Origin: Chryseomicrobium sp. FSL W7-1435
GTDB lineage: Bacteria > Bacillota > Bacilli > Bacillales_A > Planococcaceae
Assembly: GCF_038595005.1 (NCBI RefSeq)
Contig: NZ_CP151997.1
Span: forward strand, 1,426,001-1,490,000
Direction of reading: 5' to 3'
Length of the DNA stretch: 64,000 nucleotides
Of this stretch, positions 1-64,000 are shown in pieces; position 1 is the stretch's first letter, and each line of letters starts with the position of its first letter. The notes under the pieces were generated by a model. That model was not told the origin of the DNA. It saw only the letters and a program-made list of their open reading frames with translations, and searched no databases. A program made the translations under genes and the position numbers.

Positions 1-66
1 ATTCCATTATCTATACGTACCAAATTTGATTTGGTTTCAAACTATTTAAAAAAGGTGTGAAAAAAT

Positions 67-555
67 TTGAACTTACAAAGATTAGTCTCGATGCAGAAAG
101 AACTAGATTCTTTTATTGAACAAAAAAGAGCTATTGAAGAAGATGTTTTTGATCGCAAAGTTATAGCCCTGTTAGTGGAACTAGGGGAGCTGGCTAATGA
201 AACACGGAGCTTCAAGTTCTGGAGTGATAAAGGCCCATCCGAGAAAGCGATTATTATCGAGGAATATGTAGATTCGATTCACTTTTTGCTCTCTATAGGT
301 ATTGAAAAGAAGTTGACGGATTCTTTAGAAGAGTGGCCGAGCGGTTTGGTCACAACCGATTTGAACCAAGCGTTTCTGATTACTTATCAAGCAATTATAG
401 AGTTTCAACAGGCAATCAATTCAACTTCTTACAACCGTATTTGGGAAGGATACGCTGAAATCGCTAGGCTTCTAGATTTTACAACGCAAGAAGTAGTGGC
501 AGCCTATCACGCAAAAAATGAGGTCAATTACACAAGGCAACACACGGGATATTAA
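67..555 (+). CDS. dimeric (all-alpha, MazG-like) dUTP diphosphatase
   Basis: Predicted dUTPase of the all-alpha NTP pyrophosphatase superfamily (dUTPase_2 type), hydrolysing dUTP to dUMP and pyrophosphate to keep uracil out of DNA. The 162-residue protein carries the two acidic helices of this family: ELGELANE near residue 38 and EEYVDSIHFLLSIG near residue 66, which supply the Mg2+-binding Glu/Asp set. It is not the trimeric beta-fold dUTPase. The start is TTG, preceded by an AAAGGTGTG ribosome site; no ATG lies nearby. A separate promoter for the next gene follows, so it is probably its own unit or the end of one entering from the left. Family placement is fairly sure; substrate is inferred. 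Confidence 0.82.
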   Translation: MNLQRLVSMQKELDSFIEQKRAIEEDVFDRKVIALLVELGELANETRSFKFWSDKGPSEKAIIIEEYVDSIHFLLSIGIEKKLTDSLEEWPSGLVTTDLNQAFLITYQAIIEFQQAINSTSYNRIWEGYAEIARLLDFTTQEVVAAYHAKNEVNYTRQHTGY

Positions 556-562
556 CTAATTG

Positions 563-592
563 TTTACATTCTATTCAGTCTTTTCGTATAAT
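563..592 (+). promoter_or_regulatory. sigma-A type promoter for the M42 aminopeptidase gene
   Basis: TTTACA (563-568) and TATAAT (587-592) are separated by 18 bp, 30 bp ahead of the aminopeptidase start. A perfect -10 makes it a good candidate. Confidence 0.55.
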
Positions 593-621
593 GGGAGTAG
601 ATTGTTTAGGAGGTCGAAATA

Positions 622-1710
622 ATGACGAAGCTAGATGAAACATTGACAATGCTTAAAGATTTAACAGATGCGAAAGGTATTCCCGGCAATGAGCGTGAAG
701 CACGCCACGTAATGGAGAAATACATCACACCATTTGCAGACGAGGTTTCTTACGATAATCTAGGTAGTTTGATTGCCAAAAAGAAGGGTTCTGCTGAAGG
801 ACCAAAAATTATGGTAGCTGGTCACCTGGATGAAGTCGGTTTCATGGTTTCTCGCATTGATGACAAAGGATTTTTATTCTTCCAACCGGTTGGTGGTTGG
901 TGGAATCAAGTAATGCTTGCTCAACGTGTTACAGTTGTAACTCGTAAAAAAGGCGATATCACGGGTGTCATTGGTTCTAAACCACCACACATCCTATCTC
1001 CAGAAGCACGAAAAAAGCCAGTGGATATTAAAGACATGTTCATCGATATCGGTGCCTCTTCTAAAGAAGAAGCGATGGAGTGGGGCATTCTACCAGGCGA
1101 CATGATCGTGCCTTATTTTGAGTTCCATGTCATGAACAATGAAAAATTACTTCTCGCAAAAGCATGGGATAACCGTATTGGCTGTGCCATTGCTATTGAC
1201 GTATTAAAAGGATTAAAAGGACAGGACCACCCGAACACAGTATATGGTGTGGGAACTGTTCAAGAAGAAGTAGGTCTTCGCGGAGCTAAAACAGCGGCTA
1301 TGAAAGTTCAGCCGGACATCGCTTTTGCAGTTGATGTAGGTATCGCTGGTGATACACCTGGAGTAACAGCTAAAGAATCTACTTCAAAAATGGGCGAAGG
1401 TCCACAAATTGTCTTGTTCGATGCTTCTATGGTTTCTCACAAAGGGTTACGTGATCTAGTTGTGGATACTGCAGATGAAGCGGGGATCCCGTATCAGTTC
1501 GAAACAATTGCGGGCGGCGGAACAGATGCAGGTGCTATCCACTTAACGATGAACGGTGTACCGGCTGTTGCGATTGGTGTGGCAACGCGCTACATTCATT
1601 CTCATGCAGGAATTTTACATCGTGATGACTACGAAAATGCTGTAAAGCTTATTGTAGAAGTTATTAAAAAGTTGGATGCTGAGACTGTAGAAAACTTGAA
1701 ATTCAATTAA
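622..1710 (+). CDS. ysdC: M42 family metallopeptidase (YsdC-like aminopeptidase)
   Basis: Cytosolic M42 aminopeptidase of the glutamyl aminopeptidase/tetrahedral aminopeptidase family, 362 residues, the usual length. Metal ligands are visible in order: [10 protein letters not shown] near residue 68 (His, then Asp), the central KAWDNRIGC near 182 (Asp), [11 protein letters not shown] near 212 (catalytic Glu pair), the Asp in VDVG near 239, and the late [10 protein letters not shown] and IHSHAG segments. Members trim N-terminal residues from peptides and use two Zn/Co ions. The ATG follows AGGAGGTCG at ideal spacing. The position upstream of sspI-ysgA-pheST matches B. subtilis ysdC; ysdB is not present and argF sits in between. 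Older annotations often call this family endoglucanase M, which the motifs do not support. Confidence 0.88.
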
Positions 1711-1716
1711 ATTTTA

Positions 1717-1780
1717 GACCCCTGGGGTTGTTTCAGTGATCGAGTTTGCTTGATTACGAACAACCGCAGGGGTTATTTTT
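1717..1780 (+). terminator. rho-independent terminator after ysdC
   Basis: ACCCCTGGGGTTGTT pairs with AACAACCGCAGGGGT around a 27-nt loop, followed by ATTTTT. Confidence 0.75.
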
Positions 1781-1790
1781 ATATTATGTA

Positions 1791-1846
1791 TTGACATACA
1801 CCTCAATGTATATTTATAATACAAAGTACATGAATATACAATTCGG
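1791..1846 (+). promoter_or_regulatory. argF promoter with possible ArgR/AhrC box
   Basis: TTGACA (1791-1796) and TATAAT (1815-1820) at 18-bp spacing form a perfect sigma-A promoter. Just downstream, CATGAATATACAATTCGG (1829-1846) resembles the Bacillus ARG box (TGAAT and ATTC half sites), but the half-site spacing is 5 rather than 4, so the operator is tentative. Its position between -10 and the ribosome site would suit arginine repression of argF. Confidence 0.6.
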
Positions 1847-1859
1847 AGGTTGATTCACG

Positions 1860-2822
1860 ATGAAGCTGCTTGAATGGGTAAATATAAAGCCGGTGCAAAG
1901 TCTCAAGGGAAAAGATTTACTGACCTTGTTCGATTACACAACAGAAGAAGTACATCAGTTGTTAGATTTAGCGACTAACCTGAAGTTTCTAACGAAAGAA
2001 GGGAAGTGCCCTCCGTTATTAGCGGGTAAAACACTCGGAATGATTTTTGAAAAACATTCGACGCGTACTCGTATTTCATTTGAAGTAGGTATGCAGCAAT
2101 TAGGTGGGTATGGTATGTTTATGCATTCTCGTGATTTGCAATTAGGTCGTGGAGAAAGTATTCCAGACACCGCTAAAGTATTCTCGGGCTATCTGGACGG
2201 GATCATGATTCGTGCCAATTCCCATGAAATGGTCAAAGAGCTTGCCGAGCATGCTTCGATACCTGTAATTAACGGGCTCACTGATCTATTTCATCCATGT
2301 CAAGCACTTGCCGACTTATTAACCCTTCAAGAAGTGATCGGAGAGCTAAAAGGAAAAAAGCTAGCTTACATTGGTGATGGCAACAATGTCGCCCACTCCT
2401 TGGCTATTGCGGCTGCTCACATGGGAATGGAGATAGTCATCGCCTCTCCAAAAGGCTATGAACCCGTTGAGTGGATCAGTGAAAAAATCTCGCAGCTAGC
2501 CATTTCAAGTGGTGGTTCGTATCAAGTGACTGATTCGCCACAACAAGCAGTTGTCAATGCCGATTGTATTTATACAGATGTTTGGACCTCAATGGGACAA
2601 GAGCAAGAAGCGACAGAGAGACTAGCAGCTTTCAGTGATTTCCAAGTGAATGATGCCCTTGTCTCGTTGGCAAAAGAAGAGTATGTGTTTTTGCATTGTC
2701 TTCCAGCTCACCGTGAGGAAGAAGTGACGGCTTCAGTAATTGATGGGCCAAATTCGTATGTATTCCAGCAAGCTGAAAACCGCTTGCATGCACAAAAAGC
2801 AGTACTAGCTTCATTGTTATAA
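1860..2822 (+). CDS. argF: ornithine carbamoyltransferase
   Basis: Catalyses carbamoyl phosphate plus ornithine to citrulline in arginine synthesis; cytosolic homotrimer. The 320-residue protein shows the carbamoyl-phosphate loop STRTR (67-71), HPCQ (145-148), the ornithine-binding DVWTSMGQE (240-248), which separates it from aspartate transcarbamylase, and HCLPAHR (279-285). Start ATG follows CGGAGG. It stands alone here between two terminators, away from other arg genes, and faces the convergent sspI. Standalone position plus an arginine-type operator suggests single-gene biosynthetic control. A catabolic arcB role is less likely because no arcA/arcC is adjacent. Confidence 0.92.
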   Translation: MKLLEWVNIKPVQSLKGKDLLTLFDYTTEEVHQLLDLATNLKFLTKEGKCPPLLAGKTLGMIFEKHSTRTRISFEVGMQQLGGYGMFMHSRDLQLGRGESIPDTAKVFSGYLDGIMIRANSHEMVKELAEHASIPVINGLTDLFHPCQALADLLTLQEVIGELKGKKLAYIGDGNNVAHSLAIAAAHMGMEIVIASPKGYEPVEWISEKISQLAISSGGSYQVTDSPQQAVVNADCIYTDVWTSMGQEQEATERLAAFSDFQVNDALVSLAKEEYVFLHCLPAHREEEVTASVIDGPNSYVFQQAENRLHAQKAVLASLL

Positions 2823-2900
2823 CCTTTTCGAAGCAGGCAGGCGTCCTGTTAGAAAAGTCAGTGTTCATACATGCCAGAGGGCATCTTGAACTACATATAA

Positions 2901-2935
2901 AATGGCCCGGGAGACGCTGGGCCATTTTTTTTATT
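2901..2935. terminator. bidirectional terminator between argF and sspI
   Basis: AATGGCCC pairs with GGGCCATT, followed by a run of T on the plus strand and an AT-rich tract on the minus side; it serves the convergent argF and sspI. Confidence 0.7.
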
Positions 2936-3137
2936 GGAATGTTTTTTCTAAGAGCTTGACGGCATCTTGTTTGAGATGTGGCTCGGCTTGCTGCCACCAT
3001 TTTTCAAAAAACACACCTAGTCCAGGTAAAAAATGTTCGTCTCCTTTTTTAATAGCATCCTCTACCATTGCATAAATATCTTCTGAGCTTGACCCTGCTA
3101 CGCTAGAACTGATCGATTCACGAATTTGAAAAGCCAT
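2931..3137 (-). CDS. sspI: small acid-soluble spore protein SspI
   Basis: A 68-residue minor SASP of the SspI family, made in the forespore and held in the spore core. The sequence is recognisable by AFQIRES at the N-terminus, EDAIKKGDEHFLPGLGV in the middle and the Trp-rich FFEKWWQQA. A longer frame begins 15 bases upstream, but those codons are the ribosome site itself (GGAGGG), so the ATG at 3137 is the real start. Location next to ysgA-pheST is the same as in B. subtilis. A strong sigma-G-type promoter lies upstream. Its presence is direct evidence that the organism sporulates. Confidence 0.9.
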   Translation of the reverse strand: MAFQIRESISSSVAGSSSEDIYAMVEDAIKKGDEHFLPGLGVFFEKWWQQAEPHLKQDAVKLLEKTFQ

Positions 3138-3160
3138 TTTGCATCCCTCCATTTCATGAT

Positions 3161-3191
3161 TAGTATGTTTTCTGATAATCTTTTTTATACA
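3161..3191 (-). promoter_or_regulatory. sigma-G type promoter of sspI
   Basis: Read on the minus strand, TGTATA and CATACTA are separated by 18 bp. CATACTA is the sigma-G consensus -10, and the -35 differs from TGAATA at one base. It lies about 24 bp ahead of the sspI start, as expected for a forespore gene. Confidence 0.7.
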
Positions 3192-3231
3192 AAAGAATAT
3201 GATACACTTGAAGAAAAAAATGAGGGATTAC

Positions 3232-3996
3232 ATGAAACGTATAGAGTCTACTAGCAATGCACTTGTGAAGCATTGGAAAAAGTTAGTCACGGTTCGCAAA
3301 GAACGAGAGAAGACAAAAGAATTTATAGTAGAAGGAAACCATTTAGTCGAAGAAGCTTTAAAAGTTCCTGGGATGATTAAGCATATTTTGTTAGGGGACC
3401 ACGCCACTCTTCAACATGATTGGAATACAGAAGGAATAGAAGTACTAGAAATCAGTCCTGAAATTGTTTCGGAACTTGCAGATACAGAACATACGCAAGG
3501 GATTTTTGCTCACTGTTCCCAACCCGAGTTCAAAGTTTCGCCAAGTGCTTGGTCACGTGTTCTTGTAGTCGATGCCGTTCAAGATCCAGGAAATGTGGGG
3601 ACTATCATTCGAACAGCCGATGCAGCAGGAGTCGATGCCGTGATACTTGGAAAAGGTAGTGCGGATGCCTACAATCCTAAAACGCTTCGCTCTGCTCAAG
3701 GCTCGACTTTCCATTTGCCGATTATCAAAGCAGATCTTGCAGAATGGTTGCCTACTTTGGCCGATGAAGGTTTTTTAGTCATTGGAACGGCTCTTGAAGG
3801 CGCAAAAAACTATAAAGAAGTGGCGGCCTCATCAAAAATGGCATTCCTTATGGGGAATGAAGGAAGTGGCGTACAACCTGCTTATTTGGAACAGGTGGAC
3901 CAACGCGTGATGATTCCAATCTATGGTCAAGCAGAGTCGTTAAATGTAGCCATTGCGACAGCTATTATCCTGTACCATTTCGCTGAAAAAGCTTGA
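3232..3996 (+). CDS. ysgA: TrmH/SpoU family RNA 2'-O-methyltransferase (YsgA)
   Basis: SPOUT-class methyltransferase using S-adenosylmethionine to methylate ribose 2'-OH in rRNA or tRNA. The 254-residue protein has an N-terminal SpoU substrate-binding domain (ERTKEFIVEGNHLVEEAL-type segment near residue 30) and a C-terminal knotted domain with the three family motifs: DPGNVGTIIRTADAAG near 120, a GNEGSG loop near 210 and SLNVAIATAI near 235. An in-frame ATG lies 33 bases upstream, but the ribosome site GAGGG fits the ATG at 3232. The exact RNA target cannot be read. The pheS promoter overlaps its stop codon. Confidence 0.85.
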   Translation: MKRIESTSNALVKHWKKLVTVRKEREKTKEFIVEGNHLVEEALKVPGMIKHILLGDHATLQHDWNTEGIEVLEISPEIVSELADTEHTQGIFAHCSQPEFKVSPSAWSRVLVVDAVQDPGNVGTIIRTADAAGVDAVILGKGSADAYNPKTLRSAQGSTFHLPIIKADLAEWLPTLADEGFLVIGTALEGAKNYKEVAASSKMAFLMGNEGSGVQPAYLEQVDQRVMIPIYGQAESLNVAIATAIILYHFAEKA

Positions 3997-4021
3997 ATTT
4001 AACTTATGTGACTCGTATAAT
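3993..4021 (+). promoter_or_regulatory. pheST promoter
   Basis: TTGAAT (3993-3998) and TATAAT (4016-4021) with 17-bp spacing; the -35 overlaps the ysgA stop codon. Confidence 0.7.
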
Positions 4022-4044
4022 GAGAATGAAAATACAACAGCCAT

Positions 4045-4271
4045 GACCGGGAAAAGTATAAAAAGATGGAATGGATCAGGGAGAATGTGGCACGACTGAA
4101 ACCACTTCCCATTCCCTTTTTAGAAGTTCACCCCAGGTAGCTGCCACTTAGACCAGAAATGTAAAGGTGGCCGGTTCCGAGCCGTTATTCGTTTGAGTGA
4201 TGATGCTTTGAGCATGATAACTAGGGTGGTACCGCGATGATAACTCGTCCCTTTTTGGGGCGAGTTTTTTG
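4045..4271 (+). ncRNA. T-box leader (phenylalanine) of pheST
   Basis: tRNA-sensing leader that reads uncharged tRNA-Phe. The conserved T-box AGGGTGGTACCGCG is at 4223-4236, and the following terminator (ACTCGTCCC...GGGGCGAGTTTTTT, 4243-4268) is the regulated hairpin. Stem I spans roughly 4045-4140; AGTA on its 5' side and GAAGTTCA on its 3' side form the specifier loop, with TTC (Phe codon) at 4127-4129 followed by the usual purine. Binding of uncharged tRNA to the T-box forms the antiterminator and lets transcription reach pheS. The 5' boundary is approximate. Confidence 0.92.
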
Positions 4272-4297
4272 TTTTGTCAAAAAAGGAGGATTCGACT

Positions 4298-5335
4298 ATG
4301 GAAGCGCAACTTACAACGTTAAAACAAGAAGTAATTGAGAAAATAGCGCACGCCACATCTGTTAAAGAACTTCAAGATGTACGCGTGGCTTATCTGGGGA
4401 AAAAAGGGCCAATTACAGATTTGCTAAAAGGTATGGGCATATTAGCAGCAGACGAACGTCCGAAGATGGGGGCATTAGTGAATGAAATGCGTCAGGAAGT
4501 AACGTCTGTGCTGGATGAGCGCATGGGACAACTTGAAGCAGCAGCTGTAGAGGCACAACTTGCCAATGAGACAATCGATGTGACTCTACCAGGAATGCCT
4601 GTACAGATTGGAAACCATCATCCGCTGACAAAAGTCATTGAAGAAATCGAAGACTTATTCATTGGAATGGGTTATGAAATAGCTGAAGGCCCAGAAGTTG
4701 AAAAGGACTACTACAACTTTGAAGCTTTAAATTTACCTAAAGGTCACCCTGCTCGAGATATGCAAGACTCGTTCTACATTTCAGAAGAACTGCTTCTTCG
4801 TACACATACATCTCCTGTACAAGCTCGCACAATGAAAAAGAAGCAAGGGGAACCGATCCGCATTATCTGTCCAGGTAAAGTGTTCCGTCGTGACAATGAT
4901 GACGCCACTCACTCTCACCAGTTCATGCAGATTGAAGGATTAGTCATCGGTGAAAACATTCGTATGACCGACCTAAAAGGGACACTTGATTTATTGGGTA
5001 AGAAAATGTTTGGGCAAGACCGCGAGATTCGTTTGCGTCCAAGCTTCTTCCCATTCACAGAGCCATCGGTGGAGATGGATATTTCCTGCTTTAAATGTGG
5101 CGGTAGCGGCTGTTCTATCTGTAAACGCACAGGCTGGATTGAAATCTTAGGAGCAGGCATGGTTCATCCTAACGTCTTGGAAATGGCAGGGTATGATTCA
5201 GAAAAAGTATCTGGATTTGCATTTGGTATCGGCGCAGAACGTATCGCCATGTTGAAATATGGTGTTGAAGATATTCGTCATTTCTATACAAACGATATGC
5301 GGTTTATCAAGCAATTCGAACGCAGTGAAGGGTAG
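4298..5335 (+). CDS. pheS: phenylalanine-tRNA ligase alpha subunit
   Basis: Catalytic alpha subunit of the heterotetrameric class II PheRS. The 345-residue protein has an N-terminal coiled coil (about 1-90) that grips tRNA, then the class II core: the RTHTSPVQ motif near 178, motif 2 [14 protein letters not shown] (206-219), and motif 3 [11 protein letters not shown] near 315. A cysteine cluster ([13 protein letters not shown]) precedes the [15 protein letters not shown] segment, typical of bacterial PheS. The ATG at 4298 follows AAAAGGAGG; an upstream in-frame TTG lies in the terminator and is rejected. It is co-transcribed with pheT and controlled by the T-box leader. Confidence 0.97.
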
Positions 5336-5346
5336 GAGGAGATAGC

Positions 5347-7755
5347 ATGTTAGTATCACTTAAATGGTTAGCCGATTACGTGGATTTGGCGGGTGAAAAT
5401 CTAGAAGAACTTGCTGAGAAAATTACACGTTCAGGAATTGAAGTAGACGGCATAGAAGTCCGATCTCAAGAAATGAAAAATGTAGTGATTGGTCATGTAG
5501 TAGCGAAGGATAAGCATCCAGAAGCCGATAAATTGAACATCTGTCAAGTAGACGTGGGCGGAGAAGAGCTGTCCCAAATCGTTTGCGGAGCACCTAATGT
5601 CGACGCAGGACAGAAAGTTATTGTGGCTGTTCCAGGAGCGCGTTTACCTGGTGGCTTTAAGATTAAAAAAGCTAAATTACGAGGTCAAGAGTCTCACGGA
5701 ATGATCTGTTCCCTTCAAGAGCTTGGCATCGAAGGCAAAGCGGTTCCAAAAGCGTTTGTTGACGGAATTTTTGTCTTGCCACAAGATGCGGTAGTCGGAG
5801 CAGATGCCCTTGAGTACCTAGCGCTTCACGATACAGTTCTTGAACTTGGTCTAACGCCGAACCGTGCAGATGCGATGAGCATGCTTGGAGTAGCGTATGA
5901 AGTAGCAGCCATTCTAGGAAAAGACGTCAAGCTTCCAGAAATCAGCTATGCTGAAGGCTCTGAGAAGGCAGCAGATTTCTTAACGCTAGAAGTCGAAGCA
6001 AAAGATGCAAACCCATACTACATCGCAAAAGTCATAAAAGATGTGAAGGTTGGACCGTCACCCCAATGGCTACAAAACCGCTTAATGGCTGTTGGCGTAC
6101 GTCCACACAATAACGTGGTTGACGTGACAAACTATGTGTTGATGGAATACGGTCAACCGCTTCATGCATTTGACTACGACCGATTAGGAACGAAAAAAAT
6201 CGTCGTTCGAATGGCGTCAGAAGGCGAAAAAATCACCACTCTTGATGATCAACAACGAACACTTGCAGCTACGGACCTCGTTATTACAAATGGAGAAGTT
6301 CCAGTAGCGGTAGCAGGTGTCATGGGCGGCGCAAACAGTGAAGTGAGTGACGCAACGACTACTATTGTCCTTGAGTCTGCCTATTTCACAGGAAGTTTTG
6401 TGCGTCAAACATCGAAGAAGCTAGGTCTTCGTTCAGATGCATCTGCTCGCTTTGAGAAGGGTGTGGACCCGAACCGTGTGGAGGCAGCTGCTGAACGCGC
6501 AGCGCAGTTGCTTGCTGAACTAGCTGGCGGAACAGTGCTCGCAGGAAGTGTCGTTGTCGACGAACTCGACAAAACACCGAAGAAAGTAATTGTGTCTCCA
6601 GATTTCATTAACGAGCGTTTAGGGATGAAAATCTCATTAGATGAGATGCAGCACATTTTAAGACGTCTTCAATTCCCATTTGAAGTAGCCAACGGATTGT
6701 TCTACATCGATGCACCTACACGCCGTCAAGATATCGTGATTCAAGAAGATATTGTGGAAGAGATTGCTCGCATGTACGGCTATGACCGTATCCCGATGAC
6801 TCTTCCAGAAGGTGCGCATCAAGCAGGTGGATTATCCCCGTATCAAGCGAAGCGTCGACTAGTGCGACAAACACTTGAAGGTGCTGGTTTGTATCAAGCA
6901 GTGACGTACTCGTTAACATCGCATGAGCAGTCACAAAAGTTTGCTTTGCACCAAGCCGAGGTTACGAAATTGTTGATGCCGATGTCTGAAGAGCGCAGCA
7001 CGCTTCGTCAAAGTTTGATTCCACATCTGATAGAAGCCGCTAGTTACAATGTGGCGCGACGAGTGGAGAGCGTAGCATTGTATGAAGTTGGGTCTGTTTT
7101 CCTTGATCAAGGTGCGGATGAATTGCCAACAGAAATTGAGCATGTAGCAGGTGTTGTGACGGGACTTTGGACAGACAACGCATGGCAAGGCGAGAAAAAG
7201 CCAGTCGATTTCTTTGTGGTCAAAGGAATTGTAGAGGCACTTGCAGCTAAGGTTGGAGTGACACTTTCTTATCAGCAAGCGAAGATGGATGGCTTGCACC
7301 CAGGTCGCACGGCAAACATTTTCTTAGGAGAAGAGCACGTTGGTTTTATTGGACAACTTCATCCAAACGAACAAAAACGTGTCGATCTAAAAGAAACGTA
7401 TGTATTTGAGCTGAATCTTGAGAGCTTGATTGATGAGGAGCAACCAACGATTAGTTACTCGCAAGTATCTCGTTACCCTGCAATCACTCGTGATATTGCT
7501 TTAGTGGTTGAGCGCACTTTACCTGCAGCAACGTTGGAATCCATCATCAGAAGTTCAGGTGGCAGCTTAGTAACTGCTGTTCGTCTCTTTGATCTTTACC
7601 AAGGCGATAAAATGGCAGCAGACAAAAAATCAATTGCGTTTTCAATCACCTATCAAGATCCTGAGCGTACGTTGACGGATGAAGAAGTTGTGAAAACGCA
7701 TGAACAAGTCGTTTCAGCGTTGGCACAGCAGGCGAATGCGGAACTTCGCGGATAA
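5347..7755 (+). CDS. pheT: phenylalanine-tRNA ligase beta subunit
   Basis: Beta subunit of PheRS, 802 residues, full length. Domains in order: EMAP-like tRNA-binding OB fold (about 40-150, with HPEADKLNICQVDVG), B3/4 editing domain (about 210-390, DVTNYVLMEYGQPLHAFD), B5 DNA-binding-like domain (about 410-480), catalytic-like core (about 490-690) and the C-terminal FDX-anticodon-binding domain (about 708-800, SQVSRYPAITRDIALVV). The editing domain clears Tyr-tRNA-Phe. It starts 11 bases after pheS with AGGAGGAGATAGC as ribosome site, so the two subunits are translated from one mRNA. A strong terminator follows. Confidence 0.97.
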   Translation: MLVSLKWLADYVDLAGENLEELAEKITRSGIEVDGIEVRSQEMKNVVIGHVVAKDKHPEADKLNICQVDVGGEELSQIVCGAPNVDAGQKVIVAVPGARLPGGFKIKKAKLRGQESHGMICSLQELGIEGKAVPKAFVDGIFVLPQDAVVGADALEYLALHDTVLELGLTPNRADAMSMLGVAYEVAAILGKDVKLPEISYAEGSEKAADFLTLEVEAKDANPYYIAKVIKDVKVGPSPQWLQNRLMAVGVRPHNNVVDVTNYVLMEYGQPLHAFDYDRLGTKKIVVRMASEGEKITTLDDQQRTLAATDLVITNGEVPVAVAGVMGGANSEVSDATTTIVLESAYFTGSFVRQTSKKLGLRSDASARFEKGVDPNRVEAAAERAAQLLAELAGGTVLAGSVVVDELDKTPKKVIVSPDFINERLGMKISLDEMQHILRRLQFPFEVANGLFYIDAPTRRQDIVIQEDIVEEIARMYGYDRIPMTLPEGAHQAGGLSPYQAKRRLVRQTLEGAGLYQAVTYSLTSHEQSQKFALHQAEVTKLLMPMSEERSTLRQSLIPHLIEAASYNVARRVESVALYEVGSVFLDQGADELPTEIEHVAGVVTGLWTDNAWQGEKKPVDFFVVKGIVEALAAKVGVTLSYQQAKMDGLHPGRTANIFLGEEHVGFIGQLHPNEQKRVDLKETYVFELNLESLIDEEQPTISYSQVSRYPAITRDIALVVERTLPAATLESIIRSSGGSLVTAVRLFDLYQGDKMAADKKSIAFSITYQDPERTLTDEEVVKTHEQVVSALAQQANAELRG

Positions 7756-7793
7756 GTATTACCTGTGAAAACGACAATCTAGAAATCCAAGAA

Positions 7794-7832
7794 CTGGGGC
7801 CGCTCAATTTGAGCGGCCCCAGCGCATTTTCT
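7794..7832 (+). terminator. terminator of pheST
   Basis: Near-perfect stem CTGGGGCCGCTCAA / TTGAGCGGCCCCAG with a minimal loop, followed by a modest T tract (CGCATTTTC). Strong hairpin, weak tail. Confidence 0.65.
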
Positions 7833-7885
7833 AGCAAGATCTTAAGAATCAAAAGTACTTTCTAGCGGAACACTTTAGTTGAGTG

Positions 7886-7982
7886 ATTATTACGTTAGGA
7901 GCGTTGATTGTGACGTTAGCGAGGACCATTGTGACGTTAACTCGCTCCATTATAACGTTAGCGGTCGTCACTATGACATTGC
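7886..7982 (+). repeat. 21-bp tandem repeat between pheT and rnhC
   Basis: Four full and one partial imperfect copy of a 21-bp unit with core ATTGTGACGTTAGCG (7886-7906, 7907-7927, 7928-7948, 7949-7969, 7970-7982). Because 21 is a multiple of three, one frame reads as a heptapeptide repeat (DYYVRSV, DCDVSED, HCDVNSL, HYNVSGR, HYDIAF), but that frame has only a TTG start with no ribosome site, so it is not called a gene. The remainder of the 338-bp gap holds the pheT and rnhC terminators. Confidence 0.75.
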
Positions 7983-8021
7983 TTTTATTATGGAAACTAA
8001 ATCACATCTACAGAGTATAAA

Positions 8022-8064
8022 AACAGCAGCTTCTCAATACAAAAATGAGGAGCTGCTATTTTTC
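8022..8064 (-). terminator. terminator of rnhC (possibly bidirectional)
   Basis: AGCAGCTTCTCA pairs with TGAGGAGCTGCT; on the minus strand it is followed by GTTTTT just after the rnhC stop, and on the plus strand by ATTTTT. Confidence 0.75.
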
Positions 8065-8093
8065 ACTCAACGTTTCCTGGTTTATTCAAATTG

Positions 8094-9023
8094 TTAACTT
8101 CTATCCTTCAGTCTCTCCACAATTTTTACAGCCTTTTGAGTATTTGCAAAGTGAGACTTTGTAATAGTACGTAAATAATCTGCGCCTTTTACACGGATGA
8201 TACGAGCAGCCACTTCATCGACTTTATCGCCAGCACCTTTAGGAATCGTGACACCAGCCGCTTCAGACAACTTATCCATTTCCTCCAAGAAAGCATTACG
8301 CGCTAAAATAGATGCGGCAGCAACAGATACGTGCAAACCTTCTGCTTTCGTTGCGAAATACACATTTTCTTCGACGATTTCTTTTTGCTTGGCAATATGA
8401 CGGTAGTAAATGGACTTCTCCGCAAACTGATCGATTAAAATGGCGTCCGGTTTCTCATTGCCAAGTTTTCGCAAGACATGTTTTAAAGCTTGGTTGTGTA
8501 ATAGCGCTTTGATTTTTCCTTGCGACCATTTTTTATCTGTCGCCTCATTATACTTGGCCATCGGAAGAACCAGAATACTGTGAGGGAAGGCTGCTTTAAT
8601 ATCCGGTGCAACTTTTCGAATAAACGTATCGTTCAATTGTTTAGAATCCTTGCACCCGAGCTCTTGGGCTAAGGCGATTTGATCTGCTGAAATGTAACAA
8701 GCAGCTACTGTGATAGGTCCAAAGAAATCACCAGTGCCTGTCTCATCAGAACCTAAAACAGAAAGTTGGTCGAATCCTGCTGGTAACAAGGCCGATTTTC
8801 TAGGGGGTTGCGAAGCGTCGTTTTGTTGCCACTGTTCGGCCTCACGCACGGCGCCACCACCCTGAAACATGACTTTTCCAGATTTGTATAAGCTAATTCT
8901 AGTATCAGAAAGCGCGGCTGCAAAAACCATGCCCGGTGCTTTCGCAGGTATCTCATAACGAGCATAGTGAGTTAGGAGCTTATTTATAGCGTCTTTTTGT
9001 AAGGTGATGACAATGTTTGACAT
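8094..9023 (-). CDS. rnhC: ribonuclease HIII
   Basis: Type 2 RNase H (HIII) that cuts RNA in RNA-DNA hybrids. The 309-residue protein has the long N-terminal TBP-like substrate-binding domain (about 1-85) that distinguishes HIII from HII, then the catalytic domain with GSDETGTGDFFGP (91-103), where Asp93 and Glu94 are the paired acidic ligands found in HIII, and a further catalytic Asp at 198 (ILIDQFA). SVAAASILARNAF near 250 is the usual C-terminal motif. It is divergent from zapA, as in B. subtilis, and is the only minus-strand gene in the first 24 kb besides sspI. Confidence 0.95.
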   Translation of the reverse strand: MSNIVITLQKDAINKLLTHYARYEIPAKAPGMVFAAALSDTRISLYKSGKVMFQGGGAVREAEQWQQNDASQPPRKSALLPAGFDQLSVLGSDETGTGDFFGPITVAACYISADQIALAQELGCKDSKQLNDTFIRKVAPDIKAAFPHSILVLPMAKYNEATDKKWSQGKIKALLHNQALKHVLRKLGNEKPDAILIDQFAEKSIYYRHIAKQKEIVEENVYFATKAEGLHVSVAAASILARNAFLEEMDKLSEAAGVTIPKGAGDKVDEVAARIIRVKGADYLRTITKSHFANTQKAVKIVERLKDRS

Positions 9024-9101
9024 TCGTTATGTTCCTTTCTTTCCATCTCTCTTCACTTCATGTTATCATAGATATTAGGATTTTCTGAGGAGGTCTTGTC
9101 T

Positions 9102-9374
9102 TTGTCAGATCAAAAAATTACACGGGTAGCTGTGGATATTTACGGCAATACATACAAAATGGCAGGGTACGAGTCAGCGGGCCATATGCGATTAGTGGCA
9201 ACTATGGTCGATGATAAGATGCGCGAAATCCAATCGGCTAATCCTAGTTTGGATACCGCAAAGCTTGCAGTCTTGACAGCCGTCAATACGATGCATGACT
9301 ATTTAAAAGTGAAAGAACAACTAGAAGAACTTGAACATGAATTGAAACAGTTAAAGGGCGGTCTAAATGGTTGA
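9102..9374 (+). CDS. zapA: cell division protein ZapA
   Basis: Cytosolic FtsZ-binding protein that bundles protofilaments at the Z ring. The 90-residue product has the ZapA globular head ([15 protein letters not shown], then [14 protein letters not shown]) and a C-terminal coiled coil ([17 protein letters not shown]). Two TTG codons compete as start: the one at 9096 abuts GAGGAGGT (9087-9094), while the one at 9102 sits 7 bases from it, so 9102 is chosen. Divergent from rnhC and overlapping cvpA by 8 bases. Confidence 0.92.
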
Positions 9375-9918
9375 TATTTTATTACTAATTATTCTTGTTG
9401 GAGGCATCATAGTAGGAGCAAAGCGAGGACTCATCGTTCAGTTTATTCACATGATTGGATTCGTTGTCGCTTTGATTGTTGCCTTTAAGTATTACAAACC
9501 TCTTGCAGAAAAATTTGTGCTGTGGATTCCATTCCCAGCGATTACTTCAAATTCTCAATTATCATTTGCAGTAGAAACTTTAGATTTGGACCAAACTTTC
9601 TATCGTATTATTGCATTTGCACTTCTTTTCTTTATTGTGAAGTTTGCACTTCAAATCGTCGCATCTATGTTTGATTTCTTGAAGTTCTTACCAGTATTAG
9701 GACAGCTAAGCAGTATTCTAGGTGCAATTCTTGGATTTATTGAAGTCTACTTTTTATTATTTGTCTTTCTATACGTTTTCGCCTTGCTACCAGTCGATTT
9801 CCTGCAAACGGCAATCGGTGGTTCAGCAATCGCTCACTTCATTTTAGAAAATACACCTTTCTTATCAGAAGCTGTTAAAGACTGGTGGTACATCTATCAG
9901 GAGAACCGTGCTGCATAA
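9367..9918 (+). CDS. CvpA family membrane protein (YshB)
   Basis: A 183-residue integral membrane protein of the CvpA family with about four hydrophobic segments (roughly 4-22, 25-45, 75-100, 120-145). It begins with [20 protein letters not shown], the conserved CvpA N-terminus with a glycine-rich first helix followed by KRG. Homologues are linked to colicin V export or biofilm and stress phenotypes, but the biochemical role is not established. The start overlaps the end of zapA, implying translational coupling and the same operon. A hairpin follows before polX. Confidence 0.85.
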
Positions 9919-9924
9919 GGAAAC

Positions 9925-9957
9925 CAAACTTCTCTCACCAACTGGGAGAAGTTTTTC
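9925..9957 (+). terminator. hairpin between cvpA and polX
   Basis: AAACTTCTC pairs with GAGAAGTTT, followed by TTCTCGCTTTT. Probably a weak terminator that lets part of the transcription continue into polX. Confidence 0.55.
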
Positions 9958-9986
9958 TCGCTTTTACGACTAAGGAGTGGATCATT

Positions 9987-11693
9987 ATGGACAAAAAAAC
10001 AATCATTCGCGCACTTGAGCGTATCGCGCTTTTACTTGAACTACAAGGGGAGAATCCCTTCAAAGTGAGTGCTTTTCGAAAAGCAGCTCAGACATTGGAA
10101 TTGGATGCTCGCAGTCTCTCTGAAATGGATGACCCGACCAAACTCAAAGGAATCGGAGCCGCTACTGGAGCCGTTATTACAGATTTGCTTACCAAAGGGG
10201 AATCGTCTTTGGTGAAAGAACTGGAAGAAAAAGTTCCTCAAGGCCTTGTTGAAATGTTGCAGATCCCTGGAATGGGTGGGAAAAAGATTGCTAAGCTGAA
10301 CAAAGAGCTAGGCATTGAAACGTTAGATGATTTGCGAAGTGCATGTGAATCCAATAAAGTCCAAGCATTAGCAGGTTTCGGCAAAAAGACCGAAGAAAAA
10401 ATTCTCAAGGAACTTGATCAACTGGCCAGTCGACCTGATCGCTACCCAATCTGGAAGCTGGAGCCGATAGTTGAACATATTGAATCATTACTTCAGGCAC
10501 ATCAAGCGGTTACACAAGCTTCAATAGCGGGTTCTTACCGCCGCACAAAAGAGACGAGCAAAGACTTGGACTTTGTTATTGCGACGGATCAAGTAGAGGA
10601 AGTGAAAACCCTTCTGAAAGAAACGCTAGACATAGAAGAAATGATTGCAGATGGAGATACAAAAATGTCTGTCGCGCTAGCTAAGCCTGAACGAGTAGAT
10701 ATTGATTTTCGATTTGTAAAAGAAGCAGAATTTGTCACAACTCTGCACCACTTTACAGGTTCCAAAGATCACAACATTCGTATGCGCCAACTGGCTAAAG
10801 AAAAGAACTGGAAAATTAGTGAGTATGGTGTCGAAAAAGAAGATGGTTCAGTCACTACTTACCAATCAGAGGAGCAATTTTTTGCTGACTTTGGCTTGCC
10901 ATTCTTGCCACCGGCAGTACGCGAAAATGGACAAGAACTGGATAGACTGAACGAACTTACTTCCCTCATTCAACTTGAAGATATTGTTTCTGATCTTCAT
11001 ATGCACACAACTTGGTCAGATGGAGCGCATTCTTTAGAGGAAATGATTGAAGGCTGTATCGCCAAAGACTATCAATTAATGGTCATCACGGACCACTCAC
11101 GTTATTTACGAGTAGCGAATGGTCTAACTCCAGAACGACTTAAAGAACAACATGAGAAAATTAAAGAGCTACAAAAAAAATATCCGTCCATTCATCTGTT
11201 ATCAGGAACTGAAATGGACATTTTGCCAGATGGTTCCCTTGATTTTGAGGATGAGCTGTTGGCAGAACTGGATTTTGTCATTGCATCGATTCATTCAAGT
11301 TTTTCTCAGCCGCAGGATAAAATTATGGAGCGTCTTTATGCAGCGATTTCGAATCCTCATGTGGACATGATTGCTCACCCTACAGGACGGATTGTTGGAG
11401 AAAGACCTGGATATGAACCTGATGTCGAGCAACTGCTTCAGTGGGCAAAAGAATTCGACAAGATTATTGAATTAAATGCTAACCCGTACCGATTAGATTT
11501 AGCGGTAAATTGGTTGGAGCGCGCGCAAGAATTAGGTGTCAAGATAGCAATTAATACGGATGCGCATCATTTAGACCATCTACGCTTTATGGATATAGGT
11601 GTTCGTCATGCTCAAAAAGCATGGCTCAAGAAAGACTTAATCGTCAACACATGGGAACCTAAAAAACTACTGAGTCATTTATCCCGAGACTAA
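9987..11693 (+). CDS. polX: DNA polymerase/3'-5' exonuclease PolX
   Basis: Family X DNA polymerase for gap filling in base excision repair, fused to a PHP exonuclease. The 568-residue protein starts with a helix-hairpin-helix 8-kDa domain (ALERIALLLELQGENPFKVSAF), continues with the X-family palm (GSYRRTKETSKDLDFVIAT near 177 with the catalytic Asp pair, and VDIDFR near 237) and ends in a PHP domain from about 334 (DLHMHTTWSDG, then DHSR, GTEMDILPDG, HPTGR and NTDAHH metal ligands). The ATG at 9987 follows AAGGAG; a longer open frame reaching back into cvpA is rejected. Confidence 0.95.
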   Translation: MDKKTIIRALERIALLLELQGENPFKVSAFRKAAQTLELDARSLSEMDDPTKLKGIGAATGAVITDLLTKGESSLVKELEEKVPQGLVEMLQIPGMGGKKIAKLNKELGIETLDDLRSACESNKVQALAGFGKKTEEKILKELDQLASRPDRYPIWKLEPIVEHIESLLQAHQAVTQASIAGSYRRTKETSKDLDFVIATDQVEEVKTLLKETLDIEEMIADGDTKMSVALAKPERVDIDFRFVKEAEFVTTLHHFTGSKDHNIRMRQLAKEKNWKISEYGVEKEDGSVTTYQSEEQFFADFGLPFLPPAVRENGQELDRLNELTSLIQLEDIVSDLHMHTTWSDGAHSLEEMIEGCIAKDYQLMVITDHSRYLRVANGLTPERLKEQHEKIKELQKKYPSIHLLSGTEMDILPDGSLDFEDELLAELDFVIASIHSSFSQPQDKIMERLYAAISNPHVDMIAHPTGRIVGERPGYEPDVEQLLQWAKEFDKIIELNANPYRLDLAVNWLERAQELGVKIAINTDAHHLDHLRFMDIGVRHAQKAWLKKDLIVNTWEPKKLLSHLSRD

Positions 11694-11705
11694 AGGAGGC
11701 GCACG

Positions 11706-14072
11706 ATGATTACAAAAAAGGCGCTGAACACTCTAGAATACCCAAAGGTGATCGATAAGCTTAAGGGCTATACGACATCTTCTGTAGGAAAAGCAATTAT
11801 TGAAGAATTAGTCCCGTCCACTTCCTTCGATCAAATTCAGGTTTGGACAGAAGAAACCGATGAGGCGTTGGCAGTTCTTCGAGTGAAAGGCAATGTACCA
11901 CTTGGTGGATTATTCGATATTCGACCACATGCTAGAAGAGCTCAAATAGGCGGCGTGTTAAGTGCCATGGAGTTGATGGAAGTTGCATCAACTTTGCGTT
12001 CCAGCAAAATCATGCGCCGTTTTGTGGAAGATGTAGCATCGTCTGAAGATTTTTCTATTCAGCATTTGAAAGCTTATGCAGATAGTATTCCAGTGCTTAC
12101 AGAACTTGAGCATGAGATCAATTCCTGCATAGATGAGAATGGTACCGTGCTAGATTCTGCTAGTCAGACATTACGCTCCATCCGTTCACAGTTACGTACT
12201 ACCGTGCAACGTATTCGAGAGAAATTAGACAGTTACACGAGAGGTCAAAACGCAGCGAAAATGCTATCTGATGCTATCGTTACGATTCGAAATGATCGCT
12301 ATGTGATTCCCGTAAAATCCGAGTATCGCAGTCATTATGGTGGGATTGTCCATGATCAATCGTCTTCTGGTCAAACCTTGTTTATAGAACCCAATGCAGT
12401 CGTGCAATTGAACAACGATGCCCGTGCTCTTCGCAGTAAAGAACAAGAAGAAATCGAGCGTATTTTAAAAGAATTGACAGCTCAAGTTGAACTTGTCGCA
12501 TCTGACTTGTTCCATCTTGTGAAAACCATGGCTACTTTTGATGCGATTTTCGCGAAGGCGAAATATGGGACTGCTGAAAAGTGTACACGCCCGACTATTA
12601 ACCAGGATGGCCGAATTCGGCTTGTGCGTGCACGTCACCCCTTGATTCCGTTACAAGAAGCAGTCGCTAACACGATTGAATTTGGCGATCCAGACACGGC
12701 AGTTGTTATTACTGGACCGAATACTGGAGGGAAGACGGTAACCCTGAAAACAGTCGGCTTGTGTACATTGATGGCGCAAAGTGGTATTCCAATTCCTGCA
12801 CTTGACGGTTCTGAGATTGCTATCTTTGAATCCATTTTTGCGGATATTGGCGATGAACAATCGATTGAACAAAGCTTAAGTACATTTTCATCGCATATGG
12901 TGAATATTGTCGATATTTTAAAGAAATTTGACGACAAATCGTTAGTGCTCTTTGATGAGTTGGGAGCGGGAACAGACCCTCAAGAAGGGGCTGCTTTGGC
13001 GATTGCTATCCTTGATGCCGTTCATGGTAAAGGGGCACGAGTGATGGCCACGACCCACTATCCGGAGTTAAAAGCGTATGGCTATAATCGACCAGGTGTT
13101 ATAAATGCTAGTGTTGAATTTGATGTTGAGACATTAAGTCCTACTTACAAGCTTTTGTTAGGTGTACCAGGACGAAGCAATGCTTTTGAAATTTCAAAAC
13201 GTCTTGGCCTGCCGCAGCATATTATAACTCATGCAGAAGGTTTTACAGGAACTGATCGCAGTGAAGTGGACACGATGATTGCTTCGTTAGAAGAAAGTCG
13301 AAAACGAGCTGAACAAGATGCGGATCAAACTAAGCGTGTCTTAGAAGAGTCGGAAAAACTGAAGCAGCAATTGGCAGAGGAGCTTGCCACTTACGAAGCA
13401 AAGAAAGAACAGCTGACTGAAAAAGCCCGTGAAAAAGCACGGAAAATTGTAGAAGAAGCGCGACGTGAGTCCGAAACGGCAGTGAAAGAATTACGCGAAC
13501 TGCAGAAACAAGCAGCATTCGGTGTGAAAGAACATGAAATCATTGAAGCCCGCAAACGTCTTGAAAATGCACTTCCCGTAAATCCGGTACTGAAAAAAGA
13601 AAAACAAAAGAAACAACGAGCCGAGAACTTGCAGGTAGGCGATGAAGTGAGAGTGCTGTCATTTGGTCAAAAAGGATCTCTTCTAGAGAAGCTCTCTGCT
13701 ACCGAATGGGCAGTTCAAATCGGTGTCTTGAAGATGAAACTTCCAGAAAGTGATCTCGAGTTTGTGAAACCTGACAAACCAGAGCGCACAGTATTTGTGC
13801 ACAATGTTGCTGGCCGTTCTGCGGGTGGTGTCAAACTAGAACTAGACCTGCGGGGAGAACGTTATGAAGACGCACTTCTTCGCACTGAAAAATATTTGGA
13901 CGATGCCGTGCTAGCGAATTATCCACGAGTTTCTATCATTCACGGTAAAGGAACAGGGGCGCTACGCCAGGGGATTCAACAACTCTTGAAAAAAGACCGT
14001 CGAGTGAAAAGTTATCGCTTTGGTGAAGCAGGAGAAGGCGGCTACGGAGTGACCATTGTAGAATTAAAATAA
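11706..14072 (+). CDS. mutS2: endonuclease MutS2
   Basis: MutS paralogue, 788 residues. It lacks the mismatch-binding domain and has core/lever helices, an ABC-type ATPase (Walker A GPNTGGKT near 337-344, Walker [14 protein letters not shown] near 411) and a C-terminal Smr nuclease domain (about 712-788, [12 protein letters not shown] and [13 protein letters not shown]). A coiled coil rich in Glu and Lys (about 515-625) carries the linker. In B. subtilis MutS2 rescues collided ribosomes by splitting them, and in Helicobacter it suppresses recombination; which applies here cannot be read. Start ATG with AAAGGAGGCGC, 12 bases after polX. Confidence 0.95.
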
Positions 14073-14139
14073 AAGTGAAACCTCTTTGCCGGTCAATCGT
14101 ACAACTAGAAAGTAGAAGCTTAAGTAGAGGGGGAGCAAG

Positions 14140-14556
14140 GTGTCACTTTTAGCCTTTTGGACACATCCGCTTGTGGAGTCTGCAGGATATTTCAGTGTAG
14201 TCATACTCTGTCTGATCATTGCGATGGTTTTATTCGAAATCGTTACAAAGTATAAAAACTGGGAAGAAATCAAAAAAGGAAATGTAGCTGTAGCACTGGC
14301 CACAGGAGGGAAGATATTTGGCGTCGCCAATATTTTTCGGTTTTCCATTGAAAAGCACTCTTCCTTTTTAGAGATGCTTGGTTGGGGTACATTTGGCTTT
14401 GCCTTATTAATTATTGCCTACTGGCTGTTCGAATTTTTAACACCTTCATTTAACGTTGACAAAGAAATTGAAAAAGACAATCGATCGGTTGGATTTATCT
14501 CTTTCATATTGTCAGTGGGGTTATCGTTTGTGATTGGGGCAAGTATTTCAAACTAG
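14140..14556 (+). CDS. yshE: DUF350 family membrane protein (YshE)
   Basis: A 138-residue membrane protein with four predicted transmembrane helices (about 15-37, 47-62, 80-100, 113-135) and the DUF350 signature around GNVAVALATGGKIFGVANI, where small residues face a glycine-rich turn. Function unknown; members often sit with membrane-stress genes. Start is GTG at 14140 after GAGGGGGAGCAAGG. It follows mutS2 in the same order as in B. subtilis and is tightly linked to a 26-codon gene downstream. Confidence 0.8.
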   Translation: MSLLAFWTHPLVESAGYFSVVILCLIIAMVLFEIVTKYKNWEEIKKGNVAVALATGGKIFGVANIFRFSIEKHSSFLEMLGWGTFGFALLIIAYWLFEFLTPSFNVDKEIEKDNRSVGFISFILSVGLSFVIGASISN

Positions 14557-14565
14557 GAGTTTATT

Positions 14566-14646
14566 ATGGAAAAATTAGCGAAAATATTGTTAGTAGTTAG
14601 CTTACTATTTATACTCGTGGGTGTTTATTACGTATTTCTACGATAA
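14566..14646 (+). CDS. 26-residue single-pass membrane peptide
   Basis: A small gene with an ideal ribosome site (AGGAG, 14555-14559, overlapping the yshE stop) 6 bases before ATG. The product begins MEKLAKILLVVSLLF and is almost all one hydrophobic helix with Lys and Glu at the N-terminus and a final Arg. A terminator follows immediately, so it is the last gene of the polX-mutS2-yshE unit. I do not recognise it; similar tiny membrane peptides often modulate a neighbouring membrane protein, here perhaps the DUF350 protein, which is inference. Confidence 0.6.
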   Translation: MEKLAKILLVVSLLFILVGVYYVFLR

Positions 14647-14647
14647 T

Positions 14648-14702
14648 CGACAAGGATTGTGAAGAATTGATTCAATTCGGACCAGTCCTTGTTATTTTTT
14701 TG
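14648..14702 (+). terminator. terminator of the mutS2-yshE unit
   Basis: CAAGGA pairs with TCCTTG, with an inner GAATTGATTCAATTC palindrome in the loop, followed by TTATTTTTTT. Confidence 0.75.
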
Positions 14703-14729
14703 ATATAAGTCATGACAATCGTCAAAAAT

Positions 14730-14747
14730 AGATTGAATACTCATTCA
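14730..14747 (+). promoter_or_regulatory. FadR box upstream of lcfA
   Basis: Matches the B. subtilis FadR consensus TGAATGANTANTCATTCA except at two positions in the left arm; the right arm TCATTCA is exact. It lies 58 bp ahead of lcfA. FadR bound here would be released by long-chain acyl-CoA. Confidence 0.75.
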
Positions 14748-14805
14748 TTTTTTCATATACTAAAGTTAGGAATATTCACGCTATTCTAATCAAGGGGGTC
14801 TTCAA

Positions 14806-16500
14806 ATGGTAGAAAAGGTATGGCTTAAGCATTACCCAGAACAAATTCCGCATACACTGACGTATGAGGAAATGCCTATCCAAGAGTTTTTAACGCGCTC
14901 TGCAACTAAGTTTCCAACGAACACAGCCCTTCATTTCATGGGCAAAGAAATGAATTATCAAGAGCTGTATGAATCATCTTTAAAGTTTGGGAATTACCTT
15001 GTTACGCTAGGCATTCAAAAAGGTGACCGAGTTGCGATTATGTTACCGAACTGTCCACAAGGAGTAATCGCTTATTACGGTATTTTGTATGCGGGTGGTA
15101 TTGTTGTTCAAACAAATCCTCTTTATACAGAAAGAGAAGCACAGTACCAATTGAAAGATTCGGGAGCAAAAGCAATCATTACATTAGATATTTTGTATCC
15201 TCGTATTTCTAAAATCATGCAAGAGACAGATCTAGAAAACTTGATCATCACTGGCATTAAAGACTATCTCCCTTTCCCGAAAAACTTGGTATATCCTTTC
15301 ATTCAAAAGAAACAATACGGATTTACCGTAAAAGTAGAACACCGTGGTTCCAATCACTTGTTTACTGAAGTGATGAAAGTAGCAAAAGCTGAGAAATTAA
15401 ATCCAGTCATTGATTTTGAAAATGATTTAGCGATGCTGCAATACACAGGAGGAACAACAGGTTTCCCTAAAGGTGTTATGCTAACTCACAAAAACCTTGT
15501 CAGCAACGTGACAATGTGTAAACATTGGCTATATGAATGCGAAGATGGAAAAGAACGCGTAATGGGCATCTTGCCATTTTTCCATGTTTACGGAATGACA
15601 ACAGTATTAGTGTTATCAGTTATGCAAGCAAACACGATGATCCTGCTTCCTAAATTCGATGTTGAAACCGCTCTCAAAACAATCGATAAGCAAAAACCGA
15701 CATTGTTCCCAGGCGCTCCTACTATTTATATTGGTATCTTGAATTCACCGAACTTATCAAAATATGATTTGTCTTCAGTGAATGCCTGCATTAGTGGTTC
15801 AGCTGCATTACCGATCGAGATTCAAGAAAAGTTTGAACGTGTCACGGGAGGCCGTTTAGTAGAAGGCTACGGGTTAACCGAGACTTCACCTGTTACGCAC
15901 GCAAACTTGGTCTATACAGATAAGCGTGTTAAAGGTTCCATTGGAATTCCTTGGCCAGACACAGATTCAGCAGTTTTCCAGATGGATTCAAAAGAGCCAC
16001 TGCCTGTTGGTGAAGTTGGTGAAATCGCTGTGCGCGGTCCTCAAGTCATGAAAGGTTACTGGAACCGACCAGAAGAAACTGAAATGACGATGCGCGATGG
16101 CTGGTTACTAACTGGAGACTTAGGGTACATGGACGAAGACGGTTACTTCTATGTAGTAGATCGTAAGAAAGATATGATTATTGCAGGTGGCTTCAACATC
16201 TATCCACGAGAAATCGAAGAAGTGCTGTATGAGCATGAAGCGATTCAAGAGTGCGTGGTAGCAGGTGTACCCGATCCTTACCGCGGTGAGACAGTGAAGG
16301 CTTATATTGTGTTAAAAGAAGGCCACACGATTTCAGAAGAGCAATTAAACGAATACTGCCGAACAAAGCTAGCTTCATTCAAAGTACCTCGTTTTTATGA
16401 GTTCCGTGAAGAACTACCAAAAACTGCAGTCGGTAAAATTTTACGCCGCACATTGATTGAAGAAGAGAAGGAAAAATTAAAACAATCGCAAACAAGTTGA
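14806..16500 (+). CDS. lcfA: long-chain fatty acid-CoA ligase
   Basis: Activates long-chain fatty acids to acyl-CoA through an acyl-adenylate, the entry step of beta-oxidation. The 564-residue protein belongs to the ANL superfamily: P-loop YTGGTTGFPKG near 211, the GYGLTETSP motif near 357, the hinge YVVDRKKDMIIAGGFN near 450 and the C-terminal catalytic Lys in KTAVGKILRR near 543. ATG follows AGGGGGTC. A FadR box upstream and the following fadR-fadB-etfBA cluster place it in a fatty-acid degradation regulon, as in B. subtilis. Confidence 0.94.
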   Translation: MVEKVWLKHYPEQIPHTLTYEEMPIQEFLTRSATKFPTNTALHFMGKEMNYQELYESSLKFGNYLVTLGIQKGDRVAIMLPNCPQGVIAYYGILYAGGIVVQTNPLYTEREAQYQLKDSGAKAIITLDILYPRISKIMQETDLENLIITGIKDYLPFPKNLVYPFIQKKQYGFTVKVEHRGSNHLFTEVMKVAKAEKLNPVIDFENDLAMLQYTGGTTGFPKGVMLTHKNLVSNVTMCKHWLYECEDGKERVMGILPFFHVYGMTTVLVLSVMQANTMILLPKFDVETALKTIDKQKPTLFPGAPTIYIGILNSPNLSKYDLSSVNACISGSAALPIEIQEKFERVTGGRLVEGYGLTETSPVTHANLVYTDKRVKGSIGIPWPDTDSAVFQMDSKEPLPVGEVGEIAVRGPQVMKGYWNRPEETEMTMRDGWLLTGDLGYMDEDGYFYVVDRKKDMIIAGGFNIYPREIEEVLYEHEAIQECVVAGVPDPYRGETVKAYIVLKEGHTISEEQLNEYCRTKLASFKVPRFYEFREELPKTAVGKILRRTLIEEEKEKLKQSQTS

Positions 16501-16532
16501 CAGAACGACAATTAAATACTACTATAAAAATA

Positions 16533-16550
16533 TGAATGAATAGTCATTCA
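16533..16550 (+). promoter_or_regulatory. FadR box controlling the fadR-fadB-etfBA operon
   Basis: TGAATGAATAGTCATTCA is an exact match to the FadR consensus and a perfect palindrome apart from the centre. It lies 25 bp ahead of fadR, downstream of a TATAAA -10-like sequence, implying autoregulation. Confidence 0.88.
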
Positions 16551-16574
16551 TATTTTTATTTTGGGGTTGAGACG

Positions 16575-17159
16575 ATGAAAAAGGAAAAGCCTAAATACCG
16601 ACAAATCATTGATGCAGCCATAGTTGTGATTGCCGAGAACGGGTACCATCAATCCCAGGTCTCCAAAATTGCAAAGCAAGCAGGTGTAGCAGATGGAACC
16701 ATCTATCTTTATTTTAAAAATAAAGAGGATATCTTGATTTCAGTATTTGATGAAAAGATGGAAATGTTTGCAGATCGCTTACGAGAGATTATTGAGGAGC
16801 CTATTACAGCTTCCGATAAACTTTACAAAATGGTCGAAAACCATTTCACAGTACTTTCAGCAGATCGCCATCTAGCGACTGTGACCCAGCTCGAGCTGCG
16901 CCAGTCGAATCTTGCACTTCGCATGCGTATCAATGCGGTCCTGAAAAATTATTTGGTTCTGCTGGATACAATCCTAAAAGAGGGCATTGCAAATGGAGAG
17001 TTCGATAAAGATATGGATATTCGCTTAGCGAGACAAATGGTCTTTGGTACAATTGATGAGACGACAACAACATGGGTGATGAACGAATACAAATATAATT
17101 TGGTAGCGCTCTCACCTAAAGTACACCAGTTATTGTCTAATGCAATAAAAGCTGAATAG
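16575..17159 (+). CDS. fadR: TetR family fatty acid degradation regulator
   Basis: Transcription repressor of beta-oxidation genes, relieved by long-chain acyl-CoA. The 194-residue protein has the TetR helix-turn-helix at 10-55 ([13 protein letters not shown], then [26 protein letters not shown]) and an all-helical ligand domain with [14 protein letters not shown] near 160, typical of the FadR/YsiA group. The ATG at 16575 is taken rather than an upstream in-frame ATG that lies inside the operator. It heads the fadR-fadB-etfB-etfA operon and its own operator is a perfect FadR box. Confidence 0.92.
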
Positions 17160-17172
17160 GGGATGTGAACAA

Positions 17173-17946
17173 ATGGAATTTCTTTCATGGGAAACACAGG
17201 ATCATGTGGCAACTGTCACAATAAATCGACCACCAGCAAACGCACTATCACGTCAGTTGATTTTAGAAATCAATGAATTTTTAGATCAAGTAGAAGGTGA
17301 CGACACTGTTCGTGTCATTGTCTTCAAAGGGGAAGGACGCTTTTTCTCTGCTGGTGCAGACATAAAAGAATTTACGTCCATTAGCAGTGGAGAAGAATTT
17401 TCAAAGCTTGCTAAAAATGGCCAAGACATTTTTGAACGCGTAGAAACGTTCTCTAAACCAATCATTGCCGCCATTCATGGAGCAGCATTAGGTGGCGGGT
17501 TAGAATTTGCAATGAGTTGCCACATGCGTGTTGTGACAGAAACTACAAAACTTGGTCTACCAGAATTGCAGTTAGGGTTGATTCCTGGTTTTGCAGGAAC
17601 TCAGCGTCTACCACGTTATGTAGGTTTTGCGAAAGCTGCTGAAATGCTTCTTACAAGTGATCCTATTTCGGGGAAAGAAGCGGCTCATTATGGCTTAGCA
17701 AATCGCGCTGTAGAAGAAGACCAGTTAGAAGCAACCGTAGTAGAACTTGCAAAGAAAATCGCTAAGAAAAGTCCAGTTGCTATGAAACATGCTTTAGAGA
17801 TGTTGCAGTATACAAAGCATGATTCGTACTATAAAGGTGTCGACGCAGAAGCGCACTCTTTTGGAACCGTTTTCGTGTCAGAAGATGCCAAAGAAGGAAT
17901 TTCTGCGTTTTTAGAAAAACGCCAACCGAACTTTAAAGGAAACTAA
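17173..17946 (+). CDS. fadB: enoyl-CoA hydratase
   Basis: Crotonase-family enzyme hydrating trans-2-enoyl-CoA to 3-hydroxyacyl-CoA in beta-oxidation. In 257 residues it shows the oxyanion-hole segments SAGADIKEF (about 60-68) and [18 protein letters not shown] (about 99-116), the catalytic Glu region [18 protein letters not shown] (about 136-153) and the usual [12 protein letters not shown] stretch. Only this monofunctional hydratase, not the large E. coli FadB fusion, is present. It lies 13 bases after fadR and is followed by etfB; dehydrogenase and thiolase genes are not in the window. Confidence 0.92.
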
Positions 17947-17967
17947 TTAACTTTTGGAGGGAACCCA

Positions 17968-18738
17968 ATGAATATTTATGTATTAGTGAAACGTACATTT
18001 GACACAGAAGAAAGAATCGTCGTATCAGGTGGACACATTCAAGAAGACGGAGCAGAGTTCATCATCAATCCTTACGATGAATATGCAATCGAAGAAGCTA
18101 TCCAAGTACGCGACGCGCACGGTGGAGAAGTAACTGTTATCACTATGGGTGACGAAGAAGCTGAAAAGCAACTTCGCACAGCACTTGCTATGGGTGCCGA
18201 CAAAGCAGTTCTAATCAATACAGAAGACGTGGATGACTTAGATCAATTTAGCGCAGCACACGTTCTTGCTGAATATTTGAAAGACAAAGATGCAGACCTA
18301 ATCCTAGCGGGAAATGTAGCTATCGATGGTGGTTCTGGTCAAGTGGGTCCACGTGTTGCAGAATTACTAGGCATTAACTGTGTAACAACTATCACAAACC
18401 TTGAAATCAATGGAGATACGGTTTCCATTAAACGTGATGTTGAGGGAGACACAGAAGAGCTTGAAACGAAGTTGCCACTTTTAGTAACAGCACAACAAGG
18501 TTTAAACGAACCACGTTATCCATCTCTTCCAGGTATCATGAAGGCGAAGAAAAAGCCTTTAGAAGAGCTTGAGTTGGATGATTTAGATATCGACGAAGAC
18601 GATGTAGTAGCAAAAACAGAGACAATTGAAATCTATCTTCCTCCGAAAAAAGAGGCTGGAAAAGTTCTTCAAGGAGATCTTCAAGATCAAGTGAAAGAAT
18701 TAGTCGGCTTACTTCGCACGGAAGCAAAAGTGATTTAA
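17968..18738 (+). CDS. etfB: electron transfer flavoprotein beta subunit
   Basis: Beta subunit of the ETF heterodimer that takes electrons from acyl-CoA dehydrogenases; binds AMP. 256 residues, with the ETF-beta fold: NPYDEYAIEEA near 32, GADKAVLI near 71, VAIDGGSGQVGPRVAELLG near 111 and the C-terminal LEEL/IYLPPKKEAGK recognition tail. Ribosome site TGGAGGGAA. Lies in the FadR-controlled operon with fadB upstream and etfA downstream. Confidence 0.95.
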   Translation: MNIYVLVKRTFDTEERIVVSGGHIQEDGAEFIINPYDEYAIEEAIQVRDAHGGEVTVITMGDEEAEKQLRTALAMGADKAVLINTEDVDDLDQFSAAHVLAEYLKDKDADLILAGNVAIDGGSGQVGPRVAELLGINCVTTITNLEINGDTVSIKRDVEGDTEELETKLPLLVTAQQGLNEPRYPSLPGIMKAKKKPLEELELDDLDIDEDDVVAKTETIEIYLPPKKEAGKVLQGDLQDQVKELVGLLRTEAKVI

Positions 18739-18771
18739 TTAAAGGAAACAACATCGAAGGAGGAACTTAGC

Positions 18772-19746
18772 ATGTCATCAAAAGTACTTGTATTAGCAGA
18801 ATCCCGTGAAGGATCTTTACGTAACGTTTCATTTGAAGCAATTGCAGCAGGCAAGAAAATCTCTGGTGGTGGAGAAGTAGTTTCTGTCCTACTAGGGGAT
18901 ACAGTTGGGGAATTAGCGACTGAGCTTGGTGCGTTTGGAGCTGATCGTGTCATTACAGTGGAACACCCACATTTGAAACAATATACTTCAGATGGTTATG
19001 GCCAAGCATTAATGGCAGTGTTTGAGCAAGAAAAGCCAGATGCAATCGTTATCGGTCACACAGCGCTTGGAAAAGACTTGTCTCCAAAAGTAGCTGCTAA
19101 ACTACAAGTTGGTTTAGTGTCAGATGTTACTGACATTGAAGGTGAAGGAGACGAAGCAATCTACATTCGTCCAATCTATTCAGGTAAAGCATTTGAAAAA
19201 GTGAAATTGAAAGATGATGTAAAATTCATCACGATCCGTCCAAACAACATTGCACCACTTGCTAAAGAAGAAGGAAAATCAGCGGACGTAAGTTCAGTTT
19301 CTGTGGATATTACAAACCTTCGTACAATCATTAAAGAAGTTGTTCGTAAATCGACTGACGGTGTCGACCTTTCTGAAGCGAAAGTAGTTGTAGCTGGTGG
19401 TCGTGGCGTGAAAAGTGCAGAAGGCTTTGCTCCATTAAAAGAGCTTGCTGACTTATTAGGTGGAGCAGTAGGTGCTTCACGTGGAGCTTGTGACGCTGAT
19501 TATGTAGATTACTCGTTGCAAATTGGTCAAACTGGTAAAGTGGTAACACCTGATCTATACATCGCAGCAGGTATCTCAGGCGCTATTCAGCATTTAGCTG
19601 GAATGTCTAACTCGAAAATTATCGTAGCTATCAACAAAGATCCTGAAGCAAGCATCTTTAAAGTAGCCGATTATGGAATTGTGGGCGATCTTTTCGAAGT
19701 CATCCCAATGTTAACAGAAGAATTCCGCGCAGTTTTATCGAAATAA
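18772..19746 (+). CDS. etfA: electron transfer flavoprotein alpha subunit
   Basis: FAD-binding alpha subunit of ETF, 324 residues. The N-terminal domain begins with VLVLAESREG; the C-terminal FAD domain carries VVAGGRGVKSAEGF (about 205-218), LGGAVGASRGACDADYVDYSLQIGQTG (about 229-255, listed here as the family signature region), and GISGAIQHLAGM (about 272-283). Electrons collected from beta-oxidation are passed toward the quinone pool. Last gene of the fadR operon, followed by a strong terminator. Confidence 0.95.
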   Translation: MSSKVLVLAESREGSLRNVSFEAIAAGKKISGGGEVVSVLLGDTVGELATELGAFGADRVITVEHPHLKQYTSDGYGQALMAVFEQEKPDAIVIGHTALGKDLSPKVAAKLQVGLVSDVTDIEGEGDEAIYIRPIYSGKAFEKVKLKDDVKFITIRPNNIAPLAKEEGKSADVSSVSVDITNLRTIIKEVVRKSTDGVDLSEAKVVVAGGRGVKSAEGFAPLKELADLLGGAVGASRGACDADYVDYSLQIGQTGKVVTPDLYIAAGISGAIQHLAGMSNSKIIVAINKDPEASIFKVADYGIVGDLFEVIPMLTEEFRAVLSK

Positions 19747-19751
19747 AAAAC

Positions 19752-19787
19752 AAGCTCGACTTCGTTCGCGAAGTCGAGTTTTATTAT
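19752..19787 (+). terminator. terminator of the fad-etf operon
   Basis: Perfect stem CTCGACTTCG / CGAAGTCGAG with a TTCG loop, followed by TTTTATTATT. Confidence 0.85.
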
Positions 19788-19816
19788 TAGGTGGTTCGGG
19801 TATCATTTGATATAAT
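19778..19816 (+). promoter_or_regulatory. tandem sigma-B-like and sigma-A promoters of trxA
   Basis: GTTTTA (19778-19783) and GGGTAT (19798-19803) with a 14-bp spacer match the sigma-B pattern GTTTAA-N12-15-GGGTAT. Just downstream TGATATAAT (19808-19816) is an extended -10 for sigma-A. B. subtilis trxA is known to use both sigma factors. The sigma-B -35 overlaps the tail of the etfA terminator. Confidence 0.6.
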
Positions 19817-19848
19817 CGCATATAGATATACATGAAGGAGGAATTATC

Positions 19849-20163
19849 GTGGCAGTTACACATACAACAGACGCAACATTCGCACAAGATACGCAAGAAG
19901 GTTTAGTATTAGTTGATTTTTGGGCACCTTGGTGTGGACCATGTAAAATGATCGCTCCTGTTTTAGAAGAGTTAGATGGAGAGCTTTCTGAAAAAGTGAA
20001 AATCACAAAATTAGATGTTGATGAAAACCAAGCAACAGCTAGCCAATTCGGCGTTATGTCAATTCCAACTCTAATCCTGTTCAAAGACGGAGAGCCAGTG
20101 GATAAAGTAATTGGTTACCAACCAAAAGAAAACTTAGCAAACCTAGTAAACAAACACGCGTAA
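19849..20163 (+). CDS. trxA: thioredoxin
   Basis: Small cytosolic disulfide reductase, 104 residues, with the WCGPC active site (Cys29 and Cys32), the cis-Pro loop MSIPTLILF near 74 and GYQPKENL near the end. Start is GTG at 19849 after AAGGAGGAATTATC. Monocistronic: bounded by the etfA terminator and its own terminator, with two promoters upstream including a stress-type one. Same position as B. subtilis trxA between etfA and uvrC. Confidence 0.97.
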
Positions 20164-20172
20164 GTGTTAATG

Positions 20173-20202
20173 CCGGAGTCCTCTTAGGATTCCGGTTTTT
20201 TC
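20173..20202 (+). terminator. terminator of trxA
   Basis: CCGGAGTCCT pairs with AGGATTCCGG, followed by TTTTTTCTC. Confidence 0.85.
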
Positions 20203-20259
20203 TCACATCTATCCGAACACTCGTACGGATTTCTGCGCGTGCGGAAAGAGGGTCAAGGC

Positions 20260-22053
20260 ATGAATGAACTTGTTCGACAAAAAAGTGAAATACTTCCCGA
20301 TCAACCGGGCTGTTATTTGATGAAAGACGGCCATGGCACCATCATTTATGTCGGGAAGGCGAAAGTGTTAAAAAATCGTGTCCGCTCCTACTTTACGGGA
20401 ACTCACGATGGGAAAACCCAACGACTTGTTGCGGATATTGAAGACTTTGAATATATCGTCACGTCATCTGACCTCGAAGCACTCATCCTTGAATTGCATT
20501 TGATAAAAAAACATGACCCAAAATACAATGTTATGTTGAAAGATGACAAGACGTATCCTTATATAAAAATTACAGGGGATGCTTATCCTCGAATTATTAC
20601 CACACGCACAGTTCGAAAAGATAATGGTAAATATTTTGGACCCTATCCAAATGTTTATGCGGCAAATGAAACGCGAAAATTACTTGACCGCATCTATCCG
20701 TTTCGAAAGTGTGTCAAAATGCCAGACAGACTCTGCCTCTATTATCATATCGGACAGTGCCTAGGTCCTTGTGTCAAAGAAGTCCCCCGTTCTGAATTCC
20801 AATACATGATTGATGAAGTCTCCAAGTTTTTAAACGGTGGACACATTACAGTGCGCACGGAATTAGAACAAAAAATGATGGCAGCTGCTGAGTCGATGGA
20901 GTATGAGCGCGCTAAAGAATACCGCGATCAAATTGCCCATATCGATACAGTCATGGAAAAACAAAAGATGCAAATGAATGATTTTACGAATCGAGATGTC
21001 TTTGGCTATGCCGTCGACAAAGGCTGGATGTGTGTGCAAGTATTCTTCATCCGCCAAGGTAAATTAATCGAACGTGACGCTTCTATGTTTCCCATTTATG
21101 GAGAATCTGACGAAGAGTTTCTTACTTTTATCGGCCGTTTCTATGAGCAATCTTCTCATATCAAACCGAAAGAAGTCATGGTTCCTGGAACCGTCGATGC
21201 TGACCTCATTCACCAGTTATTGGGGATTAAAGTATTTGTTCCTCAAAAAGGGAAGAAAAAAGAACTCGTCAATCTGGCCATTAACAATGCAGAAGTTGCC
21301 TTGAAAGAAAAGTTCCATCTAGTTGAGAGACAAGAAGTGCGAACAATTGGGGCTATAGAACAACTTGGGATTCACATGGGGATTCCTGCACCGCGTCGAA
21401 TTGAGGCATTTGATAATTCACACATTTACGGAACAGATCCAGTATCAGCCATGGTCGTTTTTGAAGATGGTAAACCACTGAAAAAAGAATACCGCAAATA
21501 CAAAACAAAAACGGCACTCAAACACGATGATTACGGTGCCATGCGAGAAGTAATTCGTCGCCGCTATACACGTGTGCTGCGTGAACGATTACCACTTCCT
21601 GATCTAATATTGATTGATGGAGGAAAAGGCCAGATGTCCTCAGCTCGTGAAGTGCTGGAAGACGAACTAGGTCTGGATATCCCAATTGCAGGACTGGCAA
21701 AAGATTTAAAGCACCAAACTGCCGAGTTATTATACGGAGAACCACCTTTACCGGTGCAGATGAAACGAACCTCTCAAGAGTTCTACTTGCTACAACGGAT
21801 TCAAGATGAAGTCCACCGATTTGCGATTACATTCCATAGGCAGCAACGCCAAAAGAATAGTATTCAATCAATTTTAGATACGATACCAGGAGTGGGACCG
21901 AAGCGCAGACAACAGTTGATGAAACATTTTGGTTCTGTGAAAAACATGAAGGCTGGTACGCGTGAAGAATTTATTCAAGCGGGTCTTCCAGAAGCATTAG
22001 TCGATGCTGTCCAGAAAAAATTAGCAGAAGAAACATTGCCTTCAACGGAATAG
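20260..22053 (+). CDS. uvrC: excinuclease ABC subunit C
   Basis: Nuclease of UvrABC nucleotide excision repair that makes both incisions beside a lesion. The 597-residue protein has the N-terminal GIY-YIG domain ([19 protein letters not shown], about 15-33), a cysteine-rich [21 protein letters not shown] segment region near 150, the UVR UvrB-binding helix pair (about 195-230), the RNase H-like C-terminal endonuclease ([21 protein letters not shown] near 380) and tandem helix-hairpin-helix ([18 protein letters not shown] near 545). The ATG at 20260 is supported by AGAGGG; an upstream in-frame ATG is rejected. Confidence 0.95.
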
Positions 22054-22064
22054 TGTGCTAAAGT
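22036..22064 (+). promoter_or_regulatory. candidate lysC promoter
   Basis: TTGCCT (22036-22041) and TAAAGT (22059-22064) at 17-bp spacing, about 30 bp before the riboswitch; the -35 lies within the end of uvrC. Moderate match. Confidence 0.45.
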
Positions 22065-22092
22065 AATCCTAATTTCATATTCACTTTACGTG

Positions 22093-22260
22093 AAGATAGA
22101 GGTGCGAGCGTCAACAGTATGATTTCCGAGGATGACAGATCCTATGAAGAAATCAGAAAGGGGCAATCGCCGAAATGAATCACTGCTGATCCAGTGCTTC
22201 GTTGGTCTTGTGTTGAACAAACCCAAGATTGTCAGAATACACATTCTGGAGGGCTATCTT
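22093..22260 (+). ncRNA. lysine riboswitch (L box)
   Basis: Lysine-sensing leader of lysC. P1 is AAGATAG (22093-22099) with CTATCTT (22254-22260); conserved core pieces are AGAGGTGCGAGC directly after P1, GAAAGGGGCAATCGCCGAA (about 22156-22174) and the GGAGGGCTATC closing segment. The expression platform is the terminator at 22292-22326. With lysine bound, P1 is stabilised and transcription stops before lysC. Confidence 0.93.
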
Positions 22261-22291
22261 GCATGGACATTTACTTTGACCGTGTTAGACA

Positions 22292-22326
22292 AAATGCTTT
22301 CCATTCGTGGGAGGCATTTTTTTGTC
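22292..22326 (+). terminator. regulated terminator of the lysine riboswitch
   Basis: AAATGCTTTCC pairs with GGGAGGCATTT, followed by TTTTTGT, 28 bases before the lysC start. Confidence 0.85.
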
Positions 22327-22354
22327 CCTGCCAATAAGCGGAGGAGATCAAGAA

Positions 22355-23584
22355 ATGGCAATTGTTGTAATGAAATTTGGAGGAACCTCAGTAGGTTCTG
22401 TTGAGCGTATTCGAAATGCGGCTCGTCGTATTATGCAAGAAGTGGATAGAGGGTACCAAGTAGTGGTCGTAGTATCTGCAATGGGTAAGACAACGGACCA
22501 TTTGGTACAACTCGCTGAAGACATCACATCTTCACCGTCAAAACGCGAGATGGACATGCTGTTATCGACGGGGGAGCAAGTATCGATGTCTCTTCTAGCT
22601 ATGGCCCTTGAAACACAAGGGTATCAAGCAGTTTCTATGACGGGCTGGCAAGCGGAGTTGCAGACTGAAAAAGTGCATCGCAATGCGCGAATTGTTTCGC
22701 TAAAAGGTGGCAAGATCCGTGCAAAATTAGATGCTGGAAATATTGTAGTGGCTGCCGGCTTCCAGGGCATCACGGAAGACGGGGAAATCACGACGCTTGG
22801 CCGCGGAGGCTCAGATACAACAGCCGTTGCCATTGCAGCAGCTGTTGGAGCAGAGCGCTGTGACATTTATACAGACGTCGACGGTGTTTACACGTCGGAC
22901 CCACGCTTTGTAACTGGTGCACGAAAATTGCATTCTATCGAGTATGATGAAATGCTTGAACTGGCAAATCTCGGAGCGGGAGTACTTCATCCACGAGCGG
23001 TTGAATACGCTAAAAACTATAAAATTCCCTTGACGGTACGTTCGAGTATATCAGAAGAAGAGGGAACAGTTATTGAGGAGGCAACATCTATGGAGTCCAA
23101 TCTAATCGTACGCGGCGTCGCTTTTGAGGCTGACGTAGTGCGTCTTACAATAGGCTATGAGAAAGCATTCAATGGATCCCTGGCCATGATTTTTACAACG
23201 TTAGCTCAGCACAACATTGATGTGGATATTATTGTGCAGTCCATTGTCGATGGCACGACACCAACTGTTTCATTTACGATTAAAAAAGAAGCACTATCGG
23301 AAGCGATTCAAGTATTAGAAGAGAAAAAGAAAGAACTCGGATTCCAAGTAGCTGATTTTGAGGTGGGCCTTTCAAAGGTATCGATTGTGGGTTCTGGTAT
23401 GGTATCGAATCCAGGTGTTGCAGCTCAAATGTTTGACCGTCTTCGTCAAGAGTCAATTCCGGTTAAAATGGTGAGTACATCCGAGATCAAAGTATCTGTG
23501 GTCGTTCCTCAGCAGCAAATGATCCAGGCAGCTAATGCGTTACACGAAGAGTTTCGACTTTCTGAAATTGAGGTTCAAGTTTAA
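22355..23584 (+). CDS. lysC: aspartokinase II, alpha subunit
   Basis: First enzyme of the aspartate pathway, phosphorylating aspartate on the way to lysine, methionine, threonine and diaminopimelate. The 409-residue protein has the kinase domain with KFGGTSVGS (7-15), a GRGGSDTTA signature (about 150) and YTDVDGVYTSDPR, then two C-terminal ACT domains (about 265-409) that bind lysine. The ATG at 22355 follows GGAGGAGATC; an upstream in-frame start lies in the terminator. A second in-frame start inside the gene probably gives the free beta subunit. Controlled by the lysine riboswitch. Confidence 0.95.
   Translation: MAIVVMKFGGTSVGSVERIRNAARRIMQEVDRGYQVVVVVSAMGKTTDHLVQLAEDITSSPSKREMDMLLSTGEQVSMSLLAMALETQGYQAVSMTGWQAELQTEKVHRNARIVSLKGGKIRAKLDAGNIVVAAGFQGITEDGEITTLGRGGSDTTAVAIAAAVGAERCDIYTDVDGVYTSDPRFVTGARKLHSIEYDEMLELANLGAGVLHPRAVEYAKNYKIPLTVRSSISEEEGTVIEEATSMESNLIVRGVAFEADVVRLTIGYEKAFNGSLAMIFTTLAQHNIDVDIIVQSIVDGTTPTVSFTIKKEALSEAIQVLEEKKKELGFQVADFEVGLSKVSIVGSGMVSNPGVAAQMFDRLRQESIPVKMVSTSEIKVSVVVPQQQMIQAANALHEEFRLSEIEVQV
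23090..23584 (+). CDS. aspartokinase II beta subunit (internal start within lysC)
   Basis: Inside lysC, GAGGAGG (23075-23081) lies 8 bases before an in-frame ATG at codon 246, so a separate 164-residue protein made only of the two ACT domains can be translated. In B. subtilis aspartokinase II the beta subunit arises from an internal start at about this codon and pairs with alpha. The ribosome site here is as good as that of lysC itself. Expression is inferred. Confidence 0.75.
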   Translation: MESNLIVRGVAFEADVVRLTIGYEKAFNGSLAMIFTTLAQHNIDVDIIVQSIVDGTTPTVSFTIKKEALSEAIQVLEEKKKELGFQVADFEVGLSKVSIVGSGMVSNPGVAAQMFDRLRQESIPVKMVSTSEIKVSVVVPQQQMIQAANALHEEFRLSEIEVQV

Positions 23585-23608
23585 GATTAAGTTTTGATAA
23601 GATACTGC

Positions 23609-23659
23609 TAAAGCCAGTAGTTCTCAGGATTGTGGTTCTGAGAAACTGCTGGCTTTTTG
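23609..23659 (+). terminator. terminator of lysC
   Basis: AAAGCCAGTAGTTCTCAG pairs with CTGAGAAACTGCTGGCTTT, followed by TTTGT. Very stable. Confidence 0.88.
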
Positions 23660-23728
23660 TATATGAAAAATTCTTAATAAAAAAGACGTCGGGACAAAAT
23701 ATAGTAATAAAACTTAACTAGTTACAAA

Positions 23729-23911
23729 GTTGAGTGGAGTGTAGGGGCTGACTCCAGTGGGATCAAAAGTCGGAATGTGAGACCCCGCAGGAGCCTGCGA
23801 CGAGGAGGCTCACAGCGCGCCCACGGAACGCAGCCCCGGAACGGAACTCAACATACACAAATAAATCAGCAAGTTTTCTAGAATTTACCCTAGAGAACTT
23901 GCTGATTTTAT
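23729..23911 (+). repeat. structured repeat element A, copy 1 (after lysC)
   Basis: About 180 bp made of a long branched stem-loop closed by GTTGAGT/ACTCAAC (23729-23852) and a terminator-like hairpin AAATCAGCAAGTT/AACTTGCTGATTTT (23863-23911). Inner pairings include GGGGCTG/CAGCCCC, CCAGTGGG/CCCACGG, GTGAG/CTCAC and the apical GCAGG-AGC-CTGC. A second copy lies after hemL (45805-45988) with compensatory changes, and a diverged inverted copy after folC. It resembles GC-rich intergenic repeats that I know to be widespread in Bacillaceae. No gene is seen between 23585 and 24079. Confidence 0.8.
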
Positions 23912-24037
23912 CCCAACCTCAAAGTCATAAAACCTTACTAGTAAAAACTATTTCCGTATTTCGACATAAAGACTATACAAACTAGTTACAATTGTGTGAA
24001 CAATTTCGACAAAAAACAACCAATTTTGAGCAGATAA

Positions 24038-24053
24038 ATGGGAGCGCTCTCAT
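24038..24053 (+). promoter_or_regulatory. CcpA/LacI-type operator (cre-like)
   Basis: ATGGGAGCGCTCTCAT fits the cre consensus WTGNNARCGNWWWCAW at 15 of 16 positions and has the AGCGCT core. It lies beyond the 3' end of yslB and about 450 bp after lysC, with no gene obviously under its control. Confidence 0.45.
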
Positions 24054-24079
24054 GTCAGGAGTAAACTTATAGACAACTG

Positions 24080-24481
24080 CTATTCTGATTTCACTGTAAA
24101 GATTACTAGCTTAGACGTAACATCTTCAACACACTCAGTCATACGACTCTCTAATAACTCTAGCTGCTCGGCTAAAAACCCAGCCTCAAGCTTAAAGCAG
24201 CGATCAGATCGAAGAGACGACCGAAGGCTGTTCTGTAAATGAAATACAACTTCATGTTTTGACGATTTGTGAGTATGTAGTTCTCCCCAACCAGCTTGTT
24301 GGAAAAAGGCTTCAATTTCATCAATCGAACTGCAGGGGAATTTCCGAGCCAAATCTTTACCAGCCCAATAAAGGACTTCCTGCTCATGCTTCCCTAGAAG
24401 GTTGGCAATTAAATGGTCACGAATTAATTCATAGCCGAACTGAGGTATCATTTTTTCTTGTGTTTTTTCCATAGGAACCAC
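24080..24481 (-). CDS. yslB: DUF2507 family protein YslB
   Basis: A 133-residue cytosolic protein of the YslB family, related in fold to V4R/heme-NO-binding-like small-molecule domains. Recognisable stretches are YELIRDHLIANLLG near 17, LYWAGKDLARKFP near 37, FFQQAGWGEL near 60 and FKLEAGFLAEQLELL near 96. Function is not established. It sits between lysC and sdhC as in B. subtilis, but on the minus strand with an isolated cre-like site just past its end. The start is uncertain between GTG at 24481 and ATG three codons in; neither has a strong ribosome site. Confidence 0.75.
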   Translation of the reverse strand: MVPMEKTQEKMIPQFGYELIRDHLIANLLGKHEQEVLYWAGKDLARKFPCSSIDEIEAFFQQAGWGELHTHKSSKHEVVFHLQNSLRSSLRSDRCFKLEAGFLAEQLELLESRMTECVEDVTSKLVIFTVKSE

Positions 24482-24611
24482 TCACTTTCCAAAATCAACG
24501 ATATCAGTATAGCATGTTAGATTAGTAGTTGCGTATGTGAAAAAAGACACAACCCATCGGGAAGCCTAGAGAAATCTAGTGTTTGAGAAGGATTCTCAGT
24601 CCTGAAGTGCC

Positions 24612-24640
24612 TTGACCTACCTATTTACGGGGAGTACAAT
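24612..24640 (+). promoter_or_regulatory. sdhCAB promoter
   Basis: TTGACC (24612-24617) and TACAAT (24635-24640) at 17-bp spacing, giving a leader of about 110 nt before sdhC. The leader contains a possible hairpin (GTTAC...GTAAC, about 24662-24693). Confidence 0.7.
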
Positions 24641-24756
24641 AGTTATGTTAAACTACAAGGCCGTTACGGATGGCGATATTTCGTTTATCGTAACAATTAT
24701 TGGCAGCTCACATCGCCGTGAGAAGTCAATCGCAAAATTTGAGGGGGGTTACCATC

Positions 24757-25368
24757 TTGGCGAAAAACAACGAATTTTTTTGGCGTCGTCTGCATTCCTT
24801 ATTAGGAATCATTCCGGTTGGGTTGTTCTTAACTCAGCATTTAGTCGTCAACCACTTTGCAACACGCGGAGAACAAGCATTTAACGATGCAGCACACTTT
24901 ATGGAAAGCTTACCATTCCGTTATGCACTTGAAATCTTTGTAATTTTCTTACCTTTAATGTTCCATGCATTTTACGGAATCTACATTGCTTTCACTGCAA
25001 AAAACAACACAAAACGTTACGGAACATTCCGTAACTGGATGTTCGTTGCACAACGTATTACAGGTATTTTCTTAGTTATCTTTATTGCTTGGCACGTATA
25101 CGAGACACGCTGGCAGGTTGCAATTGGTGCAGATACAGCCGATTACAATATGATGGTTGATATTCTAGCAAATCCTTGGATGTTTGGTTTCTACGTAGCT
25201 GGTGTAGTTGCAGCAACTTTCCACTTTGCGAATGGTATTTGGTCATTCCTAGTAACTTGGGGAATTACACAATCCGCTGCTTCACAACGCTTGGCTACAT
25301 ACGCAACGATTGGTATTTTCTTAGCATTGACAGTAGTGGGCATCCGCGCATTGCTTGCATTCGTGTAA
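24757..25368 (+). CDS. sdhC: succinate dehydrogenase cytochrome b558 subunit
   Basis: Membrane anchor of succinate:menaquinone oxidoreductase, 203 residues with five transmembrane helices and di-heme His ligands (visible candidates in LTQHLVVNH, FHAFYG, AWHVYE and FHFANG). Start is TTG at 24757, 7 bases after GAGGGGGG; an upstream in-frame ATG would place the ribosome site inside the gene. Length agrees with B. subtilis SdhC (202). First gene of sdhCAB. It takes electrons from SdhB to menaquinone. Confidence 0.93.
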   Translation: MAKNNEFFWRRLHSLLGIIPVGLFLTQHLVVNHFATRGEQAFNDAAHFMESLPFRYALEIFVIFLPLMFHAFYGIYIAFTAKNNTKRYGTFRNWMFVAQRITGIFLVIFIAWHVYETRWQVAIGADTADYNMMVDILANPWMFGFYVAGVVAATFHFANGIWSFLVTWGITQSAASQRLATYATIGIFLALTVVGIRALLAFV

Positions 25369-25407
25369 TCAACCACCACTACTAAAAATTCGAGGAGTGA
25401 GAAAAGC

Positions 25408-27165
25408 ATGGCAAAAAGTAAATTAATCGTTGTCGGTGGAGGCCTTGCAGGTCTTATGGCAACAATGAAAGCTGCCGAAAACGGTACGCCTGTTGATCTA
25501 TTCTCATTAGTTCCCGTAAAGCGCTCTCATTCAGTTTGTGCGCAAGGTGGAATTAATGGTGCAGTAAATACAAAAGGTGAAGGAGATTCAACGTACAAGC
25601 ACTTTGACGATACAGTGTATGGCGGTGACTTCTTAGCCAACCAAGGTCCTGTAAAAGCTATGGCTGATGCAGCGCCAGGAATTATTCACTTATTCGACCG
25701 TATGGGTGTTATGTTCAACCGTACACCAGAAGGTCTTCTAGATTTCCGTCGTTTCGGTGGAACGCTTTATCACCGTACAGCATTCGCGGGTGCTACAACT
25801 GGTCAACAGTTACTGTATGCACTTGATGAGCAAGTTCGTCGTTATGAAGTTGACGGATTAGTAACAAAGTATGAAGGTTGGGAATTCCTCGGCATAATCA
25901 AAGATGAAGATGGCATTTGTCGCGGAATCAAGGCTCAAAACTTAAACACTGGTGAAATTCAAGCGTTCCGTGCAGATGCTGTTATTATGGCAACTGGTGG
26001 ACCTGGTATTATCTTCGGTAAAACGACAAACTCTATCATCAATACAGGTTCTGCAGCGTCAATCGTGTACCAACAAGGTGCAAAATATGCAAACGGTGAG
26101 TTCATTCAAATTCACCCAACTGCTATTCCTGGAGATGACAAACTACGCCTGATGTCAGAATCAGCTCGTGGTGAGGGTGGACGCGTGTGGACGTATAAAG
26201 ATGGTAAGCCGTGGTACTTCTTAGAAGAAAAATACCCGGATTACGGAAATCTAGTTCCACGTGACATTGCCACTCGTGAAATCTTTGACGTGTGCGTCAA
26301 CCAAAAGCTAGGTATCAATGGCGAGAACATGGTCTATCTAGATCTTTCTCACAAAGATCCGCATGAACTTGACGTGAAACTTGGTGGAATCATCGAGATT
26401 TACGAGAAGTTCACTGGTGATGACCCACGTAAAGTGCCAATGAAAATCTTCCCAGCAGTTCACTATTCAATGGGCGGACTTTGGGTTGATGACGATCAAA
26501 TGACAAACATCCCTGGATTGTTTGCAGCGGGTGAATGTGATTACTCTCAACATGGTGCAAACCGTTTAGGTGCTAACTCATTACTTTCTGCTGTATTCGG
26601 CGGAAGCGTAGCAGGACCTAATGCTGTGAAATACATGAGAGGTCTTGAGAAGTCTGCAGTAGATCTTCCAGACGATATCTTTGCTCGTGAAGTTCAAAAA
26701 GAACAACAAGAGTGGGACAAAGTATTGAACATGCAAGGTTCTGAAAATGCTTACTTGATTCATAAAGAATTAGGCGAGTGGATGACGGATAACGTAACTG
26801 TTGTTCGTTACAACGACAAGCTTGAACAAACGGATAAAAAGATTCTCGAATTGATGGACCGTTGGGAGCGCATCAACATGGACGATACACAGCAGTGGTC
26901 GAACCAAGGGGCTTCATTCACACGTCAATTAAAGAACATGCTTTACCTTGCACGAGTCATCACGATCGGCGCGCTTCAGCGTGACGAAAGCCGTGGTGCT
27001 CACTACAAACCTGACTTCCCTGAACGTAATGACGAGGAATTCATGAAAACAACTGTAGCGGAATTTGATCCAGCTACAGGTGCACCAATCATCACTTACG
27101 AAGCAATCGACGTTTCGTTGATTCCACCACGTAAGCGGGATTATTCTTCTAAAGGAGGGAAATAA
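25408..27165 (+). CDS. sdhA: succinate dehydrogenase flavoprotein subunit
   Basis: Catalytic subunit oxidising succinate to fumarate with covalent FAD, 585 residues. N-terminal Rossmann motif VVGGGLAGLMA (8-18), the flavin-linking His41 in RSHSVCAQGGINGA, substrate residues in IQIHPTAIPG near 231, the ESARGEGGRVW segment near 251, and HGANRLGANSLLSAVFGG near 385. Ribosome site CGAGGAG. Second gene of sdhCAB; 39 bases separate it from sdhC and 3 from sdhB. Confidence 0.97.
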   Translation: MAKSKLIVVGGGLAGLMATMKAAENGTPVDLFSLVPVKRSHSVCAQGGINGAVNTKGEGDSTYKHFDDTVYGGDFLANQGPVKAMADAAPGIIHLFDRMGVMFNRTPEGLLDFRRFGGTLYHRTAFAGATTGQQLLYALDEQVRRYEVDGLVTKYEGWEFLGIIKDEDGICRGIKAQNLNTGEIQAFRADAVIMATGGPGIIFGKTTNSIINTGSAASIVYQQGAKYANGEFIQIHPTAIPGDDKLRLMSESARGEGGRVWTYKDGKPWYFLEEKYPDYGNLVPRDIATREIFDVCVNQKLGINGENMVYLDLSHKDPHELDVKLGGIIEIYEKFTGDDPRKVPMKIFPAVHYSMGGLWVDDDQMTNIPGLFAAGECDYSQHGANRLGANSLLSAVFGGSVAGPNAVKYMRGLEKSAVDLPDDIFAREVQKEQQEWDKVLNMQGSENAYLIHKELGEWMTDNVTVVRYNDKLEQTDKKILELMDRWERINMDDTQQWSNQGASFTRQLKNMLYLARVITIGALQRDESRGAHYKPDFPERNDEEFMKTTVAEFDPATGAPIITYEAIDVSLIPPRKRDYSSKGGK

Positions 27166-27168
27166 TCA

Positions 27169-27945
27169 ATGGTGACAGCTACTGAAGCAAAAAGAATTAC
27201 AATTGAAATTCAACGTCAAGATACACCTGACTCGGAACCTTATTTCGAAGCCTTTGAAGTTAATTACCGTCCGAACATGAACGTTATTTCTGCGCTAATG
27301 GAAATTCGTCAAAATCCAGTCAATAAAGATGGAAAAGCAACGAAACCGGTAACGTGGGATATGAACTGTCTAGAAGAAGTTTGTGGAGCATGTTCAATGG
27401 TCATCAATGGCCGTCCAATGCAATCATGTTCAGCGCTAGTTGATAAATTAGAGCACCCGATCAGACTTGAGCCAATGCGCACATTCCCAGTCGTTCGTGA
27501 CCTTCAAGTAGACCGTACTCGCATGTTTGATTCATTAAAACGTGTGAAAGCATGGGTTCCGATTGATGGATCGTATGACTTAGGAGAAGGCCCTCGTATG
27601 CCTGAACGTAAACGTCAATGGGCATATGAACTTTCAAAATGTATGACATGTGGAGTTTGTCTTGAAGCGTGTCCAAACGTCAACGACAAATCAAACTTCA
27701 TGGGTCCAGCACCACTTTCACAAGTTCGTCTATTCAACGCACATCCAACAGGTTCTATGAACAAAGATGAGCGTCTAAATGCAATTATGGGCGAAGGCGG
27801 TATCGCTAACTGCGGTAACTCACAAAACTGTGTAGTCGCTTGTCCTAAAGGTATTCCATTAACAACGTCAATCGCTGCTCTTAACCGCGATACTACGGTT
27901 CAAATGTTCCGTAACTTCTTCGGTTCTGACAACATGGTTGATTAA
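27169..27945 (+). CDS. sdhB: succinate dehydrogenase iron-sulfur subunit
   Basis: Electron-transfer subunit, 258 residues, slightly longer than the B. subtilis protein at the N-terminus. The plant-type ferredoxin domain carries the 2Fe-2S ligands in CLEEVCGACSM and the Cys of MQSCS; the C-terminal ferredoxin domain has CMTCGVCLEACP (4Fe-4S) and the CVVACPKGIP segment. ATG follows GGAGGGAAATAATC. Last gene of sdhCAB; the gap that follows holds repeat element B and the operon terminator. Confidence 0.96.
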   Translation: MVTATEAKRITIEIQRQDTPDSEPYFEAFEVNYRPNMNVISALMEIRQNPVNKDGKATKPVTWDMNCLEEVCGACSMVINGRPMQSCSALVDKLEHPIRLEPMRTFPVVRDLQVDRTRMFDSLKRVKAWVPIDGSYDLGEGPRMPERKRQWAYELSKCMTCGVCLEACPNVNDKSNFMGPAPLSQVRLFNAHPTGSMNKDERLNAIMGEGGIANCGNSQNCVVACPKGIPLTTSIAALNRDTTVQMFRNFFGSDNMVD

Positions 27946-27948
27946 GAT

Positions 27949-28084
27949 TTAGATGCGGAGAACGCTATTCTAGAAATTTTGCGAAAATCGGGCGTTGCAA
28001 TTGAGGCATTCTTGCCTCGGTTGTGGCGACCGATTTTTTGCGTGGATTTCTGGCGTTCGGAGCTCGAGTGGATTAGATGCGGAG
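27949..28084 (+). repeat. 136-bp palindromic repeat element B, copy 1 (after sdhB)
   Basis: Bounded by identical 12-bp direct repeats TTAGATGCGGAG (27949-27960 and 28073-28084) 124 bp apart. Inside are nested inverted repeats: CTAGAAAT/ATTTCTGG, AAATCGG/CCGATTT and the apical CAATTGAGGCA/TGCCTCGGTTG (27998-28023). Copy 2 at 35795-35930 has exactly the same length and periodicity. The gap 27946-28247 otherwise contains only the sdh terminator and a FadR box. Confidence 0.8.
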
Positions 28085-28087
28085 AAT

Positions 28088-28123
28088 GCCCCTTGCTTGT
28101 AAAAGCGAGGGGCTTCTTTTTGT
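28088..28123 (+). terminator. terminator of sdhCAB
   Basis: GCCCCTTGCTT pairs with AAGCGAGGGGC, followed by TTCTTTTTG; it abuts the right end of repeat element B. Confidence 0.85.
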
Positions 28124-28211
28124 TAAAAGCAAGGATTCTCAGGAGACAATTTGACTTCCAAAAACCAGTCTCCCAACATCTTCCTTCGAAAACCGAATTA
28201 TGCTATACTAA

Positions 28212-28229
28212 TAACTGAATAGTCATTCA
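28212..28229 (+). promoter_or_regulatory. FadR box upstream of the thioesterase gene
   Basis: TAACTGAATAGTCATTCA matches the FadR consensus at all fixed positions except two in the left arm; the right half TAGTCATTCA is identical to the perfect fadR operator. It overlaps the region just downstream of CTATACTAATAA, and lies 18 bp before the thioesterase start. Confidence 0.7.
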
Positions 28230-28247
28230 TTTTAAGGGGGATGTATC

Positions 28248-28694
28248 ATGAGAGCAAGCTATATCCAAGATGTCGATACATGGCGTAAAGAATTTCAATT
28301 TTATTCCGAAGTGAGTGTCCGGTTCAGCGAGACGGATATGTACGGGCATTTAAACAATACGGTCAACTTCGCTTATTTTGAATATGCGCGGATTGAATTT
28401 TTCAAACACATCCAGTTAATGAACGATTGGTTAGATCCAAAAGGAGAGACCATTCCGGTAGTCGCCGATTTGCAGTGCGATTTTGTGAAACAAGTGTATT
28501 TTGATGAGAAGCTACGTGTTTATGTGAAGGCCAACTCCGTAGGAACATCGTCCATGGACGTCCATTACATGATGGTCAACGAAAAAAATGACATCACCGC
28601 AACTGGTCGAGGAACCATCGTCCAGATTCACCGTATCACAGGAAAACCAGTGGCTTGGACAGAAGAAACAAAAAAACAGTTGCAACACGCTTAG
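28248..28694 (+). CDS. ysmA: hotdog-fold acyl-CoA thioesterase (YsmA)
   Basis: Single hotdog-fold protein of the 4-hydroxybenzoyl-CoA thioesterase/YbgC type, 148 residues. The signature VRFSETDMYGHLNNTVNFAYFEYAR (about 26-50) contains the Asp that activates water in this family. Predicted to hydrolyse an acyl-CoA; the acyl group is not known. ATG follows AAGGGGG at 7 bases. Position between sdhB and gerE matches B. subtilis ysmA. The FadR box in front of it suggests control by fatty-acid supply, which fits an acyl-CoA-clearing function (inference). Confidence 0.85.
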   Translation: MRASYIQDVDTWRKEFQFYSEVSVRFSETDMYGHLNNTVNFAYFEYARIEFFKHIQLMNDWLDPKGETIPVVADLQCDFVKQVYFDEKLRVYVKANSVGTSSMDVHYMMVNEKNDITATGRGTIVQIHRITGKPVAWTEETKKQLQHA

Positions 28695-28702
28695 TGATAC
28701 GC

Positions 28703-28757
28703 ACGCCTTCCCCAGCTTATTCATACAGTATGAATAGAAACGGGGAGGGATTTTTTG
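28703..28757 (+). promoter_or_regulatory. hairpin with embedded sigma-K-type promoter before gerE
   Basis: CTTCCCC (28707-28713) pairs with GGGGAGG (28742-28748), and inside TTATTCATA pairs with TATGAATA, followed by TTTTTTG: a terminator shape for ysmA. The inner palindrome contains CATACAGTA (28722-28730), an exact sigma-K -10 (CATANNNTA), with AC of the -35 at 28703-28704, 17 bp upstream. The 3' arm of the stem is the gerE ribosome site and the T run holds the gerE TTG start. Confidence 0.65.
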
Positions 28758-28967
28758 TTTCAATCCAATTATTTCATTTTAACGCAGCGTGAACGGGACG
28801 TTTTTCAACTACTAACAGCGGGGATGTCGACAAAAGAAGTCGCAGCAGCACTGGAGATCCGTGAGAAGACAGTGCGCAATCATATATCGAATGCAATCCA
28901 AAAGCTTGGCGTGTCCGGTAGAAAAGCAGCACTTGAAGAACTCATCCGGTTAGGTGAAATTCACTAA
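28755..28967 (+). CDS. gerE: spore germination/coat regulator GerE
   Basis: LuxR-type DNA-binding protein acting late in the mother cell on sigma-K-dependent coat genes. The 70-residue protein is only the helix-turn-helix domain: LTQRERDVFQLLTAGMSTKEVA, then KTVRNHISNAIQKLGVSGR, as in B. subtilis GerE (74 residues). Start is TTG at 28755, 5 bases after GGGGAGGG and inside a T run. It follows ysmA and precedes the MarR gene as in B. subtilis. A sigma-K-type promoter sits directly upstream. Confidence 0.93.
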   Translation: MFQSNYFILTQRERDVFQLLTAGMSTKEVAAALEIREKTVRNHISNAIQKLGVSGRKAALEELIRLGEIH

Positions 28968-29045
28968 ACAACGACAGACGCTTGTAATTTTACGTAGAAA
29001 ACGTCACAATAAGGACTACAAGGATATGTAAAAGCGAGGGATTTG

Positions 29046-29507
29046 ATGACGAACGAAATCAATGAGCCGGTAAAGCATGACGCAGATCGCGTAGCTGTGC
29101 TCGAAAAAGAATTGCGCTATATCTCAGGCGTAATCAAACAAAAAGGCAGACAAATATTAAGTTCTTATACAATTACACCACCACAATTTATTGCCCTACA
29201 GTGGTTACACGAATCTGGCGATATGACCATTGGTGATTTATCTACGAAAATGTATTTGGCATTCAGTACAACGACAGATTTGGTCGACCGCATGGAAGCC
29301 AATCATCTTGTTCAGCGCGTGCGCGATGAGTCAGATCGTCGTGTAGTGCGGATTCACCTCCTTTCTGAAGGAGAGCGCATCATTGAAGAAGTAATCAACA
29401 AACGACGCGACTTTTTGTCAGTAGAACTCGAAACGTTCACAGAGCAAGATGTTGAACAGCTGACAGAATTGCTTCACAAACTACACAAAGAAATGAAAAA
29501 GAACTGA
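29046..29507 (+). CDS. ysmB: MarR family transcriptional regulator (YsmB)
   Basis: A 153-residue winged-helix regulator. The wHTH region runs from about 48 to 115 (TPPQFIALQWLHESGDMTIGDLS, then STTTDLVDRMEANHLVQRVRDESDRRVVRIHL with the MarR wing DxRxxxI). Flanking helices give the dimer interface. The targets are not known; in several Bacillales this gene precedes racE and may regulate it (inference). ATG at 29046 is preferred to the adjacent TTG at 29043 because GCGAGGG is better spaced. It ends 9 bases before racE. Confidence 0.85.
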   Translation: MTNEINEPVKHDADRVAVLEKELRYISGVIKQKGRQILSSYTITPPQFIALQWLHESGDMTIGDLSTKMYLAFSTTTDLVDRMEANHLVQRVRDESDRRVVRIHLLSEGERIIEEVINKRRDFLSVELETFTEQDVEQLTELLHKLHKEMKKN

Positions 29508-29516
29508 GGAATTTCT

Positions 29517-30311
29517 GTGGATCGTCCGATTGGTATTCTTGATTCAGGTGTAGGCGGCTTAACCGTTGCCAAAGAAATTATGCGCTTGTTACCAAATGAA
29601 CAAATTATATATGTCGGTGATACAGCACGTTGCCCCTATGGACCTCGAAGTCCACAAGAAGTGCGCAAATTTACTTGGCAAATCTCACTAGCTCTTCAAA
29701 AGATGGACGTTAAAATGCTAATCATAGCGTGTAATACGGCTACCGCAGTTGCACTCAATTCGCTCAGTCGAAAGATGCCGTTCCCAGTGCTGGGAGTCAT
29801 TTTTCCGGGTGCACGGGCTGCTTCCAAAGCTACGAGAAACCATAAAGTGGTCGTTTTAGGAACGTTGGGGACTGTTAAGAGTGGCGCATACGAATATGCA
29901 GTTTCGGCACTTAGTTCATCAAGCCAGGTGGAAGCCTTGGCCTGTCCAACATTTGTGCCACTTGTTGAAAGTAATGAATACGAAGGTGAGTTTGCACACA
30001 AGATGGTAGAAGAAGCACTTTCACCACTACGTGGTAAAGATTTCGATACAATCATACTTGGTTGCACGCATTACCCGTTATTGCAGTCTCATATCGAAGA
30101 AGTGGTCGGTAAACATGTGCATGTCGTGTCTTCAGCGCAGGAAACGGCAAGCGATGTGAGAGGGTATCTCGATTTTCATAAACAACACAACACTAAACGA
30201 GGTAACAAACAACCGATTTTTTATACAACAGGTTCCATTCCCATGTTCAAAGACATTGCCGAACGCTGGCTTGAACTGGATGACGCCGATGTGCGACGAA
30301 TTCAATTTTGA
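29517..30311 (+). CDS. racE: glutamate racemase
   Basis: Makes D-glutamate for peptidoglycan from L-glutamate by a two-cysteine, cofactor-free mechanism. The 264-residue protein shows [16 protein letters not shown] (6-21), [12 protein letters not shown] (34-45), catalytic Cys72 in IACNTATA and Cys183 in [12 protein letters not shown] start after TGAGGAATT overlapping the end of ysmB, so the two are coupled. In B. subtilis gerM follows; here a terminator-like hairpin and rph come next, so gerM is missing from this slot. Confidence 0.95.
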
Positions 30312-30346
30312 CCCTCCACAGGATTTCCTGCAGAGGGTCTTTCTAC
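30310..30346 (+). terminator. hairpin between racE and rph
   Basis: GACCCTC pairs with GAGGGTC around an inner CAGGATTTCCTG, followed by TTTCTACG. Probably a partial terminator. Confidence 0.6.
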
Positions 30347-30364
30347 GACAGAAAGGATGATAAC

Positions 30365-31120
30365 ATGCGACATGATGAACGCACTGCACAAACACTAAGA
30401 CCAGTAACGATTGAAAAAGATTTTATCACCCACCCAGAAGGATCTGTATTGATCACTGTTGGGGGAACTCGAGTTATTTGTAACGCGACCATTGAAGAGA
30501 AGGTGCCACCGTTTTTACGTGGACAGGGAAAAGGTTGGATAACAGCAGAATATTCAATGCTTCCTCGTGCCACACATAGCCGCTCACACCGTGAAGCAGC
30601 AAAAGGCAAAATTGGTGGCCGCACAATGGAAATCCAGCGCCTGATCGGCCGTGCTCTTCGTTCTGTAGTGGATTTAGAAGCATTAGGTGAGCGTACGATT
30701 TGGATTGATTGCGATGTCATTCAAGCGGACGGCGGGACACGCACCGCGTCAATTACAGGTGCTTTTGTTGCCATGACGCTAGCTATCGGTCGTCTTGTGG
30801 AAGAAAAACAACTGCCTGTATTTCCGGTGAAAGACTTTTTAGCAGCTGTGAGTGTAGGGATTTTAGAGTCTGGAGCAGTAGCTGACCTTGATTACGTCGA
30901 AGATTCGGCTGCACATGTAGATATGAACTTGGTGATGACAGGTAAAGGGGAGTTCGTTGAAATCCAGGGCACTGGTGAAGAAGCAACCTTTACACGTCAG
31001 CAGTTAAATGAACTTCTTGAATTAGGAGAACAAGCCATTCGAGAACTGATTATCATTCAACAAGAGACGTTAGGGGCTTTTGCACAAGAAGTAGGAAATG
31101 AAACTGGAGGTCTCGTGTAA
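30365..31120 (+). CDS. rph: ribonuclease PH
   Basis: Phosphorolytic 3'-5' exoribonuclease that trims tRNA 3' ends; hexamer. The 251-residue protein has [14 protein letters not shown] at its start, [31 protein letters not shown] region (about 33-62), the [37 protein letters not shown] core (about 87-123) and the C-terminal [15 protein letters not shown]. The ATG at 30365 follows GAAAGGATG; upstream in-frame codons cross the terminator stem. It overlaps rdgB by one base. Confidence 0.95.
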
Positions 31121-31713
31121 TGCCAGATATTTTAATCGCTACGAAAAATAAAGGAAAAGCAAAAGACTTTGAATCAATTTTTGGACCACTTGGCTACACA
31201 GTTAAAACACTTGATGACGTGGCGTCACATTTAGATATTGAAGAAACTGGTTCAACTTTTGAAGAGAATGCTAGTTTAAAAGCCGAGGCATTGGCTAACG
31301 AGCTTAATACGATTGTCATAGCGGACGATAGCGGATTAGAGGTAGATGCGCTGAACGGCGAGCCGGGAATTTTCTCAGCGCGTTATGCAGGCGAAGAGAA
31401 GAGTGACGAAGCAAATATGGACAAGTTGCTTACTAATCTTCAAAACGTTGAAGGCGAAGCACGTACAGCACGATTTGTTTGTGCTATTGCTCTAGCGAGT
31501 CCTGGTGAGCAAACGAAAACTTACCGTGGTACATGTGAAGGGCAAATTGCTACGGAACGCAAAGGGAATTATGGCTTTGGTTATGATCCGATTTTTTGGC
31601 TTCCTGAGCAGCAAAAAATGATGGCCGAGCTTACACCCGAGCAGAAAGCAGCTATTTCGCATCGCGGGGCTGCCATCCAACTTTTGAGAGCAGATTGGAA
31701 CGGCCTTAATTAA
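31120..31713 (+). CDS. rdgB: XTP/dITP diphosphatase (RdgB/HAM1 type)
   Basis: House-cleaning nucleotide pyrophosphatase hydrolysing dITP, ITP and XTP. The 197-residue protein starts with ILIATKNKGKAKDFESIF, has ETGSTFEENASLKAE near 46, ADDSGLEVDALNGEPGIFSARYAG (about 68-91) and the C-terminal GFGYDPIFW and AAISHRGAA motifs. Its ATG overlaps the rph stop (TAATG). B. subtilis has ysnB after this gene (ysnA); here a tRNA gene follows instead. Confidence 0.95.
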   Translation: MPDILIATKNKGKAKDFESIFGPLGYTVKTLDDVASHLDIEETGSTFEENASLKAEALANELNTIVIADDSGLEVDALNGEPGIFSARYAGEEKSDEANMDKLLTNLQNVEGEARTARFVCAIALASPGEQTKTYRGTCEGQIATERKGNYGFGYDPIFWLPEQQKMMAELTPEQKAAISHRGAAIQLLRADWNGLN

Positions 31714-31729
31714 TTTTTCTGAAATACCA

Positions 31730-31758
31730 TTGACTTTAATTCGGTGGCTATCTATAAT
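31730..31758 (+). promoter_or_regulatory. promoter of tRNA-Arg
   Basis: TTGACT (31730-31735) and TATAAT (31753-31758) with 17-bp spacing, 40 bp before the tRNA. Confidence 0.75.
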
Positions 31759-31797
31759 GAGAAATGTCTTTCCTGTCCATGGATAGGGGAGTACTTT

Positions 31798-31871
<74 letters not shown>

Positions 31872-31883
31872 TAATTTTACTTG

Positions 31884-31932
31884 TAAGCCTTCTTCTTCCT
31901 ACATTAAAATGGAAAGAAGAAGGCTTTTTTAC
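31884..31932 (+). terminator. terminator of tRNA-Arg
   Basis: AAGCCTTCTTCTT pairs with AAGAAGAAGGCTT, followed by TTTTT. Confidence 0.85.
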
Positions 31933-31968
31933 TAATTTGTTCGTAGACTGCAGGAAGCAGGTGGACTT

Positions 31969-32964
31969 ATGAAAAAACAAAAACTAGAACGTCGCGGCAA
32001 CATGATCATCTTTCCCGGCGCATTAACCACGCAAATCGACAAAGCTCTTCGTGCAGCCGATCGACATGATTTTATGGAGTCCGTGCGCCATTTCGAAACG
32101 GCAAAAGAACTTGGAGAACTTGAACCAGAAGCACAGCTCATCTTCGCCTATGCGCTTTATGAGATTCGTGAATTTGAGAAAGCCCTCATCATTTGTGACC
32201 TATTGCTTCACGAAGGTTTCGAGCAATATGAGGAACTTATGGACTTGTATGTCACGTTACTCGTCGAACTTCGTCGTTTCGAAGAGGCCGATGCTCTAAT
32301 TTCGACATTAATCGATGAACGAGTGCTATCGCCTGAACGAAAAGAAAAGTGGCTACATCTACGCGACTTAAGTGGTAGACTTGCTGCGAACGCAGAAACA
32401 AAACCAATCCCTGAACCACTTGCAGAATTAAAGCGTGAAGAATACGAAGAGTCCACGTTTTTCGATAAACCTCTCGTGGTGCAATACCGATTGCTCCTCG
32501 TGGCCTTTGAAGGAGACTGTCAAAAGCTAGAGGCTGAATGGAAAACCATTGTGGAACATTCAACCGTGCATCCGGTCATTCAAACATTGGCACTTTTGCT
32601 TCTCATCTCCTCAGACAGCAAACAAACGGTACGTGTTCGAAAATTCAACTGGGATCAACCCTGGGTGCCAGCAGCACTCGATGAACCTTTTGAAAACACA
32701 CGCTTCCATGAGCTTGTCAAAAAGATTGAAGAGCGGCTTGAAAATGAACCGACCGCTTATCTGCTCATCCGAGATACCTTCCAACATCATTGTTATTTAC
32801 AATTTCCGTACGTGTGGAATGGCTTTTCAGATGACGAGGTCGTGGATGGCTATACCTTGTATTTTGAAGAATTATTACAGGGAGAGGCAGCTCGCTCTGA
32901 TCAACGTGTATTACGCATGATTCATAAAATCGATCAGCTCTATGCGCTTCTTGAAATACAATAG
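31969..32964 (+). CDS. ysoA: tetratricopeptide-repeat protein (YsoA-like)
   Basis: A 331-residue soluble protein made mainly of helical repeats. TPR-like pairs are visible at about 22-55 (AADRHDFMESVRHFETAKEL), 58-90 (EAQLIFAYALYEIREFEKAL) and 92-125 (FEQYEELMDLYVTLLVELRRFEEAD). The C-terminal half lacks clear repeats. No catalytic motif is seen; a scaffold or protein-interaction role is inferred. The position just before tig matches B. subtilis ysoA. Start ATG after GGAAGCAGGTGGAC. Confidence 0.75.
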   Translation: MKKQKLERRGNMIIFPGALTTQIDKALRAADRHDFMESVRHFETAKELGELEPEAQLIFAYALYEIREFEKALIICDLLLHEGFEQYEELMDLYVTLLVELRRFEEADALISTLIDERVLSPERKEKWLHLRDLSGRLAANAETKPIPEPLAELKREEYEESTFFDKPLVVQYRLLLVAFEGDCQKLEAEWKTIVEHSTVHPVIQTLALLLLISSDSKQTVRVRKFNWDQPWVPAALDEPFENTRFHELVKKIEERLENEPTAYLLIRDTFQHHCYLQFPYVWNGFSDDEVVDGYTLYFEELLQGEAARSDQRVLRMIHKIDQLYALLEIQ

Positions 32965-32965
32965 G

Positions 32966-32993
32966 TTGAAAGTGCTGTGAACTATGGTATAAT
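32966..32993 (+). promoter_or_regulatory. promoter of tig
   Basis: TTGAAA (32966-32971) and TATAAT (32988-32993), 16-bp spacing, directly after the ysoA stop. Confidence 0.7.
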
Positions 32994-33061
32994 GTACAAG
33001 TTGTCAATACATTAAATAATGGATTAGTCAAAAATGAAACCAATTGTTGGAGGTCGAATAT

Positions 33062-34345
33062 ATGTCTACGAAATGGGAAAAGCAAGAAGGAAATGAAGGC
33101 GTATTAACGTTTGAAGTTTCTGCAGAAGAGTTTAAGAAAGCTATCGACGAAGCGTTTAAAAAAGTTGTAAAAAACATTAACGAGCCTGGATTCCGCAAAG
33201 GAAAAATGCCACGCCAAATGTTCAACAAAAAATACGGTGAAGAAGCACTTTATCAAGATGCAATCGACATCGTTCTTCCAGAAGCTTACACAAAAGCTTT
33301 GGATGAGTCAGGAATCGACCCAGTGGATCGTCCTGAAATCGACATCGAGTCAATTGAAAAAGGCGAGCCAGTTGTTTTCACTGCGAAAGTAACTGTAAAA
33401 CCTGAAGTAAAACTTGGTGAGTACAAAGGTCTTGAAGTGACTCCACTTGAAGAGACTGTAACTGAAGAAGAAATCAACGAGCAATTATCAAACCACCAAG
33501 CGCGTCTTGCTGAAATGTCAGTAAAAGAAGATGCAATTGCTGAAGGTGATACTGCTACAATCGACTTCGAAGGATTTGTTGGCGAAGAAGCATTCGAAGG
33601 TGGAACTGGTGAAGATTACGATCTAGAAATCGGATCAAACACATTCATCCCAGGCTTTGAAGAGCAACTTATCGGTTCTAAAACAGGCGACTCGAAAGAT
33701 GTAGTCGTAACATTCCCAGAAGAATACCATGCAGCTGAGCTTGCTGGTAAAGAAGCAACTTTCAAAGTAACAGTGAAAGAAGTTAAAGGAAAAGTTCTTC
33801 CAGAACTAAACGATGACTTCGCTAAAGAAGTTGACGAAAATGTTGAAGGACTTGATGCACTTCGCACAAAGTTAACTGAACAAACAACTGAAGAGAAAAA
33901 ACAAACAGCAGCACAATCACTTCGTGACGAGCTTGTTGAAAAAGCAGCTGCTAACGCAGAGGTTGATATTCCACAAGCTATGATCGATTCAGAAGTAGAT
34001 CGTATGCTACAAGAATTCGGTCAGCGCCTTTCACAACAAGGTATGAACCTTGATCTTTACTACCAGTTCTCTGGTCAAGATGAAGAAGCACTTCGTACAC
34101 AAATGAAAGAAGATGCAGAGAACCGCGTACGTGTATCTCTAACTCTTGAAGCAATCGCTGCAGCTGAAGGCATCGAAGTAACTGAAGAAGACATTAATGC
34201 TGAACTTGAAAAAATGACAGAGCAATTCAATATGTCACTTGATCAAATCAAAACTGCTCTTGGTGGAACAGCTATTCTAGAAAACGATCTTCGTTTCCAA
34301 AAGACGGTTGAATTCTTAGTAGACAACGCTAAAGTAACTAAATAA
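33062..34345 (+). CDS. tig: trigger factor
   Basis: Ribosome-bound chaperone and peptidyl-prolyl isomerase acting on nascent chains. The 427-residue protein has the N-terminal ribosome-binding domain with the signature GFRKGKMPR near 44, an FKBP-type PPIase domain (about 160-245, [20 protein letters not shown] and [11 protein letters not shown]) and the long helical C-terminal arms. The ATG at 33062 follows TTGGAGGTC. Monocistronic, with its own promoter and terminator. Codon use is strongly biased, as expected for an abundant protein. Confidence 0.97.
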
Positions 34346-34360
34346 GTTTACTACTACGGA

Positions 34361-34395
34361 GCAAGGTACAGAGGATTCTGTGCCTTGTTCTTTAC
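34361..34395 (+). terminator. terminator of tig
   Basis: GCAAGGTACAGA pairs with TCTGTGCCTTG, followed by TTCTTTAC. Confidence 0.8.
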
Positions 34396-34462
34396 ATAAT
34401 CATTTCATTTGCTATACATACCATAATCTTGTAAACTAAATCTCTGAATAGGGGTGAGTACA

Positions 34463-35728
34463 GTGTTCAAATTTAACGACGAAAAAGGGAACTTAAAGTG
34501 TTCGTTCTGCGGTAAACCTCAAGAACAGGTCCGCAAACTTGTAGCTGGCCCTGGAGTATATATTTGTGATGAATGTATCGATCTTTGCTCTGAAATTGTA
34601 GAGGAAGAACTAGGAACAGAAGAAGAAGTTGAATACCGTGAAGTACCAAAACCACGTGAAATTCAAGGGATTCTCGGTGAATATGTCATTGGACAAGACC
34701 GCGCGAAAAAAGCACTGGCAGTTGCCGTTTATAATCATTACAAACGTATCAATTCAAATAGCGTCATCGACGAAGTCGAATTATCAAAATCGAATATCGT
34801 CCTAATTGGACCAACAGGTAGCGGGAAAACGCTTCTTGCTCAGACACTTGCACGCATTCTAAATGTACCATTTGCAATTGCAGATGCGACTTCACTAACA
34901 GAAGCCGGCTATGTCGGGGAAGACGTAGAAAACATTCTACTTAAATTGATCCAATCAGCGGATTACGATATTGAACGTGCAGAAAAAGGTATCATCTACA
35001 TCGATGAAATCGATAAAGTAGCACGTAAATCAGAAAACCCATCGATTACGCGTGATGTATCAGGTGAAGGCGTTCAGCAAGCACTTCTGAAAATTCTTGA
35101 AGGTACAACAGCAAGCGTGCCACCACAAGGCGGACGTAAGCATCCTCATCAAGAATTCTTACAAATCGACACAACAAACATCTTGTTTATTGTCGGTGGT
35201 GCATTTGATGGCATCGAATCCATCATCAAACGTCGTATGGGTGAAAAAATCATCGGTTTCGGTGCAGATCCAAACAAGAAAGATCCAGAAGCAGATAGCT
35301 TAATGGCAAACCTGATTCCTGAAGATCTATTGAAATTTGGTCTAATCCCAGAATTTATCGGCCGTTTACCAGTGTTAGCAAGCTTAGAAACGTTAAATGT
35401 GGACGCTCTTGTTCAAATTTTAACGGAACCTAAAAATGCTTTGGTCAAACAGTACGAAAAAATGATGGAACTAGATGGCGTGAAACTAACTTTTAATCCG
35501 GATGCTCTTACTGAAATCGCAAAACTGGCGATTGAACGTAAAACAGGTGCTCGTGGATTGCGCTCCATCATCGAAAATATCATGTTGGATGTGATGTTCG
35601 ATCTTCCTTCTCGTGAAGACATAGTAGAATGTGTCATCACAAAAGAAACCGTAACGGAAAGCAAACCGCCGAAGTTATTAAAAGAAGACGGCACGGAATT
35701 CCAAAACGATACAAAGACGTCTGCTTAA
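34463..35728 (+). CDS. clpX: ATP-dependent Clp protease ATP-binding subunit ClpX
   Basis: AAA+ unfoldase that feeds ClpP. The 421-residue protein has the N-terminal zinc-binding domain with Cys13, Cys16, Cys35 and Cys38, Walker A GPTGSGKT (116-123), Walker [10 protein letters not shown] near 180, the GYVGEDV pore loop near 150 and the ClpP-binding IGF-type loop (KIIGFGA near 264). GTG at 34463 is chosen because AGGGGTGAG is 6 bases away; an in-frame GTG three codons earlier lies inside that ribosome site. Same order tig-clpX as B. subtilis, but lonB is absent after it. Confidence 0.97.
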
Positions 35729-35737
35729 TCGCAAACA

Positions 35738-35796
35738 TCCAGCTGGCTTTCTGTTAGCTCAACTATGAGCCGACAGGAAGTCAGTTTTTTATTTTT
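35738..35796 (+). terminator. terminator of clpX
   Basis: CTGGCTTTCTGT pairs with ACAGGAAGTCAG around an inner GCTCA/TGAGC stem, followed by TTTTTTATTTTT. Confidence 0.85.
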
Positions 35797-35930
35797 AGAT
35801 GTGGAGAACGCCGTTCTAGAAACTCCGAAGGAATCGGTCGTGCCCGTGAAGGCGTTTTTCAGCCTTTGCGGGAGCGATGGCATTTTGCGTGATTTCTAGG
35901 AGGTGCAACTCGATTGCGTTAGATGTGGAG
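35795..35930 (+). repeat. 136-bp palindromic repeat element B, copy 2 (after clpX)
   Basis: Bounded by 12-bp direct repeats TTAGATGTGGAG (35795-35806 and 35919-35930), 124 bp apart as in copy 1. The outer TCTAGAAA/TTTCTAGG and the apical CCCGTGAAGGC/GCCTTTGCGGG (35843-35872) correspond to copy 1 with paired base changes. After the right repeat the sequence continues with a decayed second unit (GTTCAGAAACTGAGCGGTCG, 35937-35956). The rest of the 485-bp gap up to lonA (35960-36213) shows no gene. Confidence 0.8.
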
Positions 35931-36213
35931 CCGACTGTTCAGAAACTGAGCGGTCGTTCTTCGTACGTAATCGTGATTTCATGTGCATTAAACGCAATTT
36001 GTTAGGACGAAACACGGATTTATTCGACATAATTGAGTTTTAATGAGACGAAGTCGTTTTATGGAAACTAAACACCCGGCACCACCAAAGCTTCACAAAC
36101 CAACCATTCATCAGTTACAGGAAGAAAGTGCATGTCCTTAGGGATATTTGCCCGGTTTCGAGTATACTAAATGAACAAGCTGGTCAACATAGACCATGAA
36201 AGGTGGAATCTTG

Positions 36214-38544
36214 ATGACCTCACAAGAAAGTACACGTTATCCCGTACTCCCATTACGAGGACTCCTCGTATTTCCTACACTTACACTACATATCGATGTA
36301 GGAAGAAAGAAATCAATGGCGGCCTTACAAGCAGCCATGAAACTAGATGAAAAAATTGTACTTGTCGCACAAAAAGATATGGAACTCGATAACCCGAGTC
36401 AAGATGATCTTTACACGGTAGGTGTAGTGGTCCATATTCGTCAATTGATGAAATTACCGAACGGCACAATGCGTGTACAAGTAGAGGGACTAGAACGCGC
36501 CGTCATTGAATCTTATGAAGATGCTAAAGCATTCGATCAAGTAGTCGTTTCTACGATTACTGAATCCAAATTGCCTTCTTCTGAACAAGAAGCATTGATG
36601 CGCACGCTTCACGAAGGCTTTACGAAATTCAGTAAGCTCTCTAAGCAAGTGTCGGAAGAATCTTCACGTGCTGCAGCTGAGATTCCTGAACCAGGAAGAC
36701 TGGCAGACACGGTGGCGACACATTTACCGCTTCGAGTAACTGCGAAACAAGAAGTTCTTGAAACCTTTGATGTCACAGATCGCTTAATGTACTTGGTTGA
36801 AAAGCTAGAAAACGAGAAAGAAATCTTGGATCTTGAGAAAAAGATTCAAATTCGTGTCAAAAAAGCTATGGAACAGACGCAAAAAGAATTTTACTTGCGC
36901 GAACAGATGAAAGCCATCCAATCAGAGCTTGGTGACAAAGACGGCAAGACTGGTGAAGTATCTGACCTCCGTAAAAAGATTGAAGCGACCGGTTTCCCAG
37001 AAGCTACTCGTAAAAATGTTTTAAAAGAATTGGACCGCTTTGAGCGCATTCCTGCCCAGTCTCCCGAGAGTGGTGTAATCCGCAATTATTTGGACTGGAT
37101 GACTTCGATTCCATGGACAAGTAAAACGGAAGATCAGCTCGATATCCATCGTTCTCAAGAAATTTTGGACCGTGATCATGATGGTCTCGAAAAAGTGAAA
37201 GAACGTATTTTAGAATATTTAGCCGTTCGCCAGTTAACCCAATCATTAAGAGGACCTATCCTATGTTTAGTGGGACCTCCAGGAGTAGGGAAGACATCAC
37301 TGGCTAAATCGATTGCCGAATCTTTGGACCGTAACTTCGTCCGTGTCGCTCTAGGTGGCGTGCGTGATGAGTCTGAAATTCGTGGGCATCGCCGTACGTA
37401 TATTGGCGCAATGCCAGGCCGTATCATTCAAGGGATGAAAAAAGCTGGAACAATTAATCCTGTCTTCCTGCTGGACGAAATCGATAAAATGTCGAATGAC
37501 TTCCGCGGTGATCCTTCGTCTGCCATGTTGGAAGTTTTGGACCCAGAGCAAAACAATTCGTTCAGCGATCATTACATCGAAGAATCGTACAATCTGTCTA
37601 ATGTGTTATTTATTGCGACGGCCAACGATTTATCCTCTATTCCGGGTCCTTTACGTGACCGGATGGAAGTGATTTCTCTTGCCGGTTATACAGAAATGGA
37701 AAAAGTCGATATCGCCGAACATCATTTACTTCCGAAGCAAATGAAAGAACATGGCTTGACGAAATCCAAGATTTCTATCAAACGCGATGTCTTACTTGAT
37801 GTCGTCCGTTATTACACGCGTGAAGCAGGCGTTCGTTCACTCGAGCGAACAATTGCCGGCATCTGCCGTAAAGCCGCTCTTCAAATCGTTAAAGGTGAGA
37901 AGAAAAAAGTATCTGTCACAGTGAAGAACCTAGAATATTTCCTGGGCAAGCGCAAGTTCCGACACGGACAGGCTGAAGAGTCTAACCAAGTCGGTGCTGC
38001 AACAGGTTTAGCGTATACTTCTGTTGGTGGAGATACTTTGCAAATCGAAGTATCCTTATCCGCTGGAAAAGGCAAATTGCAATTGACAGGGAAACTAGGC
38101 GACGTTATGAAAGAGTCTGCGCAAACAGCGTTATCCTATGTACGATCTAATGCAGAATCTCTAGGCATTGCATCAGACTTCCATGAGAAATTTGATATCC
38201 ACATTCACGTTCCAGAAGGCGCAGTTCCTAAAGATGGACCTTCCGCTGGAATCACAATCACAACGGCACTAGTCTCAGCATTGACTGGTCGTCCTGTAAA
38301 ACGTGAAGTAGGGATGACTGGAGAAGTAACACTGCGTGGTCGCGTCTTACCAATAGGTGGACTAAAAGAAAAAACATTGAGTGCGCACCGTGCCGGCATC
38401 AACACCATCATTATGCCAAAGGACAATGTACCGGACATGGAAGACATTCCGGAAAGCATTCGCGGAGAGTTAACATTCCATCCAGTTTCACAGGTGGAGG
38501 AAGTTTTGGCCATCGCACTGGAGGAGACAACTTATGCAAATTAA
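36214..38544 (+). CDS. lonA: ATP-dependent protease LonA
   Basis: Cytosolic AAA+ serine protease for abnormal and regulatory proteins. The 776-residue protein has the LAN substrate domain (about 1-200), coiled coil (about 200-260), AAA+ module with Walker A GPPGVGKT (354-361) and Walker [10 protein letters not shown] near 420, and the C-terminal protease domain with catalytic Ser677 (KDGPSAG) and Lys near 720 (GGLKEKTL). The ATG at 36214 follows AAAGGTGGAATC. Its end overlaps engB by 11 bases. Confidence 0.97.
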
Positions 38545-39121
38545 CAATATTGAATTACTGATCAGCGCCGTCCGCCCCGAGCAGTACCCAGAAACGGGTC
38601 TGCCTGAAGTGGCCTTAGCAGGTCGTTCAAATGTAGGGAAATCGTCTTTCATCAATCGCATGATTGGACGCAAAAGCATGGCACGTATTTCATCTAAGCC
38701 GGGGAAAACACAAACGCTCAACTTCTATAAAATCGAAGAGCAACTTGTTTTCGTCGACGTACCGGGATATGGCTATGCCAAAGTTTCAAAAACAGAAAGA
38801 GCAGCATGGGGCCGAATGATTGAAACGTATTTCACTTCTCGTGAAACGTTGAAGTCTGTTGTCTTAATTGTTGATCTGCGCCACCCACCTACAAATGACG
38901 ACATCATGATGTATGATTTCTTGAAGCACTATTCCATTCCGTGTATCATTGTCGCGACAAAGTCCGATAAGATACCGAAGGGCAAATGGGAAAAGCATAA
39001 GAAAATCGTCAAAGAAACGTTGGATATGGATGCAGCCGATCCTCTAGTTCTTTTCTCGTCGGAAACGGGCAAAGGCCATGATGAAGCATGGGACGAAATT
39101 CGTAAAGCAATTGAAAAATAA
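38534..39121 (+). CDS. engB: ribosome biogenesis GTP-binding protein EngB/YsxC
   Basis: Essential TRAFAC-class GTPase for 50S subunit assembly, 195 residues. G1 [12 protein letters not shown] near 31, G2 [13 protein letters not shown] near 55, G3 [10 protein letters not shown] near 75, G4 [11 protein letters not shown] near 142 and G5 FSSETGKG near 176. ATG lies inside the end of lonA after GGAGGAGACAACTT, so translation is coupled. Same arrangement as lonA-ysxC in B. subtilis. Confidence 0.96.
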
Positions 39122-39122
39122 G

Positions 39123-39197
39123 GTCACTCTGGTTTGTTCCGCAGTTTTTTCCTTGCAAGGTTTGGAGGAAAGGGCTGTGGGGCAGACTTTTTTGTAT
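39123..39197 (+). terminator. terminator of lonA-engB
   Basis: Long imperfect hairpin: TCTG...CAGTTTTTTCCT pairs with AGGAAAGGGCTG...CAGA, followed by CTTTTTTTG. Confidence 0.65.
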
Positions 39198-39204
39198 TTT
39201 CTAT

Positions 39205-39329
39205 GTACCTGTGCACCAAACTATTCAACACAATTTGCATAAAAATAAAAGAATGCAGTCATAGCTTGATTTATTGTGAATGGTTATGTAATTGCAGTGA
39301 ATAGTCAGAGTAGTTTGGTGCACAGGTAC
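39205..39329. repeat. 125-bp element with 19-bp perfect inverted repeats
   Basis: GTACCTGTGCACCAAACTA (39205-39223) and its exact reverse complement (39311-39329) flank an AT-rich interior without an open frame. The size and the GGTRCCTGT-type ends resemble the second element at 49880-50006. It looks like a non-autonomous MITE or REP-type palindrome. No gene is seen in the 445-bp gap 39122-39566 apart from this, the engB terminator and a PerR-like box. Confidence 0.7.
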
Positions 39330-39431
39330 CCAAAAGGGAATAAATACCAAATTGATATCTAGCCACTAAAAACCAAATAATCTGAATAAGCCCATATCGT
39401 TGTAAGCCTCACGACCTTTTGATACACTAGC

Positions 39432-39448
39432 TTTAGAATCATTCTAAA
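39432..39448 (+). promoter_or_regulatory. PerR-type box upstream of hemA
   Basis: TTTAGAATCATTCTAAA is a perfect palindrome of two 8-bp arms around one base. It matches the PerR box TTATAATNATTATAA at 13 of 15 positions. The hemAXCDBL operon of B. subtilis is a known PerR target. It lies 119 bp ahead of hemA; a -35-like TTGATA precedes it. Confidence 0.5.
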
Positions 39449-39566
39449 CTAGAACGTGAACCCACATTTTTCTTTCATACAGTGTTCACAAATGTCGAAG
39501 TACGCTGTCCTACTCGTATGCTATACTAGGACTAGTGAAATGGACGTATAAAGGAGATATGACGCA

Positions 39567-40931
39567 ATGAACACTCTCGTGGTCGGTGTCAACTACCGAA
39601 CAGCGCCTGTTGAGATTCGTGAAAAGCTTTCATTTATTGAAGCGGAACTTCCGAATGCAATGGAAGCGTTGCAGGAGCAAAAAAGCATACTCGAAAATGT
39701 AATCGTCTCGACGTGTAACCGAACAGAAGTCTACGCTACTGTAGATCAGTTGCACACAGGGAAATACTATATAAAGCAATTTTTAGCTGCTTGGTTTGAC
39801 CTTAGCATTGATGAACTGACTCGTTACGTGTTCATCAAAGAAGAAGATGAGGCAAAGAAGCACTTGTTCAAAGTATCAGCGGGGATCGACTCGATGGTTC
39901 TTGGGGAAACACAAATTCTCGGACAAGTGAAGAAAAGCTTCCTTTCGGGTCAAGAAAATGGCACGACGGGTACCGTCTTTAACCAGTTGTTCAAACAAGC
40001 AGTGACGTTCGCAAAACGGGCACATGCTGAAACAGCCATTGGGGAAAACGCAGTATCTGTATCGTATGCGGCAGTTGAACTCGGAAAGAAAATTTTCGGT
40101 TCACTGAAAAACAAGCATATCGTCATTCTCGGCGCAGGGAAGATGGGCGAACTGGCTATCCAAAACCTACATGGTTCTGGCGCTGGAAAAGTGACCGTCA
40201 TCAACCGCACGTTTGAAAAAGCAGAACTGCTTGCTGCTAAATTTGATGGCAAGGCAAAACCTCTTGATGAGTTGCAGTGTACGCTACTTGAAGCGGACAT
40301 TTTAATCAGCTCAACAGGCTCTTCGACTTACGTCATCGATTTCGAATTGATGGAATTTGTTGATAAACTGCGTAAAGGGAAGCCATTATTCATGGTGGAT
40401 ATCGCCGTACCACGCGACTTAGACCCAAAAATCGGGGATTTACCGAACGTCTTCTTGTATGACATCGATGATCTTCAAGGCATCGTAGAAGCTAACTTAG
40501 CTGAGCGAAAACGTGCAGCAGCGAAGATTGAAGGCATGATTGAAACAGAAGTTGCGACATTTAATGAATGGATTGTCACATTAGGTGTTGTTCCTGTGAT
40601 TTCAGCACTTCGCAAGAAAGCAACCACGATTCAACAAGAAACGATGGCATCGATTGAAAACAAAATGCCTGAACTGACAGAACGTGAACGCAAAATTTTA
40701 AACAAACATACGAAATCAATTATTAATAAGCTGTTGAAGGAACCGATTCTTCAAGCAAAAGAGTTGTCAACTAGCCCAGAAGCTGCCAAGCAACTAGCTA
40801 TGTTCCAGCAAATCTTTGGTATCGAAGAAGAGGTCAAAGACGAAGTACAGCTTGCTCAACAAAAAGCCAAAACCGCGAAAGCCAAAACTTCTCAAGAAGC
40901 ACAATTGGCACGCGGTGAATACTCGTTTTAA
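39567..40931 (+). CDS. hemA: glutamyl-tRNA reductase
   Basis: First enzyme of the C5 tetrapyrrole pathway: NADPH reduction of Glu-tRNA-Glu to glutamate-1-semialdehyde. The 454-residue protein has the catalytic Cys50 (VSTCNRTE), the N-terminal [18 protein letters not shown], a [10 protein letters not shown] segment near 113, the NADPH-binding [15 protein letters not shown] near 190 and a C-terminal helical dimerisation domain. The Lys/Ala-rich tail (about 425-454) is variable in the family. First gene of the hem operon, with a hairpin between it and hemX. Confidence 0.96.
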
Positions 40932-40938
40932 AGACTGA

Positions 40939-40998
40939 AAAGGCGTTTCTCCAATCTATTTGTGGCATAATAGATGATAGAGAAATGCCTTTTTTCTT
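40939..40998 (+). terminator. hairpin between hemA and hemX
   Basis: AAGGCGTTTCTC pairs with GAGAAATGCCTT, with an inner ATCTATT/AATAGAT stem, followed by TTTTTC. It could set hemA expression above the downstream hem genes. Confidence 0.7.
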
Positions 40999-41023
40999 TG
41001 AATTTCAGTAGAGGATGATTGCA

Positions 41024-41851
41024 ATGAATGAGTTATGGATGTTACGGCTACAGGAAATCATCGTAATCGTGATTGCTGTCAGCCTCGTTTTTTATGTCAT
41101 CGACTTCTTGAAAAAGAACACGCGCATGAATCGTATTGGCACGTCTCTACTGATTACAGGGTGGAGTGTCCAGACGCTTCTACTGCTGTATTTATTTATA
41201 AATGACAATCGTTTTCCAATCTTGTCACTTGAAGAAGGGTTCTATTTTTATGCCTGGTTATTACTTGGTGTGACAATTGCATTAAAAGTGATCTGGAAAT
41301 TAGATATCCCTGCTTTATTGTTCAGCTGTCTCGGCTTCGTATTTTTAGTCATTCACACTTTCGGGGCAGGGCGGACGACAGGTGGAGAAGTTTCGGAATA
41401 CTTAATCAGTGAATTGCTCATCATTCATATTACATTCGCCATACTCGCGTATGTGGCATTTTCCGTGTCCTTCGTATTCTCTATTTTGTATTTAGTGCTT
41501 TACCGCATGTTGAAAAAGAAGAAATGGACAGCGCAATTTGCCCGATTGCCTTCACTCGCACAAGCTGAAGCCATGATGACTTATTCCATAATAGCGGGTA
41601 TTCCTTTATTATTTGTGAGCTTATTGTTAGGCTTAGAGTGGGGCTATATTGCAATTGATGGCTTTAACTGGCTCGACTCAAAAATCGTCACGTCGTTTCT
41701 CTTACTGGTCGTGTATTTGTTCGTATTTATCACGCGCGAACGTCCACGCATTGTGGGAACGACCTATGCATGGATTCATGTGTATGCATTCTTATTTGTA
41801 CTGATTAATTTTTTCCTCGGAAGCTCGTTTTCCGAATTTCACTTATGGTAA
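41024..41851 (+). CDS. hemX: HemX, membrane regulator of HemA level
   Basis: A 275-residue polytopic membrane protein (about eight hydrophobic segments) of the cytochrome c assembly/CcsA-like family. In B. subtilis HemX lowers the amount of HemA protein. Family hints are SLEEGFYFYAWLLLG near 70 and the HITFAILAYVAFSVSFVFS helix near 135, with AWIHVYAFLFVLINFF near the end. The ATG at 41024 is 8 bases from AGAGGA; an in-frame ATG at 41015 lies in that site. Second in the hem operon. Confidence 0.88.
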   Translation: MNELWMLRLQEIIVIVIAVSLVFYVIDFLKKNTRMNRIGTSLLITGWSVQTLLLLYLFINDNRFPILSLEEGFYFYAWLLLGVTIALKVIWKLDIPALLFSCLGFVFLVIHTFGAGRTTGGEVSEYLISELLIIHITFAILAYVAFSVSFVFSILYLVLYRMLKKKKWTAQFARLPSLAQAEAMMTYSIIAGIPLLFVSLLLGLEWGYIAIDGFNWLDSKIVTSFLLLVVYLFVFITRERPRIVGTTYAWIHVYAFLFVLINFFLGSSFSEFHLW

Positions 41852-41869
41852 CTAGAAAGGTTGAGAACT

Positions 41870-42799
41870 ATGCGTAAAATTATCGTTGGCTCACGCCGAA
41901 GCAAACTCGCTCTATGGCAAACAAATTGGTTCATCGAGCAAATGAAACAGAGCGGAGCCCCGTTTGAATTTGAAATTAAAGAAATCGTGACTAAAGGAGA
42001 TCGCATTCTAGACGTAACACTTTCAAAAGTGGGCGGAAAAGGTCTTTTCGTGAAAGAAATCGAACAAGCCTTGTACGACAAAGAAATCGATTTCGCGGTG
42101 CACAGTATGAAGGACATGCCTTCAGCTATGCCAGAAGGTTTAGTAATTGGATGCGTTCCTGAACGCGTCGATGAGCGTGATGCCTTTATTTCGAACGATC
42201 ACGTCAAGCTTGCTGATCTACCTGCAGGAGCAGTAGTAGGAACAAGCAGTTTGCGCCGTAGTGCACAAATCTTACTTCAACGCCCTGATGTCGAAATCAA
42301 GTGGATTCGCGGAAACGTGGACACACGCCTTGCGAAACTAGCAGCTGGTGAATACGATGCCATCATCTTGGCAGCAGCTGGACTAAAGCGTCTAGGCTGG
42401 AGCGACAACACGGTCACGGAATACTTAGACGCAGAAATGTGTATTCCAGCGGTAGGGCAAGGAGCACTTGCTATTGAATGCCGTGAAGACGATGCGGAAT
42501 TACTAGAAGCTCTAAGCAAACTAACAGATGCCAACACGTGGAAAACAGTAGAAGCTGAACGTGCGTTTCTTCATGCAATGGACGGCGGTTGCCAAGTGCC
42601 GATTGCAGGCCATGCAGTTATCCAAGGCGATATGATTACGATGACAGGCTTAGTCGCAGCCCCTGACGCTTCTATCGTTTATAAAGAAACAAAGTCTGGA
42701 ACTGATGCAACAGCGCTAGGGAAAGAGATTGCAGAGGCCCTTACAAAAGAGGGTGCCTATGACTTGATCCAACGCGTCAAAGAACAGGCCGATGTCTAA
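41870..42799 (+). CDS. hemC: hydroxymethylbilane synthase (porphobilinogen deaminase)
   Basis: Polymerises four porphobilinogens to hydroxymethylbilane on a dipyrromethane cofactor. The 309-residue protein shows [13 protein letters not shown] at the N-terminus, [12 protein letters not shown] near 57, [10 protein letters not shown] with catalytic Asp near 80, [10 protein letters not shown] near 125 and the cofactor Cys in MDGGCQVPI near 240. The ATG at 41870 follows AGAAAGG; a TTG three codons upstream is possible. Overlaps hemD by 8 bases. Confidence 0.95.
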
Positions 42800-43502
42800 A
42801 GCAGAACCTTTCATTCTTACGAGTCAACTACATGACGAAGAATTGATCACTACAATTAAAAATGCAGGGTTTCAGCCAGTCCATTTACCGCTGATTGAAA
42901 CACAGCCTGTTGTACTAACAGAAGCGGAGCTCGCACAGGTCATGGCCTGTGACTGGCTCCTCTTTACAAGTCAGACAGCTGTTCATGCCTTTTTTCAGCA
43001 AACCAATCAAGCTGTGCAAGCGAAGTTCGCAGTGGTTGGAAGCAAGACAGAAAGAGCACTGACTACGTATGGTTACACGGCAAGTTTCAAACCCTCGATT
43101 TTTAGTGCGGATGTGTTTGTGAAGGAGTGGAATGAACAACAAACTCCTAATCAACATGTAGCCTTTCTAAAAGGTAATTTGGCCAAAGCAACCATTGAAA
43201 CTGGCTTAGCTGCACAAGTGACAAGCTACGTAATATATGAAACAGTGGCCTTAACACAAAATGTTTCAGAAATTGAACAGCTATGTCAAACCATGGCCAA
43301 AACCACAGTTGTATTCGCCAGTCCATCTGCCGTGCATACTTATTCGCAAGGACAAGGCAAAGTGTTGAATTCAACAATATACTGTGCGATCGGACATATT
43401 ACTAAAAAAGCCATGCAAGATAACGGTTTTCCCGTTCACGTTATGCCATCTCGCTATACATTCGAGGATTTGCTGACGGAACGGATTCAATATAAGGAGT
43501 GA
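42792..43502 (+). CDS. hemD: uroporphyrinogen-III synthase
   Basis: Cyclises hydroxymethylbilane with inversion of ring D. The 236-residue protein is poorly conserved, as usual for HemD, but has the typical layout: [13 protein letters not shown] near 55, the [15 protein letters not shown] hinge near 80, and [12 protein letters not shown] near 175 with [17 protein letters not shown] near 198. The identification rests partly on its place between hemC and hemB. Confidence 0.9.
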
Positions 43503-43507
43503 ATTAC

Positions 43508-44488
43508 ATGCAACCCACTTTTAAACGCCACCGCAGATTGCGTACATCCGCAGCAATGCGTGCGCTTGTCAAAGAAACGTATCTTCACAAAGAAGATTTA
43601 ATCTACCCACTGTTTGTTGCAGAAGGCGAGAACCGTAAAACGGAAGTCAAGTCTATGCCAGGCGTCTTTCAATTTTCGCTAGACCGATTGGGTGAAGAAT
43701 TAGATGAAATCGTAGAACTTGGTATCCAGTCCATCATCTTATTTGGCTTGCCAGCTGAAAAAGACGAATTAGGGACAGGTGCTTATCACAATCACGGCAT
43801 CATTCAAGAAGCCACTCGACTTGTCAAAGACCGCCATCCTCAATTGTTGGTGATTGCAGACACATGTCTTTGTGAATACACAAGCCATGGTCACTGTGGT
43901 GTTGTCGATGAGGAAGAGCGCATTGTGAACGATGATTCGTTGAATTTATTGGCGAAAACTGCAGTCAGCCAAGCGCAAGCTGGAGCCGACATTATTGCCC
44001 CGTCAAACATGATGGATGGCTTTGTAGTGGTTATTCGCAAAGCTTTGGACGATGCAGGATTCCATGACATTCCGATTATGTCTTACGCAGTGAAATACGC
44101 ATCTGGTTACTATGGTCCATTCCGTGAAGCAGCAGATGGTGCACCAAAATTCGGCGACCGCAAGACGTATCAAATGGATTACTCCAATCGTCTTGAAGCA
44201 CTTCGGGAAGCACAATCAGATGTTGACGAAGGCGCTGACTTCTTGATCGTCAAACCAGCACTCAGCTATCTGGACATCATTCGTGATGTACGTAATGCTC
44301 ATGAGCTTCCAATCGTAGCGTATAACGTAAGTGGAGAGTATGCGATGGTCAAAGCAGCAGCCATTAATGGCTGGATCGACGAAAAATCAGTCGTCATGGA
44401 AACGATGACAAGCATGAAACGTGCAGGTGCAGATTTAATTTTGACCTACCACGCAAAAGACGTAGCAAAATGGCTGGAGGAGAACTAA
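43508..44488 (+). CDS. hemB: delta-aminolevulinic acid dehydratase (porphobilinogen synthase)
   Basis: Condenses two 5-aminolevulinates to porphobilinogen. The 327-residue protein has [13 protein letters not shown] at the start, a zinc-type cysteine cluster [14 protein letters not shown] (about 119-132), the Schiff-base Lys in [16 protein letters not shown] near 195 and the second active Lys in [16 protein letters not shown] near 248, followed by [16 protein letters not shown] at 43508 follows AAGGAG. Cysteines imply a Zn-dependent enzyme. Confidence 0.96.
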
Positions 44489-45781
44489 ATGACGAGAACG
44501 TACACGAAATCTCAGCAAGCATTTGAACAAGCAAAAGATTTGATGCCTGGTGGCGTGAACAGTCCTGTTCGTGCATTTAAATCTGTGAACATGGAACCTA
44601 TCTTCATGGAAAAAGGCAAAGGCGCTATTGTCACGGACATCGACGGCAATGACTACATCGATTATGTATTGTCTTGGGGACCTCTGATTCTAGGCCACAC
44701 GAATGACAAAGTGGTATCTGAAATTCAACGCGTTGCCCAGCTTGGTTCAAGTTTTGGAGCTTCTACCCTCATTGAAAACGAAATGGCGAAGTTAGTCATG
44801 GACCGCGTTCCTTCGATCGAAATGATTCGTATGGTGTCATCGGGTACAGAGGCTACAATGTCGGCACTACGTTTAGCTCGCGGATTTACAGGCCGCAACA
44901 AAATTTTGAAATTTGAAGGAAGCTACCACGGTCACGGGGACAGCTTGTTGATTAAAGCTGGTTCAGGTGTGGCAACATTAGGTCTTCCGGATTCACCAGG
45001 AGTGCCTGAGTCAGTTGCGAAAAACACATTAACCGTGCCATTTAATGACCTAGAAACCGTCAAAGAGGTATTCAATCACTTTGGAGATGACATCGCAGCG
45101 ATCATCACAGAACCAGTGGCAGGGAACATGGGAGTTGTCCCACCGCAACCTGGATTCTTAGAAGGCTTGCGTGCGATAACAGAAGAGCACGGCGCACTAC
45201 TTATCTTTGATGAGGTTATGACAGGCTTCCGTGTAGATTACGGCTGTGCACAGGGCTTTTACGGCGTAAAGCCGGACATTACGTGTCTTGGTAAAGTCAT
45301 CGGTGGTGGCTTACCAGTAGGTGCGTTTGGTGGACGTCGCGACATCATGGAGCAAATCGCTCCTGCGGGTTCTGTGTACCAAGCGGGAACATTATCAGGA
45401 AATCCTCTAGCTATGGCAGCAGGGTATGCGACTTTATCTCAATTAACACCAGAGAGCTATGAGTACTTCCAAAAACTTGGTGACCGTCTTGAAGAAGGCT
45501 TCCGTCAAGTGGCGACTGAGTTCAATATTCCTCACACAGTAAACCGCGCAGGTTCCATGATCGGCTTCTTCTTTACAAACGAAGAAGTGACAAATTACGA
45601 CCAGGCGAAAACGTCAGATTTGAACTTGTTTGCTGATGTTTACCGTTTGATGGCCGAGCAAGGCGTTTACTTGCCACCATCCCAGTTTGAAGGATTATTC
45701 TTATCAACAGCTCATACAGAAGCTCATATCGACCAAACGATTGCAGCGTTCCGTGAAGCGTTTAAGCAACTTAAAGGATAA
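44489..45781 (+). CDS. hemL: glutamate-1-semialdehyde 2,1-aminomutase
   Basis: PLP enzyme making 5-aminolevulinate. The 430-residue class III aminotransferase has [15 protein letters not shown] near 19, [17 protein letters not shown] near 121, the PLP-binding FDEVMTGFR near 243 and the Schiff-base Lys269 in [11 protein letters not shown]. It starts one base after the hemB stop with GGAGGAGAAC. Last gene of hemAXCDBL; repeat element A copy 2 follows and provides the likely terminator. Confidence 0.97.
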
Positions 45782-45804
45782 ATTATTATAATCTGAAATG
45801 ACAA

Positions 45805-45988
45805 GTTGAGTGGAGTGGAGGGACTGACTCCAGTGGGATTAAAAGCGTTACGTGAGGCCCTGCAAGAGCTTGCGACGAGGAGACTCACTACGCGCCCACG
45901 GAAAGCAGTCCCGGAACGGAACTCAACGCAAATAAATCAGTAGGTTCTCTGGAATTATTAAATCTAGAGTACCTACTGATTTCTTTTT
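45805..45988 (+). repeat. structured repeat element A, copy 2 (after hemL)
   Basis: Branched stem-loop 45805-45927 closed by GTTGAGT/ACTCAAC, then a terminator hairpin AAATCAGTAGGT/ACCTACTGATTT with CTTTTT (45934-45988). Compared with copy 1 the paired changes are GGGACTG/CAGTCCC for GGGGCTG/CAGCCCC, GCAAG-AGC-TTGC for GCAGG-AGC-CTGC, and CAGTAGG/CCTACTG for CAGCAAG/CTTGCTG. Same orientation relative to the upstream gene as copy 1. Confidence 0.8.
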
Positions 45989-46014
45989 CAGCTGAAAACC
46001 ATAAATTCATTTAT

Positions 46015-46044
46015 GCATATTCCCTTAGACACCACGCATATCAT
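46015..46044 (+). promoter_or_regulatory. sigma-E-type promoter before the SpoVID-like gene
   Basis: GCATATT (46015-46021) and CATATCAT (46037-46044), 15-bp spacer, fit the sigma-E pattern (KMATATT, CATACAMT) with two mismatches in the -10. It lies 20 bp before the gene. Confidence 0.5.
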
Positions 46045-46063
46045 ACGTCAGGGAGGGGAATTA

Positions 46064-46648
46064 ATGGATAAAACCTGGACAGAACACGAAACATTTCAAT
46101 TGGCACCACCACTTGGCACGTTTACAGAAGCACGCGACTTTCGCATTCAACCGCTCTTTACCTGGAAAGAAACCAACGGGCACTGGGAACTGAAAGGTGT
46201 CTACAAACTGATGGTGAAAGCAGCAGTCGATGCGGAAGCCACTGGAGAACTAGAGATACCCACAACTGCTACGCTGATTGACGACGTCGATCAGCAAGAG
46301 GAAGGCGTGTATTTTGAATACGCCTTACCATTTCAAATTGTTGTCGCCGCAGAAAAAGTGGCGGCTGGCACAACACCAGAATTTCATGTGACCAAGCACT
46401 CCAGTGCAGTAGATGAAGGAGCGGTGGCTTGTCAGTGGGAAGCTTGTGTACGATATGAACCAGCAACCATAGAGAAAGAAGCGTCTAGTTACTTCGAAGA
46501 ATCTTTCGAAATACAAGAACTACTCGACTCCACGATTGAGCATATCGAAGAAAACTACGTTGTGTTTGATCAAAATGCACTTCCGCCATGGAAAGATACG
46601 TATACGACCTACACAATTCCCCTTAGATCACATCATGGTGGAACATAA
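46064..46648 (+). CDS. SpoVID-like spore coat morphogenesis protein, N-terminal domain only
   Basis: A 194-residue soluble protein, all beta by eye, placed where B. subtilis has spoVID (between hemL and valS). The N-terminal part alternates short strands: RDFRIQPLFTWKETNGHWELKGVYKLMVKAA (about 26-56) is like the SpoVID N-terminal region in which coat-binding strands carry a G-Y-L/K pattern. There is no C-terminal LysM domain or long acidic region, so the protein is about a third of SpoVID. ATG at 46064 follows GGGAGGGG. A sigma-E-type promoter lies upstream. Assignment rests on synteny, promoter type and weak similarity; it could be another coat protein. Its end overlaps a convergent small gene. 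Confidence 0.5.
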   Translation: MDKTWTEHETFQLAPPLGTFTEARDFRIQPLFTWKETNGHWELKGVYKLMVKAAVDAEATGELEIPTTATLIDDVDQQEEGVYFEYALPFQIVVAAEKVAAGTTPEFHVTKHSSAVDEGAVACQWEACVRYEPATIEKEASSYFEESFEIQELLDSTIEHIEENYVVFDQNALPPWKDTYTTYTIPLRSHHGGT

Positions 46649-46814
46649 AACACAAACCAACCAAAGCGAGAAGTACTAAAAAATCACCTGTGGTAGGGAC
46701 AAAGAGCGTTCGCAGCAATTGAAAGCAGGCAATGGGAATACAAATCGATTTGCAGTAAAAGCGTGGTTTGCGGCACCAGTCTGGCAAAAAATGTGGATTG
46801 TAACGCCTTTTCAT
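46623..46814 (-). CDS. 63-residue small membrane protein, unknown
   Basis: Minus-strand gene with a near-perfect ribosome site (AAGGAGG at 46830-46824) 9 bases before ATG. The product starts MKRRYNPHFLPDWCRKPRF, has four cysteines in the first half, and ends in one strong hydrophobic helix (about 40-58). It is convergent with the SpoVID-like gene (26-bp overlap) and divergent from valS, whose promoter region it shares. I do not recognise the family. The basic, Pro/Cys-rich head and C-terminal anchor suggest a tail-anchored inner-membrane peptide. Confidence 0.6.
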   Translation of the reverse strand: MKRRYNPHFLPDWCRKPRFYCKSICIPIACFQLLRTLFVPTTGDFLVLLALVGLCFMFHHDVI

Positions 46815-46840
46815 CTTGCAACACCTCCTTTCGTAGCGAC

Positions 46841-46869
46841 TTGACGCCTTGTTGCAGATTGCTTACAAT
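46841..46869 (+). promoter_or_regulatory. promoter of the valS leader
   Basis: TTGACG (46841-46846) and TACAAT (46864-46869) at 17-bp spacing. Confidence 0.72.
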
Positions 46870-46884
46870 AAGAAGCACATAGAT

Positions 46885-47121
46885 AAAATGCAACGAACGG
46901 GAAGAGTAGAGATTCCTCTGATCCAAAGAGAGAAGGCCAGCTGGTGAGAGGTCTTCGGTCATGAGTCACGAAGGTAGCCCGGGAGCAGCTGTTATGAACT
47001 TGAAAGTAGTAGCAGCCGGTGAAGAGCCGTTAGTGAATGAAGTGCATGCTTTTTTAAGCATGAATTAAAGGTGGTACCGCGATTATGCCCTCGTCCTTTT
47101 CCGAAGGATGGGGGTTTTTTG
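46885..47121 (+). ncRNA. T-box leader (valine) of valS
   Basis: T-box AAGGTGGTACCGCG at 47068-47081 followed by the terminator CCCTCGTCCTT/AAGGATGGGGG with TTTTTT (47088-47120). Stem I contains AGTAGAGA on the 5' side and GAAGGTAGCC on the 3' side; the specifier is GTA (Val) at 46974-46976, in the same GAAG-codon-purine context as the pheS leader. Uncharged tRNA-Val allows read-through to valS. The left boundary is approximate. Confidence 0.92.
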
Positions 47122-47167
47122 TGTTCTCTCCCACTTCATTCGCATCAATCCAAAAGGAGTGACGTAC

Positions 47168-49810
47168 ATGACAAACGAAATTGAAATGCCGACCAAGTAC
47201 GATCCGCAGTCAATCGAACAAGGACGCTATGACTGGTGGTTACAAGGGAAATACTTTGAAGCTCATCCAGAAGGCGACAAGCAGCCGTATACGATCGTGA
47301 TTCCACCGCCGAACGTAACAGGAAAGCTCCATTTAGGACACGCTTGGGACACAACACTGCAAGACATCATCACTCGTATGAAGCGTATGCAAGGTTACGA
47401 CGCTTTATGGTTACCGGGGATGGACCATGCAGGGATTGCCACACAAGCAAAAGTAGAAGAAAAGCTTCGTGCTGAGGGCAAGACACGCTACGACCTTGGA
47501 CGAGAAGCATTTGTCGAAGAGACATGGAAATGGAAAGAAGAATATGCAGGACACATTCGTGCACAGTGGTCGAAGCTTGGTTTAGGACTTGATTACTCTC
47601 GTGAACGCTTTACATTAGATGAAGGCTTGTCTCATGCAGTGCGCGAAGTATTCGTGAAGCTTTACGAGAAGGACTTGATCTACCGCGGTGAATACATCAT
47701 CAACTGGGATCCAGCAACGAAAACGGCCCTTTCAGATATCGAAGTCATCCACAAAGAAATCGAGGGTGCTTTCTATCATATGCACTACCCGCTAACAGAT
47801 GGAACAGGCTCCATCGATGTAGCGACAACACGGCCTGAAACGATGCTAGGGGATACTGCGGTTGCCGTTCACCCAGAAGACGAGCGCTACAAGCACTTGA
47901 TCGGAAAAACGGTGACACTGCCAATCGTTGGACGTGAAATTCCAATCGTTGCAGACGATTACGTGGACATGGAATTCGGAAGCGGTGCTGTAAAAATCAC
48001 GCCAGCTCATGACCCGAATGACTTTGAAATCGGTAATCGCCACAATTTAGAACGTGTTCTTGTGATGAACGAGGACGGGTCGATGAATGGCAATGCTGGT
48101 AAGTATGAAGGAATGGACCGTTTTGAATGCCGTAAGCAAATCGTCAAAGATCTGCAAGAGATGGACGTATTGTTCAAAATTGAAACGCATGTGCACTCTG
48201 TAGGGCATTCAGAGCGCAGTGGAGCTGTCGTAGAACCTTACCTGTCGACTCAATGGTTCGTTCGCATGAAGCCTCTTGCACAGCAAGCTATGGACATTCA
48301 AGATACAGACGGAAAAGTAAACTTCATTCCAGAGCGTTTCGAAAATACGTATATGCGCTGGATGGAAAACTTGCATGACTGGTGTATCTCTCGTCAGCTT
48401 TGGTGGGGCCACCGCATTCCGGCTTGGTACCACAAAGAAACTGGAGAGGTTTTCGTTGGACACGAGGCTCCGGAAGATTTAGAAAACTGGCGACAAGAAG
48501 ACGATGTACTGGATACTTGGTTCTCGTCTGCTCTATGGCCGTTTTCAACAATGGGCTGGCCTGATGGTACGAACGAAGAGTTCAAAAAATATTACCCAAC
48601 CAATACACTTGTGACGGGGTATGACATTATTGCCTTCTGGGTTTCTCGAATGATCTTCCAAGGTGTTGAATTTACCGGAGAGCGCCCGTTCAAAGATGTG
48701 CTGATTCATGGATTAGTGCGTGATGCAGAAGGCCGCAAAATGTCGAAATCACTGGGTAATGGTGTGGATCCAATGGATGTCATCAGTGAGTACGGTGCCG
48801 ATTCACTTCGTTACTTCTTATCAACTGGGTCTTCACCAGGACAAGACCTTCGCTACTCTACTGAAAAGGTAGAAGCGGTTTGGAACTTTGCCAACAAGAT
48901 TTGGAATGCTTCCCGTTTTGCGTTAATGAATATGGACGGCTTGAAGTATGAAGAAATCGATTTAACGGGTGAAAAATCAGTTGCGGATGCTTGGATTTTA
49001 ACGCGTTTGAATGAAACGATTGAAACGGTGACACGTCTGTCTGAACGCTACGAGTTCGGGGAAGTCGGCCGTGCGCTGTACAACTTCATCTGGGATGATT
49101 TCTGTGATTGGTACATCGAAATGGCGAAATTGCCTCTTTACGGAGAAGATGAAGCAGCGAAGAAACTGACACGTTCGGTTCTAGCTCATGTGCTTGATCA
49201 GACAATGCGCCTGTTGCACCCATTCATGCCATTCATCACGGAAGAGATTTGGCAGAACTTGCCGCATCAAGGAGACTCCATCGTGACAGCCAGTTGGCCA
49301 ACAGTTCGCGACGATTTGAATTTCCCTGAGCAAGCGGAAGAAATGAAGTTGCTTTCTGAAATCATTCGTTCGGTACGTGCGATTCGTGCAGAAGTACAGA
49401 CGCCAATGAGCAAAAAAGTGCCATTGATTTTGTCTGCAAAAGACGAAAAAGCACTGGCAACACTTGAAAACAACGCAGCGTATATCGAAAAGTTCTGTAA
49501 TCCAGAAACACTAGAGATCGGCTTACGAATTGATGCACCTGAAAAAGCGATGTCGGCTGTTGTGACAGGGGCTGAACTTTTCTTACCACTTCAAGGCTTG
49601 ATTGACATTGAGGCAGAGCTTGCTCGTCTTGAAAAAGAACTGGCGAAATGGGAAAAAGAAGTGAAACTTGTTCAAGGGAAGCTATCGAATGAACGCTTTG
49701 TTTCAAAAGCTCCAGAAGCCGTTGTTGCGGAAGAACGTGCGAAAGAAGCGGATTATCTTGAGAAGCGCGATACGGTTATCAAACGATTAGAAGAACTGAA
49801 AAACCTATAA
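47168..49810 (+). CDS. valS: valine-tRNA ligase
   Basis: Class I aminoacyl-tRNA synthetase, 880 residues, the B. subtilis length. HIGH-type motif in [13 protein letters not shown] near 45, the CP1 editing domain (about 190-340, [15 protein letters not shown]), [17 protein letters not shown] near 407, the KMSKS loop near 525 ([11 protein letters not shown]), the anticodon domain, and a C-terminal coiled coil (about 815-880, [19 protein letters not shown]). The ATG at 47168 follows AAAAGGAG. Controlled by the T-box leader; followed by a terminator. Confidence 0.97.
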
Positions 49811-49819
49811 CAATTTGAA

Positions 49820-49848
49820 GAGAGGGCAACTGCCTTCTCTTTTTTTAG
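49820..49848 (+). terminator. terminator of valS
   Basis: GAGAGGGCA pairs with TGCCTTCTC, followed by TTTTTTTAGG. Confidence 0.8.
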
Positions 49849-49879
49849 GTCTCCTTTTTCTTTTTTTTCTTTTTTTTTA

Positions 49880-50006
49880 GGTGCCTGTCCCAAAAACAAT
49901 TCTGATATTCATGACTATTTACCAATTATGCATCACGAAGCCGCATTCCTACATTGAATTCTACATAATCATAAATAGTTTTTGAATAGTGTGGGGGACA
50001 GGCACC
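49880..50006. repeat. 127-bp element with GGTGCCTGTCCC inverted repeats
   Basis: GGTGCCTGTCCC (49880-49891) and its exact reverse complement (49995-50006) bound an AT-rich interior without a frame. A long T-rich tract (49848-49878) lies on its left. Ends of the type GGTGCCTGTC are common in Bacillus-group repeats associated with Y1/REP transposases; none is encoded nearby. Similar size and end sequence to 39205-39329. Confidence 0.7.
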
Positions 50007-50055
50007 ATTTGGAAAAAAGCTGGATATACTAGAATCTAGTTTGCTAAATCTAAAG

Positions 50056-50086
50056 TGTGACATTTCGTGTCACAAATTGTTATACT
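50056..50086 (+). promoter_or_regulatory. folC promoter overlapped by a palindromic operator
   Basis: TGTGACA (50056-50062) and TGTCACA (50068-50074) form a perfect 7-5-7 inverted repeat. GTGACA serves as a plausible -35, with TATACT (50081-50086) as -10 at 18-bp spacing. Confidence 0.45.
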
Positions 50087-50125
50087 AATTCTGTTGAGAA
50101 ATTACCCACCAAGAGGAGAAAACCC

Positions 50126-51412
50126 ATGTACACTAACTTACAAGAATGCCTAGACTTCGTATTTTCCATTCGCTCAAGTACATACAAACGCACACCACTG
50201 GAGATGATCGAGGATATTTTACAAGACCTCGGCAACCCTCACCATACATTCAAAACAATTCATTTTGCTGGCTCTAATGGCAAGGGATCCACGCTAAATG
50301 CAGTCGATTCGATTTTAAAAGATGCTAACTTGCAAGTCGGTGTCTTCACATCACCCCATATTCACCATGTCAATGAACGAATTCGCATCAATGAAGTGCA
50401 AATACCAGACGATAAATTGCTCGATTACTTAAACCAAGTTTTAGAAATAGTCGAGAACAAATACGATGGCAAATACCCAACATTTTTCGGAATTATCACG
50501 ATTGTGGCTTACCTACATTTTGCGGAGCAACAAGTAGATGTCGCTTTGATAGAAACAGGTATTGGTGGTTTACGAGATTCAACAAACGTGATCACACCGC
50601 TTGTTTCCGTTATCACAACAGTTTCTTACGATCACACAGACGTTTTGGGAGATACGATTCAAGAAATCGCTTCTGAAAAAGCGGGAATCATCAAACCTGG
50701 CGTTCCGGTCGTCTCAAGTGTCAAAAACCCAGAAGCTCAGCAAGTCATCCGAGATACTGCTACAGAAAAAAATGCACCACTTCAACAGCTCGAAGACGAC
50801 ATGAAAGTTTCCAATGTGCGTCTGGAGAATGGCTACCAACTATTCGACCTTGAGATAGGAGAAGATCGTTTAGAGGATATTGCCTTATCCATGTTCGGAA
50901 TTCACCAAGCTGAAAATGCTGGCTTAGCCATCACAGCGATTCGTGCATTGGAGCCAACATTTACGATTTCTAACGATGCGATCTATTCAGGTCTTAAAAA
51001 AGCAAAATGGGCAGGGCGTTTTGAAAAGTTCGGTGACCATATCGTCATTGACGGTGCCCACAATCCAGAAGGCATGACGATGCTTCTTCAAACACTGACA
51101 AATGTTTACCCAGAGTTCAATTACCACTTCCTTTACGCAGCTCTTGAGGAAAAAGACAATGCGTCAAGCGTAGCGATGGTCGATCAAGTAGCTTCGACGA
51201 TTACTTTCACGAGCTTCCATCACGCAGGAGCTACACCGAAAGACAAACTTGTGGAGTATTCTTCGCATACAGAGAAAACGGCTGTAGATAATTGGAAGAA
51301 AGTTATCGAAGATTTCGAAACCAATCACTCGGCTACAGATGTTCTAGTGATCACGGGTTCTCTTTACTTTATGAGTGAAGTGCGAGAATTCTTACTGACG
51401 AAGAAATTCTAA
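50126..51412 (+). CDS. folC: folylpolyglutamate synthase/dihydrofolate synthase family protein (FolC paralogue 1)
   Basis: Mur-ligase-type enzyme adding glutamate to dihydropteroate or folates. The 428-residue protein has the P-loop AGSNGKGST near 47, SPHIHHVNERIRIN near 76, IETGIGGLRDSTNV near 145, the YDHTDVLG segment, EKAGIIKPGVPVV with the carbamylated-Lys region near 185, and DGAHNPEGM near 312. In the third block most FolC proteins read GGR-x-DSTNV; here it is GGLRDSTNV. ATG at 50126 follows AAGAGGAG. It sits right after valS as in B. subtilis. A second paralogue follows. Confidence 0.88.
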   Translation: MYTNLQECLDFVFSIRSSTYKRTPLEMIEDILQDLGNPHHTFKTIHFAGSNGKGSTLNAVDSILKDANLQVGVFTSPHIHHVNERIRINEVQIPDDKLLDYLNQVLEIVENKYDGKYPTFFGIITIVAYLHFAEQQVDVALIETGIGGLRDSTNVITPLVSVITTVSYDHTDVLGDTIQEIASEKAGIIKPGVPVVSSVKNPEAQQVIRDTATEKNAPLQQLEDDMKVSNVRLENGYQLFDLEIGEDRLEDIALSMFGIHQAENAGLAITAIRALEPTFTISNDAIYSGLKKAKWAGRFEKFGDHIVIDGAHNPEGMTMLLQTLTNVYPEFNYHFLYAALEEKDNASSVAMVDQVASTITFTSFHHAGATPKDKLVEYSSHTEKTAVDNWKKVIEDFETNHSATDVLVITGSLYFMSEVREFLLTKKF

Positions 51413-51430
51413 ATTAAGAAGTTAATTTAA

Positions 51431-51556
51431 GAAAAAGGACTCGATTTCCTGTGGAGGAACCTGCTTGCCTCCTCTCGGCATACGAATGCATACATTCGCC
51501 TCCGCTGCGGGGTCAATCAGAACCCTTTATTTCCACGGGAGTCGAGCCCTTTTTCT
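51431..51556 (-). repeat. diverged inverted copy of repeat element A
   Basis: Long inverted repeat GAAAAAGGACTCGATTTCC / GGGAGTCGAGCCCTTTTTC. Read on the minus strand it shares GACTCC-GTGGAAAT, GACCCCGCAG and GAGG pieces with element A copies after lysC and hemL, in the same order. It could act as terminator for folC on the plus strand because a T run follows (51548-51554). Confidence 0.55.
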
Positions 51557-51675
51557 TTAAATCTTTCAGTTATAACTGTATGTAGCATTAAATTAGACTC
51601 GCTTTTTAAAAGGTAGCACTTTTAGAAATCGGGCCTTTTTTCGAATTGTTGTAGTTTTGTAAGGAGGGAACCATT

Positions 51676-52848
51676 ATGAAAATTCCAGGGCTTGATGTCT
51701 TTAAAGAAAAGTGGGGAATTGCTAGTCGCTCAACAATTGAACCGGGACTTGATCGGATGCAACGCGTCTTGAAGCAGCTTGGAAATCCTGAAACATTCGA
51801 CCGAATTATTCATGTCGCGGGAACGAACGGAAAAGGTTCCACGATTGCCTTTCTAAAGGCTTTATGTGAAAGTCATGGAATTCGTTACGGTGCATTTCAA
51901 TCGCCTGCGATTGTCGATGTCCATGATCAGTTAGTTGTAAATGGACAGCCTATTACTCCCAAGCAACTTGATACAGCCCTTGAACTATTGGCACAGGTTG
52001 AAGAAGCGAAGACCTTGACCGATTTCGAACTGCTGACAATCTGTGCTTTTATTCACTTTCGCAGTCAAGATGTGGACGTCTGGATTCTAGAAACAGGCAT
52101 GGGTGGACGTTTTGATAGCACCAATGTCGTACCAAAAAGTATTGCCGTTATTACCAGCTTGTCCATTGATCATACGAACTTTTTAGGAACCACACTCGAT
52201 GAAATAGGTTACCACAAAGCAGGGATTATAAAAGAAGGTTCCACTGTTGTTTTACCAGAAACGATTTATTTAGCGCCGTTTGAGAAAGAAGCAGCTATAA
52301 AAAATGCTACTCTTTTTTCAATGATCCCACTAGATGATGAAGTTGAATTGTCGTTAGTGGGTGCCCATCAACGGATGAACGCTACTCTTGCTTGCACAGC
52401 TCTCAGTAAGCTCTTCACATTAACTACTGATAAATTACTCACTGGATTGAAGGGAGCGTATATTCCCTTTCGCATGGAGAAACTCTCCGACAATATTTAT
52501 TTAGACGGTGCGCACAATGTCGAAAGTGCTCAAAAGTTAGTCGAAACTATTCGAACAAACTTTCAAGATAAACCGGTCCATATCGTAATGGGAATCTTAG
52601 CAGACAAAGAGTTCGAAGCGGTCTTACGAGAACTGGAAAAAGTTGCCGAAACAATGACGTTTGTCGAATTCTCCCATGAACGCGCACTTGAGCCGAATAG
52701 ACTAGTTGATTTGTGTCGAATTAAAAACAAACGAATGGCAACTATTGATCAAATAGAGTTAAATAGTTTAAAAAGTGTTAATGATAGGTATTTTATCACG
52801 GGTTCATTATACTTTTTAAGTGAATGGCGATTCAAAAACAGTAGTTAA
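51676..52848 (+). CDS. FolC paralogue 2 (Mur ligase family, diverged)
   Basis: A 390-residue protein homologous to its upstream neighbour: P-loop VAGTNGKGST near 48, FELLTICAFIHF near 115, ETGMGGRFDSTNV near 138, DHTNFLG, HKAGIIKEG near 183 and DGAHNVESA near 275. Differences from typical FolC: the SPH-x-ERIxING block is replaced by SPAIVDVHDQLVVNG (about 75-90), losing the conserved His and Arg, and the C-terminal domain is shorter. It may be a second folate glutamylator or have taken another substrate. Ribosome site TAAGGAGGG, own intergenic gap. Confidence 0.75.
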   Translation: MKIPGLDVFKEKWGIASRSTIEPGLDRMQRVLKQLGNPETFDRIIHVAGTNGKGSTIAFLKALCESHGIRYGAFQSPAIVDVHDQLVVNGQPITPKQLDTALELLAQVEEAKTLTDFELLTICAFIHFRSQDVDVWILETGMGGRFDSTNVVPKSIAVITSLSIDHTNFLGTTLDEIGYHKAGIIKEGSTVVLPETIYLAPFEKEAAIKNATLFSMIPLDDEVELSLVGAHQRMNATLACTALSKLFTLTTDKLLTGLKGAYIPFRMEKLSDNIYLDGAHNVESAQKLVETIRTNFQDKPVHIVMGILADKEFEAVLRELEKVAETMTFVEFSHERALEPNRLVDLCRIKNKRMATIDQIELNSLKSVNDRYFITGSLYFLSEWRFKNSS

Positions 52849-52924
52849 TACCTTATAGATTTTCAGTAAGCAGTGCTATAATTTAATTGTCAGACAACTA
52901 CTAAAACTGGAAAGGGGGGCTATA

Positions 52925-54628
52925 GTGAAATTCAGTAATCGAACGAAACGGTTCATTGTAATGCTTTATATTTTTACCGGATTACCGCTAATGGCCCTCT
53001 TACTCTTTGCTTTCCCAAGTCAACCAATTGACTGGGTTATTTTTTCGTTAATGTTTATTCTCGCTTTAGCAACTACCGCAATTCCTTTTCACATCGGTAA
53101 TACTACTATCTTCTTATCCCAATGGGTCACTGTAGCTGCTTTCCTTCAATATGGTGTAGGAATTGAAATGATTCTTGTTCAGTTTTCCATCCTACCGATG
53201 CTTTTCCGAGTTCGATTTTTAACAGACTTACCTTATCGAATTTTATTTAGTTCCTGGATGTTTGTGCTTGTATCCTTACTTTCAGCAAGTGCCGCACACG
53301 CCATCGGGTATACGGTAGGGGAGACGAGCATTGGCATGATCATTGCCGGTGCCACCACATTCCTGATTGTGAGCCTTGTTTCAAATCATATAATTCTTTA
53401 TGGCCGCGATCGAATACTCGGCAGTAAAGACCGGTTCTTTTCCAGAGATGCTGCGTGGGATTATACTGGAGGGATGATTACATTACCTTTTGCTATTTCC
53501 CTCTACGTGCTGGAAAATGAAATTGGTTGGATTGCCTTTATGCTCCTCGGAATTCCTTTTTTACTGATCACCTACGTGATGCGTATGTACAACACCGCAG
53601 AACGGGCAAATATTGCTTTATCAAAAGCTAGTGCATTTGGTCATGAGATGGCCGACAGATTGAGTGTCAATCAAATCGTCGACATGTTTATGAAGCGTGT
53701 GGCAGAACTGTTCCCGCTCGATGCCATCTACATTGTTGATAATTTAAAAGGCCGCTATGTTGTACTCCGAGCTGTTGTGGACAAAGAAGAAGTTACAATT
53801 GAAGTAGAGTCAGAATCGATACAGAACTCATTCATTCATTCTTATTTTAGTCGATCAGAAAAACATTGCTTTGGGAAAGCTTCTGAATGGAGAGAAGATG
53901 CGCCTGATTTTCTTGAGAAAGATATGAACAGCTTGTTAATTGTTCCTATCCATCGCAACAAAAAGACAGAAGGAATGGTCATTTTATCTGCGCGAAAGAA
54001 ATATGCGTTTGAAAAATACCAGATGGACATTGTTCACTTATTGTCGACGTACTTTGCAGTTTCTTTAGAAAAAGCAAAATACGTCCATGCAGCTGTTGAG
54101 AAAAGTGAGACATGTGCTCTGACCGGACTTTATAATTATCGCTATTTAGATAAAAAGCTAGAAATTGAGCAAAACCGCTTAGATACGAATCCACATCTTT
54201 ATTTATCTGCACTTATGTTAGATATTGACCACTTTAAACAAATTAACGATCAATATGGCCATCATGCCGGAAATAGTGTATTAAAAGATTTTGCGCGTTT
54301 ATTAAAAAATCATGTTCCAGAGGATGGAACGATTGCACGCTATGGTGGAGAAGAGTTTGTCATTCTATTACCGCACATGACGAAACAAGATGCCGCTGAA
54401 CTAGGTGAGAAGATTCGAAAAGAAGTTCAAACCACTTCTTTTTTAATAGATTCGGACCTCTCCAAAAATCGACAAGATGAAATCATTTATTTGACGGTCT
54501 CGATTGGTGTTTCAAATGCACCAGAAGATACCGATGAAACAATCACAATGCTACGAAACGCCGATCGCGCGCTCTACATTGGAGCGAAGCAGGCGGGGCG
54601 GAATCGTGTAGCGGAATATAGTAACTAA
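52925..54628 (+). CDS. membrane-bound diguanylate cyclase (7TM/MASE-like, GAF, GGDEF)
   Basis: A 567-residue protein predicted to make cyclic di-GMP. Residues about 10-215 form six or seven hydrophobic segments, followed by a GAF-like region (about 240-390, ending LLSTYFAVSLEKAK) and a GGDEF domain (about 395-560) with LTGLYNYRYLD, LDIDHFKQINDQYGH and the active loop GGEEF (474-478). The residues before GGEEF read HVPEDGTIARY, so the RxxD product-inhibition site is missing. GTG start after AAAGGGGGGC. It precedes the type IV pilus locus, whose PilB ATPases are sometimes c-di-GMP controlled; a functional link is inference. Confidence 0.88.
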   Translation: MKFSNRTKRFIVMLYIFTGLPLMALLLFAFPSQPIDWVIFSLMFILALATTAIPFHIGNTTIFLSQWVTVAAFLQYGVGIEMILVQFSILPMLFRVRFLTDLPYRILFSSWMFVLVSLLSASAAHAIGYTVGETSIGMIIAGATTFLIVSLVSNHIILYGRDRILGSKDRFFSRDAAWDYTGGMITLPFAISLYVLENEIGWIAFMLLGIPFLLITYVMRMYNTAERANIALSKASAFGHEMADRLSVNQIVDMFMKRVAELFPLDAIYIVDNLKGRYVVLRAVVDKEEVTIEVESESIQNSFIHSYFSRSEKHCFGKASEWREDAPDFLEKDMNSLLIVPIHRNKKTEGMVILSARKKYAFEKYQMDIVHLLSTYFAVSLEKAKYVHAAVEKSETCALTGLYNYRYLDKKLEIEQNRLDTNPHLYLSALMLDIDHFKQINDQYGHHAGNSVLKDFARLLKNHVPEDGTIARYGGEEFVILLPHMTKQDAAELGEKIRKEVQTTSFLIDSDLSKNRQDEIIYLTVSIGVSNAPEDTDETITMLRNADRALYIGAKQAGRNRVAEYSN

Positions 54629-54660
54629 AAAAAACAGCCGAGAGGCTGTTTTTTTAGTTG
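54625..54660. terminator. bidirectional terminator between the cyclase and minor pilin genes
   Basis: AAAAAAACAGCC pairs with GGCTGTTTTTTT around a GAGA loop, directly at the stops of the two convergent genes. Confidence 0.9.
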
Positions 54661-56204
54661 TATTTGATTTTGAAAATCTCAAGTTCATTGACATTAGGTA
54701 AAACATCTGGAATTTCAATTTCAGGAGAGGGAGTAGTAGGTTGCACATGACCACACTCATTTAAAAAAGCTTGATTATTATCATGATAAATAAAATGGCT
54801 TGCATTTGGCATTTTTCCTTGTTTAGGTCCATTCACATGGATTTTTGTATTACCAGTAGCTTTCAGACGAGATATCCCTTCAATTGTAGGAGTATTAATA
54901 CAAACAATTGAAGAGTTATTCCTATTATTACCGCTAAATGTAATTTCATTTGAGTTAGTATCATCAACTTCGTTTATATATATATCAGATCTTAATCCAA
55001 TAGTAATTCTATTAGGTGCAAATAGTTTACCAGACACTATCAATTTTATCCCATTATTTACATTACCTTTTAATGTCAAATCATGTGTTATTATTTCTAA
55101 CTTGTCTCCATCAATTGATTCGTTTATAGTAACACTTTCAGTAGCTTTGATTGTTCCAGATTGAGAGTTGCTCGATGGTGAGTTTATATTCTTTAAGATA
55201 ATTCTCTTTGCAAGTAAATTAATTTGTGAACTTGAAAATGGCTCTTTAATTTCTAGTGTATTCAAAGATATTAGGGTTGAATTAAATTGATTATTAATAT
55301 TCTTAAGTATAAGGTCCTCTTGAGCAAAGATATATAAGTTATCACCATTCATCACATTATTAAAATTAGCAGTTCCATTCACTAGAATTGATAATCCTTT
55401 GATTGATCTATCAATATTATTTGTTTGACTTAGATTATTTTTAAAAATTATTGATGAATTTTGGTGAGTCCCACTTACAGATAAATTGGTAAAAGGTGAG
55501 TGTAATTTTGAATTAACAGTACTAGAGAATACTTGATTAGCAGAAGATAATTTACAACTTATATCTAGAGTGACACTTGAACAATTTTCTAAATCTTGAT
55601 TATATACAGCTGAGAAGGTTGGTAAAATTACTTCTGGATTAACATTAGAGACATTATCGCTAGGTGTACTCGATGGATTGAATGGACTAATTGCCGGTAG
55701 AATTAAAGTGGCTTCTATTGTTTTATTCAGTGTACTAGTTTCTAATCCGGTATTACCAGCTACAACATAATTAATTTTACTCTCTGTATTATCTAAATTA
55801 GCGTCTTCAAGAATATAATAAGCATCTGAATTATTAATGGTTCGTTTAATACTATTAGTATTTAAAATGTGGAGTGCTAATTGTAAGTTATCATTAATGT
55901 CATTTATTCTATCATTAATTTTTTTTATTTTGATTTGATTTGGTTCATTCGTGTCAATAATACTTTGAAAGTCCGTTCTAGCATTATTGTATTCTTTTTT
56001 TACTAGGTCAGTAATATGCAGCTGATAATATTCAGCTCCCATCTCGGCTAAAGATGTAGCGACAATTGCTTCATCAGTTTTGTCTATCTGCTTCTTTTGA
56101 TTCATCGAAGCAACTGTAAAACTAGCCGTTACCATTAGTAACAATACAACTAAAACAAGCACTAATAGTAATGTGTAACCTTCCTGTCTCCTGAGCATCT
56201 TCAT
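54654..56204 (-). CDS. PilX-N-like pilus accessory protein, long, beta-helix type
   Basis: A 516-residue protein with a type IV pilin-like N-terminus (EGYTLLLVLVLVVLLLMVTASF) lacking the Glu5 of major pilins, as in PilX proteins. After the first ~60 residues, which are nearly the same as in the upstream neighbour, comes an Asn/Ser/Ile-rich region. From about 260 to 450 there are short strands with LNTLEIKEPF, NLLAKRIILKN, KLEIITHDLTLKG, resembling a right-handed beta-helix of the kind in surface adhesins. The C-terminus has a PTTPSPEIEIPD linker. Strongly AT-rich DNA. ATG at 56204 follows GGGGTG and overlaps the upstream gene's end region. Confidence 0.65.
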   Translation of the reverse strand: MKMLRRQEGYTLLLVLVLVVLLLMVTASFTVASMNQKKQIDKTDEAIVATSLAEMGAEYYQLHITDLVKKEYNNARTDFQSIIDTNEPNQIKIKKINDRINDINDNLQLALHILNTNSIKRTINNSDAYYILEDANLDNTESKINYVVAGNTGLETSTLNKTIEATLILPAISPFNPSSTPSDNVSNVNPEVILPTFSAVYNQDLENCSSVTLDISCKLSSANQVFSSTVNSKLHSPFTNLSVSGTHQNSSIIFKNNLSQTNNIDRSIKGLSILVNGTANFNNVMNGDNLYIFAQEDLILKNINNQFNSTLISLNTLEIKEPFSSSQINLLAKRIILKNINSPSSNSQSGTIKATESVTINESIDGDKLEIITHDLTLKGNVNNGIKLIVSGKLFAPNRITIGLRSDIYINEVDDTNSNEITFSGNNRNNSSIVCINTPTIEGISRLKATGNTKIHVNGPKQGKMPNASHFIYHDNNQAFLNECGHVQPTTPSPEIEIPDVLPNVNELEIFKIKYN

Positions 56205-56220
56205 GTAAACACCCCAGCAT

Positions 56221-57468
56221 CTAATTATAATTAATTTCCTCAATAGAAGTTCCTGGATCAATCACACCATTTGGATCCGTAATCGTCAAATTGCACACCG
56301 TATCTTTTTGTTGTTGTGTTATGACTGTCTGATCGGAAGCAGCAGTCATCTGATACCATGGTGCATTCACATCATTGCTTAGCTTATAAATTACTTTGTA
56401 ATTAGAAGAATCTCCATGTTTAAAACTAGACTTCACTTGTGAGAAAGCTGAAGAAGAAAGAGGACTTTCAATGCAAACGTTACTATTGATTAAAGTTACG
56501 CGTTTATCATCTTCTTTAATATTATTTCCATTCGTATTCTCGAGTGTGAAACCTATAGTGTTGGTAACTAAAGTTGAATTTAGAATATCCGATTTCGCAT
56601 TAGAACTAAATGTGAAAGAAATAGTTTTAACCTTTAAAAATGAATTATCGATACGTACATGTTTTAGGAAAAACACTCCATCAGCTGCGAGTACTTTAAT
56701 ATTACCTAAATCTTTATTTTGCTGAGAATTAAATTGTTGTGAATCAAATGTAACTGTGATAGGGAAGTAATAGAATGTATTATCTGTAAATGAGAACCCA
56801 GGATTTGATATTGTAGGAACGTTTAAAACTGTAACTTTAGACGGATCATTTATATATAAATCCTTATAGTCATCAAAACTAATGGTTGGTAAAGTCGGAG
56901 ATCCATTTATTAATGGCAAACTAAGTTTAGGATAGCTCATCTTCATATCAATACTACGTGTAACCGTTGCATCAAACACCCCTGCAACTTTCAATGTCAA
57001 AACATAACGTGTGAAACCAGAAGTAGCATCCGTGACTTCTTCTTTCGAATAGCTCTGCAATTTGTATGCACGGTTCGCAGTTGCCACTTCCCGTAAAGCT
57101 GCTGAAGCAGACTCTGCATTTAAAAAGTTCGTGATGTCTGTATTGATCAGAGTATTGTATGTAGTAATTTTACTAGCAATTTCAGTAGCTTTTGTTTCAG
57201 CTGAAAGGGTTGAATTGTTTTGAATAGTTTTAATTTCTAGTAGTGCTTTTGAATAGTGGCCGCTGATAATTGTTTCAAGACGGTTCTGATAATATTCGAC
57301 TCCCATTTCTGCAAGGGAAGTGGATACAAATGAATCGTCTGTTTTTGAAACCTGTTTTTGTTGATTCATAGAAGCGATTGTAAAGCTGGCAGTGAGCATC
57401 AATAACAAAACTACAAGAACCAAAGTGAGTAACAAAGTGTAGCCTTTTTGATTAAGATAATTCGTCAT
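56221..57468 (-). CDS. PilX-N-like pilus accessory protein
   Basis: A 415-residue protein with the prepilin-like start QKGYTLLLTLVLVVLLLML, no Glu5, then NQQKQVSKTDDSFVSTSLAEMGVEYYQ almost as in the downstream paralogue. The rest differs from that paralogue in sequence and length. A helical segment (about 60-130) is followed by a beta-rich part. Probable minor pilin or pilus-tip protein exposed outside the cell. The DNA is AT-rich compared with the housekeeping genes. ATG follows GGAGTGAG. It forms a two-gene unit separate from the prepilin pair upstream, which ends in its own terminator. Confidence 0.65.
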   Translation of the reverse strand: MTNYLNQKGYTLLLTLVLVVLLLMLTASFTIASMNQQKQVSKTDDSFVSTSLAEMGVEYYQNRLETIISGHYSKALLEIKTIQNNSTLSAETKATEIASKITTYNTLINTDITNFLNAESASAALREVATANRAYKLQSYSKEEVTDATSGFTRYVLTLKVAGVFDATVTRSIDMKMSYPKLSLPLINGSPTLPTISFDDYKDLYINDPSKVTVLNVPTISNPGFSFTDNTFYYFPITVTFDSQQFNSQQNKDLGNIKVLAADGVFFLKHVRIDNSFLKVKTISFTFSSNAKSDILNSTLVTNTIGFTLENTNGNNIKEDDKRVTLINSNVCIESPLSSSAFSQVKSSFKHGDSSNYKVIYKLSNDVNAPWYQMTAASDQTVITQQQKDTVCNLTITDPNGVIDPGTSIEEINYN

Positions 57469-57593
57469 GATTTCTCACTCCATTCATGGAATATAATTAC
57501 TATTAGTATATCAAAAGAGATAGGTCTATAGGTATGATATTCTGGAATGTAAAAATAACGATTTTACATAATGAGAAATTTAGTCCAAAGACC

Positions 57594-57621
57594 TAAAAAA
57601 GCTAAGCGAAGTCGCTTAGCT
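57594..57621 (-). terminator. terminator of the PilV/PilW-like pair
   Basis: On the minus strand AGCTAAGCGA pairs with TCGCTTAGCT, followed by TTTTTAGG; it overlaps the stop codon of the upstream minor pilin. Confidence 0.8.
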
Positions 57622-58102
57622 AGTCAGTAGTTAATTTTGATAATGTTGTATTTAATACATAATAAGTTGATTTTCCATCCTTGAATTCAGCAGTTAAGCT
57701 CAAATGCACAGGCAAAAGAATTCTTCCCCCATTTGAATAACTTGCAATACTCAAAGTAGCTTCTTCTTGATTGATTATATTATTTTCAATAGTGGGCGAG
57801 ACATTATAAAGTTGATAAGTGACTCCAGGGCGTTTTGGAATTCTAATTTCACCATCATCTTTAGAGTTAATCACTAATTGGCCAGCCTCAATTTTTAGAT
57901 CTATAATTGTGCTTCTTGTATGAGTAGATTGTAATGTCGACAAAATCACATTCGCTTCCTGTTGTAAGGACTGTGTAGTAACGGCATAGCTATTGGAATC
58001 GATAGTCTGAAAAAAGACTCTCCAAATCAAAATAGTCAAAAATCCTATAATGACAATGACTGCAAGAAGCTCAACAAGTGTAATTCCTTTTTGGTTTTTC
58101 AT
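57620..58102 (-). CDS. prepilin-type protein, PilW-like
   Basis: A 160-residue minor pilin with the class III signal KNQKG-ITLVELLAVIVIIGFL: cleavage after Gly6, then I/T/L/V and Glu5, which is methylated and packed in the pilus core. The globular part (about 35-160) is beta-rich, with GRILLPVHLSLTAEF near 128. Similar to PilW/ComGF-type pseudopilins. ATG follows GGAGGA at 7 bases. Four bases from its upstream neighbour, so they form a pair. Confidence 0.8.
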   Translation of the reverse strand: MKNQKGITLVELLAVIVIIGFLTILIWRVFFQTIDSNSYAVTTQSLQQEANVILSTLQSTHTRSTIIDLKIEAGQLVINSKDDGEIRIPKRPGVTYQLYNVSPTIENNIINQEEATLSIASYSNGGRILLPVHLSLTAEFKDGKSTYYVLNTTLSKLTTD

Positions 58103-58106
58103 CTTG

Positions 58107-58589
58107 TCATCCTCCGGTCACTGTAACTGGTAGATTATCAGATGTAAGGTAGCCATAATTTGTTGCACGGATAGATTCTTTTTCCACAACATAAATTGTT
58201 ACTTCAAATAAGTCTAATCCGTCAACTTCGTTATCATCTACTAGATAATAAATTTGATAACCACCAGACAAAGGTGTTGTCTCAGTGGCGACATAAAAGT
58301 CTTGAGTCGGTTTGTTATTGTCTGGAAATAACTTATTGAAAGTTTCATTGCTACTTACAAGGTTAAATTGTGGGGGTGGATTAGCTCCATCTATTTCCCA
58401 GCCTTTTGCTCTTACAAGCGCATCTTTCGCAACTGCTACCGAGTCGAGACTCTCCTCATTCACTTCATTCGTCCTGAACATATTCGGAAAAACACTTAAT
58501 GCGATGGATAACACAACAGCTAAAAGTACAACAGATGCTAAAACCTCCACTAATGTAAATCCTTTACAATTCAGAAAATTTCTAAACAC
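58107..58589 (-). CDS. prepilin-type protein, PilV-like
   Basis: A 160-residue minor pilin with NCKG-FTLVEVLASVVLLAVVL: prepilin peptidase site after Gly, Glu5 present. The C-terminal part has YQIYYLVDDNEVDGLDLFEVTIYVV, typical of PilV/GspI small pilins. Two GTG codons compete; the one at 58589 is 7 bases from GGGGGG while the one at 58598 overlaps it, so 58589 is used. First gene of the minus-strand pilin pair, divergent from the VanW/PilB genes. Confidence 0.8.
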   Translation of the reverse strand: MFRNFLNCKGFTLVEVLASVVLLAVVLSIALSVFPNMFRTNEVNEESLDSVAVAKDALVRAKGWEIDGANPPPQFNLVSSNETFNKLFPDNNKPTQDFYVATETTPLSGGYQIYYLVDDNEVDGLDLFEVTIYVVEKESIRATNYGYLTSDNLPVTVTGG

Positions 58590-58806
58590 CTCTTGCACCC
58601 CCCTATGGTACCCTTTATACTTTCATCATAACAGAGGATTCAAAAGAATGAAACAAAGGAAATATCTGTCGTAAAGATTTCATAAATAAGGTAAATAGTT
58701 GTATTCAAAGTTACATCTATTACGTTACAATGAGATTAATAAGATAATTCTATGATGTAAGGCCTATAGAGAGTAGTAGGTAAATCTAGCGGGGGAGTGA
58801 ATCAAT

Positions 58807-60180
58807 TTGAGGAAAGTAATTGCAGGTTTAATTAGTATTGGCCTACTCGCTTTACTTTTTTCTCCTTTTGTATTAGCAAATGAACATACGCATACATTAG
58901 GTGGGAAAGTAGCTCCTTCAACAGATGAGGAAGAAGTGACGGCTTGGATTGCAACAGAGATTGATGTATGGAAAGCATCAGCGGTCGAGCAGTTAAATGC
59001 AACGAATTCTTCATTAGAAGTGACAGCAGATGATTTTGTTTTTGATATCGCGCAATCGGTTGACCAATTTGTTAGTAAAGCAAATGTGCCGTGGTATGCA
59101 TTTTGGAAAAGCGATCAAGAAGTCCATCAACCACTTGTGGTAACAATCAGTGAGCGACTTACTTCTGCAATCGATGCAGATCCAGCGTTTGATCGAGTCA
59201 AAACTATAGAAGATCTTCGCTTAAAAGCAAGTGTATTGAGTGATGAATCGATTCAACTGGTCGCAAGCGATATTTCGGTTGCGGATATGGAACGAGTTGG
59301 GTTCGTAACTGTGCAAACAGGACTCCCAGCTGCAGAACTGAATGCAGTAAACGAGCTGATACACAATAAAGTGATTCAACCCCAAGAAATTTTTTCATTA
59401 AATGAAACTTTAGTGCAAGGTGCTGCACCAATCTCAGAAACAACTGCAAACTTTGTAGCATCAATGTTTTATATTGCAGTTCTTCAAACGGAATTTGATT
59501 TAGTTGAGCGTCACTCACAAGGGGTCGTACCAGACTATTCGACTTTAGGATTAGAAGCGATGATCAACGCGAAGTTGAACCGTGATTTTAAATTCAAAAA
59601 TACGTTTGATACACCAGTAACTATCCAAGCAGTAAACTCGGGTGGTACATACTTACTTGAATTCCTAACACTAAATCCAGACTCTACTGCTAGTTTCGAA
59701 GTAGGATCTCGTGAAGAAATTGAACCGAAACGTGTAGAACGTCTGGTTGCAGATTTAAATTACGGTCAGTCTCGTCAAATCGAAACCGGTAGAAGCGGTT
59801 GGAGAGTCGTAACATACCGCACCGTTTCATCAAAGACAGGATCATTTGAAACACAAGAAATTATCGCACGGGACTATTATCCACCTGTACATACAGTGGT
59901 TGAAGTCAGTGCGAAAGAAGCACCACCAGCTCCAGAACCAGCTGTTCCAACAACGGGGGATCCTGCTGATGGCTCAGGTACTGGAACAGGAACGACTGGT
60001 GGAACTGGAACTGGCTCAGGTAACGGCACCGGCAGTGGTACAGGAACTGGAAGTGGATCAGGATCTGGTACAGGTCCAGGAAATGGAACAGGCTCTGACA
60101 ATGGTTCAACCAATGACCCTGCAGATTCTGATAATGATGGCACACCGGATTATGACAAAGGCGGAAATAAGATTGACTAA
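58807..60180 (+). CDS. secreted VanW-domain protein with Gly/Ser/Thr-rich tail
   Basis: A 457-residue exported protein: signal peptide (about 1-24, KVIAGLISIGLLALLFSPFVLA), a region of unknown fold (about 45-190), a VanW-like domain (about 195-300, with QPQEIFSLNETL and ERHSQGVVPDYSTLGLEAM, then FKFKNTFDTPVTIQA), a G5-like stretch (about 300-365) and a low-complexity GTGSGT-rich tail (about 390-435) ending in an Asp-rich DSDNDGTPDYDKGG calcium-type motif. TTG start after GGGGGAGTG. Directly upstream of pilB, 18 bases apart, suggesting a surface role with the pilus. Confidence 0.75.
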   Translation: MRKVIAGLISIGLLALLFSPFVLANEHTHTLGGKVAPSTDEEEVTAWIATEIDVWKASAVEQLNATNSSLEVTADDFVFDIAQSVDQFVSKANVPWYAFWKSDQEVHQPLVVTISERLTSAIDADPAFDRVKTIEDLRLKASVLSDESIQLVASDISVADMERVGFVTVQTGLPAAELNAVNELIHNKVIQPQEIFSLNETLVQGAAPISETTANFVASMFYIAVLQTEFDLVERHSQGVVPDYSTLGLEAMINAKLNRDFKFKNTFDTPVTIQAVNSGGTYLLEFLTLNPDSTASFEVGSREEIEPKRVERLVADLNYGQSRQIETGRSGWRVVTYRTVSSKTGSFETQEIIARDYYPPVHTVVEVSAKEAPPAPEPAVPTTGDPADGSGTGTGTTGGTGTGSGNGTGSGTGTGSGSGSGTGPGNGTGSDNGSTNDPADSDNDGTPDYDKGGNKID

Positions 60181-60198
60181 AGAAGGGAGGAATTCACA

Positions 60199-61863
60199 AT
60201 GAAGCTTAATACTAAAAAACGGATTGGAGACATGCTCGTCGATGCGGGAATGATCTCACAACAGCAGCTTGAATTTGGTCTTGAAAATAAAGCGCCATCT
60301 GAAAAGCTAGGGGATTACTTCATTCGTGAAAACCTCATTACCGAACAGCAGTTGAACGAGATGCTCGAGCGTCAGCTAGGGATTCCGAACATCAACTTAA
60401 CACAGTATCCGATTGACCCAGAGTTAACATCATTAGTTCCAAAAGATATTGCCAAACGACTGCTCGTGCTTCCTATAAAACGAGAACGTAACAAGTTGCT
60501 ACTTGCTATGGCCGATCCAATGGATTACTTTGCGGTAGAAGAAGTACGAATGGCAACCGGCCTACAAGTCGAGCCAGCCATAGCCGCTAAATACGATTTA
60601 CTGCGAATGCTAACAAAGTTCTACGATTTAAAAGAGACGATGGACATGTCCTTACAAGACATCATCCCAACAGACATTGATGACGAGAACCAAATCATGG
60701 ACCTCGATTCGCCAATCGTCAATCTCGTCAACCAATTGATCAGCAATGCCGTTACACAACGCGCGTCAGATATTCACTTTGATCCTCAAGAAACGGACTT
60801 ACGCATTCGATACCGAATTGACGGAGTTCTGCACCTTGAAAGAGCACTCCCGAAATACATCCAAAATGTAATTCTTGCTCGTATCAAGATTCTTGCAAAC
60901 TTGAATATTACGGAACATCGTATTCCACAAGATGGACGTATCAAGCAAAATATTAATATGAAACCAGTCGATATTCGTGTATCAACACTTCCTACTATAT
61001 ATGGAGAAAAAGTTGTAATGCGGGTACTCGATTTAACGAATGCTATCAACGATATTTCCAAGTTAGGATTTAGTGATTCTAATCTTGTATCGTTCAAAAA
61101 GATGTTGAAGCGTCCAAACGGTATTGTGTTGATTACAGGTCCAACGGGTTCTGGTAAATCATCTACACTATATGCTGGTTTGAATCGCCTGAACGAAGAT
61201 GAAGTGAATATCATTACGGTTGAAGATCCAGTTGAGTATCAATTAGAAGGTATCAACCAGATTCAAGTGAAAGAAGAAGTCGGCTTAACATTTGCAGCTG
61301 GGCTTCGTTCGATTCTTCGTCAAGATCCTGACATTGTCATGATCGGGGAGATTCGAGATCTTGAGACTGCGCAAATTGCGGTCCGAGCCTCTCTCACTGG
61401 TCACTTAGTATTAAGTACATTGCATACGAACTCTGCTGTTGAGTCAGTTTCCCGTCTACGTGACATGGGGATTGAACAGTTCTTAATTGCTTCGTCACTT
61501 GTTGGCGTTATCTCGCAGCGATTAGTACGACGTGTCTGTCGTGATTGCGCTGTGAAAGAAGAAGCTACAAGTCGTGAAAAAGAATTATTCGCAGAAAACG
61601 GATTAGAGATTCATGAAATTACGCGTGGTGTTGGGTGTCCAGCTTGTAACAACACGGGTTACCGTGGTCGACTAGCAGTTCACGAAGTTTTAGAAGTGGA
61701 TGATGAAGTTCGTTCAATGATCGTTGAAGGGCGTACACAACGCGATATTATGCGCTATATGAAACAAGCCAATATGAAGTCGCTATTGCAAGATGGCATG
61801 GAAAAAGTAGTGCTCGGTGTGACGACGACGGAAGAAGTGTTCCGCGTAGCTACACTTGATTAA
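60199..61863 (+). CDS. pilB: type IV pilus extension ATPase PilB
   Basis: Cytoplasmic hexameric ATPase powering pilus assembly. The 554-residue protein has the N-terminal GspE/PilB domain (about 1-145, KRIGDMLVDAGMI and QQLNEMLERQLGIPNI), then the ATPase: Walker A GPTGSGKSS (about 314-322), Asp box, Walker B IVMIGEIRDLETA near 377, His box LVLSTLHTNSA near 400, and a tetracysteine zinc site CRDC and CPAC (about 447-478). ATG follows GAAGGGAGG. Followed by pilT. Confidence 0.95.
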   Translation: MKLNTKKRIGDMLVDAGMISQQQLEFGLENKAPSEKLGDYFIRENLITEQQLNEMLERQLGIPNINLTQYPIDPELTSLVPKDIAKRLLVLPIKRERNKLLLAMADPMDYFAVEEVRMATGLQVEPAIAAKYDLLRMLTKFYDLKETMDMSLQDIIPTDIDDENQIMDLDSPIVNLVNQLISNAVTQRASDIHFDPQETDLRIRYRIDGVLHLERALPKYIQNVILARIKILANLNITEHRIPQDGRIKQNINMKPVDIRVSTLPTIYGEKVVMRVLDLTNAINDISKLGFSDSNLVSFKKMLKRPNGIVLITGPTGSGKSSTLYAGLNRLNEDEVNIITVEDPVEYQLEGINQIQVKEEVGLTFAAGLRSILRQDPDIVMIGEIRDLETAQIAVRASLTGHLVLSTLHTNSAVESVSRLRDMGIEQFLIASSLVGVISQRLVRRVCRDCAVKEEATSREKELFAENGLEIHEITRGVGCPACNNTGYRGRLAVHEVLEVDDEVRSMIVEGRTQRDIMRYMKQANMKSLLQDGMEKVVLGVTTTEEVFRVATLD

Positions 61864-61877
61864 AGGAGGTGACCCCA

Positions 61878-62918
61878 CTGGCTTATTCAATTATTGATTT
61901 ACTCAATCGCAGCTACGAAGATAAAATTTCCGATTTGCATATCACAGTGGGTGTTCCACCGATGTTTCGTAAGAACGGAAAATTGATCCCTGGTGGAGAC
62001 GTTGAACTAACTGAGGAAATGACAAAGCAGATGGTCAACGAATTATTGCCGGCAGATAAGCGAGAAGAGTTCGCTGAAAAAGGTGAAACGGATTTCGGAT
62101 TTGCTCTTGGCGAAAAATGTCGCTTCCGGATAAATGCCTATCATCAACAAAAACGTATGGCTCTGGCTGCTCGACAAATTTCGAATACCATTCCAACGTT
62201 GCAACAACTGAACATGCCAAAGGTATTATATGACTTAGCGGAACGTCCACAAGGCTTGATTTTAGTCACTGGGCCAACTGGTTCTGGGAAATCGACAACA
62301 CTTGCAGCAATGATTGACCATATCAATCGCACGACGTCTCGTCATATTTTGACATTGGAAGATCCAATCGAGTATGTACATCCGCACAATCAATCAATCG
62401 TGAACCAACGAGAAATCGGTGCAGATTCGATGAGTTTTGCCAATGCGTTGCGTGCAGCTCTTCGTCAAGATCCAGACGTCATTCTAGTTGGAGAGATGCG
62501 AGACTTGGAAACCATTTCAACCGCTATCACAGCTGCTGAAACCGGTCACTTAGTAATGGGAACATTACATACAAGTTCGGCCCCAACAACTATCGACAGA
62601 ATTATTGATGTGTTTCCGCCGTTTCAACAAGGTCAAATTCGTATTCAACTTGGTAACGTTTTACAGGGAATTGTTTCTCAACGATTATTCGTCAACGCCA
62701 CCGGAAATGGGAGGGTAGCAGCTACTGAAATTTTAATTTCAACGCCAGCTGTATCCAACTTGATTCGAAACGAAAAAGTACACCAGATTCAAAACGTCAT
62801 GCAGACGAGTCGTGCACTCGGCATGCATACACTTGAAGCGAATATTCAAGAACTCATCACTAAAGGTTCCATCAAGTACGAAGATGCCAAGCCATACTTA
62901 CCGGCAGGTGATTACTAA
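61878..62918 (+). CDS. pilT: type IV pilus retraction ATPase PilT
   Basis: Hexameric ATPase that depolymerises pili and drives twitching. 346 residues: N-terminal PAS-like domain with ISDLHITVGVPP, Walker A GPTGSGKST near 134, Walker B VILVGEMRDLET near 200, His box MGTLHTSSA near 225, and AIRNLIRE-like NLIRNEKVHQIQN near 292. A GTG in frame at 61869 lies inside the ribosome site AAGGAGGTGA; the CTG at 61878 is 8 bases after GGAGG and is the best start. pilC follows with overlapping stop and start. Confidence 0.93.
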   Translation: MAYSIIDLLNRSYEDKISDLHITVGVPPMFRKNGKLIPGGDVELTEEMTKQMVNELLPADKREEFAEKGETDFGFALGEKCRFRINAYHQQKRMALAARQISNTIPTLQQLNMPKVLYDLAERPQGLILVTGPTGSGKSTTLAAMIDHINRTTSRHILTLEDPIEYVHPHNQSIVNQREIGADSMSFANALRAALRQDPDVILVGEMRDLETISTAITAAETGHLVMGTLHTSSAPTTIDRIIDVFPPFQQGQIRIQLGNVLQGIVSQRLFVNATGNGRVAATEILISTPAVSNLIRNEKVHQIQNVMQTSRALGMHTLEANIQELITKGSIKYEDAKPYLPAGDY

Positions 62919-64000
62919 TGGCAGTTTACCGCTATAATGGAAGATCCATCGAAGGAGCCATAAAAAAAGGAACCATCGATGCTTCGACAAAAGCCCAAGC
63001 AATTCAAAAGTTGCGTGATCTGAAAATCAATCCACGCGAAGTGGAAGAGTCGAAATCAATTCTTCACAAAGAACTATCGATTGGTCAAAAAGTAAAAAAT
63101 CAAGATTTTGTTATCTACGTTCGTCAGTTTGCGACTCTGATTCGTGCAGGAGTTTCGATTGTTGAGTCTACTCGTATACTTGCTGATCAAACGAAATCCA
63201 AACCATTGAAAAAAGCACTTAACAACATTGAAGAAGATGTTCGCAGTGGATTAACATTTTCCGATGCAGCAGCAAAATATCCGAATGTGTTTCCGGGAGT
63301 TTTTGTGAACATGATTCGGGCAGGCGAAGCGACAGGGAATTTGGATACGTCGTTAGACAGGTTAGCAATGTCGCTTGAGAAACAATTTGCTATTAAGAAA
63401 AAAGTACAATCTACAATGACTTACCCTGTCATATTATTAATTCTTACTTTCGGAGTGGCTGGTTTCTTAATGTTGACAGTAGTTCCTAATTTCGTCGATA
63501 TGTTTGATGATATGGGAGCTGAACTTCCTACTATCACTAAAGTCGTTATGGCAATGAGTGAGTTCTTACAAACGAGCTGGTATATCATAATAATTGCAAT
63601 TGTAATTTTTGTATCGGTATTTATGTGGCTTTTTAAAAACAATAAAAAGTTTAATTTTGGAGTTTATTACACAATTATGCGAATGCCAGTTTTTGGCCAA
63701 CTTGTTCAGAAATCATCAATTGCTCGTGTAACACGAACATTATCGTCACTCTTTAGTTCATCAGTACCTATACTCCAAGCTTTAACAATTGTCGAAAAAG
63801 TATCGGGAAATCCGGTAATCGGAAATGTGCTTTTGGAGGCAAAACGTAGTTTAGAAAAAGGGAGTACGTTAACAGCTCCCCTACAAGCAAGTTGGATTTT
63901 CCCACCTCTGGTAACGCAGATGACTATGATTGGAGAGCAAACCGGATCACTTGATTACATGCTTGAGAAAGTTGCCATTTTTTATGAAGAAGAGGTAGAC
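62918..64000 (+). CDS. pilC: type IV pilus inner-membrane platform protein PilC (3' end outside window)
   Basis: The ATG overlaps the pilT stop (TAATG), and the frame stays open to the last base, giving 361 residues of an expected ~400. The N-terminal region begins MAVYRYNGRSIEGAIKKG, then the two GspF/PilC helical domains (about 60-190 with VRQFATLIRAGVSIVES and FPGVFVNMIRAGEATG; about 260-361 with ARVTRTLSSLFSSSVPILQAL and MIGEQTG) separated by two hydrophobic segments (about 168-190 and 218-236). It connects the PilB/PilT motors with pilus assembly. Major pilin and peptidase genes probably follow outside the window. Confidence 0.93.
   Translation, partial: MAVYRYNGRSIEGAIKKGTIDASTKAQAIQKLRDLKINPREVEESKSILHKELSIGQKVKNQDFVIYVRQFATLIRAGVSIVESTRILADQTKSKPLKKALNNIEEDVRSGLTFSDAAAKYPNVFPGVFVNMIRAGEATGNLDTSLDRLAMSLEKQFAIKKKVQSTMTYPVILLILTFGVAGFLMLTVVPNFVDMFDDMGAELPTITKVVMAMSEFLQTSWYIIIIAIVIFVSVFMWLFKNNKKFNFGVYYTIMRMPVFGQLVQKSSIARVTRTLSSLFSSSVPILQALTIVEKVSGNPVIGNVLLEAKRSLEKGSTLTAPLQASWIFPPLVTQMTMIGEQTGSLDYMLEKVAIFYEEEVD

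Follow-up and report, generated by a model that had tools for sequence, protein, structure and literature searches.

A putative non-autonomous IS1182-type element that replaces terminator hairpins in Chryseomicrobium and carries an older, covarying core

We analyzed 64,000 nt of the genome of Chryseomicrobium sp. FSL W7-1435 (hereafter, the window), in which a lysine riboswitch (22089–22264) lies upstream of lysC and T-box leaders occupy 4034–4255 and 46884–47101. Two copies of a structured repeat, Element A, are found downstream of lysC and hemL. A sequence-only reading of the window had placed them at 23729–23911 and 45805–45988 and had described in both an outer GTTGAGT/ACTCAAC stem, an inner stem, an apical hairpin and a separate hairpin; both the copies and their architecture were borne out. 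The three double changes claimed between the copies (GGGGCTG/CAGCCCC to GGGACTG/CAGTCCC, GCAGG/CCTGC to GCAAG/CTTGC, and CAGCAAG/CTTGCTG to CAGTAGG/CCTACTG) were all seen in the alignment. Copies 1 and 2 folded at −83.5 and −76.9 kcal/mol, respectively, against a shuffle mean of about −48 kcal/mol, and for each copy none of 200 shuffles folded as well.

Located by its terminal repeats and by alignment, copy 1 belongs to a whole MITE of 236 bp on the plus strand downstream of lysC (23685–23920). The left terminal repeat, GACGTCGGGACAAAAT (23685–23700, plus strand; genome positions 1449685–1449700), has two mismatches to the terminal-repeat pattern, and the right one, GAGGTTGGGATAAAAT on the minus strand (23905–23920; genome positions 1449905–1449920), has one. 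Between the repeats lie a structured core of 124 nt bounded by the outer GTTGAGT/ACTCAAC stem (23729–23852, plus strand; fold, alignment and 145.5 bits with model R1) and a terminator-like hairpin whose 5′ side is A-rich and whose 3′ side is T-rich (23863–23908, plus strand; fold and alignment), which, to judge from these sides, could act in both directions. The lysC stop codon ends at 23584, and a terminator-like hairpin read from the sequence at 23610–23658 (plus strand) is intact upstream of copy 1, so it was not replaced by copy 1. Behind lysC in the relative G001, another hairpin occurs further on, in a region that did not align cleanly with that of copy 1. The region behind lysC in G001 (L209) also contains short, imperfect copies of a GAGGGCACAAACCAGCCATTT-type repeat.

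The core of copy 2 (123 nt; 45805–45927, plus strand; 135.6 bits with model R1) starts 24 nt past the end of hemL and is followed by a terminator-like hairpin (45934–45982, plus strand) and then CTTTTT. The position of this hairpin is that of the hairpin found directly behind hemL in G002 and G003, where AAAGCCTGTTTCC...GGAGA(C/T)AGGCTTTTT comes right after the stop codon. Copy 2 thus occupies the place of the predicted hemL terminator. No recognisable terminal repeats were found for copy 2 in the alignment. A simple terminator scan flagged neither the element hairpins of the two copies nor the lysC hairpin. A sigma-70 scan of both copies gave minus-strand sites only and no forward promoter, and no promoter for a core RNA was identified.

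The 183-nt sequence of copy 1 was used as a query against the window's genome (G000; 2.71 Mb, one contig). It matched at least 40 distinct places (of 89 candidates, 40 were scored), and chance is therefore excluded. The 62 rows of this search comprised 42 forward readings (40 places, two of them split by an insert) and 20 backward hairpin readings of the same places. Four further copies were recovered through the terminal repeat, which brings the count in G000 to at least 44, decayed ones included. The hairpin was located in 33 of the 44 copies and both terminal repeats (at most four mismatches) in 30; a few copies, L030 and L129 among them, seem to consist of the core only. Near-identical dispersed copies were 99% identical over 180 nt.

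When 30 copies were aligned with 110-nt flanks, conservation continued for 44 bp to the left of the interval first described (GAGGTTGGGACAAAAT plus about 28 nt) and for 9 bp to its right (ATTTTTGTCCCAACCTC), reaching the terminal repeats on both sides. Hence, the structure of the ~180-nt module stands, but 23729 and 23911 are not the element ends; the module is the interior of a MITE of ~236 bp that contains no transposase and exists in many dispersed copies. Its terminal repeat is 16 bp long (GAGGYTGGGACAAAAT), and the first repeat is followed by a left arm, the core (about 124 nt), a short linker, the hairpin (about 46 nt), and the second repeat. On the 3′ side of the 33 hairpins the T content averaged 8.7 per 12 nt, compared with 7.1 on the other strand. 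A minimal element, L208, consists of the repeats and the hairpin and has no core. The core is broken by another sequence in L205 and L207, and two more copies were split in the search with the 183-nt query. As a separate observation, another repeat (resembling TTAGATGTGRAG...GGCGTTC...CGAGTTGCGAACGCC) is interleaved with or inserted into cores at loci of G001–G003 (L138–L147, L209–L211, and L277) and lies inside the L205 and L207 cores. At L025 (G000, position 2225468), a run of GAGTT/GTTGA units adjoins the 5′ edge of the core.

The 16-nt terminal-repeat pattern, searched with at most two mismatches, gave 57 matches in G000 versus seven for a reversed control. Ten of the 57 form five pairs, each bounding one copy of an 1807-bp insertion sequence (IS); the two that share one orientation are identical, and the other three, which point the opposite way, were compared at their ends only. 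The terminal repeat of this IS, GAGGCTGGGACAAAAC, is the same as that of the MITE except for the last base, and the MITE ends and the five IS copies agree in 15 of the 16 bases of GAGGCTGGGACAAAAT/C. The product of the IS is a 534-aa transposase of the IS1182 family (NF033551, 413 bits, above the cut-off of 270), with Pfam matches to DUF772, DDE_Tnp_1, and DDE_Tnp_1_6. The IS carries a hairpin just inside each end and no core, and its hairpins differ from those of the MITE. Simple deletion within this resident IS therefore does not account for the MITE. In G012, which belongs to another genus, all ten copies read had the order repeat, core, hairpin, repeat, and nine were of equal length; that genome also has IS1182 copies (L248 and L263) bearing the repeat GAGGCTGGGACAAAAC. 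The part order was identical on reading at five loci (L291, L292, L294, L295, and L309) in further genomes of the same genus.

Orthologous regions were read at eight loci, namely three in the G000 cluster, hemL, and four in G012. At all eight, a terminator-like hairpin stood at the element's place in at least one relative, in comparisons between species with roughly 70–90% identity. A scripted search of the eight loci found a hairpin in 16 of 16 chosen element-free intervals, one of them weak with 7 bp (G012 site 3, in G058); these windows were placed after reading and excluded G001 at hemL and both G001 and G002 at G000 site 2. No hairpin was seen in G001 at hemL. The same search found a hairpin in none of the eight element-free joins of the filled flanks, which represent seven loci (one counted twice because of nested elements) and exclude the older G000 site 2. 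In the clearest case, G003 reads CCTAAAAAAA[24-nt stem-loop]GTTTTCTATTACAC and G000 reads CCTAATAAA[MITE]GTTTTGTATTACAC. The stem-loop lost in the clearest cases was 23–24 nt, the gain relative to the empty site was a complete element of 236–274 bp, and no target duplication was seen on reading filled against empty sites.

The flanks were A-rich and T-rich in the 30 copies having both repeats. Pairing between the left and right flanks of these 30 copies was weak (p = 0.02, 0.04, 0.31, and 0.11 for 10, 8, 6, and 4 nt, respectively). Elements and their relatives were also found within one another: at one G012 site an element is nested in a second one whose ends are of the same type, and the hairpin of one element is interrupted by an IS1182 copy. 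At L219 (G055), an element sits at the same place in the other orientation. Recombination or gene conversion among terminators, with no transposition, might instead have distributed the copies, and their location at terminators and their terminator-like hairpins would fit such a process. However, the copies end at terminal repeats, their flanks are unrelated, and a complete element is gained relative to the empty site, which makes this explanation extremely unlikely. In G012, a group-II-intron-like element, so labelled from reading, was observed directly after a terminator hairpin (L235, 3598–4249); it has many relatives in G058 and G061.

The gene context of the element was determined with gene calls based on a home-made codon score, and all 44 copies of G000 entered the count. 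In the frame of the element, 43 copies were resolved, of which 28 lay between convergent genes, 11 between tandem genes of the same direction, three between tandem genes of the opposite direction, and one between divergent genes, with neighbours at distances of 709 and 861 bp. As a baseline, four of the 35 gaps of at least 20 bp in the window were convergent. In tandem contexts, 11 of 14 copies followed the gene direction. The ten copies of G012 comprised six convergent, two tandem same, two tandem opposite, and no divergent cases, and the five copies in other genomes of that genus comprised two, one, two, and none, respectively. The 18 copies of G001, mostly cores alone, were distributed as ten, five, two, and one. 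Contrary to the pattern elsewhere, the six cores of G022 comprised no convergent, one tandem same, no tandem opposite, and five divergent cases. The location of the two window copies downstream of biosynthetic genes, to which the sequence-only reading had drawn attention, is correct for lysC and hemL; given the 28 of 43 convergent copies and the 11 of 14 tandem copies lying along the gene direction, it seems to be a by-product of target choice.

From these sequence comparisons, we consider it highly probable (about 0.87) that a non-autonomous IS1182-type MITE, inserting at terminators by stem-loop replacement, has Element A as its interior. In the mechanism we propose, an IS1182-family transposase would act in trans on the common terminal repeats. 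Upon insertion, a gene would lose the terminator hairpin at its 3′ end, and the element would be joined to the leftover A-rich and T-rich flanks without target duplication. As the element brings a hairpin with A-rich and T-rich sides of its own, it would probably restore termination; this would account for the survival of many copies between convergent genes and behind single genes. The covarying core, which may act as RNA, would ride inside as an older, family-wide module that other IS1182-type ISs also carry in their 5′ region.

The core is family-wide: model R1 detected it in each of the 19 genera sampled and in 191 of the 200 genomes, frequently with at least 17 places per genome. The sequence-only reading had described a stem-loop plus terminator module; both parts are present, but the hairpin is an add-on to a core of ~124 nt (query positions 1–124) that is found alone in relatives and is older than the MITE hairpin. 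In a structure-blind alignment of 53 cores from six genomes and five genera, the 36 predicted pairs held in 97.2% of the cells. Two-sided changes occurred in 18 of the 36 pairs, amounting to 103 cells compared with 17.5 in shuffles (0 of 500 as high) and at most 20 in slid controls, which are lenient because the core structure was derived from the same alignment. The earlier argument from covariation that pairing is under selection was thus upheld, and the accompanying statement that a function is not established still holds for the core. None of the 4227 Rfam families, Bacillaceae-1 included, reached its gathering score on the window element or on six other core loci, and a permissive threshold gave only low-scoring, chance-like matches for copy 1. 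On Priestia megaterium plasmids (L364 and L367), the core lies under the annotated hypothetical proteins WP_080754389.1 and WP_205664564.1, which are probably spurious genes.

IS1182-type transposase sequence was present in 24 of the 138 core loci fetched. In 16 distinct loci the N-terminal part of the transposase lay near the core, and in all 16 the core was upstream and antisense; of the other eight loci, three rows repeat the 16, and in five the transposase sequence is a different fragment or belongs to a neighbouring element or a nested IS. The core-associated transposases fall into two lineages that are 21–23% identical to each other. In the second lineage, L250 scored above the NF033551 cut-off. 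In the first, a fragment of 110 aa gave 118 bits and was too short for the cut-off, and its relatives L240 and L242 scored above it. In G054, nine copies showed near-identity over a stretch that begins at the transposase start, includes the core and finishes at the element end, and in nine of nine, judged by eye, this end abuts a complete host hairpin. The G054 lineage therefore seems, from its junctions, to insert next to terminators without replacing them.

Three loci of G022, a genome in which an IS1182 search gave no match, have nothing in common beyond the core and at most about 25 bases next to it; therefore, the core seems able to move alone, as far as such sequence likeness can tell. 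For one stand-alone core of this genome (L164), the orthologous empty site could not be aligned well in relatives. Two further arrangements with paired cores were observed: an element of roughly 930 bp in G022 (L160–L162) whose two cores point outwards, and elements in G185 (L323–L327) that hold two divergently oriented cores separated by about 400 bp and have ends like TATAGGGAAACTG/CAGTTTCCCTATA.

Changes of Watson–Crick (WC) pairs in the core were counted by parsimony in a set of 172 matches, of which 135 were distinct, 123 were kept by pairing, and 121 by length. On the given strand, the 33 pairs that were at least 80% WC showed 49 changes to G-U versus 24 to A-C (p = 0.005). All 36 pairs gave 67 versus 25 changes, pairs at 90% WC gave 33 versus 16 (p = 0.02), and pairs at 95% WC gave 16 versus 10 (p = 0.33). 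The model pairs were taken from a fold of the given strand that allows G-U, which therefore helped the count towards G-U. When a plain alignment was used, the counts were 54 G-U versus 15 A-C for pairs of the forward fold, 20 versus 21, with no asymmetry, for pairs of the reverse-strand fold, and 13 versus 5 for the small set of pairs common to both strand folds. These counts lean towards selection acting on RNA from the given core strand, the one antisense to the transposase, although not with every choice of pairs.

The same counts bear on what the core does, a matter on which several readings are compatible with the MITE. The core palindrome may function as DNA only, as a cruciform bound by a transposase or as a decoy target for stem-loop-replacing elements, with covariation keeping a DNA hairpin intact. 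IS1182-type elements attack hairpins, according to the accessible text of PMC4923244 and PMC5678879, and the nested insertions in element hairpins, the proximity of cores to transposases from two divergent IS1182 lineages and the symmetric counts from the reverse-strand fold all agree with a DNA role. The excess of G-U over A-C with the model pairs favours one RNA strand, however, and the core is absent from the resident IS and from L208; we regard a purely DNA-based role as possible but doubtful. A role in the host, which would keep the module as a structured RNA (a 3′UTR element or a small RNA) with mobility secondary, is the view towards which the sequence-only reading inclined, and it concerns mainly the core. 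It would account for the strong covariation, the G-U excess on the given strand, the presence of the core in nearly all family genomes and the tandem copies that follow gene direction. Yet mobility is marked by the terminal repeats common with a complete IS and by the 99%-identical dispersed copies, different native hairpins were replaced, cores lie inside IS elements, the other two pair choices gave 13 versus 5 and 20 versus 21, and neither window copy has a flagged forward promoter, so that host use as the main explanation is quite unlikely.

A more specific and speculative proposal is that the core (about 124–130 nt) serves IS1182-type transposons as a functional RNA, and that these MITEs and at least two divergent IS1182 lineages have captured it. 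It would be located between the end hairpin and the transposase gene, be transcribed antisense, control the transposase or guide or time insertion at terminators, and also spread alone across the family. We think it unlikely that this proposal is right as a whole.

If the MITE reading is correct, many GC-rich intergenic repeats of G000 and of the genus of G012 are explained as terminator-swapping elements. Exchanging a terminator for its own hairpin would give such an element a quiet genomic life in which it rewrites transcript 3′ ends. A very common covarying core, with no Rfam match and tied to IS1182 transposons, has now been isolated, and its role is directly testable. No description of the element or of the core was found among the open-licence literature matches listed.

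ERIC and bcr1 are intergenic, palindromic repeats with tens of copies and no established role; their likeness to the element is one of description. Bhal-1, a stem-loop family of B. halodurans, is likewise intergenic, palindromic and present in tens of copies according to the accessible part of PMC2267715; at 74 nt it is shorter than the core, and the likeness is one of description, with a relation possible. The same source says that Bhal-2 contains CRISPR repeats. Bacillaceae-1 RNA (RF01690), as presented in the accessible part of PMC2864571, is also a structured RNA candidate of Bacillaceae, but, as the Rfam search indicated, its gathering score is not reached at the element or the other core loci. 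Prokaryotic MITEs in general (a review is PMC10969869) resemble the element in being short, non-coding and many-copied and in having the terminal repeats of a resident IS; the element differs from them in that it appears to replace a terminator and to bring a hairpin, and in that its core also occurs in other IS lineages.

The closest likeness is to IS1272 and TnSha1 of staphylococci, which, in the accessible text of PMC4923244 and PMC5678879, have an IS1182-family transposase, terminal repeats and hairpin targets that are often terminators, and at whose sites the stem-loop sequence is lost and target duplication is absent. For IS1272, an IS1182-family member, the former source reports hairpin targets that were RNA-seq-confirmed terminators in five of seven cases and were partly deleted without duplication. 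The latter terms this mode IR-replacing, gives target structures of 21–85 bp as well as non-IR targets, and indicates terminal repeats of possibly 16 bp for IS1272. The word 'MITE' is absent from the main texts of both papers. The element described here differs from IS1272 and TnSha1 in being small and non-coding, in having dozens of copies, and in carrying its own hairpin and a covarying core. On the sequence evidence the element follows the IS1272 mode of insertion, which is already known; what our comparison adds is a predicted multi-copy, non-autonomous vehicle that exchanges a hairpin for the one removed.
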